Shown here: positions 1 to 38,910 of the stretch, one piece after another
Position numbering within the stretch: position 1 is the stretch's first letter
How the letters are laid out: each line of letters begins with the position of its first letter
Source: an uncultured Ectothiorhodospiraceae bacterium
GTDB taxonomy: Bacteria > Pseudomonadota > Gammaproteobacteria > S012-40
Direction of reading: 5' to 3'
Length of the DNA: 38,910 nucleotides
NCBI GenBank assembly: GCA_945787715.1
Contig: CALZJE010000058.1
Coordinates: 1-38,910 of the forward strand
The notes under the pieces: generated by a model
What the model was told of the DNA's origin: nothing
The model's input: the letters and a program-made list of their open reading frames with translations, nothing else
Databases searched by the model: none
Position numbers and translations under genes: made by a program

Positions 1-551
1 TTGGCTTTGACGGGTTCGAAGTCGACAAACCAACTTTTAAATATGGCCTGGGCGATTTGTTCGAGGGTTTGGTTGGTTTGGCGGTTGAGTTCGATTTTTG
101 AATTTAAACAATCCAAATTTTCAACAATTTTATCCTGTTCGATTCTTGGAGGAACTTTAGCAGGCATTGCATAGAAATCTTCCCTTCTTGTCGAAGGGAT
201 AGCTGACCCTGAATCCAAACCATTAATATCATGTGTTAGTAAGGAGTAATACGCCCACTTGAGATTGATGTCATATTTGGGAACAACAAAATATGCTGTG
301 TCTATTACATAAAAAGGTTTATCTGAATAATGAACACCTCTATAAGCCCCTTTTCTTCCTATGACTATACTAGGAAAATCACAAAGTGCTTTGTCACAAA
401 ATCCTACGGGACCATTCGTGCCATATACTGGAAATTCACCTACTGCACCTTTGTAATCTTTTAAACCTTTATCATACTTTAGCTCTACTAATTCACCCCA
501 AGTAGTTTCAATATATTCATCATGCTCCCAAGCAGGTAATTCAGCACTCAT
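1..551 (-). CDS. hsdS: Type I restriction-modification specificity subunit HsdS, 5' part only
   Basis: Target-recognition subunit of a type I restriction-modification complex; it would direct HsdM and HsdR to a bipartite DNA site. About 183 residues are visible from ATG 551-549, and the gene runs off the left edge. The first ~140 residues look like one target-recognition domain (motifs YGTNGP and IGRKGAYRG). They are followed by the conserved helical spacer (IVENLDCLNSKIELNRQTNQ, then IAQAIFKSWFVDF), which is diagnostic for HsdS. The start overlaps by 11 nt the stop of an hsdM 3' remnant. An ATGAG(N)nTGA overlap of the same length occurs at the hsdM/nuclease junction, so this is probably the original hsdM-hsdS coupling. 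The second recognition domain and hsdR lie outside the window. Confidence 0.88.
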   Translation of the reverse strand, partial: MSAELPAWEHDEYIETTWGELVELKYDKGLKDYKGAVGEFPVYGTNGPVGFCDKALCDFPSIVIGRKGAYRGVHYSDKPFYVIDTAYFVVPKYDINLKWAYYSLLTHDINGLDSGSAIPSTRREDFYAMPAKVPPRIEQDKIVENLDCLNSKIELNRQTNQTLEQIAQAIFKSWFVDFEPVKA

Positions 552-714
552 AACCCAACCCCGCCAAATTCTTTTTAATCTCACCCTCTAACTTATCACT
601 TTCTTTAAACTGTGTTTTTAATTGCGAAGTGAGTCGTGCCATTTTTTCTGCAAAGGGTTCGCCATCGTCTTCTTCTACGGCTTCACCGACATGACGGCCG
701 CGGTTGAGGACTAC
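541..714 (-). pseudogene. Duplicated 3' remnant of hsdM upstream of hsdS
   Basis: This short stretch encodes a second copy of the last ~51 residues of HsdM (from GRHVG through EEDDGEPFAEKM to NLAGLGYE). I count 43 of 51 residues identical with the intact HsdM tail encoded at 1821-1973. It has no methylase core and cannot be a working gene. The reading frame stays open upstream to 846, but residues from about 715 on resemble nothing in HsdM. The remnant ends in the same TGA/ATG overlap with hsdS that intact hsdM has with the nuclease gene. I infer that it is the scar of an insertion or recombination that placed the nuclease gene between hsdM and hsdS. Confidence 0.8.
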
Positions 715-820
715 ACGAATCCGAAAGGCAAAGTAAGCAATGGATCGTTTACAAAGGAATGAATCCCAACAATTGCCAAATAAAATATTGGGCGTCCTAA
801 CGCCAACCCGACTTGCAAAA

Positions 821-1828
821 TTATTCATCATCAACCTCCAGATCATCCGCTAACTCCGCTTCAATTTCTTCAATGCTGGGTAGGCTGCTTTTGAGATTAT
901 CGGGTAAGGACTGGGTTAAGCTTTGCTCCCAGTTGGCGACGCCGATGGGATTGTTAATACCGGATAGCGCGTATTCCACCACCATGTGGTTTTTATCTTT
1001 AACCAGTAGTAGCCCGATGCTGGGCTGGTCGTCGGGGTGTCGTAGCAGGTCATCCACGGCGTTGATGTACATGTTGAGTTGTCCGGCATGGCCAGGTTCA
1101 AACTTGCCTATTTTCAACTCCACGACCACATAGCGGCGAAGTTGTAAGTGATAAAAAAGCAGATCGGGATAGAAATCACTATCACCGATTTCCAGGGGAA
1201 CCTGACGACCCACGAAGGCAAAACCTTGGCCGAGTTCGAGAAGGAATTTTTGAATGTGCTCAACCAACCTCTGCTCAAGTTCAGCCTCCCGCTTTATATC
1301 CGCAGTACCTAAGAAGTCAAAAAGATAAGGGTCTTTGAAAGTCTGGGACACCAGGTCTGTATCAGCGGCAGGTAGTGTTGTAGGAAAGTTGTTGCTGGTT
1401 TTGCCTTCTCGTTGATGTAAGCGACCCTCTATTTGAAGCGCCAATACATTCTTACTCCAACCATATTCGACAGTTTTGGCGGCATACCACAGCCTGTCAT
1501 CCTGGTTCTCCAGTTTGTCCAGCAAGGTTAAGTTACTGCGCCAGGGTATTTGTGCAACGGTGCGTTGCACTATTTCCTGGTCTGGCCATTGTTCAGCAAA
1601 TGTGCGCATGTATTTGAGGTTGCGGGGTGAGAAACCATTAACTCCAGGGAAACGTTGTTTGAGATCATAAGAAAGCCGGTCGATTACCTTAGCCCCCCAG
1701 CCTTCGGTTTTTTGCTTTTGTAAGATAACACTGCCGATCTGCCAGTAGAGCTGGATCATTTGTCTGTTGGCTGTTAATACCGCCTTGGTTCGCCCCTGTT
1801 CAATACGTCGCGTATTATCAGAGCTCAT
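821..1828 (-). CDS. YhcG-family (DUF1016) PD-(D/E)XK nuclease
   Basis: 335-residue protein of the YhcG/DUF1016 family. The N-terminal ~150 residues form the family's helical domain (QLYWQIG near 27-32, GFSPRNLKYMRTF near 65-77, IPWRSNLTLL near 94-103). The C-terminal PD-(D/E)XK nuclease fold has P221-D222 and E237-L-K239 in the expected spacing (SDFYPDLLFYH, then YVVVELKIGKFEPGHAGQLN). Family members often sit in or beside type I restriction loci; their cellular role is not settled. The start overlaps the hsdM stop by 11 nt (1818-1828), implying translational coupling. The acidic C-terminus stops 107 bp before the hsdM remnant. Length is usual for the family, so it appears intact. Confidence 0.9.
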   Translation of the reverse strand: MSSDNTRRIEQGRTKAVLTANRQMIQLYWQIGSVILQKQKTEGWGAKVIDRLSYDLKQRFPGVNGFSPRNLKYMRTFAEQWPDQEIVQRTVAQIPWRSNLTLLDKLENQDDRLWYAAKTVEYGWSKNVLALQIEGRLHQREGKTSNNFPTTLPAADTDLVSQTFKDPYLFDFLGTADIKREAELEQRLVEHIQKFLLELGQGFAFVGRQVPLEIGDSDFYPDLLFYHLQLRRYVVVELKIGKFEPGHAGQLNMYINAVDDLLRHPDDQPSIGLLLVKDKNHMVVEYALSGINNPIGVANWEQSLTQSLPDNLKSSLPSIEEIEAELADDLEVDDE

Positions 1829-3593
1829 AACCTAACCCCGCTAAATTCTTTTTAATTTCCGCTTCTAATTTATCACTTTCTGCAAACTGTGTTTTTAGTT
1901 GCGCGGTGAGGCGTGACATTTTTTCTGCGAAGGGTTCGCCGTCGTCTTCCTCCAAGGTCGCGCCGACATAACGACCGGGAGTGAGCACGTAGTCATGTTT
2001 TTGTATGCCTTCCAGGGTTACGCTGGCGCAGAAGCCGGGGATATTCTGATAGTAAATCCCCCCTACCCCCCCTTTTTCAAAGGGGGGAATTGAACTGTCT
2101 TTTTCCGCTACGGCAGTTTCACCTCCCCCTTTGGCAAAGGGGGATTGAGGGGGATTTGTCTGCCACGCATGATAGGTTTCGGTGACTTTGTTTAAATCAT
2201 CTTGGGTGAAATCGCGCAGTACGCGGTCTTTCATATAGCCGAGATTGCGGGCGTCGATAAATAAAATTTCACCGCTGCGGTCGCGGAGTTTTTTTCCGCT
2301 GGCCGAAGTTCTTTGTTTTTTATTCTTGGTTAAAAACCAGATGCAGGCGGGAATTTGTGTATTGGTGAACAGTTGGCCGGGTAAGGCGACCATGCATTCG
2401 ACCAGATCATTTTCAATCAGCGCTTTGCGTATCGCCCCTTCGTTGTTGGTGTTGGAGCTCATAGAACCATTGGCTAACAACAGGCCCATGCTGCCATTGG
2501 GTGCCAGGTGATAGAGCATGTGTTGCAACCAGGCGAAGTTGGCATTACCGGAGGGCGGCTTACCGTATAACCAGCGTGGGTCGTTATCGTCTACGCCGGC
2601 ATCCCACTCTTTCATGTTAAACGGTGGGTTGGCCATGACGAAGTCGGCGCGCAGGTCTGGGTGCTGATCGTTGGTGTAGGTGTTGGCGGGTTCTTTACCA
2701 AAGTTAAAGTCGATGCCGCGTATGACCATGTTCATGGCGGCCAGTTGCCAGGTGGTGTGGTTGTATTCTTGCCCGTAGATGGAGACATCACCAATGCGGC
2801 CTTTATGTGCGGTGATAAAATGTTCTGACTGCACAAAGAAACCACCGGAGCCCATGGCGGGGTCGTAGACACGACCTTTAAAGGGTTCGAGCATTTGCAC
2901 GATGAGGCTGACGATGGATTTAGGCGTGTAGAACTGCCCGCCCTTTTTACCTTCGGCCAGGGCAAACTGACCGAGGAAGTATTCATACACGTGGCCGAGG
3001 ATGTCTTTGCTGCTGAGACTGTCGTGGCTGAAGGGTATGGTGGCGACCAGATCAATCAGCTCGCCGAGTTTGGCTTGGTCGATTTGTAACTGGGTGTAGC
3101 GTTTGTTGAGTACACCTTTGAGTTTGGGATTATCGTGTTCGATGGCTTCGAGGGCGTTATCGATGAGTTGGCCCACGGAGCGGATTTTTTTGGCGGCTTT
3201 GCCCTCGCCCACTTCGATTTCACCGGTGATAACGACTTTGTTCTGGTTTTGTAGAAATTCCCAACGGGCGACTTTAGGCACCCAAAAGACATTGGCTTCG
3301 GTGTAATAGTCGCGTTCTTCGAGTTCGTTGTTGATTTCGTCTTTGTACTCTTCGTTATCTAGCCCACCGAATTCTTCGGAATCGAGGAAGTATTCGTGCT
3401 CTGAATCTATGAACTGCTCTAGTAGCTCACGACGGCGTATATCAAACGAGTCACTAACGTATTTGAGGAAGATCATCCCTAATACGGTATGTTTATATTG
3501 TGAGGCATCAAGGGTGGAGCGCAGCTTGTCGGCACTAGTCCAGAGTTTTTTATCCAGGCTGTTTAAAAATTCTTGCTCTTCGTTGCTGGTCAT
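1818..3593 (-). CDS. hsdM: Type I restriction-modification DNA methyltransferase HsdM
   Basis: 591-residue N6-adenine methyltransferase subunit of a type I system. The HsdM N-terminal helical domain covers about 1-150. The SAM-binding motif DPAMGSGGF is at 244-252 and the catalytic NPPF at 322-325, within a typical methylase core with FYTPKSIVSL before it. The C-terminus has the usual YVLTPGRYVGA and KNLAGLGYE motifs. Between the core and the C-terminal helix, the protein contains roughly 35 extra residues encoded by an inserted palindromic repeat (2054-2157); relatives normally run straight from YHAW to the PGFC motif. All key catalytic residues are present and the frame is open, so it is probably active. 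First gene of the visible locus, start ATG 3593-3591. Confidence 0.94.
   Translation of the reverse strand: MTSNEEQEFLNSLDKKLWTSADKLRSTLDASQYKHTVLGMIFLKYVSDSFDIRRRELLEQFIDSEHEYFLDSEEFGGLDNEEYKDEINNELEERDYYTEANVFWVPKVARWEFLQNQNKVVITGEIEVGEGKAAKKIRSVGQLIDNALEAIEHDNPKLKGVLNKRYTQLQIDQAKLGELIDLVATIPFSHDSLSSKDILGHVYEYFLGQFALAEGKKGGQFYTPKSIVSLIVQMLEPFKGRVYDPAMGSGGFFVQSEHFITAHKGRIGDVSIYGQEYNHTTWQLAAMNMVIRGIDFNFGKEPANTYTNDQHPDLRADFVMANPPFNMKEWDAGVDDNDPRWLYGKPPSGNANFAWLQHMLYHLAPNGSMGLLLANGSMSSNTNNEGAIRKALIENDLVECMVALPGQLFTNTQIPACIWFLTKNKKQRTSASGKKLRDRSGEILFIDARNLGYMKDRVLRDFTQDDLNKVTETYHAWQTNPPQSPFAKGGGETAVAEKDSSIPPFEKGGVGGIYYQNIPGFCASVTLEGIQKHDYVLTPGRYVGATLEEDDGEPFAEKMSRLTAQLKTQFAESDKLEAEIKKNLAGLGYEL
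2054..2157. repeat. Palindromic repeat inserted in frame inside hsdM
   Basis: About 104 bp bounded by inverted arms starting AAATCCCCC and ending GGGGGATTT. Each half also contains a C-run/G-run hairpin (CCCCCCTTTTTCAAAGGGGGG on the left, CCCCCTTTGGCAAAGGGGG on the right). Translated on the minus strand it gives NPPQSPFAKGG and later PPFEKGGVGG. These peptide signatures are widely seen where such C/G-rich miniature repeats land inside genes. It is in frame, adding residues to HsdM without breaking it. Confidence 0.8.
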
Positions 3594-3600
3594 TCATTAA

Positions 3601-3920
3601 TTTCCGTGTAATTCTTGTTCGGAATAAAGTCATTTACTGCTTTATTGCTAGTTCTAAAGTCCAGTTTAATTCATATGTTTGACAGTACGCTATTTCTCAA
3701 TAGTTTACCAATGCCCTCCATTTAGATGCACCGATGATGTTTAATTTCTCCCTTATAAATTGATTATTTATCAATCGACCTACTAATTTACTTTCCAAAC
3801 AATTTATTCATTTCTACGATAATAATATTGCTCGTTTTTTGTTCTTCCACAACTCGCAACAAACTTAAACCCCAATGTTATAATCACCCAACTCTCAACT
3901 TAATAATTCCAACTTACCCA
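3601..3920. other. AT-rich intergenic region between hsdM and the YecA-like gene
   Basis: 320 bp between divergent genes, so it should hold both promoters. A TTGACA hexamer lies at 3679-3684 on the plus strand, but the best -10 candidate behind it is weak. No RNA gene, repeat or convincing operator was seen. The reading frame of the downstream gene stays open back to 3828, but that extension lacks homology and a good ribosome site. Confidence 0.4.
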
Positions 3921-4493
3921 ATGAACGTTAAAGAAATAGAAAGCAATCTGGTTGATTTGATCAACACATACCGAAAGCATTTGGCTTTTATTGATCTGTC
4001 ACACATTGATGGCTTTTTTACTGCCTTGTGCTGTACTAAAGAAGTAATTAAACCTTCAGCCTGGATTCCTGCGTTGTGGCATAAAGACCGGGGTGAGCCT
4101 AATTGGGAATCCGATGAGGAGTTTAATCAATTTATTCAAACAATGATGGACTATTACAATTTGGTTGTAGGCTTAATTTCTCGAGATGATTATGCACCTG
4201 CGATTTATGAACGGCATGATGGAAAACCCGATTTAAACTTCTGGTGTTTCGGTTTTTTACATGGGGCGAAACTTTGGAATAGGAGTATTCTTACTACAGA
4301 AGAAGCAAAATTTGTTGATAAGCACATCGCCATTATTCAGAAGTTTTCTGAAAAGGGAAATGCGAAAATGTACAATGCGGCTTCTCAAGAAGAAGCGATG
4401 GAAATTTATAAAACGATTAAAACCAATGTTAAACTTGTATTTGATTATTTAGAAAAAAAGCGTACCCAAGAAAATAGCCCTATCTTACACTGA
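3921..4493 (+). CDS. YecA/UPF0149 family protein
   Basis: 190-residue protein resembling the UPF0149 (YecA/YgfB) family. The N-terminal part has the family-like LSHIDGFFTAL (about 31-41) and IPALW motifs, and the middle has FWCFGFLHGAKLW. No SEC-C zinc motif is visible at the C-terminus, unlike E. coli YecA. I chose ATG 3921 rather than the upstream in-frame start at 3828 because the homology begins at MNVKEIE and the extra 31 residues look like untranslated leader. Function of the family is poorly defined. It is followed, 119 bp on, by a YegD-type gene in the same direction. Confidence 0.7.
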   Translation: MNVKEIESNLVDLINTYRKHLAFIDLSHIDGFFTALCCTKEVIKPSAWIPALWHKDRGEPNWESDEEFNQFIQTMMDYYNLVVGLISRDDYAPAIYERHDGKPDLNFWCFGFLHGAKLWNRSILTTEEAKFVDKHIAIIQKFSEKGNAKMYNAASQEEAMEIYKTIKTNVKLVFDYLEKKRTQENSPILH

Positions 4494-4612
4494 TTCATTG
4501 ATCCTCTATGGAACTTGATGACGGAGCCTAGGAAATATCAGTAACATTTACCTGCCAGGCAATTTCACGTATATTCACATCCCCTAGAATTTTAGTGTTG
4601 ATCAACGATTAT

Positions 4613-5869
4613 ATGACCTCTATTTGTGGTATCGACTTTGGTACTTCCAACTCTGCTATTGGTATCGCTAAAAACGGATGCCCACAACTGCTTGCTTTGG
4701 AAAATGGAGAGTACACGTTGCCTAGTGCCCTATTTTTCAACTTTGATGATAAAACGACAAGCTTTGGGCGCGTTGCTATTGATGACTATATTGATGGTGA
4801 GCACGGTCGTTTTATGCGCTCTTTGAAAAGTATTTTGGGGACTTCACTCGCTAATCAGGAAACTCACATCAATCAACGGCAAATGAGTTATAGCGATATT
4901 ATCGGTGAATTTATCGCTGAGATTAAGCGTCGTGCAGAGTCACAATTGAATGAGTCGCTGGATCGTGTTGTGATGGGTCGCCCGGTGCATTTTGTAGATA
5001 GTGATAAAAAAGCCGATGACAATGCACAGAACACTCTGGCTGATATCTGCAAAGCCGTAGGTTTTAAAGAGATCAAGTTTCAATTTGAACCTATTGCCGC
5101 CGCGTTAGATTACGAACAAAATCTGATGCAAGAAGAACTCTCTTTAATTATCGATATTGGAGGGGGTACTTCCGACTTCACTATTATTCGTCTTTCACCA
5201 GAAAACCGAAAAAAGATAAATCGTTATCAGGATATTCTCGCCACAACGGGTGTTCATGTCGGCGGTAACGATTTTGATCGTCGTTTCAATCTCGCTAAAA
5301 CAATGCCAGCGCTTGGTATGCATAGTCTCATGAAAGGACCAAAACGTCTTGAGGTACCACCATCCCCTTATTATGATCTCGCCACCTGGCATCTGATTCA
5401 CAATCAATACCAGCGAAGTAATATTCATAATATGGAATCTTTACGCATGCGCGCTGAACAGCCAGAACTCATTGCGCGGTTGATTAAATTACTTAAAAAC
5501 CAGGATGGCCATCGTCTGATTGGCCGGATAGAAGCCTGTAAAATTGAGCTAGCTAGTATGACTGAGAGTCTATTGAATCTTGATTTTATTGAACAAGGAT
5601 TCCAACTCAATTGCCAACGAGAAGAGTTTGATAATGCAACCACACGCGAGGTTGAGGCTATTACTAAAACCATCCAAGAAAGCTTAACTGTTGCCCAAAT
5701 AAACGCCCAACAGATCAGCAGCGTTTTCCTTACGGGTGGTACTACTGGTTTACCTTCTATACGTAAAGTGGTTAAAGATGTTTTCCCCAGTTGTCAATTA
5801 GTTGAGGGGGATCGTTTTGGCAGTGTTGCCACGGGGTTAACACTAGATGCAATGAGACAATTTGTTTAA
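4613..5869 (+). CDS. yegD: Hsp70-family protein of the YegD type
   Basis: 418-residue actin-fold ATPase related to DnaK but lacking a DnaK-like C-terminal substrate-binding domain, like E. coli YegD. Phosphate-1 motif GIDFGTSNSA is at 6-15. Phosphate-2 motif IDIGGGTSDFTII lies mid-protein, followed by GVHVGGNDFDRRF. The adenosine motif FLTGGTTGLPSIRKV is near the C-terminus. Start ATG 4613 places the motif at the N-terminus as in relatives; an upstream in-frame GTG (4595) would add six residues. The gene ends just before a hairpin and converges on a flavoprotein gene. YegD-type proteins are putative chaperones with no firmly established client. Confidence 0.85.
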   Translation: MTSICGIDFGTSNSAIGIAKNGCPQLLALENGEYTLPSALFFNFDDKTTSFGRVAIDDYIDGEHGRFMRSLKSILGTSLANQETHINQRQMSYSDIIGEFIAEIKRRAESQLNESLDRVVMGRPVHFVDSDKKADDNAQNTLADICKAVGFKEIKFQFEPIAAALDYEQNLMQEELSLIIDIGGGTSDFTIIRLSPENRKKINRYQDILATTGVHVGGNDFDRRFNLAKTMPALGMHSLMKGPKRLEVPPSPYYDLATWHLIHNQYQRSNIHNMESLRMRAEQPELIARLIKLLKNQDGHRLIGRIEACKIELASMTESLLNLDFIEQGFQLNCQREEFDNATTREVEAITKTIQESLTVAQINAQQISSVFLTGGTTGLPSIRKVVKDVFPSCQLVEGDRFGSVATGLTLDAMRQFV

Positions 5870-5870
5870 A

Positions 5871-5909
5871 GAGCATTAGCCGTTAGGATCTGTTACTAAC
5901 GCTTAGCTC
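5871..5909. terminator. Possible bidirectional hairpin between convergent genes
   Basis: Inverted repeats CGTTAG (5881-5886) / CTAACG (5896-5901), with outer GAGC (5871-5874) / GCTC (5906-5909), lie between the convergent yegD-like and flavoprotein genes. There is no T-tract on either side, so termination is only a guess from position. Confidence 0.35.
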
Positions 5910-5942
5910 GCAAACTTTATCACTTAATCTCGCATTGCAGAT

Positions 5943-7124
5943 TTAAACATATTGTCCTGCACACCAACCTGATGACCACGCCCATTGAAAATTATAGCCA
6001 CCTAACCACCCGGTGACATCCAATACTTCTCCGATAAAAAATAATCCTTTCACGTCATTTGCTTCCATCGTTTTGGAGGATATTTGATTGCAATCAACAC
6101 CACCCAAGGTAACTTCGGCAGTACGGTATCCTTCAGTCCCATTGGGTTTAATAATCCATTGGCGTAAATCATTTGCAACAATCGCTATCTGCTTGTGCGA
6201 TATATCTGCAATGGACAACTCTAATAATTCTTGATTCACCAATGTTTCTACTACACGTTTTGGCAACATTTGTACGAGGAATGTTTTTAATTTCTTTTTC
6301 GTGTGGCTTTTATTCAAATCCATCAGTTCAGATAATAAGTCATGATCAGGTAGTAAATCGATCTTAATCTCTTCCCCTGGCTTCCAATAAGATGAAATCT
6401 GTAAAATTGCTGGCCCACTCAATCCTCGGTGGGTAAATAAAATATTCTCGCGAAAACTTATCCGTGAGTTACTCACAAGACTATCAATTGCAATACCGGA
6501 AAGTTCGACAAAACGATCTTTATCTTCCGGTTGTAAGGTGAAAGGAACTAAACCTGCCGACGTTGGAATAATATTAATAGCAAACTGCTCAGCGACTCGA
6601 TACCCAAAGGGGGTGGCGCACATTTTTGGGATCGATAGTCCGCCGGTTGCAACAACCAACGAGTGACATTCAATAGTCTCATTGTTAGTTTTTACAACAA
6701 AGTGATTGTCGGCAAGTTGTTCAATTTTTTCCACTGATGTTTTTAACTGAACTTTAACCGAGACATTTTTGCACTCCTCTAGCAACATGTTGAGAATATC
6801 TTTTGCTGAATCATTACAAAAAAGCTGGCCATGATCTCTTTCATGATAAGGAATGTTATGCCGACACACCATATCAATAAAATCCCACTGCGTATAACGA
6901 CTCAATCCTGACTTGCAAAAATGGGGATTACTTGATCTGAAATTTTCAGAACTGACATCATAGTTTGTGAAATTGCAACGCCCTCCACCCGACATCAATA
7001 TTTTTTTACCGGCTTTATTTGCATGATCAATAACCAGCACTTTGCGGTTTCTTTTACCCGCCTCAATCGCGCACATCAAACCTGATGCACCGGCACCAAT
7101 AATTAATACATCAACTTTTGTCAT
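5943..7124 (-). CDS. HI0933/YhiN-family FAD-dependent oxidoreductase
   Basis: 393-residue flavoprotein of the HI0933-like (YhiN) family, often labelled aminoacetone oxidase family; substrate unknown. The N-terminal Rossmann motif GAGASG is at 10-15. It is followed by the family hallmark KILMSGGGRCNFTN, and the C-terminus has GEVLDVTGWLGGYNFQWAW. I chose ATG 7124-7122 (MTKVDVLIIG), since the open frame upstream to 7193 overlaps the preceding aminotransferase gene and lacks homology. The start is 37 bp after the aminotransferase stop, so the two are probably cotranscribed. Confidence 0.87.
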   Translation of the reverse strand: MTKVDVLIIGAGASGLMCAIEAGKRNRKVLVIDHANKAGKKILMSGGGRCNFTNYDVSSENFRSSNPHFCKSGLSRYTQWDFIDMVCRHNIPYHERDHGQLFCNDSAKDILNMLLEECKNVSVKVQLKTSVEKIEQLADNHFVVKTNNETIECHSLVVATGGLSIPKMCATPFGYRVAEQFAINIIPTSAGLVPFTLQPEDKDRFVELSGIAIDSLVSNSRISFRENILFTHRGLSGPAILQISSYWKPGEEIKIDLLPDHDLLSELMDLNKSHTKKKLKTFLVQMLPKRVVETLVNQELLELSIADISHKQIAIVANDLRQWIIKPNGTEGYRTAEVTLGGVDCNQISSKTMEANDVKGLFFIGEVLDVTGWLGGYNFQWAWSSGWCAGQYV

Positions 7125-7161
7125 ACTAAAAACACAATCCTGGCTTGAATCTGCACGGAGT

Positions 7162-8034
7162 TTAACAAAATAGAGAAGCCGTCTCTCGCTCAATTAAACC
7201 GCGAAAACCATGATAGATTTTCTGATAGGTCTCGCCAGGGCAGTGAGCTATGCTACGTCCGTCAATTTCACGAACAGGCAACAACTCCATTCCGGTACCT
7301 GTTAAAAAACATTCATCTGCGGTATAGATATCATAAGGCGTCAGTGAACACTCCAGCATTGTCAGCCCTAACTCTCTGGCAACATCGATCACAACACCCC
7401 GAGTGATACCTTCTAGCGCACCATCGATAGTAGGTGGAGTTTTTACAATATTATTTTTCACAATAAACACATTATCCGCAGAGCCTTCCGCAATCTTACC
7501 TTCATGATTGAGCATAATGGCTTCATCAGCATTAGCGTATTTTGCTTCCATCAATGCTTGAATATTATTCAGATAATTGAGTGATTTGATTCGTGGTTCA
7601 AGGCTGGAAGAAGGAGTGCGTCTGATGGATGCAACAATTAGCTTTGCGCCTTCTGCTTTTATTGAATCCTCCACTAACGCCAGCTCATCCGCAATGATAA
7701 AAACCGTTGGTGTGGAACAGTTAAACGGATTAATACCCAAACGGCCTTCACCTCGGGTGATTACCAACCGTATATAACCATCGGCAAGATGAAATGCTTC
7801 AATCACATCCGTAATCGCAATAGCTAACTGTTCGAGGGAAAATGGCATGTCCAAGGCTAGCGCTGCAGCAGAATCATGCAGACGTTGAAGATGGGATTCT
7901 AATCGAAATACCCGGTTATTGTAGAACCGAATGCCTTCAAACACACCATCACCATACAATACTCCATGATCAAATATAGAAACGGTCGCCTTTTCCCGGG
8001 GAACGATTTGTCCATTTAACCAGCAAACTGTCAT
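7162..8034 (-). CDS. ilvE: Class IV PLP aminotransferase, branched-chain amino acid aminotransferase type
   Basis: 290-residue fold-type IV aminotransferase. Typical IlvE segments are present: FDHGVLYGDGVFEGIRFYNN (22-40), the PLP-binding Lys150 in EPRIKSLNYLNN, EGSADNVF near 183-190, LEGITRGVVI, and FLTGTGMELLPV near the end. The length is a little short compared with E. coli IlvE, and D-amino-acid or ADC-lyase relatives share the fold, so substrate is inferred. A good ribosome site (GAGGAG) precedes ATG 8034-8032. It is transcribed divergently from a MocR-type regulator, whose likely operator overlaps this promoter. The regulator therefore plausibly controls this gene and the flavoprotein downstream. 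Confidence 0.85.
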   Translation of the reverse strand: MTVCWLNGQIVPREKATVSIFDHGVLYGDGVFEGIRFYNNRVFRLESHLQRLHDSAAALALDMPFSLEQLAIAITDVIEAFHLADGYIRLVITRGEGRLGINPFNCSTPTVFIIADELALVEDSIKAEGAKLIVASIRRTPSSSLEPRIKSLNYLNNIQALMEAKYANADEAIMLNHEGKIAEGSADNVFIVKNNIVKTPPTIDGALEGITRGVVIDVARELGLTMLECSLTPYDIYTADECFLTGTGMELLPVREIDGRSIAHCPGETYQKIYHGFRGLIERETASLFC

Positions 8035-8096
8035 TTTTTACTCCTCAATTACATTTAGCCCTGTTTAATGCCCGCAATCTTATCCATTTAGTGGCC

Positions 8097-8137
8097 ACCA
8101 TAACAGATACAGACTATTATCAATTCAACCATAACAG
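8097..8137. promoter_or_regulatory. Direct-repeat operator with overlapping divergent promoters (MocR type)
   Basis: The 10-mer ACCATAACAG occurs twice in the same orientation, at 8097-8106 and 8128-8137, 31 bp apart (about three helical turns). On the minus strand a promoter reads TTGAAT (8128-8123), 17 bp, TGTTAT (8105-8100); its -10 lies in the first repeat. On the plus strand TGGCCA (8092-8097), 17 bp, TATTAT (8115-8120) would drive the regulator, with the second repeat near its start point. MocR-family proteins such as GabR bind widely spaced direct repeats, so this fits an operator for the adjacent regulator. Confidence 0.6.
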
Positions 8138-8154
8138 TTTTAGCATTATCGCCT

Positions 8155-9579
8155 ATGTCTCAATATATCTATGAAAAGATCGCTCAAGAAATAAGCACTG
8201 CAATCCGCAAGGGTGTCTATTCTATCGGCGAAAAAATGCCCTCATTACGCTTCGTTAGTCAACACTATGGAGTAAGCTTATCGACAGCTATTCAGACATA
8301 TCAAATGCTGGAAAATGAGGGGTATATCGAAGCACGTCCTAAATCGGGGTACTATGTTAAATCCTGGTTAGTTAACTATCATGCAGAACCGGGTCCGACG
8401 CAAAGTTCAAGTAAACCAGCAACTATTAATATTGGTCAACTCGCACTTTCTTTAATTGAAGAGTCACAATCAAAAAACTTAATAAAACTCGGTGCCGCAG
8501 TACCAGATCAATCCCTATTGCCGGTACGCGCACTCTCACGCACATTAGCAGCTGTCGCACGAAAATACAGCGATTTGCCTGCTGTTTATGAAACAGTCAA
8601 AGGCGTTTTACTGTTACGTCGCCAAATTGCGCGATTGATGCGGCAAGCTGGATGCAGCTGTTCACCGCAAGACATTATTATCACTAATGGCTGCCTGGAA
8701 GGATTAACGCTATCTCTCAAAGCCACAACCAAACCTGGTGAGACCGTTGCTGTAGAATCGCCAACCTATTTCGGCATTTTACAAGTTCTCGAATCATTGG
8801 GTTTAAATGCACTGGAAATTGCAACCCATTCAACTCACGGCATTGAACCCGATGCACTACAAAATGCGATAGAGAATACACAAATTTCCGCTTGTATACT
8901 CATGCCCAATTTTAGCAATCCACTCGGATCTCAAATGCCTGAAGCCAACAAAAAACGAGTAATAGAAATCACTCAAAATGCCAATATTCCCGTTATAGAA
9001 GATGATGTACACGGCGCACTGGGTTACCAACTCCCTCGTCCCAAGGCGTTAAAAGCATATGACAAGAATAATAATGTCATTCTCTGTTCTTCATTTTCCA
9101 AAACTATTGCACCTGGCTACCGAATTGGCTGGGTATTAACATCACGTTATACTCAACAAATTGAATATCACAAGTTTCTCGGCAATATCAGCACTGCGAC
9201 CTTACCGCAATTTACATTTGCAGAGTTTCTCGCAAAAGGTGGCTTCCAACGTGCCGTCCAGAAATCGATAAAAATTTACCGCATACGTATGGAAAAAATG
9301 CGACGCATCATCAGTCAAAAGTTCCCCAAAGAAACACGAATATCAGATCCTAGCGGTGGTTTTGTCTTATGGGTGGAGTTACCTAAAACAATTGACTGTA
9401 TGACGCTTTATGAAAAAGCGCTAAATAGAAATATCGCTATAAGCCCTGGCATTTTGTTCTCGCCCCGTACGGAGCATAAAAGTCATATCAGATTAAATTG
9501 TGCTGCAACAGATGAGGAGAAAATGGAATTTGCTTTAATAGTTCTGGGTGACTTGGTTTTTGAGATGCTGGAAAAATGA
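8155..9579 (+). CDS. MocR-family transcriptional regulator (GntR HTH fused to fold-type I aminotransferase)
   Basis: 474-residue fusion. Residues 1-70 form a GntR winged helix (GEKMPSLRFVSQHYGVS, then AIQTYQMLENEGYIEARPKSGYYV). From about 105 to 470 it is an aminotransferase-like domain with TNGCLEGLTLSL, a conserved PNFSNPLG segment and the PLP lysine at K316 in SSFSKTIAPGYRIGW. MocR proteins sense PLP or an amino-acid adduct and usually regulate a neighbouring divergent gene. Here the divergent gene is an IlvE-type aminotransferase, and the space between holds paired direct repeats. No enzyme role is implied. Intact by length and motifs. Confidence 0.9.
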   Translation: MSQYIYEKIAQEISTAIRKGVYSIGEKMPSLRFVSQHYGVSLSTAIQTYQMLENEGYIEARPKSGYYVKSWLVNYHAEPGPTQSSSKPATINIGQLALSLIEESQSKNLIKLGAAVPDQSLLPVRALSRTLAAVARKYSDLPAVYETVKGVLLLRRQIARLMRQAGCSCSPQDIIITNGCLEGLTLSLKATTKPGETVAVESPTYFGILQVLESLGLNALEIATHSTHGIEPDALQNAIENTQISACILMPNFSNPLGSQMPEANKKRVIEITQNANIPVIEDDVHGALGYQLPRPKALKAYDKNNNVILCSSFSKTIAPGYRIGWVLTSRYTQQIEYHKFLGNISTATLPQFTFAEFLAKGGFQRAVQKSIKIYRIRMEKMRRIISQKFPKETRISDPSGGFVLWVELPKTIDCMTLYEKALNRNIAISPGILFSPRTEHKSHIRLNCAATDEEKMEFALIVLGDLVFEMLEK

Positions 9580-10045
9580 CTTTTGAATTGCTAATTGTTA
9601 GTTATTGTGAAGTGGAATCGTCCCATTTATCTCTATGATGCCCCACTATTTGCTCGTTACTTGTTACTCGCTGATAGCTCAAATTCTTATAATTCTTTCA
9701 AGATACCTATTTATCAATTGATATTTTCCAAATCCTCTGAAAAATCCAAACTCTGACTAGAAGTTTTATGCAAGCTGGGTTACAGTAAAAGATAAAAAAA
9801 AGAATCATGTAACCTAAGTTACATTATAAATAACCAAATTAATAATTACCTATAAACAAACTCGTTGATTTTCTCGCTACGGAGGGGGAATTACGTATAA
9901 CTACGGATAGACAATTATCTATAATTTAAGATTCCGATCAAATCACTGCACTATATAAAAAAGAAAAATAATAGCTATCTATTTTGAATACTGCTTACTA
10001 TTTACTATAATTAACAAGCAGGAGGAAAGGGGTTATACCAAAAAC
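9580..10045. other. Long AT-rich leader region before the ATPase operon
   Basis: 466 bp without a supported gene. It contains the palindrome at 9808-9823 and two similar CTACGGA words (within 9885-9910). A polypurine GGAGG (about 10021-10026) sits 19-20 nt before ATG 10046, too far for an ideal ribosome site; the nearer GGGG may serve instead. It probably carries the promoter and regulation of the 10046-17104 gene set. Confidence 0.4.
9808..9823. promoter_or_regulatory. Perfect palindrome TGTAAC-N4-GTTACA upstream of the ATPase operon
   Basis: The 16-bp site has two 6-bp arms in perfect inverted symmetry around CTAA. It is followed at once by an AT-rich TATAAA-like stretch that could be a -10. 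The form TGTAA-N6-TTACA resembles TyrR boxes, but no TyrR gene is in view, so the binding protein is unknown. Confidence 0.4.
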
Positions 10046-12289
10046 ATGTATGAAACGCATTTTAATTTGTCACGCAAACCATTTCGTCTTAGTCCAGACG
10101 TCAAGTTTTTTTACGCCAGTAAAATACATAAAAATGCACTCGCTTATTTAGAATATGGACTCGATCAGAATGAGGGTTTCTTAATTCTTACCGGTGACCC
10201 AGGCACTGGTAAAACGACACTTTTACACAAGATAGAACAGACGCTTTCTCGACAGTTCTGTATTGCTCGAGTTGATGTTTCTCCAGCAATGGAAACCCTG
10301 GAATTACTTCGGCTCATTGCGATATCATTTGGCATTAAGAATGTTCAAGATAGCGGTGAATCTGGTGTTGTGGATAAAATTAAAGAATTTCTTTCACTAC
10401 ATTTGCATTATAATCACCGAGCAATAATATTTGTTGATGAATGTCATCATTTATCTTACAAATCATTGGAAAGCCTGAGACTATTAACCAACATTCAACA
10501 TCGGGAGTTGCCTATTATTCAATGTTTTCTCGTTGGTCAATCTTCATTCCGTGACCAAATTAGAGCGCCTGAACTCGAACAGCTAAGTCAACGAGTCATT
10601 GCGATTTGTCATCTTGAGACACTCTGCGAGCAGGAAACGATAGATTACATTAAGCATCGCTTAACAACAGCTGGGCATCCAGTGGCAAACCTCTTTAGTA
10701 CTACTGCATCGAAAATTATCCATAAATTTACCTCAGGGAATCCACGTAGGATTAATCGGATTTGTGATCGAGCCCTACTCTACGCTTCAATTGAAGAAAA
10801 TCAGCATATCGACAAAAGAATTATATGTGATGTCATTGAAGAATTATCCGCTGAAATGGAAATCGAATTTGATGTAAGTCTATACCGCTCAATGATTGAA
10901 AAAACAGAATATAAAGAGGTTGTTCCTGAGGCGACTAGCGTTATTTGCCAGGATACAAAACGTAGCTCTACACCAAACCTTAGACCTACAAAAGCCAAGG
11001 CTATAGCCTACCCTTTACTTGTCGATAAAGTGCCTTCGAATCTAATAGACGATGATAGTCATATTCTTTCAACAGAAAATATCACACAAGATACGAATAT
11101 CGCATTGCAAACATATGAACCACAGCATGAAACGCAGCATGAAACGCAGGAAGTAAAACAACGCTCTTTTCGTCTACATTTAATAACAAGTATTGGAATT
11201 CTTTTTGTCGCCATACCCGCAATATTTATGGCTACATCTTCTCCCGATGAAATGGGATTGCCATGGAACACTTCATTTGATTTTTCTCCGAACACAGGCA
11301 ACATTGCCAATAATAATGAGTTTAGCCCCCCTACACCTCTACAGACAATAAACCCATTACAGCAGATAGAAAATGAAACCGTTTTAAAAAGCAATGCCCC
11401 TAACATTGAGGAAGTGGACTTAAACAATAACAATAACAATAACAATCCGGATGTCGTTTCTTTTATCGATGATTCCCATGCTATCAATACAAATGAAAAG
11501 CAACTATTGGCGCTTAAAGAAGAAAATGACATTGAGTTTGTAATGGCTAATCAACTCGCCCCCCAAAAAGAATCTCGGATGAAAACAATCAAAGTTTCGT
11601 CTACTGAGTTTCCAGCATTACTTCCAAATGTCAATAAAGAGATACTGAAATCGCCTAACGCTGAAAAAACTCACGCTAAACCAATAAAATCCACTTCAAA
11701 ACTCGCAACTTCACCTCGTCCAGATACAGAGCAGCATAAATTAGAAAAAATAACAAAAATAAGCTCGAAAGATATTAAAGTAGAGGGAGAAAAAACACTG
11801 CTGAAAATAGCCAAAAAATTACCCAGCAAAGAACTGGAACAAGTAGCAGTTAATAAGGCGGCGTTACCCGTAACAACGCCTATTAGTCAATCCGCTTCCT
11901 CCAAACAAGAGAAAAAGGTAAATGATTTTGAACCTGTCAATCTATACAAGGTCATTAATAAGTTTACAGGTGCTTATAAAGGTGGAGATATGAATAGCTT
12001 GTCCTCTGTACTCAGTAAAGACATTAAAACAGATGACAGTAACAATAGAGATTCACTGACAGCACAATACGAAAAACTCTTCAACATAACAGATGATCGT
12101 GAGCTCAAATTAATGAATGTTTCCTGGAAAACAGACACAGAAAAAGCAGCAGGTGAAGGACGATTTGAAGCAACAATATTGGAAAAAGGTCGCACTAAAC
12201 CTCAAACCTATGCAGGAACGTTTACAATGAGTATAGAGATACGAAATACTCAACTTGCTATCACAGATATGCGTTATGCATATCAATAA
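10046..12289 (+). CDS. ExeA/MshM-type AAA ATPase with transmembrane segment and C-terminal NTF2-like domain
   Basis: 747-residue protein. Residues 1-270 are an ExeA/GspA/MshM-like AAA ATPase: FNLSRKPFRLSPD at 6-18, Walker A GDPGTGKTT at 50-58, Walker B IIFVDE at 127-132, sensor-like GNPRRINRICDRALL at 231-245. A single hydrophobic span lies at about 377-396. A long low-complexity linker rich in Asn, Lys and Ser follows, and then an NTF2/SnoaL-like domain from about 627 to the end (FTGAYKGGDMNSLSSVLS). Relatives energise assembly of secretins, type IV pili or exopolysaccharide export; ExeA instead carries a peptidoglycan-binding C-terminus. It is the first of three closely spaced genes with an outer-membrane protein and a large lipoprotein, suggesting an envelope assembly role. 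No secretin or pilin is nearby. Confidence 0.82.
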   Translation: MYETHFNLSRKPFRLSPDVKFFYASKIHKNALAYLEYGLDQNEGFLILTGDPGTGKTTLLHKIEQTLSRQFCIARVDVSPAMETLELLRLIAISFGIKNVQDSGESGVVDKIKEFLSLHLHYNHRAIIFVDECHHLSYKSLESLRLLTNIQHRELPIIQCFLVGQSSFRDQIRAPELEQLSQRVIAICHLETLCEQETIDYIKHRLTTAGHPVANLFSTTASKIIHKFTSGNPRRINRICDRALLYASIEENQHIDKRIICDVIEELSAEMEIEFDVSLYRSMIEKTEYKEVVPEATSVICQDTKRSSTPNLRPTKAKAIAYPLLVDKVPSNLIDDDSHILSTENITQDTNIALQTYEPQHETQHETQEVKQRSFRLHLITSIGILFVAIPAIFMATSSPDEMGLPWNTSFDFSPNTGNIANNNEFSPPTPLQTINPLQQIENETVLKSNAPNIEEVDLNNNNNNNNPDVVSFIDDSHAINTNEKQLLALKEENDIEFVMANQLAPQKESRMKTIKVSSTEFPALLPNVNKEILKSPNAEKTHAKPIKSTSKLATSPRPDTEQHKLEKITKISSKDIKVEGEKTLLKIAKKLPSKELEQVAVNKAALPVTTPISQSASSKQEKKVNDFEPVNLYKVINKFTGAYKGGDMNSLSSVLSKDIKTDDSNNRDSLTAQYEKLFNITDDRELKLMNVSWKTDTEKAAGEGRFEATILEKGRTKPQTYAGTFTMSIEIRNTQLAITDMRYAYQ
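11423..11446 (+). repeat. Short tandem repeat (AACAAT)x4 inside the ATPase gene
   Basis: Four perfect copies of a 6-bp unit encode eight asparagines in the periplasmic linker of the ATPase. Changes in copy number would keep the frame, so this could vary linker length but not switch the gene off. Confidence 0.8.
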
Positions 12290-12336
12290 TTGGAAAACTA
12301 AGTTTTTCAAACAATCAACGTTTGATACCTTTTAAG

Positions 12337-12960
12337 ATGATCAATAAACGATTCTATTACAATTATAAGACTCTCATCTTATTTTATTTATTTCTATTCT
12401 CTGTTTCATCTCCAGTTTTTGCTGTTATTGGATTGCCCGATAATACAACTCGATATGGCGCAGCATTAGGAGTATCTCAAATGAGTGTTACTGAGCCTGA
12501 CGGGAGTAATCCAGACAAGGAACAAATGATCCCGTTAACCCTAATCGCTACAGATTGGCTGCCCTACGGAAATCGTTATTGGCTTGAATATGTCAATGGA
12601 AAAGCGGCATATGAGTCATCCGAAGTGATTGTTGGACAAAACGTCCACTACACTGCGCTAAGGGCAATCGTTCAACGACATATAAACGTCAGTAATCAAA
12701 TAAAACCTTGGTTCGGGATAGGAGTGGTCGTTTCTCGCGCAACTTTTGAGACACGTCATACTAAAGCGGATGACGGCTTTTTGATTCAGAAGTTTGATGA
12801 TCGTGTCAGTCATAGTCTGGGCCTTATAATAAATGCAACAATAGACTTCAAAATTGAGAAAAACTGGTACGCGGGATTTAAAGCAGAGCAAACATTCAAT
12901 CCAAACGTGAGTGTAGATACCCGTGGCGCAGGATTATTTTTCCTCTATTTATATCCATAA
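12337..12960 (+). CDS. Putative outer-membrane beta-barrel protein
   Basis: 207-residue protein with an N-terminal signal peptide (hydrophobic LILFYLFLFSVSSPVFA, cleavage likely after VFA). The rest alternates hydrophobic and polar residues with many aromatic strand ends, as in small 8-10 stranded outer-membrane proteins (GAALGVSQMSV, YWLEYVNGKAAY, KPWFGIGVVVSRA, LGLIINATIDFKI, GAGLFFLYLYP). I chose ATG 12337; an in-frame TTG five codons earlier is less likely. It lies 47 bp after the ATPase stop and 13 bp before the lipoprotein start, so all three are probably one transcript. No specific family recognised. It could be a pore, anchor or assembly partner for the large lipoprotein. Confidence 0.65.
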   Translation: MINKRFYYNYKTLILFYLFLFSVSSPVFAVIGLPDNTTRYGAALGVSQMSVTEPDGSNPDKEQMIPLTLIATDWLPYGNRYWLEYVNGKAAYESSEVIVGQNVHYTALRAIVQRHINVSNQIKPWFGIGVVVSRATFETRHTKADDGFLIQKFDDRVSHSLGLIINATIDFKIEKNWYAGFKAEQTFNPNVSVDTRGAGLFFLYLYP

Positions 12961-12973
12961 AACTAAACAGAGT

Positions 12974-15900
12974 ATGAAATTGATTATTCGACTGTTCGTT
13001 ATTTTTTTTATTCTTCAACTTGTCGCGTGTGGTGCAGGAGTAGACTCTGTCAAACTACCGCCGGAACGTAAATCATCATCTGTCAGTGGTTTTATCCTTG
13101 GCGGTTCATTAACGAACGCAGAAATCAATATTTACTCATTTAACAATGGTAACAAGGGCGTGAAACTCGCGAATGGAACTATTGATGAAACGGGTTTTTT
13201 CGAGATCACTGTTAAAGGAAAAAGCCAGGTAATATTATTAGAAGCCACTGCTGGTACCTATACTGAGCCAGCGACGGGTGAAAAAATTTCTATGCAAGAA
13301 GATCAGGTAATGACGACGCTTGCTTATTATCAAACTGAGGAATCACTTAATACCCAAATCTCTGCTCTTACGCATTTAGCGGCATCGCACATAAAGTATC
13401 AAACGCGAAGCAAGCAAGATTTTTTCAATTCATTTGAAAATACCAGCCAGTCACTAAAGAATTTGTTTGAGGTTGATATTTTTAATTCTTTTACCAATGA
13501 ATCGTCTAACGAGTCTAACAAGCCAGCAGCGATTGATGAAACTACCCTACATAAACAGTTTTTGTCTGCTATTTCCAGCCTGAGCTATTGGCTAGCACAA
13601 CGAAATGGTTACGGTGATCAAAAAACAATAAATACCCTTGAATTAATTCGAGTTATGCACAACGACATAACAAGCGATGGGTTACTTGACGGATTGGGAT
13701 TTAATGCAGACAACGAACTAATACAATTATTGATAGGGTCTATTGAGCTTAATGCAGACGTGTATCGAATGGGTATCGCTCAACACTTGTTGGCATATTC
13801 TCAGAACCCGCTAAATACAAGCGGGATAAGTAAACAAGAACTATTTCCAGTCGCTCAAACATTTGCAACCAGTCAACACCCTATATTTGGAACTGATGAA
13901 TTAAAACCATTGTCGCTTATGGCTCCCGAACTTAGCTTTCAATATTTAACACCGAAAAGTGAGAAAGATAGCTTCAAACTGTCTGTTGATATAGTTAGCA
14001 CTGTTGATATTGCCACTGCACTGTTTGATATCAATGGCAAGTCACTTGGCAGTGCAACATCAGCAAACCACCCGACACTTGAATTTAATTCCAACCAATA
14101 TGAAGATGGGGAATATAATTTAGGCGTATTGGCAACTGATATTCTGGGTAATAAAACATACCTAACCATTCCAGTTGTATTTGATAGCATTTACCCAAGC
14201 AATGTAAGCGGCTATTCTTTCGATGGCAAATTTACCAATGCAAATATCACCATTTATACCTCTCGCAATGGCAAGAAAGGCGAATATCTTGCGAGTGGGA
14301 AAACTGATAAAAATGGCTTTTTTGAGATTAGTGTTAAAAGTCAAAACCAGGTGCTGCTAATAGAAGCCACAAATGGTACTTATCCAGAACCAATAACCGA
14401 CGAACAAATTGACCTTCAGGATGGCCAAATCATCTCAACAACGGTTAACTATATCTCTGGTGATCCACTAACCACTCATCTTTCCCCATTAACTCATATT
14501 GCATCATCCCTTATTCAATTTAAATTGAGAAATGGGGAAACATTTTTAGAAGCAAAATCAAATGTAACAAAAATATTTCAAGAGATTTTTAATGTAGATG
14601 TGTTTTCTATTCCCTCATTGCTGACTAATGAAACAGAAATAGTCGAACCTCAACTCATCTCAAACGATGCAATGCATAATATCTATATGTCTACACTGTC
14701 AGGCTTTAGTTCTTGGTTTGCCGTGCAAAATGGACATCCAGATCAAAGTATTTTCAATACCGTTGAGCTTATCAAAATTATGTCAAAGGATATTATCGAG
14801 GATGGATTACTTGATGGCTTTGGCCTCGATGATAACAAACAAGCAATACAATTAGCCCTTGGAAGTGTCAAGCTTGATGCGAATGTCTATCGAATGGGCA
14901 TCGCATTGTATATCATGGCATATCTAAATAGTGATAATAACAATAGTGCTTTAAGCGATACAGACTTATTGCCATTAGCAAAGGCAATATCGAAAAGCGA
15001 ACATCCATTCTTTGGCTCCGCAAAAGTAGATACTGTTCCCGCTTTAGCGCCTATTCTTTCACACAGCTACCCCCAAACAATCAACATCGCAGGAGTATTT
15101 CGACTTACTGTCGGTGTTAGGAGTTTTGTTGACCTGGAAAGAATGGACATTTTTTTGGACGGTGTATTCATTGGACATATTAATACGCCGGATAAAGCTG
15201 AATTCACACTAGATTCAAAGAATTATTCAGATGGTGAACACGAAATAAAAGTCATCGTTACCGATGTGTTTGGGAATGAAGCTAATCTCACCATCCCTGT
15301 TATTTTCAATAATATTTTTCTTACGATAGACACACCGTTAATTACCAATCAGGAGAACCTGATTGTTGAAGGGAAATATTTTGGTGATATTGTGGCAATA
15401 AGTGTTGGTGATAATTCAATGACGATATCACCAGATGGGACCTGGTCTGGAGAGGTCTCTCTAAATTTAGGGGAAAATCCTTTACTGGTCAAGATTGAAG
15501 ATTTTTCTGGTTATCAAGAAGAATTTACCTTCAACATGATTTTAGATCAAACGCCACCGATTGTTGAAACCGATGGCAAACACAGTATGACAAGGTTTTC
15601 TCTTTCAGACGGAAGTTACCTGGCAGGACAACTTGTGAATGAGAATAATCTTAGCCCCATTTATTTTGAAAGCGACAACTTAAGCCTTGACGGTTTATCA
15701 ATTGACCGCACTATTCTGCAAGATAATGATATTCCATTTTTTGGATTTACACTTATTGATGCTCCCGATGGGGTTAACAATACGCCGCTGGCTGATTTAT
15801 CCGTTGAAATGCGCTACTTTAAAGATGATGTTCAATTGGGTGATGCAAAAACCCTATCCGCAACTGGGAATGAATACCTCATCCCACTGGTTTCTGAGTT

Positions 15901-17104
15901 TTTACATAGTGACTGGCATCAAACTAAGCCTTCAGACACGCACTCTATCCAGATTACCGTCACTGATGTTGCAGGGAATACTCAAGTACAGAGCTTTTCA
16001 TTTAATGCGGATATTTATGTGCCCGAATTGCAGATGGACGCCGTGAACGATATTGCTCAGGATATTTTTGCAAATACACTATTTGAGGCTAGAAGTGGAC
16101 TCAACGAATTTGAGTTTGAAAGCACAGAGTATTCATTTACCAATACCACAGGAAGAAGTTTTTTTATAAAGCTACAAGATGACAATACTCATGAAGCAAA
16201 GAACTTTATTGATGAAAGAGTTCGTGAGCATTTGGTTAAAACAAAAACTGAAACAAAATGGCGCGCAAACCAAATTACCAATGCATTAATCACAAATACA
16301 TGCCCTACTGCAACTGGCAATATGCAACCAATTACACAGATATACAATTACGAAAGTGGTAACTGGGGGGATCCTGTTTTACCAACAACACACCCTGAAG
16401 AAGTGTTCAATACCTATTCGGATGAATTACCTGACAATCCTCCAAGCTTAGATTGGTATGATATATCCGCAAAATTTGGAAATTCTCTTGCTGAAAAAAG
16501 AGAACCTAACATCGCTAAACAAACCACCTTAATCTATGAATATGATTATGTATTTGACTTGGATAGTTTAGCGTGGCCAGCGTATATACAAAACTGGCGT
16601 ATTGAAAAAATTAACGGCAATACGACTGAAATTCTAGAAACCTGTCCATCAGTAAGTTTTATCGAGGAAAGTCTGCAATATACCAACGAATCCGTAGATA
16701 CTTACCCCAAAAATGTTACAACAAGTTCTGAAAAAACTATGACTTTCTTAACAACAAAATTGAATGTTTTCGATACAGATTTCGATACAGATACTGCTTC
16801 AAAGATAGACCCCGTTCCAGAAACAGATTGGTACCACATACCTGCAGGTCATCGAATAGTAATCACCAAGGAAGTAAAAACACCGGCCCTTATAAATTAT
16901 AATGACACTGATTTATTATTAGATGATGGTGATTTTAATAGTTACACACGTCACCGCTTGGACAACACACTCCGCTGGTCTATTAACAACTCCATCATCA
17001 TTGAAACAACTTTCGATGCAGGCGAGGAGAATTTAAACTTAATGTCTCCGCGCTCACAAGATGTCGGTAATGGAACAGCAGTCTATGAATTACATCGTGA
17101 CTAA
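12974..17104 (+). CDS. Giant lipoprotein with tandemly duplicated domain block
   Basis: 1376-residue predicted lipoprotein. The signal peptide ends in the lipobox LVAC with Cys19; Gly at the next position favours the outer membrane. Two homologous blocks follow, residues ~36-405 and ~409-776. Each starts with a small beta domain (VSGF or VSGY, FFEITVK or FFEISVK, EATAGTY or EATNGTY). Each continues with a helical region (ALTHLAAS or PLTHIASS, DGLLDG, NVYRMGIA) and ends with an Ig-like module (DGEYNLGVLATDILGN or DGEHEIKVIVTDVFGN). Another Ig-like domain covers about 778-866 and an unrecognised 500-residue C-terminus follows. ATG 12974 was chosen over the longer open frame because it begins the signal peptide. 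Probably cell-surface or periplasmic; adhesion or assembly is only a guess. Confidence 0.75.
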   Translation: MKLIIRLFVIFFILQLVACGAGVDSVKLPPERKSSSVSGFILGGSLTNAEINIYSFNNGNKGVKLANGTIDETGFFEITVKGKSQVILLEATAGTYTEPATGEKISMQEDQVMTTLAYYQTEESLNTQISALTHLAASHIKYQTRSKQDFFNSFENTSQSLKNLFEVDIFNSFTNESSNESNKPAAIDETTLHKQFLSAISSLSYWLAQRNGYGDQKTINTLELIRVMHNDITSDGLLDGLGFNADNELIQLLIGSIELNADVYRMGIAQHLLAYSQNPLNTSGISKQELFPVAQTFATSQHPIFGTDELKPLSLMAPELSFQYLTPKSEKDSFKLSVDIVSTVDIATALFDINGKSLGSATSANHPTLEFNSNQYEDGEYNLGVLATDILGNKTYLTIPVVFDSIYPSNVSGYSFDGKFTNANITIYTSRNGKKGEYLASGKTDKNGFFEISVKSQNQVLLIEATNGTYPEPITDEQIDLQDGQIISTTVNYISGDPLTTHLSPLTHIASSLIQFKLRNGETFLEAKSNVTKIFQEIFNVDVFSIPSLLTNETEIVEPQLISNDAMHNIYMSTLSGFSSWFAVQNGHPDQSIFNTVELIKIMSKDIIEDGLLDGFGLDDNKQAIQLALGSVKLDANVYRMGIALYIMAYLNSDNNNSALSDTDLLPLAKAISKSEHPFFGSAKVDTVPALAPILSHSYPQTINIAGVFRLTVGVRSFVDLERMDIFLDGVFIGHINTPDKAEFTLDSKNYSDGEHEIKVIVTDVFGNEANLTIPVIFNNIFLTIDTPLITNQENLIVEGKYFGDIVAISVGDNSMTISPDGTWSGEVSLNLGENPLLVKIEDFSGYQEEFTFNMILDQTPPIVETDGKHSMTRFSLSDGSYLAGQLVNENNLSPIYFESDNLSLDGLSIDRTILQDNDIPFFGFTLIDAPDGVNNTPLADLSVEMRYFKDDVQLGDAKTLSATGNEYLIPLVSEFLHSDWHQTKPSDTHSIQITVTDVAGNTQVQSFSFNADIYVPELQMDAVNDIAQDIFANTLFEARSGLNEFEFESTEYSFTNTTGRSFFIKLQDDNTHEAKNFIDERVREHLVKTKTETKWRANQITNALITNTCPTATGNMQPITQIYNYESGNWGDPVLPTTHPEEVFNTYSDELPDNPPSLDWYDISAKFGNSLAEKREPNIAKQTTLIYEYDYVFDLDSLAWPAYIQNWRIEKINGNTTEILETCPSVSFIEESLQYTNESVDTYPKNVTTSSEKTMTFLTTKLNVFDTDFDTDTASKIDPVPETDWYHIPAGHRIVITKEVKTPALINYNDTDLLLDDGDFNSYTRHRLDNTLRWSINNSIIIETTFDAGEENLNLMSPRSQDVGNGTAVYELHRD
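13079..15310 (+). repeat. Diverged tandem duplication within the lipoprotein gene
   Basis: Two ~1.1-kb units (about 13079-14188 and 14198-15310) encode clearly homologous protein blocks in the same order. Paired landmarks are the VSG start, the TY-EP motif, the LTHxA motif, DGLLDG, the RMGIA motif and the final TIPV strand. DNA identity is low by eye, so the duplication is old. Confidence 0.8.
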
Positions 17105-17114
17105 AACCTACATC

Positions 17115-17837
17115 CTAAGCTGCTTCTCGATATTTCAGCAATTTAATAATAGAAGCGATTTGACAAAAATAAGCCACCTGAACAAGTAGCACAGGAAGCC
17201 ATATAAAAGGGAAATGAAACACTGCGACATTTGGTTGATCCAATCCAAACTGTTGCAATCCAGGGTAAGGCATAGAGAGTACCGCATGCGATGTCACATT
17301 AATCAGTAATAACAAGGACACCATATTCCATATTAACAAACCCTTCCAAGACATTACCTTCCTATTGAAATAGAAATAAGCAACAATAGGTGCGGTAATA
17401 CCCACTAGCACATCAAAATTCCTTCCATAGTACGTCATTACCTCGGAGATATAACCCGCCGTTGCTAAACTAGCCAACACAAAGACTTCCAATGGAAGAC
17501 GAAATAGTTGAATATGTGTGAGTGACTTAAGAGATAACTGTTGAAAATAGACACTTCTCCAGTAAAGAGAAAATATAATAAGCATCGCTAATATTGGTGG
17601 TAAAAGCATCAATACAGCTCTAGGAGGCAACTCGAAAGATGCAAGGTAAAAACCCCCAATTGATAGTATGCTTTGACCTGCAATCCAAACCGCTAATCCA
17701 ATCACTACTCCCCAGGCAAGTCGTTTACGACCGGATGAAAGCAAGGGTGAGAGAATCATTCGCAAAAAGAACAGAAATACCAATAGACAGAGTAAAATGA
17801 ATGTAGCGGTAATTGATATAGGTAAATCTAATGACAT
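17115..17837 (-). CDS. Polytopic inner-membrane protein of unknown function
   Basis: 240-residue protein with about seven hydrophobic spans (for example near the N-terminus FILLCLLVFLFFL, then VVIGLAVWIAGQ, VLMLLPPILAMLIIFSLYW, LLIWNMVSLLLLINV and WLPVLLVQVAYFCQI). No catalytic motif is recognised. The start ATG 17837-17835 has a good ribosome site (GAGGTGG); an in-frame start eight codons upstream lacks one. It is divergent from the GlxA-type regulator at 17950, so it may be that regulator's target. It converges on the giant lipoprotein with only 10 bp between stops and no terminator hairpin. Confidence 0.7.
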   Translation of the reverse strand: MSLDLPISITATFILLCLLVFLFFLRMILSPLLSSGRKRLAWGVVIGLAVWIAGQSILSIGGFYLASFELPPRAVLMLLPPILAMLIIFSLYWRSVYFQQLSLKSLTHIQLFRLPLEVFVLASLATAGYISEVMTYYGRNFDVLVGITAPIVAYFYFNRKVMSWKGLLIWNMVSLLLLINVTSHAVLSMPYPGLQQFGLDQPNVAVFHFPFIWLPVLLVQVAYFCQIASIIKLLKYREAA

Positions 17838-17949
17838 ATTCCACCTCTTATTGCATAGCAATTAATTGTCAGTAATTCTAATTCTCCCTTTCCCCTCCAT
17901 CCAGGGCGATTTATGACAGAATATGGGTCAAAAAGGACAAAATAGAGCA

Positions 17950-18936
17950 ATGAAAAAAGTGTTGGTTCTCGCTTTCAACAACTGTTTAACATCAAGTCTT
18001 ATCGGTATTCTTGATGTTTTGGCGGTCAGCAATATGTTTAACAAAACAGAGGATGCAGCTCTAATGCCGCTGTTTGAGACAAAAATTGCTGCTATAGATA
18101 TTGCTCCAGTTTCCAGCTTTAACGGATTACCCATCCAGCCAACAGTAACGATCGACCAAAATCCCTTTGCTGACATTATCATCGTCCCTCCAATAATGAG
18201 TGATTTCGAAAAAGTACTATCTGAAAACCAGGCCCTTATCCCCTGGATCAGATCACAACATCAAAAAGGAACAATCATCTGCTCTATTTGTACGGGTGTT
18301 TTTTTTCTTGCTGAAGCGGGACTGCTCAATAGAAAATATGCAACGACAAATCCTCTGATTAAAAATCTATTTTGCGCTCGATATCCATCAGTAAAATTAA
18401 ACGTGGAAGAAATTCTTATTGATCTAGGTGGGATAATAACATCCGGGACCACTTACGCGTTTGTCGATTTGATTATTTATTTACTTGAAAAATATTTTGG
18501 CGCTGATATAGCTCGACAAACATCAAAACTTTTCCTTCATGATAAAAATCGTCGCTCCCAATCAACTTATTTGACGTCACCATTTAAGAGGAATCACCAA
18601 GATCAAGAAGTCCTCGCTATTCAAATTTGGTTAGATGAACATTACGATAAAAGTTTTTCAATAGCTTCTCTTGCAGATAAAAGCAACATGAGTTTGCGAA
18701 ACTTTTTACGCAGATTTCAAGAAGCAACAGGAGAAACACCATCATCTTATATTCAATCATTACGTATTGAATCTGCCAAGAAAGCACTGGAAAATTCGAA
18801 TATGAGTATCAGTGAAATTGTCTATGACATAGGTTACTCCGATCAAAAATCATTTGGTCGTTTATTTAAACGCCATACAAACCTGACACCTTCTGAATAT
18901 AGGAAACGATTTTCCACTCGACAGTTGCAGCTTTAA
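17950..18936 (+). CDS. GlxA-type AraC-family transcriptional regulator with DJ-1/PfpI-like domain
   Basis: 328-residue regulator. Residues 1-170 form a DJ-1/PfpI (class I glutamine amidotransferase-like) sensor domain (KKVLVLAFNNCL at 2-13, SICTGVFFLAEAGLL at 112-126, with Cys114 at the usual elbow position). Residues 230-325 form a double helix-turn-helix AraC domain (SIASLADKSNMSLRNFLRRF, then ISEIVYDIGYSDQKSFGRLFKR and LTPSEYRKRF). ATG 17950 matches the family N-terminus; an earlier in-frame ATG at 17923 would add nine polar residues. Divergent from a membrane protein gene and 38 bp upstream of a PAP2 gene, it probably controls one or both. Effector unknown. Confidence 0.87.
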   Translation: MKKVLVLAFNNCLTSSLIGILDVLAVSNMFNKTEDAALMPLFETKIAAIDIAPVSSFNGLPIQPTVTIDQNPFADIIIVPPIMSDFEKVLSENQALIPWIRSQHQKGTIICSICTGVFFLAEAGLLNRKYATTNPLIKNLFCARYPSVKLNVEEILIDLGGIITSGTTYAFVDLIIYLLEKYFGADIARQTSKLFLHDKNRRSQSTYLTSPFKRNHQDQEVLAIQIWLDEHYDKSFSIASLADKSNMSLRNFLRRFQEATGETPSSYIQSLRIESAKKALENSNMSISEIVYDIGYSDQKSFGRLFKRHTNLTPSEYRKRFSTRQLQL

Positions 18937-18974
18937 TGATAAAATCTGACAAGACGTTTACATATCCGTACATC

Positions 18975-19814
18975 ATGAAAAAACGATTAGCTTTAAAAAT
19001 TACGCTAACTGTCATCGCTCTTTTTTTATTCCTTGATAAAGTAAATGGTGAAGAATTCTCGTCGACAACATCTCCAGTATCACTAAGCAATTTATTTTAC
19101 GACATCGACAGCACTTTCATTAACTCCTTTACTTACAACTATGGTTTAAATCACATTGTTGCCGTTGCAGGTTCATATCAGTTAGTTAACGAAGGTGTGG
19201 ATTGGAAAGTCTACCAAACAAGCCATAACCACAAAGAAATATTATACGCAGGCTATCCCGGCGTGATAGTTGGTGGAATCCTTCCTATCGCACTACCCTA
19301 CTACCTTTATCGTAGAGGTGTAGAGAGACACGACAAAAAATTGCAATGGACCTCACTTGCACTTGGCCAAGCTGCAATATTAGGTGTAGCAATATCCTCA
19401 AGCTACAAAGCAATAACAGGTAGACAATCACCTGAACCCTTCGAAGATGGAAAAACAAAAGATTTTAGCAATGATTTTAAATGGGGTTTTTTAGAAAGAG
19501 GTGTATTTGACGGCTGGCCGAGTGGCCATACAACTGTTGCATTTGCCATGGCAACAACCTACACCAATTTATACCCTGAAGATGTGTATTTGCGTTGGGC
19601 AGCCATGAGCTATGCTACATGGATAGGATTGAGTATATCAGTAAATATTCATTGGTTTTCTGATGCTTTTGCTGGCGCTTTTATGGGTTACGCTATCGGA
19701 AAATCTGTGGCAAGTCGCTTTAAAAAGAAAATCACTGCATCGGAGAAAAAGAATGAAATGCAATGGTCCGTTTATCCTGTGCAAAAGGGATTGGGGCTAA
19801 CACTCATATTCTAG
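18975..19814 (+). CDS. PAP2-superfamily membrane protein with altered phosphatase motifs
   Basis: 279-residue protein with a signal-like N-terminus (to about residue 25), several membrane spans and the three PAP2 motif regions. Motif 2, PSGH, is intact at 182-185, and the third-motif His226 and Asp230 are present (NIHWFSDAFAG). However, the arginine of motif 1 (KX6RP) is a serine (K145 to S152-P153), and the arginine of motif 3 (SRX5HX3D) is also a serine at 220. PAP2 enzymes remove phosphate from lipid phosphates at the periplasmic face, and these arginines normally bind the phosphate. Activity may therefore be changed or lost, or this is a divergent subfamily. ATG 18975 was chosen because the upstream open frame to 18936 abuts the regulator stop. 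Likely cotranscribed with the regulator. Confidence 0.82.
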   Translation: MKKRLALKITLTVIALFLFLDKVNGEEFSSTTSPVSLSNLFYDIDSTFINSFTYNYGLNHIVAVAGSYQLVNEGVDWKVYQTSHNHKEILYAGYPGVIVGGILPIALPYYLYRRGVERHDKKLQWTSLALGQAAILGVAISSSYKAITGRQSPEPFEDGKTKDFSNDFKWGFLERGVFDGWPSGHTTVAFAMATTYTNLYPEDVYLRWAAMSYATWIGLSISVNIHWFSDAFAGAFMGYAIGKSVASRFKKKITASEKKNEMQWSVYPVQKGLGLTLIF

Positions 19815-19903
19815 TATTATTTTTTGATGTTATTCAGCGTTATACTAATTTTACAAGCCTAATACCTCACTCCTACTCCTAAAGTGATCAACAGATGTAA
19901 GGT

Positions 19904-19929
19904 GGGATCCAGAGTAAAGCTCGGATCCC
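19904..19929 (-). terminator. Strong hairpin downstream of the RRM gene, without T-tract
   Basis: Arms GGGATCC (19904-19910) and GGATCCC (19923-19929) pair perfectly, with additional GAG/CTC pairing inside. It follows the stop of the minus-strand RRM gene at 19953. No run of T follows in that direction, so it may stabilise the transcript's 3' end and not terminate by itself. Confidence 0.45.
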
Positions 19930-19952
19930 GCTTGCAGTATCTGGGGTATGTA

Positions 19953-20216
19953 TTAACGGCGCCCACGGCCACCCGGCTTAGGCATCTCAAAGTTAACCTT
20001 TATTGACTTACCATTAAAGTCTTTACCATTCAGGCCAGCAATAGCAGCACGGGCCTCATGGCCTTCCATTTCGAGAAATGCAAAACCTTTACACTGTCCA
20101 GAAAAAACATCTCTCACCAGTTTAGTTGAGCGCACAGTGCCATATTCTGAAAATAAAGTCACAATGTCATTTTCAGTAGTGCTGGGTGGTAAATTGCCAA
20201 CAAATAGTTTTTTCAA
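19953..20216 (-). CDS. Single-RRM RNA-binding protein
   Basis: 87-residue protein made of one RNA-recognition motif. RNP2 LFVGNL is at 4-9 and RNP1 KGFAFLEM at 43-50; a basic glycine-arginine tail (GGRGRR) ends the protein. The start codon appears to be TTG at 20216-20214, with a strong ribosome site (AGGGGAG) about six bases upstream; no ATG fits the conserved N-terminus. Small bacterial RRM proteins are often cold-induced and bind mRNA. The gene lies just beyond the cold-shock protein gene in the same direction, separated by a strong terminator, so limited read-through or a separate promoter would express it. Confidence 0.88.
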   Translation of the reverse strand: MKKLFVGNLPPSTTENDIVTLFSEYGTVRSTKLVRDVFSGQCKGFAFLEMEGHEARAAIAGLNGKDFNGKSIKVNFEMPKPGGRGRR

Positions 20217-20261
20217 ATTTCGCTCCCCTTTGGAGTATGGAGGATGTTATTGCTAATTAAG

Positions 20262-20290
20262 CAAAAAAAAGAACCCCGCCTAGGCGGGGT
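20262..20290 (-). terminator. Rho-independent terminator of the cold-shock gene
   Basis: On the minus strand the perfect palindrome ACCCCGCCTAGGCGGGGT (20290-20273) is followed by TTC and eight T residues (20270-20263). A second stem-loop, CATCGG/CCGATG (20297-20313), precedes it. It lies 39 bp beyond the csp stop codon. Confidence 0.9.
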
Positions 20291-20328
20291 CTTTCACATC
20301 GGTTTTACCGATGAGGTCTAGCGTAGGT

Positions 20329-20532
20329 TTAGGCAGCAGTTACACTGGTCGCCTGTGGGCCTTTAGGACCATTCTCTACCTCGTAAGTGACCTTTTGACC
20401 TTCTGTCAGATTTTTAAAACCTGAACTCTGGATTGCGCTGAAATGTACAAATACATCTGCACCGCCATCATCTTGAGAAATAAAGCCAAAACCTTTAGAT
20501 TCGTTAAACCACTTTACAGTACCTGTTGCCAT
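20329..20532 (-). CDS. Cold-shock protein, CspA family
   Basis: 67-residue single cold-shock domain that binds single-stranded RNA and DNA. RNP1 KGFGFI is at 13-18 and RNP2 VFVHF at 27-31, and the length is canonical. The ribosome site AGGTA precedes the ATG. The leader is long (about 115-120 nt from the candidate promoter), as in CspA-type genes where the leader senses temperature. Which paralogue it is cannot be told from sequence alone. Confidence 0.95.
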
Positions 20533-20656
20533 AAACTTTTTACCTGAAATAATTTAAAAGATAGAGTGTCGCATACAGGTAATGAAACGGGGAATTTAGA
20601 GGGTAACACGGAAGGATCAACCAAAACTGCCAATAACAATAACTGTAGCTGTACAT

Positions 20657-20686
20657 ACTATAGGAGAAACTTTCCAATTTTGCCAG
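20657..20686 (-). promoter_or_regulatory. Candidate sigma-70 promoter of the cold-shock gene
   Basis: Minus strand: CTGGCA (20686-20681), 18 bp, TATAGT (20662-20657). It would give a 5' leader of about 115-120 nt, matching the long leaders of cspA-type genes. The -35 box is a weak match. Confidence 0.4.
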
Positions 20687-20975
20687 AAATATAATTTATA
20701 TTTCCCCATTAATGGATAGATAACCATCAAAAACAGAGAAAATTTATAGAATTAATAAATTTAAAGCCCTCAATGATCAATACTCGTGATCAGCTTAGAC
20801 TTGAGCGAATAAACATTAAGCAATTTACTGATAATTCGACCGCACACTGAGTTGATCATTATAGCTTTATCAAATGATTTTTGGTTAAATTGCAATCTAT
20901 TCTGAATAATTATTCTCATTAAAATAGTTGAGCCTCAGAATTAGAATAAAATTTTTAATATTAATATTTCAAACG
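20687..20975. other. AT-rich spacer with no supported gene
   Basis: About 290 bp between the csp promoter region and the 3' end of the amidohydrolase remnant. I see no open frame of note, strong hairpin or repeat. Confidence 0.4.
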
Positions 20976-21476
20976 TTACATTGTCTCTAGGTAACTATTA
21001 AGTTCATCTAATTGAAACCATTTACCCCTTAGCATGACTCCTTTCAACGTTTTTATATTATGAATGTCTTCGAGAGGATTTTTATCGGACAAAATGAGAT
21101 CAGCAACAAATCCTTGTTGAATTGATCCTCTTTTATTTTGTTCACCCAAAGCATAAGCAGCATTTATTGTCGCCATTTGTAATACTTTATCAGATGATAT
21201 TCCAGCCACTTGAAGTAGCGACATTTCTTCATGTAACGATATCCCTGGGTAAACGAAAGGATTGCCAGCATCAGAACAAGCTACAACATTAACATTGTTT
21301 TTTACAAGATTCAGTAGAACGTGTTCTTGCACTTCCGCTATCATTTCAGGATGATTTTCTAGCAGAACCTTCACATTACTCCTCATCAAAGAAGCACCTT
21401 GATTTTCCATCCACTTATCGATCGAGCTTAAATATTTGCGATAAGGATGGTTAAGCAATTCTTTTTCTGCTCTCTC
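20976..21476 (-). pseudogene. Amidohydrolase (imidazolonepropionase-like), C-terminal remnant
   Basis: The reading frame encodes only the C-terminal ~165 residues of a metal-dependent amidohydrolase, a family usually above 400 residues. Recognisable parts are HPYRKYLSSIDKW, MIAEVQEHVLLNL, ACSDAGNPFVYPGISLHEEM (with the metal-ligand Asp of the SDAG motif), ATINAAYALG, RGSIQQGFVADLILSDKNPLEDI and GVMLRGKWF. The homology continues six codons upstream of the first possible start (ERAEKELL) and then meets TAA. The N-terminal metal-binding HxH half is missing from the 150 bp upstream. Without it the product cannot be an active hydrolase, so this is a decayed gene. Confidence 0.82.
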
Positions 21477-21622
21477 TTATAAGTAATTTGCTCGTTATAT
21501 CTTTTATCCTGAGTTCAACCTAAAAAATAGTCTCGTAACCAGTTTGGCAGTACATAGAGATTGGTGATAGAAGGAGACTTATTTCAGCCTCACTATTTCA
21601 TATAAAGAAGAGGCCAAATCAA

Positions 21623-22438
21623 CTAGTGAAAACGGTATGAAAGAGCAAGCCCACCCTGAGCAGATCCGCCGCTAAAACCATAAGCCTGGTTTGATCGAAT
21701 ACTCCCCCAAAAATCTAACGACACTGACGACCAACTATAACCAAGGCCAAATTTTAATGCTGAACCAAGAATAATATCATTAATGGTCGATTGATTGGTT
21801 CGATTTTCTGTAGTGCGTTCAGCGTACAATCCTAATCCCCCGTATATTCGAAAACCTTTATCTCGAATATTCCAGCCGCCAATTAATGCGCTACGAGCGC
21901 CAATGGTAGAAAGCGATTCAAACTCAGTAAACGTTGATAAATCATATTCACTTTTTCCTATTGTAACTTTATCAGTATTTCCCCAGTAAAAAGCACCTTC
22001 AATTCCGAAATTATTATTAAAGTAATAAATTGCTGATATATCCAATCCATCCAGCTCTGCTTTTACATCGTTATCGCTTTTTCCGGACTCACGATATAAA
22101 TAATAGATTACTGATGAAATCGTTAACGTAAGGCCATATTGATGATGGGTTTCCTCGTCACTTTTCTCTTTTTGACTTTTAATAGAGACAAAATCAGTAT
22201 TAGAGCTTGAAGATTCGTCAGTAATATACTGTTCAATTTCCTCGCTTTTAAACTTATATATACGTCCAGCCTTGTTCTTGAGTGTTACTTCATTATTTTC
22301 AATATCCATAGTAATTATGGTGCCATGTATGCGGCTACCATCTTTCAGAACGAGTGTATTCGCCAATAACGCTGTTGAGTGAATACAAGTTAGGAGTAAA
22401 ATTGCGAGGCAAGATTTCCTAGATATTAAATTTCGCAT
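21623..22438 (-). CDS. Outer-membrane protein with N-terminal SH3-like domain
   Basis: 271-residue protein with a signal peptide (cleavage likely after ALLA, residue ~26). Next comes a short SH3/Sm-like beta module (LVLKDGSRIHGTI, VTLKNKAGRIYKF) and a Ser/Glu/Lys linker near 73-95. The C-terminal half shows alternating beta-strand patterns (YGLTLTISSVIYYLYR, GIEGAFYWGNTD, GFRIYGGLGLYAER, LGSALKFGLGYSW) and ends in GGLALSYRFH. This suggests a small beta barrel. No named family is certain. An AGGTAG ribosome site precedes the ATG. It stands alone, with a DUF1207 gene upstream in the same direction. Confidence 0.68.
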   Translation of the reverse strand: MRNLISRKSCLAILLLTCIHSTALLANTLVLKDGSRIHGTIITMDIENNEVTLKNKAGRIYKFKSEEIEQYITDESSSSNTDFVSIKSQKEKSDEETHHQYGLTLTISSVIYYLYRESGKSDNDVKAELDGLDISAIYYFNNNFGIEGAFYWGNTDKVTIGKSEYDLSTFTEFESLSTIGARSALIGGWNIRDKGFRIYGGLGLYAERTTENRTNQSTINDIILGSALKFGLGYSWSSVSLDFWGSIRSNQAYGFSGGSAQGGLALSYRFH

Positions 22439-22572
22439 ATTTTACACTACCTATTTTTTATTTATTATCATTCGTTAATGTTTACATCGGAAATTTGATT
22501 ATGTGATCTAGTTTATCAGGTAAAAAGAAATATTCACCGTATCCATTGCTAGTCATAAGTAATTCCCACGGT

Positions 22573-23415
22573 TTAAAAACCCAAATAAACTGAAAACCCA
22601 ACCGCAGTGGTTTTTACATTAAAGAACTGCCCAAAAGGTACAGTTCCGTGGTATGCCGTAAGCATTACTCTAACTCGGCGGTTTCCTGAGCCACGTTTAC
22701 CGTATTCAAGTCCGGTTTTAAAATTAATATTACGATCATTGGATTCTGCATCTAGAAATTGAAAATCAACACCTGAAACAAAGCGTCCATTTAGAATGAC
22801 TTTATCAATACTGTGATATTCTGAACCGAGCTGAAAACCAATGTTATTGACTTCTCTGGGTTCTACATGAAGAACATAAATACCACCACCAAGTAATCGC
22901 CATTCAGGCCATTCATATGATGCAACCAGATCTACCGCTTCAAGACTGAAATTAACACGCTCTACTTGTTTCTGACTCAATAGAAACTCATCGCCTAAGT
23001 GAGTACTTTGATGAAGAACACGAAACCGCCAGGAAAGTGGGCCATTACGATGTGTTCCAACTAAACCTATCGTATAGTCTGCATTAATTAGATCATTTGA
23101 GCTGCTATCAAGATTAAACTGAGCGTGTACCGCACCACCGAGGCTGATTTGCCAAAGTTTATGCTTCGTAATCTTCCAACGTCTAAGGCCAAAATGTTCG
23201 CCGTAAGAAACAATGGCAGCGGTGAAGTCTTTGATAGGGCCATTCGTATGAGCATGGCGAATACCAACTGAAAATTGTGGTTCCTTGGCATCTGCCATTA
23301 TTGGAGTGAAAATCTCACCAATGGGGAAGTTAGTTTTACTAACACTCTCTTCACTCAATGCTATTGATGAAGTGAGTAACAAACAAAAAAACATAACTCG
23401 CATTAAAATAGACAT
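22573..23415 (-). CDS. DUF1207 family outer-membrane protein
   Basis: 280-residue protein with a signal peptide (MRVMFFCLLLTSSIALS). The body resembles DUF1207 proteins: FTPIMADAKEPQFSVGIRH near the mature N-terminus, RFRVLHQSTHLGDEFLL in the middle, a beta-rich remainder and C-terminal YLGF with a terminal aromatic typical of outer-membrane barrels. I chose ATG 23415-23413; the frame is open 13 codons further upstream but that part is not signal-like. Function of DUF1207 proteins is unknown. It lies 82 bp after the stop of a serine hydrolase gene in the same direction. Confidence 0.78.
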   Translation of the reverse strand: MSILMRVMFFCLLLTSSIALSEESVSKTNFPIGEIFTPIMADAKEPQFSVGIRHAHTNGPIKDFTAAIVSYGEHFGLRRWKITKHKLWQISLGGAVHAQFNLDSSSNDLINADYTIGLVGTHRNGPLSWRFRVLHQSTHLGDEFLLSQKQVERVNFSLEAVDLVASYEWPEWRLLGGGIYVLHVEPREVNNIGFQLGSEYHSIDKVILNGRFVSGVDFQFLDAESNDRNINFKTGLEYGKRGSGNRRVRVMLTAYHGTVPFGQFFNVKTTAVGFSVYLGF

Positions 23416-23497
23416 GGTTTTTTCCAGAATATTGACAACTTTATGGTTTAACAATAATTCCAGTGATAAACAATTGTTAGAAATCTAGGTACTATTG

Positions 23498-24631
23498 TTA
23501 TTTGATAAATTCACTATCAAGCTGATTCAACTGCTTTCTTGTATTAAGTGATGTTCTATTTACCATCATCACAGATGCCAAACCACGGTCAGGATAGAGC
23601 CTCATTTCACTACGAAAACCAGCCCCTCCTCCTTCTTTATAATAATATCTAACACCATTCGTATGCTCAATATGCCAACCCAATGTCATATCGATACTTT
23701 TTCCTGAATGTGTTTTTTGTTGTGAAAAAAGATAACGTTTTACTTTCCCTTCAAGTAATACTGATTTTTCAGATAACAAATCTTGTAGAATACGGCTAAA
23801 TGCCTTAGCAGAACCTATAGCGCCGCCAAATGCAGGGCCATCTAGAATAGTGTTATTGATATGAAGCCAGTTGCCCTCGTATTCCCCCCACACATCCTCA
23901 TCGAGAACAAAGTACTTAAGTAAATTCATAAACGAGTATTTTTTCAAATACCCTTTGGCGTGTTGTTTTCTATTGCTTACCTGAAACCCAATTTCATTTC
24001 GTGTTAAACCCAACGGTTCAAAGATATTTTTTGTTACGTATTCGTCATAATCTTGACCACTTACTGTTTCAACAATTTCCCCAAGCAACCAGTAGCCAAT
24101 ATTGGAATATCCGTATTCCTCTCCCGGCGAAGCATCAGGCTCTGGGTTATCTGCAAGAACTTGAGAGAGAGCCGCATTTTCATCAAAGTCATCGTGGTCA
24201 CCTGCAAAATGAATCCATGTTAAAGGATTCGGATTTGGAATACCCGAGGTATGGCTTAGGAGTTGTCTGAGTGTGATTTCGGAATGATAGGGATGCTTTA
24301 CATATTGGGATACTTGACTATTTAACTTTATTTTCCCACGCTCAACGAGTTGCAATATAGCAATAGCCGTTAGCGTTTTAGTCATAGAAAATGCCGCCAT
24401 TGTATGCTCTAGGCTTAATGGTATTTTATTTTCAATATCAGCCAATCCAGCACGGTGCGCGAAAACGACAGCGTTTTTGTCCACAATAACATATTGAATG
24501 CCTGGATCATTAGCCGAGGATAGATCATCCAACAATTGCCTTACTTGTTCGTTTTTAGACACGATCTCTTCGGTTGATAATAATGTGGAAAAACTTATCA
24601 AGCTAACAAAAAATATTAACAATGTTTTCAT
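23498..24631 (-). CDS. Beta-lactamase-family serine hydrolase, exported
   Basis: 377-residue protein of the class C beta-lactamase/DD-peptidase fold. It has a signal peptide (KTLLIFFVSLISFSTLLS), the catalytic SMTK at 82-85 (Ser82, Lys85), a YSN motif at 175-177 (Tyr175), and a GGGAG segment near the C-terminus in place of the KTG/HxG motif. LLSHTSGIP follows the family pattern. Members include esterases, D-amino-acid peptidases and true beta-lactamases; the sequence does not tell which. It is likely periplasmic or released. It lies upstream of the DUF1207 gene and could share its transcript. Confidence 0.87.
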   Translation of the reverse strand: MKTLLIFFVSLISFSTLLSTEEIVSKNEQVRQLLDDLSSANDPGIQYVIVDKNAVVFAHRAGLADIENKIPLSLEHTMAAFSMTKTLTAIAILQLVERGKIKLNSQVSQYVKHPYHSEITLRQLLSHTSGIPNPNPLTWIHFAGDHDDFDENAALSQVLADNPEPDASPGEEYGYSNIGYWLLGEIVETVSGQDYDEYVTKNIFEPLGLTRNEIGFQVSNRKQHAKGYLKKYSFMNLLKYFVLDEDVWGEYEGNWLHINNTILDGPAFGGAIGSAKAFSRILQDLLSEKSVLLEGKVKRYLFSQQKTHSGKSIDMTLGWHIEHTNGVRYYYKEGGGAGFRSEMRLYPDRGLASVMMVNRTSLNTRKQLNQLDSEFIK

Positions 24632-24742
24632 TATTCTGCCCTGTTGATCGCCGAAAATATAATCGGTACAGGCCTAACCTGTTTTTCAGTATATCAATTT
24701 TAGAAATCACAAACAGTAACTTGATCGAGTTATAACGATTAA

Positions 24743-25180
24743 TTATACATTGGATAATTCAATTGAAGACATGACTATCATCGCCAATGCTGCTGCGATG
24801 CATGCACCACTGAAAATATAAGCTGTTTTAACGGCTTTATCTCCCCCCACCTTTTTCCCTTCTCGCTCTAAATAAATGCGGCAAAGAGTGACACTACTAG
24901 CAAGGTACAAATACACACCGCCACCAACTAAGGCGAGATATGGCCAAAGAAAATTATCTAGCAACATTAATATGGCGGATAAAGGTAATATCCATGTAAA
25001 AAGGATATCGTTTATACAAGTTGCCTTGGTTTCAATGATGTAAAACGATGAGTCCATTTCATCTTCTGATTCAACAAGGCCATATTTTAATGCAAGCGTA
25101 GGGGAGATAATTACCAAGCTCTGGCCAAGCCAACAGATTAAACCTACAACAATTACAAACACAGCTACTACCGTGGCCAT
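24743..25180 (-). CDS. Small integral membrane protein, unknown
   Basis: 145-residue protein with about four hydrophobic spans (VVAVFVIVVGLICWLGQSLV at the start, two around 60-95, and a last one near 118-140 ending AMIVMSS). No conserved catalytic motif is recognised. A good ribosome site (CAGGAG) precedes ATG 25180-25178. It begins 34 bp after the stop of another four-span protein gene, so the two are probably an operon and may form a membrane pair. Confidence 0.6.
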   Translation of the reverse strand: MATVVAVFVIVVGLICWLGQSLVIISPTLALKYGLVESEDEMDSSFYIIETKATCINDILFTWILPLSAILMLLDNFLWPYLALVGGGVYLYLASSVTLCRIYLEREGKKVGGDKAVKTAYIFSGACIAAALAMIVMSSIELSNV

Positions 25181-25214
25181 ACTTTATATCTCCTGGAGTC
25201 CATCTTTATCATAT

Positions 25215-25742
25215 TCACAATTGGTATATTGCATCAAAGTGAACCATAGTCCACAGGATATAAGTTAGACCTATAATAGCGCCGGCGGGAAACTCTACAA
25301 TCCAACTCAATGTAATGTCGGGTTTCTCAAAACGTAAACTTGTTGCAGTAGTCATCACATTGGCCCACAACCACCAGAAGCTAACCAAAGCCAATAAGTA
25401 ATACCCCCATCTAGGCGCTAAAAATAGCAATACAATCCCAAGAATATTTATTGGACAAGCAACAACGATATCGGCAAACGCGATACCATAGTGGGTTTTC
25501 TGCTGATGCCAGTCGTCTACCGTGCCATCAGTATTATTCATTGCCTTTCCTCGTAACACGGACACTTGCCAATAGCATAAAGGAACCATGTACAAACTCA
25601 TCAGTATTACTACCAAATAGAAAATGGCTTGGCCCGTATAAAACTCTATTGTTGTTACGTTGATTTTCCCCGGTATTTCTGCACCAATCATTTGCCCAAT
25701 TTCAACAACCGTATTGTCTCCGGACGGCAAGGAGGTGGCCAC
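25215..25742 (-). CDS. Integral membrane protein, unknown
   Basis: 175-residue protein with about four hydrophobic spans (IFYLVVILMSLYMVPLCYW, a span near 88-110 ending LLFLAP, LLALVSFWWLWANV, and AGAIIGLTYILWTMVHF). The upstream-most start is GTG at 25742 with no clear ribosome site; an ATG at 25691-25689 (MIGAEIPG) is an alternative, so the N-terminus is unsure. It is the first gene of a probable two-gene operon with the membrane protein at 24743. Not recognised as a known family. Confidence 0.58.
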   Translation of the reverse strand: MATSLPSGDNTVVEIGQMIGAEIPGKINVTTIEFYTGQAIFYLVVILMSLYMVPLCYWQVSVLRGKAMNNTDGTVDDWHQQKTHYGIAFADIVVACPINILGIVLLFLAPRWGYYLLALVSFWWLWANVMTTATSLRFEKPDITLSWIVEFPAGAIIGLTYILWTMVHFDAIYQL

Positions 25743-26066
25743 GCTAATGTGGCCTGTGTTCTGAGAAACTTGACGTTAACACATTCAGTATAGCTGATTC
25801 TGACTTCGATTTATTTACATCACATTCAAACATAGCAGTGTACTCTGTTGTCCCTACTAAATTGATAGGACGTAAGATAACTGAGTTAGGATGAATAAAA
25901 TACAAAACGAACTACGAAATATTTTTAAGCGATTTTATAAAACAAAATTTCTCATTCAAATAACCAACGAATTCAATAAACCATTCTGATTCGCAGAATG
26001 GGCCATCTAGTCAGTTTGAGTTAATTTGAGTGACACTAGATCCGTTCTACCCTTCATACCTTTATT
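25743..26066. other. Gene-free region with hairpin cluster beside a truncated gene
   Basis: 324 bp. It holds the perfect stem CCATTCTG (25981-25988) / CAGAATGG (25994-26001), followed on the minus strand by TTTATTG, a weak terminator shape. Next to it the arms TCTAGT (26006-26011) / ACTAGA (26035-26040) enclose two direct copies of TTTGAGT (26015-26021, 26025-26031). This structured DNA abuts the point where the GNAT homology stops. Confidence 0.45.
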
Positions 26067-26252
26067 CTAAAATTGAACAAATGATTTTACTTGACTCAAT
26101 TCAGCTGGAGAAGCTGGAAACATATATTGTGTAATTTCACTCGTAAACTCTCTAAATATATCGTCACAAAAATCGAACGAAATTGGGCGTAGTAACACTC
26201 TCTCTCCTCCAATTTCTACGATATTAAAATCGAAATTATTTTTAGTTTCCAT
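26067..26252 (-). pseudogene. GNAT-family N-acetyltransferase, N-terminal remnant
   Basis: 61 codons encode the start of a GNAT acetyltransferase (GERVLLRPISFDFCDDIF, then ITQYMFPASPAELSQVKSFV), after which a stop occurs. The acetyl-CoA binding motif, normally near residues 90-120 in this family, is absent from all frames just beyond. The remnant is preceded by other small minus-strand genes and followed by the hairpin cluster. It is almost certainly non-functional. Confidence 0.72.
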
Positions 26253-26312
26253 TGAATTTATTTTTATGTGTGTTTGATGAAGATTTCAATAAATACTGAC
26301 CAGTTTTGCCAT

Positions 26313-26666
26313 TTAATTATGTTTTAGTTTTGTTTGCTTCAAGCTTTCTTTTATTATCATTCCTAACAAAACAATGGTTACTAATGTGACAATCGCCAGC
26401 GGAATATTACCTGCCATCATAAGAATAATAGCCGAGACTAAAAAGGTTAATGCAACAATTATGGCTCCAATGATTCTAACCTTGGAAATAGCTAACATAA
26501 TTCCACCGATTAACTGAGCCGCACCATAAATAATTAAAATGGTATTGGTAAAACCAAACTTGCTGAAAAATCCAACATCTTGTGGCATTAGAATAACCTT
26601 TGTTATTCCCGATGACACAGCCAAGAATACCAATATTACTAAAATTATCTTGTAGAAATTTTTCAT
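26313..26666 (-). CDS. DoxX-like four-span membrane protein
   Basis: 117-residue protein with four membrane spans and a DoxX-like pattern (IILVILVFLAVSSGITKVI, then LIIYGAAQLIGGIMLAI, IIGAIIVALTFLVSAIILMM and LAIVTLVTIVLLGMII). ATG 26666-26664 was chosen; a TTG five codons upstream abuts an AGAAGG too closely for use. It lies 25 bp after the HU gene stop in the same direction, so probably cotranscribed. DoxX relatives have been linked to redox or thiol stress in a few organisms, but no role can be assigned here. Confidence 0.66.
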   Translation of the reverse strand: MKNFYKIILVILVFLAVSSGITKVILMPQDVGFFSKFGFTNTILIIYGAAQLIGGIMLAISKVRIIGAIIVALTFLVSAIILMMAGNIPLAIVTLVTIVLLGMIIKESLKQTKLKHN

Positions 26667-26691
26667 ATTAATAGATTTCAACCTTCTTTAT

Positions 26692-26973
26692 TTACAAGTT
26701 TTTATTTAATTCATCTTTAAGCTCTTGACCGACTGTGAATCTAACAGTTTTACATGCTGGTAGTGTGACTATCTTCTTTGTTTTGGGATCTTTCCCCTTT
26801 CGAGCTGCTCGTTTGCACACACTGAATGTGCCAAATCCTTTTAGAGTAACAGCTTCATCATTTGATAAGGACTCATGTAATACTTGTAATAGCGTGGTGA
26901 AATATTTTTCTGTTTCAGCTTTCGTTTTTTTCATCTTCTTTGCGGTTTTTAAAACTATATCTGCTTCGTTCAT
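26692..26973 (-). CDS. HU/IHF-family DNA-binding protein
   Basis: 93-residue histone-like protein. The N-terminal dimerisation helices, the conserved TLKGFGTFSV turn at about 43-52, a DNA-contacting beta arm that is lysine-rich (KGKDPKTKKIVTLPACKTV) and the final helix (LKDELNK) are all present. It departs from standard HU in the arm: the usual PxT/RNPQT and the intercalating Pro segment are altered, so it is a divergent accessory HU, not the main nucleoid copy. Ribosome site AAGGA precedes ATG 26973-26971. Confidence 0.88.
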   Translation of the reverse strand: MNEADIVLKTAKKMKKTKAETEKYFTTLLQVLHESLSNDEAVTLKGFGTFSVCKRAARKGKDPKTKKIVTLPACKTVRFTVGQELKDELNKNL

Positions 26974-27176
26974 CAGAAATCCTTAGGGTATATGCTCAAA
27001 CGAAATCGGCGGCGAAATCGGTGTCAGATCATTTATTGTGTATGATTTAATTGATCGTAAATGATTTATTTTCGACGTTAAAAATATCACGAAATGAGGT
27101 CCGATATTGATCTTTCTGAGTTTTCCCCCGTCAGTTTGCTGTTAGTACAAATCCTTCGAGGGAAATATAATTGATT

Positions 27177-27533
27177 TTATTTTTTCATATCATCCATACT
27201 TGTTCCTGAAAGCTGAGCCATTTTTAACACTCCATCTCCCATACATTCACGCATTCCTTTTGCCCAGTCGAGCGCTTCTTGCTTGGAATCCACATTTATG
27301 ATTGTAAAACCGGGGATCATGTCTTTTCCTTCGATAAAGGGTCCATCGGAGACGGAAAAATCTCCCTGTTCTAGTTTGATGTGGGTAGTTGCTTGGGGAA
27401 GCTTCCCGGTTGCGACTATTTCTCCTGATTTAAAGGCCTCTTCCATAAATTTGCCCATTTTTGCCATACCCTCTGGGGAAGGAGGAGTCATTGGTGTTTC
27501 ATCATTCATGGTGAAATAGATAAAAAATTGCAT
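27177..27533 (-). CDS. YCII-related DGPF-domain protein, ECF42 sigma partner
   Basis: 118-residue protein with the ferredoxin-like YCII/DGPF fold. The signature DGPF is at 63-66 within SVSDGPFIEGKDMIPGF. DGPF proteins are characteristically encoded next to ECF42-group sigma factors and belong to their regulons; the biochemical role is unknown. Here it follows the sigma gene on the same strand with a 128-bp gap, enough for its own promoter. Ribosome site GGAAG precedes ATG 27533-27531. Confidence 0.87.
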   Translation of the reverse strand: MQFFIYFTMNDETPMTPPSPEGMAKMGKFMEEAFKSGEIVATGKLPQATTHIKLEQGDFSVSDGPFIEGKDMIPGFTIINVDSKQEALDWAKGMRECMGDGVLKMAQLSGTSMDDMKK

Positions 27534-27623
27534 ATTTTAGTCTTCCTTTGTGTGATTAATAAGCTAAGTTTTGATATGTGAAGCAATTTCCAACTTGTTG
27601 AATTTTTCTTTCACTAACTAATA

Positions 27624-27650
27624 GTCGAATGAGTGAGACCAAAAGGGACA
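27624..27650 (-). promoter_or_regulatory. Candidate ECF-type promoter before the DGPF gene
   Basis: Minus strand TGTCCC (27650-27645), 17 bp, CGAC (27627-27624). This is similar in form to reported ECF42 targets (TGTCGA-like -35, CGA-containing -10), recalled from the family and not verified here. The implied leader is about 85 nt. Chance occurrence is quite possible. Confidence 0.22.
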
Positions 27651-27661
27651 GAAATTTGTTT

Positions 27662-28899
27662 TTATTTTAAAATTTCGGAAAGTTGGTTCTCTAAATACCA
27701 CCGTTCCGGTTCCTGCCGGGTCAATTTGATCGCTTTTTGATAAGATTTAACAGCCTCATCCTTAAGACCAAGCCTTTTCGAAAAATCCGCTCGAACAGCA
27801 AAGATTAAATGATAGGAAGTAAGTTTGTCTTCTTCCAGTAGTTTATTAATGATAATTAGACCGGCCTTAGGGCTTTTTGCATCCCAACTGCTATTGCACG
27901 ATTTAATTCCACAAAGGGTGATGGGGTGATAGATAGCAGCATGTCGTAATAGTCGACGATGAGATCCCATTGGGTATTTTGAACTGATTCTGCGACGGCG
28001 TGAACAGATGCAATTGCTGTTTGAATCGTATATGGCTCCAATCTGCCTGACATAATCGACTGCTCAATTAACAGCATTCCCTCTTGAATTAGGTTTTGAT
28101 CCCAAAGGGTGCGGTCTTGATTTTCTAGCGGAATTGGATCTCCGTTTTCTGTTACCCGGGAACTTCTTCTGGATTCTTGCAATAACAGAAGTGCTAACAA
28201 TCCCAAACTTTCAGGTGTCGGGATTAATTCAACAAGTTGACGGCACAAATAAACGGCTTCATCAGTCAGCTCTTTTCGTATGTGCGCTTCCCCCGAGCTT
28301 GCCGAATAACCTTCATTAAAAATAAGATAAATGACATGTAAAATAGCATTCATTCGACTTGAAATTTCGATTCTGGAAGGGATTTCGTACGGAATTTTCT
28401 TTTCTCTAATGAGTGCTTTGGCTCTAGAAATTCTTTTTTTTATTGCTTCAAAAGATACAAGGTAAGCACGACTGATCTCTTCCGTCGTCATTCCACAGAC
28501 ATCTCTGAGAGCAAGGGCTATTCGAGAATCTAAAGGTAATGCGGGATGGCAACAGAAAAAATTCAAGCGGAGTTGATCATCTTCCACTATATTTTCTTCT
28601 AAGACATGAGAGTCTTCATATATCCCATCATCAGGTAAAAAATTTTCTGCTAGGAGTTCTCTTCCATGTTTTAACCTTCTTATGGAATCTATCGCTTTAA
28701 ATTTTCCTGTAGAAATTAACCAAGAATAGGGATTTTTCGGGATTCCCTCCTCTGGCCATTTTTCCAAAGCAATATTAAATGCTTCGTGTAAGGCCTCTTC
28801 AGCCAAATCAAGATCACCGAGTATTCGCACCAAACTCGCGAGAACCCGTCCGGATTCTGATTTGTAGATTGTTGCTATTTCTCTTTGTATGTTTCGCAT
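27662..28899 (-). pseudogene. ECF42-type sigma factor with C-terminal TPR extension, interrupted by a frameshift
   Basis: The region encodes an ECF sigma factor: region 2 near LASLVRILGDLDLAEEALHEAF and NPYSWLISTGKFKAIDSIRR, the CCHPALPLDSRIALALRDVCG segment, region 4 near TTEEISRAYLVSFEAIKKRI. A long C-terminal TPR-like extension follows. The first frame breaks off after ELNRAIAVGM at about residue 340; the family continuation (KAGLIIINKLL to ENQLSEILK) resumes in another frame. The break maps to five T on the plus strand (27874-27878); one extra base there would restore a 412-residue protein of normal ECF42 length. The extension is needed for activity in studied ECF42 members, so the truncated form may be dead. 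A sequencing error is also possible. It precedes its DGPF partner gene. Confidence 0.83.
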
Positions 28900-28914
28900 A
28901 AACTTTAAAAAGGG

Positions 28915-28936
28915 CTAATTGACAAAAGACAATTAG
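28915..28936. promoter_or_regulatory. Inverted repeat just upstream of the sigma gene
   Basis: CTAATTG (28915-28921) and CAATTAG (28930-28936) pair perfectly around 8 bp. It sits 16 bp before the sigma gene start codon, so it would lie in the leader or overlap the promoter. Binding factor unknown. Confidence 0.3.
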
Positions 28937-29025
28937 AATATAAGGTGGGTATGAGCGAAATCCCAATATTTATCATGTTTAAACAATTCGAATGGGACGA
29001 ATTCAAGTTGTATGTGCACCACCGC

Positions 29026-29637
29026 TCAGCGCTCTGGTCGCTTGAACTTTTTACGCGCATGCTCGACTTTGGTTCTAATCACACAGCCCGCAACGTGATC
29101 GTTAATTAATCCCATTGCTTGCATGAAGGCATATGCAGTTGTAGGTCCGACGAATTTCCAGCCGAGTTTTTTCAAATCCTTCGCAAGGGCAATCGATTCT
29201 GCTGATATTGATGCCGATTGTGGTTCTGCAAGTTGCTTTTTGTCAGGTTCGTATCGCCAGATAAAGGCTGCCAGCGAGCCATCCTGTTTTACGAGCTCCT
29301 GCGCCCGTTGTGCATTATTGATGACCGCTTCGATTTTACCGCGATGGCGGACGATGCCTTCATCCTTGAGCAGACGATTAATATCTCGCTGGCTGAAGCG
29401 CGCTATCTTATCGAAATCAAAATAATGGAACGCTACGCGAAAGTTCTCGCGCTTGGCGAGGATAGTGCGCCAGCTCAGTCCGGATTGAAAACTTTCCAGA
29501 CTTAATTTCTCAAACAAGCAATGATCATCACTCACTGGGAAACCCCATTCAATATCGTGATAATCGAGAAACTCTGGTGCAGCACCGCACCAACGGCAGC
29601 GCAATTTACCATCGGTACCCTCCATCGTCGTGCTCAT
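29026..29637 (-). CDS. tag: DNA-3-methyladenine glycosylase I (Tag)
   Basis: 203-residue base-excision repair enzyme that removes 3-methyladenine from alkylated DNA. Conserved blocks are RCRWCGA, YHDIEWGFP, ESFQSGLSWRTILAKRENFR, IVRHRGKIEAVI, LGWKFVGPTTAYAFMQAMG and NDHVAGC. The Cys and His residues that hold the structural zinc in E. coli Tag have counterparts (Cys in RCRWC, His in YHD, His and Cys in NDHVAGC). ATG 29637-29635 was chosen because AAGGAG lies just upstream; an adjacent TTG is in frame. It lies 52 bp after the YciI gene stop, likely in the TetR-YciI-tag transcript. Confidence 0.95.
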   Translation of the reverse strand: MSTTMEGTDGKLRCRWCGAAPEFLDYHDIEWGFPVSDDHCLFEKLSLESFQSGLSWRTILAKRENFRVAFHYFDFDKIARFSQRDINRLLKDEGIVRHRGKIEAVINNAQRAQELVKQDGSLAAFIWRYEPDKKQLAEPQSASISAESIALAKDLKKLGWKFVGPTTAYAFMQAMGLINDHVAGCVIRTKVEHARKKFKRPER

Positions 29638-29689
29638 CAATCTACTCCTTGTATCAATATTGTGGGATGGTTACTAATGTTCACAGGCC

Positions 29690-29977
29690 CTAGCTGAGAA
29701 GAAACGCTAATCGCTCATCGGTTTTTGCTGGGGTGATTTCAATAATTTCCGCGCTTACTACATTTTCAGCAAAAAATGGATCATCGTTCACTCTGTTTTG
29801 AAGATCTGACAGCGAGGTATTGTGTGCCACAATCCCACCACCCAAATTAGGCTGAAGACTGCCAACTAACAAAAATACACCGTCATCAAAACCGCGTTTT
29901 ATCCATTTATTGTGGCCTTCCATGAATTGGCTGGCTTTGCTTTTGTTGTCAGAAAATTTGAGTTGAACAATAAACAT
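29690..29977 (-). CDS. YciI-like protein
   Basis: 95-residue YCII-superfamily protein (MFIVQLKFSD, SQFMEGHNKWI, DGVFLLVGSLQP, NDDPFFAENVVSAEIIEI). The DPF segment and the conserved His of the GH pair in EGHNKW match the YciI pattern. No enzymatic role is established for most members. AGAAGGAGA is a good ribosome site. It lies 90 bp downstream of the TetR gene on the same strand and 52 bp upstream of tag, suggesting one regulated unit. Confidence 0.8.
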   Translation of the reverse strand: MFIVQLKFSDNKSKASQFMEGHNKWIKRGFDDGVFLLVGSLQPNLGGGIVAHNTSLSDLQNRVNDDPFFAENVVSAEIIEITPAKTDERLAFLLS

Positions 29978-30067
29978 CAGATTTTTTCTCCTTCTTCTAT
30001 AAATATAAATTTGGTGTTAGCCTGTATGCCGACATGGGAAAATGCGTTAGCTCGTCCCATGCTAGTT

Positions 30068-30652
30068 TTACACTTTACGCGTAGCACTTTCCTCGTACGG
30101 TCTAAGCCAGTCGCACATCCGCTTAACTTCCTGCTTAATAAATTTCTCATCGTGAAAGGCATTTGCCAGCGTGGCGACACCCTGACTGCGGGCGAGAATA
30201 TGCATCGCCAGCTCGTCGGCGTCTGCCTTGCGGCCGAGCAGCGTGAATTGTCTCCGCAACCAGGTCCGAAACAGTGTAAATAGTTTGTTTGCCTCGGCTT
30301 GCGAGGCATGGTTTAGTTTCGCAAGCTCAGTGCACAGCGTGCCAACGGGGCAGCCGTGACGTTTTATTTTAACCCGGTTTCCGATCAGAATATGGATAAA
30401 ACTCCGGATACGATCTGCAGGTTGTTGCCCTTCGATTTCCCACTTCTCCAATATTTTTTGGGTATTAGCCAGACGTACATTGATCACCGCATCCAGAATT
30501 TCATCCTTGGATTTGAAATGATAGTAAAAATTGCCACGCGATATTTGTACGGCATCGGCAATCTTTGAAAATGAGGTATGCTCAAAACCTTGTCGATAGA
30601 ACAATTGGTCCGCAGCTTCAACAATGTGATCACGTGTTGTCTTGTTGCTCAT
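30068..30652 (-). CDS. TetR/AcrR-family transcriptional repressor
   Basis: 194-residue repressor. The N-terminal TetR helix-turn-helix covers about 8-52 (FYRQGFEHTSFSKIADAV, then ISRGNFYYHFKSKDEIL). The C-terminal ligand domain contains the GCPVGTLCTELAKLN motif seen in many redox- or electrophile-responsive TetR proteins (NemR-like), including two cysteines. ATG 30652-30650 follows an AGAGGTG ribosome site; a GTG three codons earlier is in frame. Its promoter region carries two inverted repeats placed to block transcription, so autorepression is likely. The YciI and tag genes downstream are probable co-targets. Confidence 0.9.
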   Translation of the reverse strand: MSNKTTRDHIVEAADQLFYRQGFEHTSFSKIADAVQISRGNFYYHFKSKDEILDAVINVRLANTQKILEKWEIEGQQPADRIRSFIHILIGNRVKIKRHGCPVGTLCTELAKLNHASQAEANKLFTLFRTWLRRQFTLLGRKADADELAMHILARSQGVATLANAFHDEKFIKQEVKRMCDWLRPYEESATRKV

Positions 30653-30684
30653 GAAAAACACCTCTTAGGCATGGTGCAGCAGGG

Positions 30685-30740
30685 GTAGGACGGTAGTCCT
30701 ACATAAAGCGTAGAATAGGATAATCATCCTATTCTGTCAA
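30685..30740 (-). promoter_or_regulatory. TetR-gene promoter with two operator palindromes
   Basis: The minus-strand promoter is TTGACA (30740-30735), 17 bp, TATTCT (30717-30712). Operator 1 is AGAATAGGAT (30712-30721) / ATCCTATTCT (30726-30735), a perfect 10-bp inverted repeat with a 4-bp centre that fills the promoter spacer and the -10. Operator 2 is GTAGGAC (30685-30691) / GTCCTAC (30696-30702), again with a 4-bp centre, just after the expected start point. Both share TAGGAY-N4-RTCCTA, with centres 30 bp apart. Confidence 0.75.
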
Positions 30741-30948
30741 GGACCAAACAGAGTTCAGGAAAGATGCGTAGGTAAGCAAGATGTCCTGTGCCCACTTTTG
30801 ACCCAGGCTGTGTGAAAACTCAAATATTTGTCTCTTCATAATAATAAAAACGTGCTCATTACCAATGAGATGACCTCGCAATTTTTAAATTCACCATGCA
30901 CATCAATGTCTCGCACTATAAATTCGCGATCTACTGATCTTTCTAGGT

Positions 30949-31716
30949 TTAACCTGCCTGATTTGAAGTGCCGGTTGTTTGATGTGCAGATTCGTTGCTA
31001 TGTAATTTTTGTGATGGTTGGGTTCTGACGCCTTTAAGTAGAAGCCATAGACATAGTGATACTTCTGCAATTAATGCGGGAAGCATAATGAACGGATAGT
31101 CTGCGGTTTCGTATCCAGGGAAAAGAAAAATGGCAAAGCAGTCCACCAGATAACTCACGGAGGCAAACGCCAGTAAAACTCCAAGCGCTTTTGGGAAATA
31201 GTCAGACCTATAGAACAGATAACTAAGAACAATGCAGTGAAAAGCGAAGAATGTTAATCCAATTGCGTATCCCGTACCGTGAGCATCAAGAAACAGGCTA
31301 ACAAGAGCATGGATTTGATTGCTATCAAACGCTGTCAGATATTCGGCACCCCCCAACAGAATTAGCGCAAAGAAGTGATTAAGCAAGTTGATACCCAAGG
31401 TGGCGTCCATTGCCATTCTTGAAAGCGCCGCCCCCAGCGCTAGTGTCTGGTTCACCGGTTTGAGTAAGGCGTAAAAAACAACTGCCAGAGCAATGTCGCA
31501 CAAAAGCATCATCAAGTCGCTGATAAAACCGATACGAAATAGCCCGTCATTTGCCATGATGTTGGTAGCGGTTAATGTGGCATTGCCGGTTACGATTAGG
31601 CTTGATCGAACATATAGCTCGCTGAAAAGGCCGCATATGATAATAAGTAGATAGAGGAAGCCAGCGACTCTGGCATAAGTTTTTGGCGAAAATTCTGTTG
31701 TATTTTCATGTGTCAT
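30949..31716 (-). CDS. DUF4386 family membrane protein
   Basis: 255-residue protein with about six membrane spans and the DUF4386 pattern: YARVAGFLYLLIIICGLFSE at the start, GFISDLMMLLCDIALAVVFYALL, ALSRMAMDATLGIN, GTGYAIGLTFFAFHCIVLSY, SDYFPKALGVLLAFASVSYL, and a final span near 208-228 (IMLPALIAEVSLCLWLLLKG). Function unknown. Ribosome site GGAGA precedes ATG 31716-31714. It is divergent from an AraC-type regulator 136 bp away, which probably controls it. The C-terminal ~25 residues are a polar tail. Confidence 0.87.
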   Translation of the reverse strand: MTHENTTEFSPKTYARVAGFLYLLIIICGLFSELYVRSSLIVTGNATLTATNIMANDGLFRIGFISDLMMLLCDIALAVVFYALLKPVNQTLALGAALSRMAMDATLGINLLNHFFALILLGGAEYLTAFDSNQIHALVSLFLDAHGTGYAIGLTFFAFHCIVLSYLFYRSDYFPKALGVLLAFASVSYLVDCFAIFLFPGYETADYPFIMLPALIAEVSLCLWLLLKGVRTQPSQKLHSNESAHQTTGTSNQAG

Positions 31717-31852
31717 GACTCGTCTCCAAGTGATTTAAATAAGATCGTTTTGTATTTTGATCATAGGTTCGAAAAGCACTGGATTCTTGATAGTTTGTGC
31801 TATTCTGGGATTTTTATTTATTCAGCACACCTAATATGGGTGGGGTTAAAAA

Positions 31853-32743
31853 ATGCTAATAAATCATGTGCATATGCAGGAGCTTGTTGATCGGATAGAG
31901 GAAAACCTGGCCGAGGAGGTAAATATTATCAGGCTTGCTGATTTTTTTAACATGTCGCCTTGGCATTTCCAGCGAACCTTCAAAAGCCTAATCGGGGACA
32001 CTTTGGGCGGCTATATTCGAGGCCGTCGTTTAACAAAGGCGGCACAATTATTACTCAACACCGATATGGGTATTATCGATGTTGCTTTTAGTGTTGGATT
32101 TAATTCCCACGAAGCTTTTACCCGGTCATTTAAGTCGTATTTTCAATGCTCGCCCAAGGTGTTCAGAAAAAACAAGCCATCAGTACTACTAGGGGAAAAG
32201 CCACTGTTGACGACTGAATTGTACGAACACCTGGCAAAAGGCATGCAGCAAGAACCGTTTATCGTTCAAAAAACAGAACAATATCTCGTAGGTTTTATAG
32301 CTGATATTCCTTCGCCATTTGTTTCGAATGAAAATTACTGCGATTTATTGTATCTTCCCTGGACGACTCTTCTGGAAAGGCAAAAGAATATAGGTAACCG
32401 CATATCTGGAACTTACTGTGGCTTAATGGTCAGCCCGACCGGTAATTTTGTCGAGGATTCTCTGATATATATCGCGGGTGTGGCAGTCACCTCACTTGAT
32501 GACGTCCCATTGGATATGGTCTCACATTACTTTCCCGAACAACTTGTTGCCATGTTTGATGTTTTTGCTGGCACAGAAGACAACATCGCAAAAACAGTTG
32601 ATTATATCTATGGCTATTGGTTACCAAATTCACCTTATACCAGAGGCAATGGCAGTGACTATGAACTGTTTGAAAATGTGACTAGCTTTGAAGATCCTAA
32701 TCTTAAATCAAAATATGTTATTCCTATTGTGCCTAAGAAATGA
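31853..32743 (+). CDS. AraC-family regulator with GyrI-like effector domain
   Basis: 296-residue regulator of the Rob/SoxS-like arrangement. An N-terminal AraC double helix-turn-helix covers about 8-108 (IIRLADFFNMSPWHFQRTFK, GGYIRGRRLTKAAQLLL, IIDVAFSVGFNSHEAFTRSF, SPKVFRK). A C-terminal GyrI-like ligand-binding domain covers about 145-296, including GLMVSPTGNF, YIAGVAVTS and the closing PIVPKK. Such domains bind small, often hydrophobic or aromatic compounds. It has a strong ribosome site (GGGTGGGG). Divergent from a DUF4386 membrane protein gene, a likely target. Confidence 0.87.
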   Translation: MLINHVHMQELVDRIEENLAEEVNIIRLADFFNMSPWHFQRTFKSLIGDTLGGYIRGRRLTKAAQLLLNTDMGIIDVAFSVGFNSHEAFTRSFKSYFQCSPKVFRKNKPSVLLGEKPLLTTELYEHLAKGMQQEPFIVQKTEQYLVGFIADIPSPFVSNENYCDLLYLPWTTLLERQKNIGNRISGTYCGLMVSPTGNFVEDSLIYIAGVAVTSLDDVPLDMVSHYFPEQLVAMFDVFAGTEDNIAKTVDYIYGYWLPNSPYTRGNGSDYELFENVTSFEDPNLKSKYVIPIVPKK

Positions 32744-33036
32744 AAACTGAGAACATGTCGCACATATTACTGAATTTATCAAACCGGGGTTCAGATCACA
32801 ATTGTCTGAAGGTCCGCTATGGCGTAAGCAGACACCTCAAGCGTAATATTTCTTCTTGAAATGTTGAGGCAAATTGAATATCAGCAGCTAAATTCTACAA
32901 CTAGAAACATAGCAAAGTACGCATCTAACTTGGTTTTTATGCAATTGTTGATGTTATGATTTTCCTATTGAATTCGGCATTGTTTACACAATAGATATTC
33001 AAAGCTTCAATTCTAGTACTATTAGGTAGTGACTAA

Positions 33037-33579
33037 ATGAAAGCTATCTTCTTGATGAAATTTATTTCATTCATCGCATTATTATTTATTGTTAACACAA
33101 TTGTTTTAGCGGATAGCAGTATTCGAACAGTTTCTCATTTTGGCGGCTTTTATGAAAATAGCAACAGCTGTGAGAGTTATGGTGTAGACGCACTTATTAA
33201 TACTGATTCTTATGGGGTTGTAGCATATCTTGGTGTGAGTTTGAATAATATCAAGACAGATAAGGTCATTGATGGAGATAACCAAACAGATGTTAACACG
33301 GCTTTTTTCTTTGGTGGTGTTAAAGCAACACTGCCTATCTCGCCCTATTTGGAACTTGGTAAAGATTTGGGTGAATCCTTTATTAATGATGTAATTTCTG
33401 CTGATTTAGAAAATACTGATTATTACCTCAGTTTGGGTTTAACTACTTCACAAAAATATAACCTGGGCGCTTCAATATATTACAAACTCTATTCGTTTGG
33501 TTATTTTGATGGGGCTGATGAGCGACAGAGAATGTCTGTCAACTTGCCTGGATTAAGAATATTTTTTCGATTTAGATGA
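33037..33579 (+). CDS. Small secreted or outer-membrane protein, unknown
   Basis: 180-residue protein with a signal peptide (ISFIALLFIVNTIVLA, cleavage after VLA near residue 25). The remainder shows alternating strands (GVVAYLGVSLNNI, AFFFGGVKATLPI, YYLSLGLTTS, LGASIYYKLYSFGYF) and ends in IFFRFR, typical of a small beta barrel. It resembles the protein at 12337 in size and style, but I see no clear sequence relation. A seventh-codon Met is a possible alternative start. An inverted repeat ATTGT-N4-ACAAT (32979-32992) lies upstream. Confidence 0.6.
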   Translation: MKAIFLMKFISFIALLFIVNTIVLADSSIRTVSHFGGFYENSNSCESYGVDALINTDSYGVVAYLGVSLNNIKTDKVIDGDNQTDVNTAFFFGGVKATLPISPYLELGKDLGESFINDVISADLENTDYYLSLGLTTSQKYNLGASIYYKLYSFGYFDGADERQRMSVNLPGLRIFFRFR

Positions 33580-34167
33580 TCTTGAGATAGTATCTACGCA
33601 AAAAATAATATGAGTTATAACAGTGCTAATATTAAAAGTTAAATGACCATTGGAGTGTTCCTTCTAGTGATTAAGTCAGCCAAGTTGCAGTTAATCGTTT
33701 TTTTAAATAACCGCATCTATCAAAGGGGTTTTAATCCAGCATTCGTTAGATTAAATCTACATATTTAATATTAATTCCATTCCTCTCTTTCTATTCTAGC
33801 CGTGTAAAGAATTATTATCCTAATTTGGCTAGTAATCAGTAGGTTGAAGATTATGAAAGACTTTAACCTGCCGATATAACAGATACTGTTTCTGGTGTTA
33901 ACGCCAGTCCAACCCCGATCCTTAACCCATGAGCAGCATAATTTGTCATTTTTTGTGTGAATTCGGTGTATATGGAAAACATAGGTAACTTGTCTATTGT
34001 TCTCAGTCACATATATTCACCGTTAAATTATTCAAATAGCTGTTTACATCAGGAGCTTTGGCTAATTAACACTTTATGTTGTTGCGCTCGAGTAACTCTA
34101 TGTGTTCATTTTTAAACTGTTCGTACAGTTATGTAGCAATTGTATATAAGAGACGGAAGCATAATAA
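33580..34167. other. 588-bp region without a confident gene
   Basis: AT-rich. A 39-codon frame on the minus strand (ATG 33982 to TAA 33863) reads like protein (AAHGLRIGVGLALTPETVSV) and could be a gene scrap, but I cannot place it in a family and it lacks a ribosome site. The longer overlapping minus-strand frame reads poorly and is rejected. The right end holds the promoter region of the large secreted protein. Confidence 0.3.
34115..34130. promoter_or_regulatory. Operator-like palindrome upstream of the large secreted protein
   Basis: AACTGT (34115-34120) and ACAGTT (34125-34130) are perfect inverted arms around TCGT. They lie 13-15 bp before a TATATAAG stretch (34143-34150) that could be a -10, so a bound protein would cover the -35. 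The spacing does not fit LexA boxes. Regulator unknown. Confidence 0.35.
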
Positions 34168-37100
34168 ATGATGAAAATTCAAAATCAGTTCTTTATCATC
34201 TTGCTAATGTATTTGGCTTTGACTTTGATGAGCACGAGTATGGCTGTAGCAGATTCATTTACAATACCGACCAACAAGTCCAGCATATTAGAAAATGGGA
34301 TACATAAGGCTTTAAATAAGAGCAATATTTATCTTAATGATCAAGGTAATGCTATCTTTTCTGCAGAGCAAACAATTCCACGCCCCCAAAGCTATGTACC
34401 AATTTCTTTGAAACCAAATGACTCAGATCACTTACATTCTTTTGGAAGTTCGGTCGCAATATATGGAAACTACATAGCAGTTGGCACTTCCTCTGGTGTC
34501 GTTTATCTGTTCAAAAAGGAGAGTGATGGCCAGTGGAATCAAGTAGAAAAGCTTCTATTTTCTGATGCGGAAGCATCAACCATCAAAGTGCAAATATATA
34601 AGGATGTATTAGTAGTTGGCGTGATTGAGAAATTCCCTGTATATAAATATGAAACCGCTTTTTATATTTACGAGTTAAATGCTAATGACCAGTGGAGTCA
34701 GTCAACTAGATTGGCTGAAGGTTTTTCTAATACAGCTTTAGATGCATTTTCATTGCATGATAATAATCTGGTTATTGTTAATTACACGAGCGGGTTGGAA
34801 ATTCATAACTATTTTAGAGTAAATATGGGCGTGTGGGGAAAGACACCTCCAACAATAGTTATGGAGCTGGATTATTATGAAGCGCACTATGTAAGTTTAT
34901 TCAATGGTTCGTTAGCAGTAGTCTCCCAATATGATGGAATATTATATTTAATGAAAAAAAACGAAACCAATGAATGGGGAATTACTGAATATGTAGACAT
35001 AGGTTCTTCAGATGGTTGTACATGGGTCGATGGCGTTCAAAATTATGGTGATACTATAATTGTTAAGTCCAAGAATAGATCATTTATATTACATGAAGTT
35101 AATGAAGGTACTTGGGATGTGATTCATGAAAGCGATTATTTTGGTTATGAATTGTGTGTGAATAACCCAAACACTAGTTTTTCTTACTTTATAGGAGACA
35201 GATTATTGTTTGGATATGGAGCTAATGCATTTATGGAGGAAATGACCGGAGATGTATGGTCTCGATCATGGACAGGCACATTACATAACTTACCTTTGTA
35301 TCCAGAGGGAATATCTTTCTTTTCTAGTGCAATTTATGAAAACCAACTAGTGGTGGGACATGGGGCTGATTTTTGGAATGATAGAGATGGTGTTGTTACT
35401 TTACTTAATCTAGATTTTAGTGACTATGATGGAGACGGCATTCCAAATCTAATTGACTTATGTCCAGGTGGATTAGATAGTGTGAACGATTCGTTAACAT
35501 ATTATGAGTGTAATTCTGATCTCGATAGTGACGGAATTCCTAATGTCTATGAGAATAGTTATGGTCTAAACCCTTTGGATCCCACTGATGCTTTGTTAGA
35601 TTCAGATAGTGATGGATTTAACAATCTCGAAGAGTTTTATGAAAGTACAGACTTGAATTCAGATGTAAGTCACCGGAAAGATACTGATCTATTATTCCGC
35701 AGCCATTTCTCTACAGAAACTCAAACTGTCTTCACGTTTGGGCTTAACCTCTCAGGTGAAGATAGCACGTTGATAATGTCAAATGGGGTTTATGGTAATT
35801 TTAATACAATTCAGTTTCTTTCTGTTCAAGAGAATGGAAGTCTTTTCCTTAATAATGAACTAAAAACACTAAATCATGGAGAGGATTTTTATAGGAATTT
35901 AGATACAGCTATTTCTGGTGATTTTGCGTTGATAGGGCATTCCAGTATGAACAATTTATATTCGGGATACACTGCCGGTGGTGTATATGTGTATGCTAAA
36001 GATGATTCTGGCGTTTGGAAACAGAAATCGATAATAAGAAAGATAACAGAGAGTGATAATTCAGTTGGTTATAATCCATTTGGCGTTCACGTAGCATTAT
36101 CAAAAAATACAGCACTAATCTCAAATAGAAACGATGTATTTGTTTATCAATATTTTTTGGAGAAAGATGAATGGATAATTGACCAGAAGCTGCCTACTAG
36201 GCAAGATGCTGGTGGAAAAACCAGTGGGAGGGACTTGAAGGGTATTTTAGATGTGAGTCTAAGAGAGGACGTGGCGATTATTCATTTTGATCAATATAAT
36301 GAGAATAGTCTCAATTTTTCTTCTGATCTAAAGTCAACAATTGTAATATACCAACGAAAAGGGGAAACTTGGCAGTTCGAAACAGTAATCGAAGCAGAAA
36401 GATGGTCAGATATTGATTATGAAAATGGTACTTTATATGTCGGGATGCCAAGCGCTAAGAAGGACAATGGTGAAGTTGTGCTATATAAAAAGCATGAACA
36501 AATTGGTTGGCAGAAAATAAGGATTATTGGGTCGCCCGACCGGCTTGCTAAAAGATTTGGCGTTCAATTAGATGTTCATGGAGATATGCTAGCGGTTTTA
36601 ACAATGTATTCAACTTCTGTCTATCTTATGTCAATTGATAAAAATGGTAACGTAAATCAATGGGGAAGTGCAGCTTTAAGAAATACTCAATTGATTGGTA
36701 ATATTTATCCTAGTCTCAAGATCTTGGGTGATCAGGTTTATGTTGGGGGTGGGTTTTATGATAGTTTAACTGATCATGTAGATCTGGGTAAAATAGTTAG
36801 TATAGAAATAAATAATCGAGATGAAGATGACGATAATATATTTGATTATTCTGATAACTGTATAAAGCAGGCTAATTCGGATCAAGCAAACTTTGACAGA
36901 GATAAATTTGGAGATTTATGTGATGAGGATGACGATAACGATGGAATCTTGGATGTAGATGATAGATATGATTTTGTTATTGGTTCCCTAGATGAAGATA
37001 GAGATTTTCTTACGGATGAATGGGAGCGAAGATATTTTTCAGATATAGCTCTTTACAATGGTGATAGTGACCCGGATGGTGATGGGTTGATAAATAGTCT

Positions 37101-38097
37101 TGAAATGAAGTACGGTTCTGATCCAAACTCTGAAGATACAGACAATGATGATATTCTTGATAGGGAAGAGATAGCCCATTTTTCTGATCCAACAAGGCGT
37201 GATGACTTACCTGAATTTCACAAACCTGATGTTCCATTTATAATTAAAGATAATAACGGCTACAGAACTTCCGAATTTTCAGATCCTGATATTGAAAAAG
37301 GTGACTATTTAGCTGCTATTGAATGGAATATATTTGGCGTTAAAAAATTAGTAGAGAAAAATACAAGGTCGCCAATATTTTTTACAATTCCCAAAGCTGT
37401 TGCTGATCCTGAAACAGGAAGAAGATGCTGTATCTATGCAACGCATATAGATAGCACTGGATTATTTGAGCAGTCGTTAGCTAGCTATATAGACTCGACA
37501 GGATATATAGACAGCAATGGAAATGGAATAGAAGATTCGATTGAAGTTAGCGAAGATTTATATTCTGATGTTAATAATGATCAACGAGATGATCGTGAAC
37601 AATTAATGACAAGACTTTATGATCGTGAGACAAAAAATATGAGAGGTGTAATAATTGCCGGTTTTAAACCCGGTAATGTAAGTAGTTATGGGCAATCAGA
37701 ATTGCCCGAAAAAATTAGGGAAAGACACGCTATTCTAGGAGATGTTTTCAGTGTTAGTAAATCCCATATTGTCACCTCTGATAAAGCAAGAGAATATACT
37801 TTTAAGTTCTATTATACAGAAGATATTCCGACTGATTATAGTTGGTATCAATACGATGAAATTAAAAGTAAACTAATATCGAGAAAAGAGCTTTCTTATA
37901 TCAGTGGCAATATGGTGGTTGTAAAAATTGTTGATGGTGGTGAAGGTGATGTTGATGGGGTTCAAAATGGGCGTGTTGTACACTCGGGTGGACTTGCAAT
38001 TGGGCTTAGTAACAACACAGGTTTTTTGGGATTAGGCGCTATGAGTTGGCCAATCTTATTTTTACTATTCTTGGTAAAATATAAAGGGAAAAAATAA
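34168..38097 (+). CDS. Large secreted protein with beta-propeller-like segments, thrombospondin type 3 repeats and choice-of-anchor U domain
   Basis: 1309-residue exported protein. The signal peptide ends about AVA-D (residue ~30). Two FG-GAP-like beta-propeller regions (about 80-410 and 520-870) show repeating patterns such as GSSVAIYGNYIAVG and GVYVYAKDDSG. Each is followed by calcium-binding thrombospondin type 3 repeats (about 419-500 with DYDGDGIPN, DLDSDGIPN, DSDSDGFNN; about 882-1010 with DEDDDNDGILD, DSDPDGDGL). A choice-of-anchor U domain ends in VDGGEGDVDGVQNGRVV. The tail GLGAMSW, a hydrophobic span and a basic KYKGKK end resemble GlyGly-CTERM-type sorting signals, handled by rhombosortase and type II secretion. 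A surface or released role is likely; ligand unknown. Ribosome site GACGGAAG precedes the ATG. Confidence 0.8.
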   Translation: MMKIQNQFFIILLMYLALTLMSTSMAVADSFTIPTNKSSILENGIHKALNKSNIYLNDQGNAIFSAEQTIPRPQSYVPISLKPNDSDHLHSFGSSVAIYGNYIAVGTSSGVVYLFKKESDGQWNQVEKLLFSDAEASTIKVQIYKDVLVVGVIEKFPVYKYETAFYIYELNANDQWSQSTRLAEGFSNTALDAFSLHDNNLVIVNYTSGLEIHNYFRVNMGVWGKTPPTIVMELDYYEAHYVSLFNGSLAVVSQYDGILYLMKKNETNEWGITEYVDIGSSDGCTWVDGVQNYGDTIIVKSKNRSFILHEVNEGTWDVIHESDYFGYELCVNNPNTSFSYFIGDRLLFGYGANAFMEEMTGDVWSRSWTGTLHNLPLYPEGISFFSSAIYENQLVVGHGADFWNDRDGVVTLLNLDFSDYDGDGIPNLIDLCPGGLDSVNDSLTYYECNSDLDSDGIPNVYENSYGLNPLDPTDALLDSDSDGFNNLEEFYESTDLNSDVSHRKDTDLLFRSHFSTETQTVFTFGLNLSGEDSTLIMSNGVYGNFNTIQFLSVQENGSLFLNNELKTLNHGEDFYRNLDTAISGDFALIGHSSMNNLYSGYTAGGVYVYAKDDSGVWKQKSIIRKITESDNSVGYNPFGVHVALSKNTALISNRNDVFVYQYFLEKDEWIIDQKLPTRQDAGGKTSGRDLKGILDVSLREDVAIIHFDQYNENSLNFSSDLKSTIVIYQRKGETWQFETVIEAERWSDIDYENGTLYVGMPSAKKDNGEVVLYKKHEQIGWQKIRIIGSPDRLAKRFGVQLDVHGDMLAVLTMYSTSVYLMSIDKNGNVNQWGSAALRNTQLIGNIYPSLKILGDQVYVGGGFYDSLTDHVDLGKIVSIEINNRDEDDDNIFDYSDNCIKQANSDQANFDRDKFGDLCDEDDDNDGILDVDDRYDFVIGSLDEDRDFLTDEWERRYFSDIALYNGDSDPDGDGLINSLEMKYGSDPNSEDTDNDDILDREEIAHFSDPTRRDDLPEFHKPDVPFIIKDNNGYRTSEFSDPDIEKGDYLAAIEWNIFGVKKLVEKNTRSPIFFTIPKAVADPETGRRCCIYATHIDSTGLFEQSLASYIDSTGYIDSNGNGIEDSIEVSEDLYSDVNNDQRDDREQLMTRLYDRETKNMRGVIIAGFKPGNVSSYGQSELPEKIRERHAILGDVFSVSKSHIVTSDKAREYTFKFYYTEDIPTDYSWYQYDEIKSKLISRKELSYISGNMVVVKIVDGGEGDVDGVQNGRVVHSGGLAIGLSNNTGFLGLGAMSWPILFLLFLVKYKGKK

Positions 38098-38388
38098 TCT
38101 TTTATTAACCATTGATTTTCATCAAGTATAACGTTGAATTTGCATAGTTTTCAGGTTGTGAATTTCAATATGTGTAATTGTTTATAGGTTTTTATTGAAG
38201 TAAATATGATGATTTTACTTAATCACTTCAGACTAAATATTAATCCATAATTTGCAATTCTCGTGTAAAAAATTTATCACGCATCAAGATTTTATATAAC
38301 AAAGACAAACTTTCAATAAGACTCCTAAGTCGGTTAATAGTGTTATTATTGAATTTCAATAGATTCTCAGTCTTTAGAGGAGTGTGCA

Positions 38389-38640
38389 ATGAACAATCAA
38401 CCCGGAATACTCGCCCCTGTACCAAAACATGCCAGTTTCCTGTTGTTCAATTTCCAACCACAAACAGCCGACTTGTCGCAAGCGATGGAAGTATTGCTTG
38501 AACTGGTGGATGGTGAAGAATCCGTCGCAGGTTTTGGCCCTTCATTAGTACAAGCATTGGGTAAAGAAATTCCTGGTCTAAGACCTTTTCCTCCAATGGT
38601 TGGAAATGGGTTTGATATCCCTTCTACTCAACATGTATCC
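38389..38640 (+). pseudogene. DyP-type peroxidase, N-terminal fragment broken by repeats
   Basis: The frame from ATG 38389, with a good GAGGAG ribosome site, encodes the N-terminus of a DyP-type haem peroxidase (NQPGILAPVPKHASFLLFNF, then VDGEESVAGFGPSLVQALG and GLRPFPPM). Homology ends about PSTQH, where GGGTCA repeats begin. The frame then runs 13 codons into repeat DNA and stops at 38682. The family is about 300 residues and its haem-ligand His and GxxDG motif are absent downstream in the visible 230 bp. The gene is therefore interrupted or deleted. Confidence 0.75.
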
Positions 38641-38771
38641 GGGTCAGTGTATCAGGGTCATATATGGGTCAGGCCTGCATAATTGCATAACTAAATATCT
38701 GGGTCAGGCCTGCATAATTGCATAATTAATTTAACTGTTCATTTAATAGTGCATTATTACATGCCTGACCC
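38641..38771. repeat. REP-like repeat cluster (GGGTCAGGC family)
   Basis: Two direct copies of a 25-bp unit starting GGGTCAGGCCTGCATAATTG (38666-38690 and 38701-38725) are spaced 35 bp apart. A diverged inverted copy ends TGCCTGACCC (38747-38771), so the cluster can fold on itself. Two partial GGGTCA words at 38641 and 38655 precede it. Arrangement and sequence resemble REP/MITE elements mobilised by REP-associated tyrosine transposases; no transposase is in the window. The remaining 139 bp to the edge show no supported gene. Confidence 0.75.
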
Positions 38772-38910
38772 TCATGTAGACAACATCTGGACTTGCATTT
38801 ATTATCTCTTCGTCAGAACTCCAAACAGGGGTTGCATCGAAATCTTAATTTCCAGCTCAATAATTTGCCTGCCAAATTTTTAATTTCCGCCCATCAGGCA
38901 GACTCAACAG

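Follow-up and report, generated by a model that had tools for sequence, protein, structure and literature searches.

A conserved gene set coding for an NTF2-domain inner-membrane ATPase, a small predicted outer-membrane barrel and a large Ig-rich lipoprotein in Gammaproteobacteria

The window considered here, a contiguous stretch of 38,910 nucleotides from an uncultured Ectothiorhodospiraceae bacterium (contig CALZJE010000058.1), carries three consecutive forward-strand genes for an ATPase, a putative outer-membrane barrel and a giant lipoprotein, and thus raises the question of whether these form an envelope system of their own and what such a system might do. The ATPase gene extends from the ATG at 10046 to a stop codon ending at 12289 (747 aa), the barrel gene from the ATG at 12337 to a stop codon ending at 12960 (207 aa), and the lipoprotein gene from the ATG at 12974 to a stop codon ending at 17104 (1376 aa). 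These positions, as well as the intergenic gaps of 47 bp between ATPase and barrel and of 13 bp between barrel and lipoprotein, were re-derived and agree throughout with the first-pass annotation, and the three genes may be co-transcribed. A Pfam search of the window revealed no genes of a type IV secretion system (T4SS) at the locus. Elsewhere in the window, a YhcG/DUF1016 nuclease adjoins an HsdM methylase on the reverse strand (821-3593), a cspA thermoregulator is recognised by Rfam on the same strand (20266-20653, 86.5 bits), and positions 34168-38097 code for a 1309-aa protein with FG-GAP repeats and a weak match to TSP3 repeats, which is unrelated to the trio.

In the bacterium's own order, represented by 13 genomes, barrel relatives are present in G005, G006 and G002, and each is adjoined by a lipoprotein relative. 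A search of 369 gammaproteobacterial genomes with a barrel profile yielded matches in 22 genomes, and at E < 1e-14 a total of 28 barrel loci could be counted in the Gammaproteobacteria, 22 of which have the lipoprotein gene directly downstream on the same strand. Among these 22 barrel-lipoprotein loci, 12 have a gene for an NTF2-domain protein directly upstream, five end a T4SS-like operon and five do neither. As the flanking genes vary from locus to locus, it is the set itself that constitutes the conserved unit. In addition, distances between barrels and distances between lipoproteins are correlated (r = 0.82, 18 loci), and in the 369 genomes all complete C-terminal domains of the lipoprotein are encoded directly after a barrel gene (15/15, a reverse count partly biased by a profile built from barrel-adjacent lipoproteins). 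No barrel match adjoins those lipoproteins of G002 (contigs C27, C62 and C95) whose similarity is confined to the N-terminal modules or to the last Ig domain. The suggestion that the three genes make up a self-contained set is thereby borne out: the co-occurrence search finds them as neighbours in many genomes, and they are a conserved set and no chance neighbours. One genome, G034, alone holds four barrel-lipoprotein loci, namely one trio, one lone pair and two T4SS-linked pairs (L127, L128, L132, L133), and in a Chromatiaceae MAG (L149, 3327-7771) two tandem AAA proteins precede the NTF2 protein, the barrel and the lipoprotein, with a run of N in the NTF2 gene.

Scanning genome contigs with a seven-row subset of the lipoprotein alignment gave ten loci, all of them in MAGs, and the barrel protein alone as query gave no relative in such contigs. 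In a phylum-wide sample of 398 genomes the bacterium's own genome was the sole match, and the system must therefore be rare. Named carriers include Gammaproteobacteria HyVt-540, Biocath_Gamma_008 and a Chromatiaceae MAG, as well as Ca. Tenderia electrophaga (G252), which has the trio on a large contig and a barrel-lipoprotein pair on plasmid CP013100.1, both annotated as hypothetical. No description of the system was found in the literature and libraries searched; it is real, conserved and built of known parts, and apparently undescribed as far as these tools show.

In the upstream protein, an AAA domain (aa 1-270) is followed by a single transmembrane segment (aa 379-397), by a long linker and, at the C-terminus, by an NTF2/SnoaL-like domain (about aa 635-747). 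Together with a match to AAA_22 (PF13401, 67.9 bits), the transmembrane segment provides the AAA and TM features of ExeA/GspA, and the core had been assigned to the ExeA/MshM type. This assignment does not hold. In NCBIfam the XrtA/PEP-CTERM ATPase model TIGR03015 ranks first and covers the AAA core over its full length, though at 265.2 bits against a cut-off of 324.5, and a tree of AAA domains places the trio ATPases on the XrtA/EPS branch, well away from the remaining AAA proteins encoded in those genomes. They do not cluster with a pilus or secretin locus in this tree; an AAA protein encoded among prepilin-like genes on contig C22 is distant from them. Monophyly of the trio ATPases is not rejected (p-AU 0.107) at a weak support of 63/51, and they stand apart from the ATPases of XrtA loci. 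The latter lie about 5-6 kb from an exosortase gene in G252, G216, G319 and G347, and those of G252 and G216 are short proteins with no NTF2 match. An exosortase (PF09721) was searched for in the bacterium's own genome (G000), G207 and G034, all carriers of the trio, and gave no match, so that an XrtA/PEP-CTERM role in the own genome was rejected. Judged by its sequence, the ATPase is a relative of the XrtA branch that probably serves something else, and not an ExeA/MshM protein.

The replacement of a peptidoglycan-binding domain by an NTF2-like one was, by comparison, recognised correctly. Among the Pfam families shown for the ATPase none is peptidoglycan-binding, and the NTF2-like domain, marginal in the window protein alone (SnoaL_2, E = 0.053), is matched by SnoaL_2 in seven of 11 homologues (best 4e-6), while in the PDB a profile of the domain matches PBP5/MecA, in the part with an NTF2 fold, as well as NTF2 proteins designed de novo (E = 7e-4 at best). 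A homology of this domain to the VirB8-like T4SS protein was also considered and rejected (hhalign probability 0.1). The AAA domain itself is dispensable, and the conserved part of the upstream protein comprises the transmembrane segment and the NTF2 domain: both are kept in G005, where the upstream protein has 322 aa and no AAA domain, and in G048 (contig C66), where a DnaJ domain takes the place of AAA. The bacterium's own genome furthermore has a lone paralogue on contig C8 (22756-25401; L068, 10757-13417), which combines AAA, DnaJ, TM and NTF2 in one protein, has a CPBP-type gene on one side and spoVR-like genes on the other, and has relatives across the family. The loci of its relatives in G005 and G008 resemble exopolysaccharide loci, judging by gene order and sequence features.

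For the barrel protein, a signal peptide and eight strands are predicted, and the predicted model (pLDDT 83) adopts an OmpA/NspA/OmpW-like fold. Its best matches amongst solved structures are OmpA, NspA and OmpW (Z 16-18), and porin III of the Dot/Icm system is level with OmpW (Z 16.8). In spite of this likeness to eight-stranded barrels the protein does not belong to the OmpW family of Pfam (PF03922, 16.7 bits against a gathering cut-off of 24), and it differs from them in being strictly paired with a lipoprotein. The first-pass annotation left open whether the barrel acts as conduit or as anchor; as the predicted barrel has only eight strands, the role of an anchor is to be preferred, and that of a conduit for proteins appears unlikely.

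The lipoprotein of the window has the lipobox LVAC with Gly, and not Asp, at position +2, and a lipobox is present in all 21 of the relatives checked. Its description as a giant, internally duplicated protein proved accurate: a beta and helical module with an Ig domain occurs in two copies (about aa 34-404 and 405-785), which are 39% identical over 373 aa, and is followed by further Ig-like domains and a C-terminal domain (about aa 1021-1376). Most relatives are about 1000 aa long, with the module in a single copy. In Foldseek comparisons the Ig part is nearest to SiiE and to RTX adhesin extenders, a resemblance that is weak because the Ig fold is common, so that a function in adhesion can only be suggested; the C-terminal domain, which in its complete form is found solely in barrel-adjacent lipoproteins, is barely covered by the comparison with solved structures. 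At two loci (L126, 6274-8370; L129, 10145-12400) the barrel-adjacent lipoprotein lacks a C-terminal domain, and the one of L126 may be truncated. On its own, the N-terminal module is also encoded on Vibrio and Photobacterium replicons (L191, hits H3-H6), for which no annotation is listed.

An addition to the earlier account is the link to conjugation-type T4SS operons. Five barrel-lipoprotein pairs end divergent operons of the VirB4/VirB10 type, one each in G002, G216 and on the Tenderia plasmid and two in G034. These pair-bearing operons code for a relative of VirB4/TraC (3e-23) and for one of VirB10/TrbI (up to 5e-7, matched by three of its six members), whereas their VirB8- and VirB9-like proteins have no convincing sequence relatives in the PDB and are named by position and size only. 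Three more barrels reside in other T4SS-type clusters, with VirB4 (701 bits) in L138, DotG (133 bits) in L140, and relatives of three T4SS proteins in L141.

With anatomy and conservation being well supported, the function of the set can be approached by reasoning, and we infer a trans-envelope display module, composed of the small barrel and an Ig-rich, adhesin-like lipoprotein and served by exchangeable inner-membrane partners, a reading to which we would give an even chance. The lipoprotein would reach the outer membrane through Sec and Lol and would be held on its small dedicated barrel by the conserved C-terminal domain, with the Ig-like stalk projecting outward for adhesion or contact between cells. 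The upstream protein would reside in the inner membrane and have a periplasmic linker long enough for the NTF2 domain to cross the peptidoglycan and to dock on barrel and lipoprotein, while the cytoplasmic AAA domain might use ATP to help in the assembly or control of the unit. Aid of this kind to an outer-membrane structure has a precedent in ExeA/ExeB of the inner membrane, which is needed for the assembly of the secretin (PMC4098917). The inner-membrane partner could be AAA-TM-NTF2, DnaJ-TM-NTF2, TM-NTF2 alone or a conjugation T4SS; ten barrel-lipoprotein loci have no adjoining NTF2 protein, and a tether is therefore not always needed there.

Alternatively, barrel and lipoprotein might have begun as a mating-contact or outer-membrane accessory of a T4SS, the chromosomal copies with an NTF2-ATPase being derivatives for cell-cell contact. 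The pairs ending VirB4/VirB10-type operons, one of them on a plasmid, the barrels of L138, L140 and L141 and the likeness to Dot/Icm porin III argue for such an origin, the more so as porin rings around T4SS channels have been reported, with a role stated as undetermined (PMC12857230). However, loci with an NTF2 protein outnumber those with a T4SS, the T4SS-linked members lie on long branches, and T4SS genes are absent at the locus of the window; we consider this origin possible but rather doubtful. A purely structural link, in which a lipoprotein facing the periplasm would help to connect the two membranes and the peptidoglycan, is unlikely: a lipobox by itself implies no more than outer-membrane sorting, and a plain tether could be made of the barrel and the NTF2 domain, but an Ig-rich stalk of 1000-1400 aa would be of unusual size for it, and the linkage to conjugation operons suits an outward role better, although neither point is decisive.

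It is still less probable that the barrel is the conduit of a secretion pathway for the lipoprotein, as first suggested. The adjacency of barrel and lipoprotein genes does recall Slam and its substrates, and both systems pair an outer-membrane barrel with a lipoprotein, but Slam has a 14-stranded barrel with N-terminal TPRs (PMC7857515), whereas the 207-aa protein has eight predicted strands and no TPR match in Pfam. Least probable, and scarcely to be entertained, is a part in an exopolysaccharide or XrtA/PEP-CTERM pathway. The AAA core is closest to the XrtA/PEP-CTERM model, sharing its full length and its branch of the tree, and the NTF2-bearing paralogues of G005 and G008 lie in exopolysaccharide-looking loci; against this stand the score below the cut-off, the three trio-carrying genomes with no exosortase, and the separation of the trio ATPases from the XrtA-locus ATPases.

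The display module preferred here resembles several known systems in part. Like ExeA/ExeB of type II secretion, it has an inner-membrane AAA protein with a periplasmic part that presumably aids an outer-membrane partner (PMC4098917), but its ATPase has an NTF2 domain in place of the peptidoglycan-binding one, belongs to another AAA branch and has no secretin nearby. Large Ig-domain proteins encoded with transfer genes are also known from IncHI transfer regions, where the Ig-like (Big) RSP proteins are required for conjugation (PMC6764697, PMC8730810); the same arrangement holds for five relatives of the set, whereas here a lipoprotein with a dedicated barrel is concerned, and no transfer genes lie near the copy in the window. 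A pairing of barrel and lipoprotein is likewise seen in the display of RcsF by outer-membrane proteins, with the difference that the present lipoprotein is giant and its barrel dedicated. RcsF is small and relies on general porins.

To our knowledge, few dedicated routes for surface lipoproteins exist, and none of them combines a small, dedicated barrel with an ATPase in the cytoplasm. Should the set be a plug-in display unit, driven at some loci by an AAA ATPase and at others by a protein with a DnaJ domain, by the NTF2 tether on its own or by a T4SS for conjugation, a tentative generalisation that we regard as rather improbable, it would represent a way of coupling ATP to the placement or movement of a lipoprotein at the surface. 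Most of the carriers found so far belong to uncultured Gammaproteobacteria, and the biocathode organism Ca. Tenderia electrophaga is one of the carriers; those elements in which a VirB10-like gene is accompanied by genes for a small barrel and an adhesin-like lipoprotein may offer a genetic handle on the role of the barrel rings of T4SS (PMC12857230).
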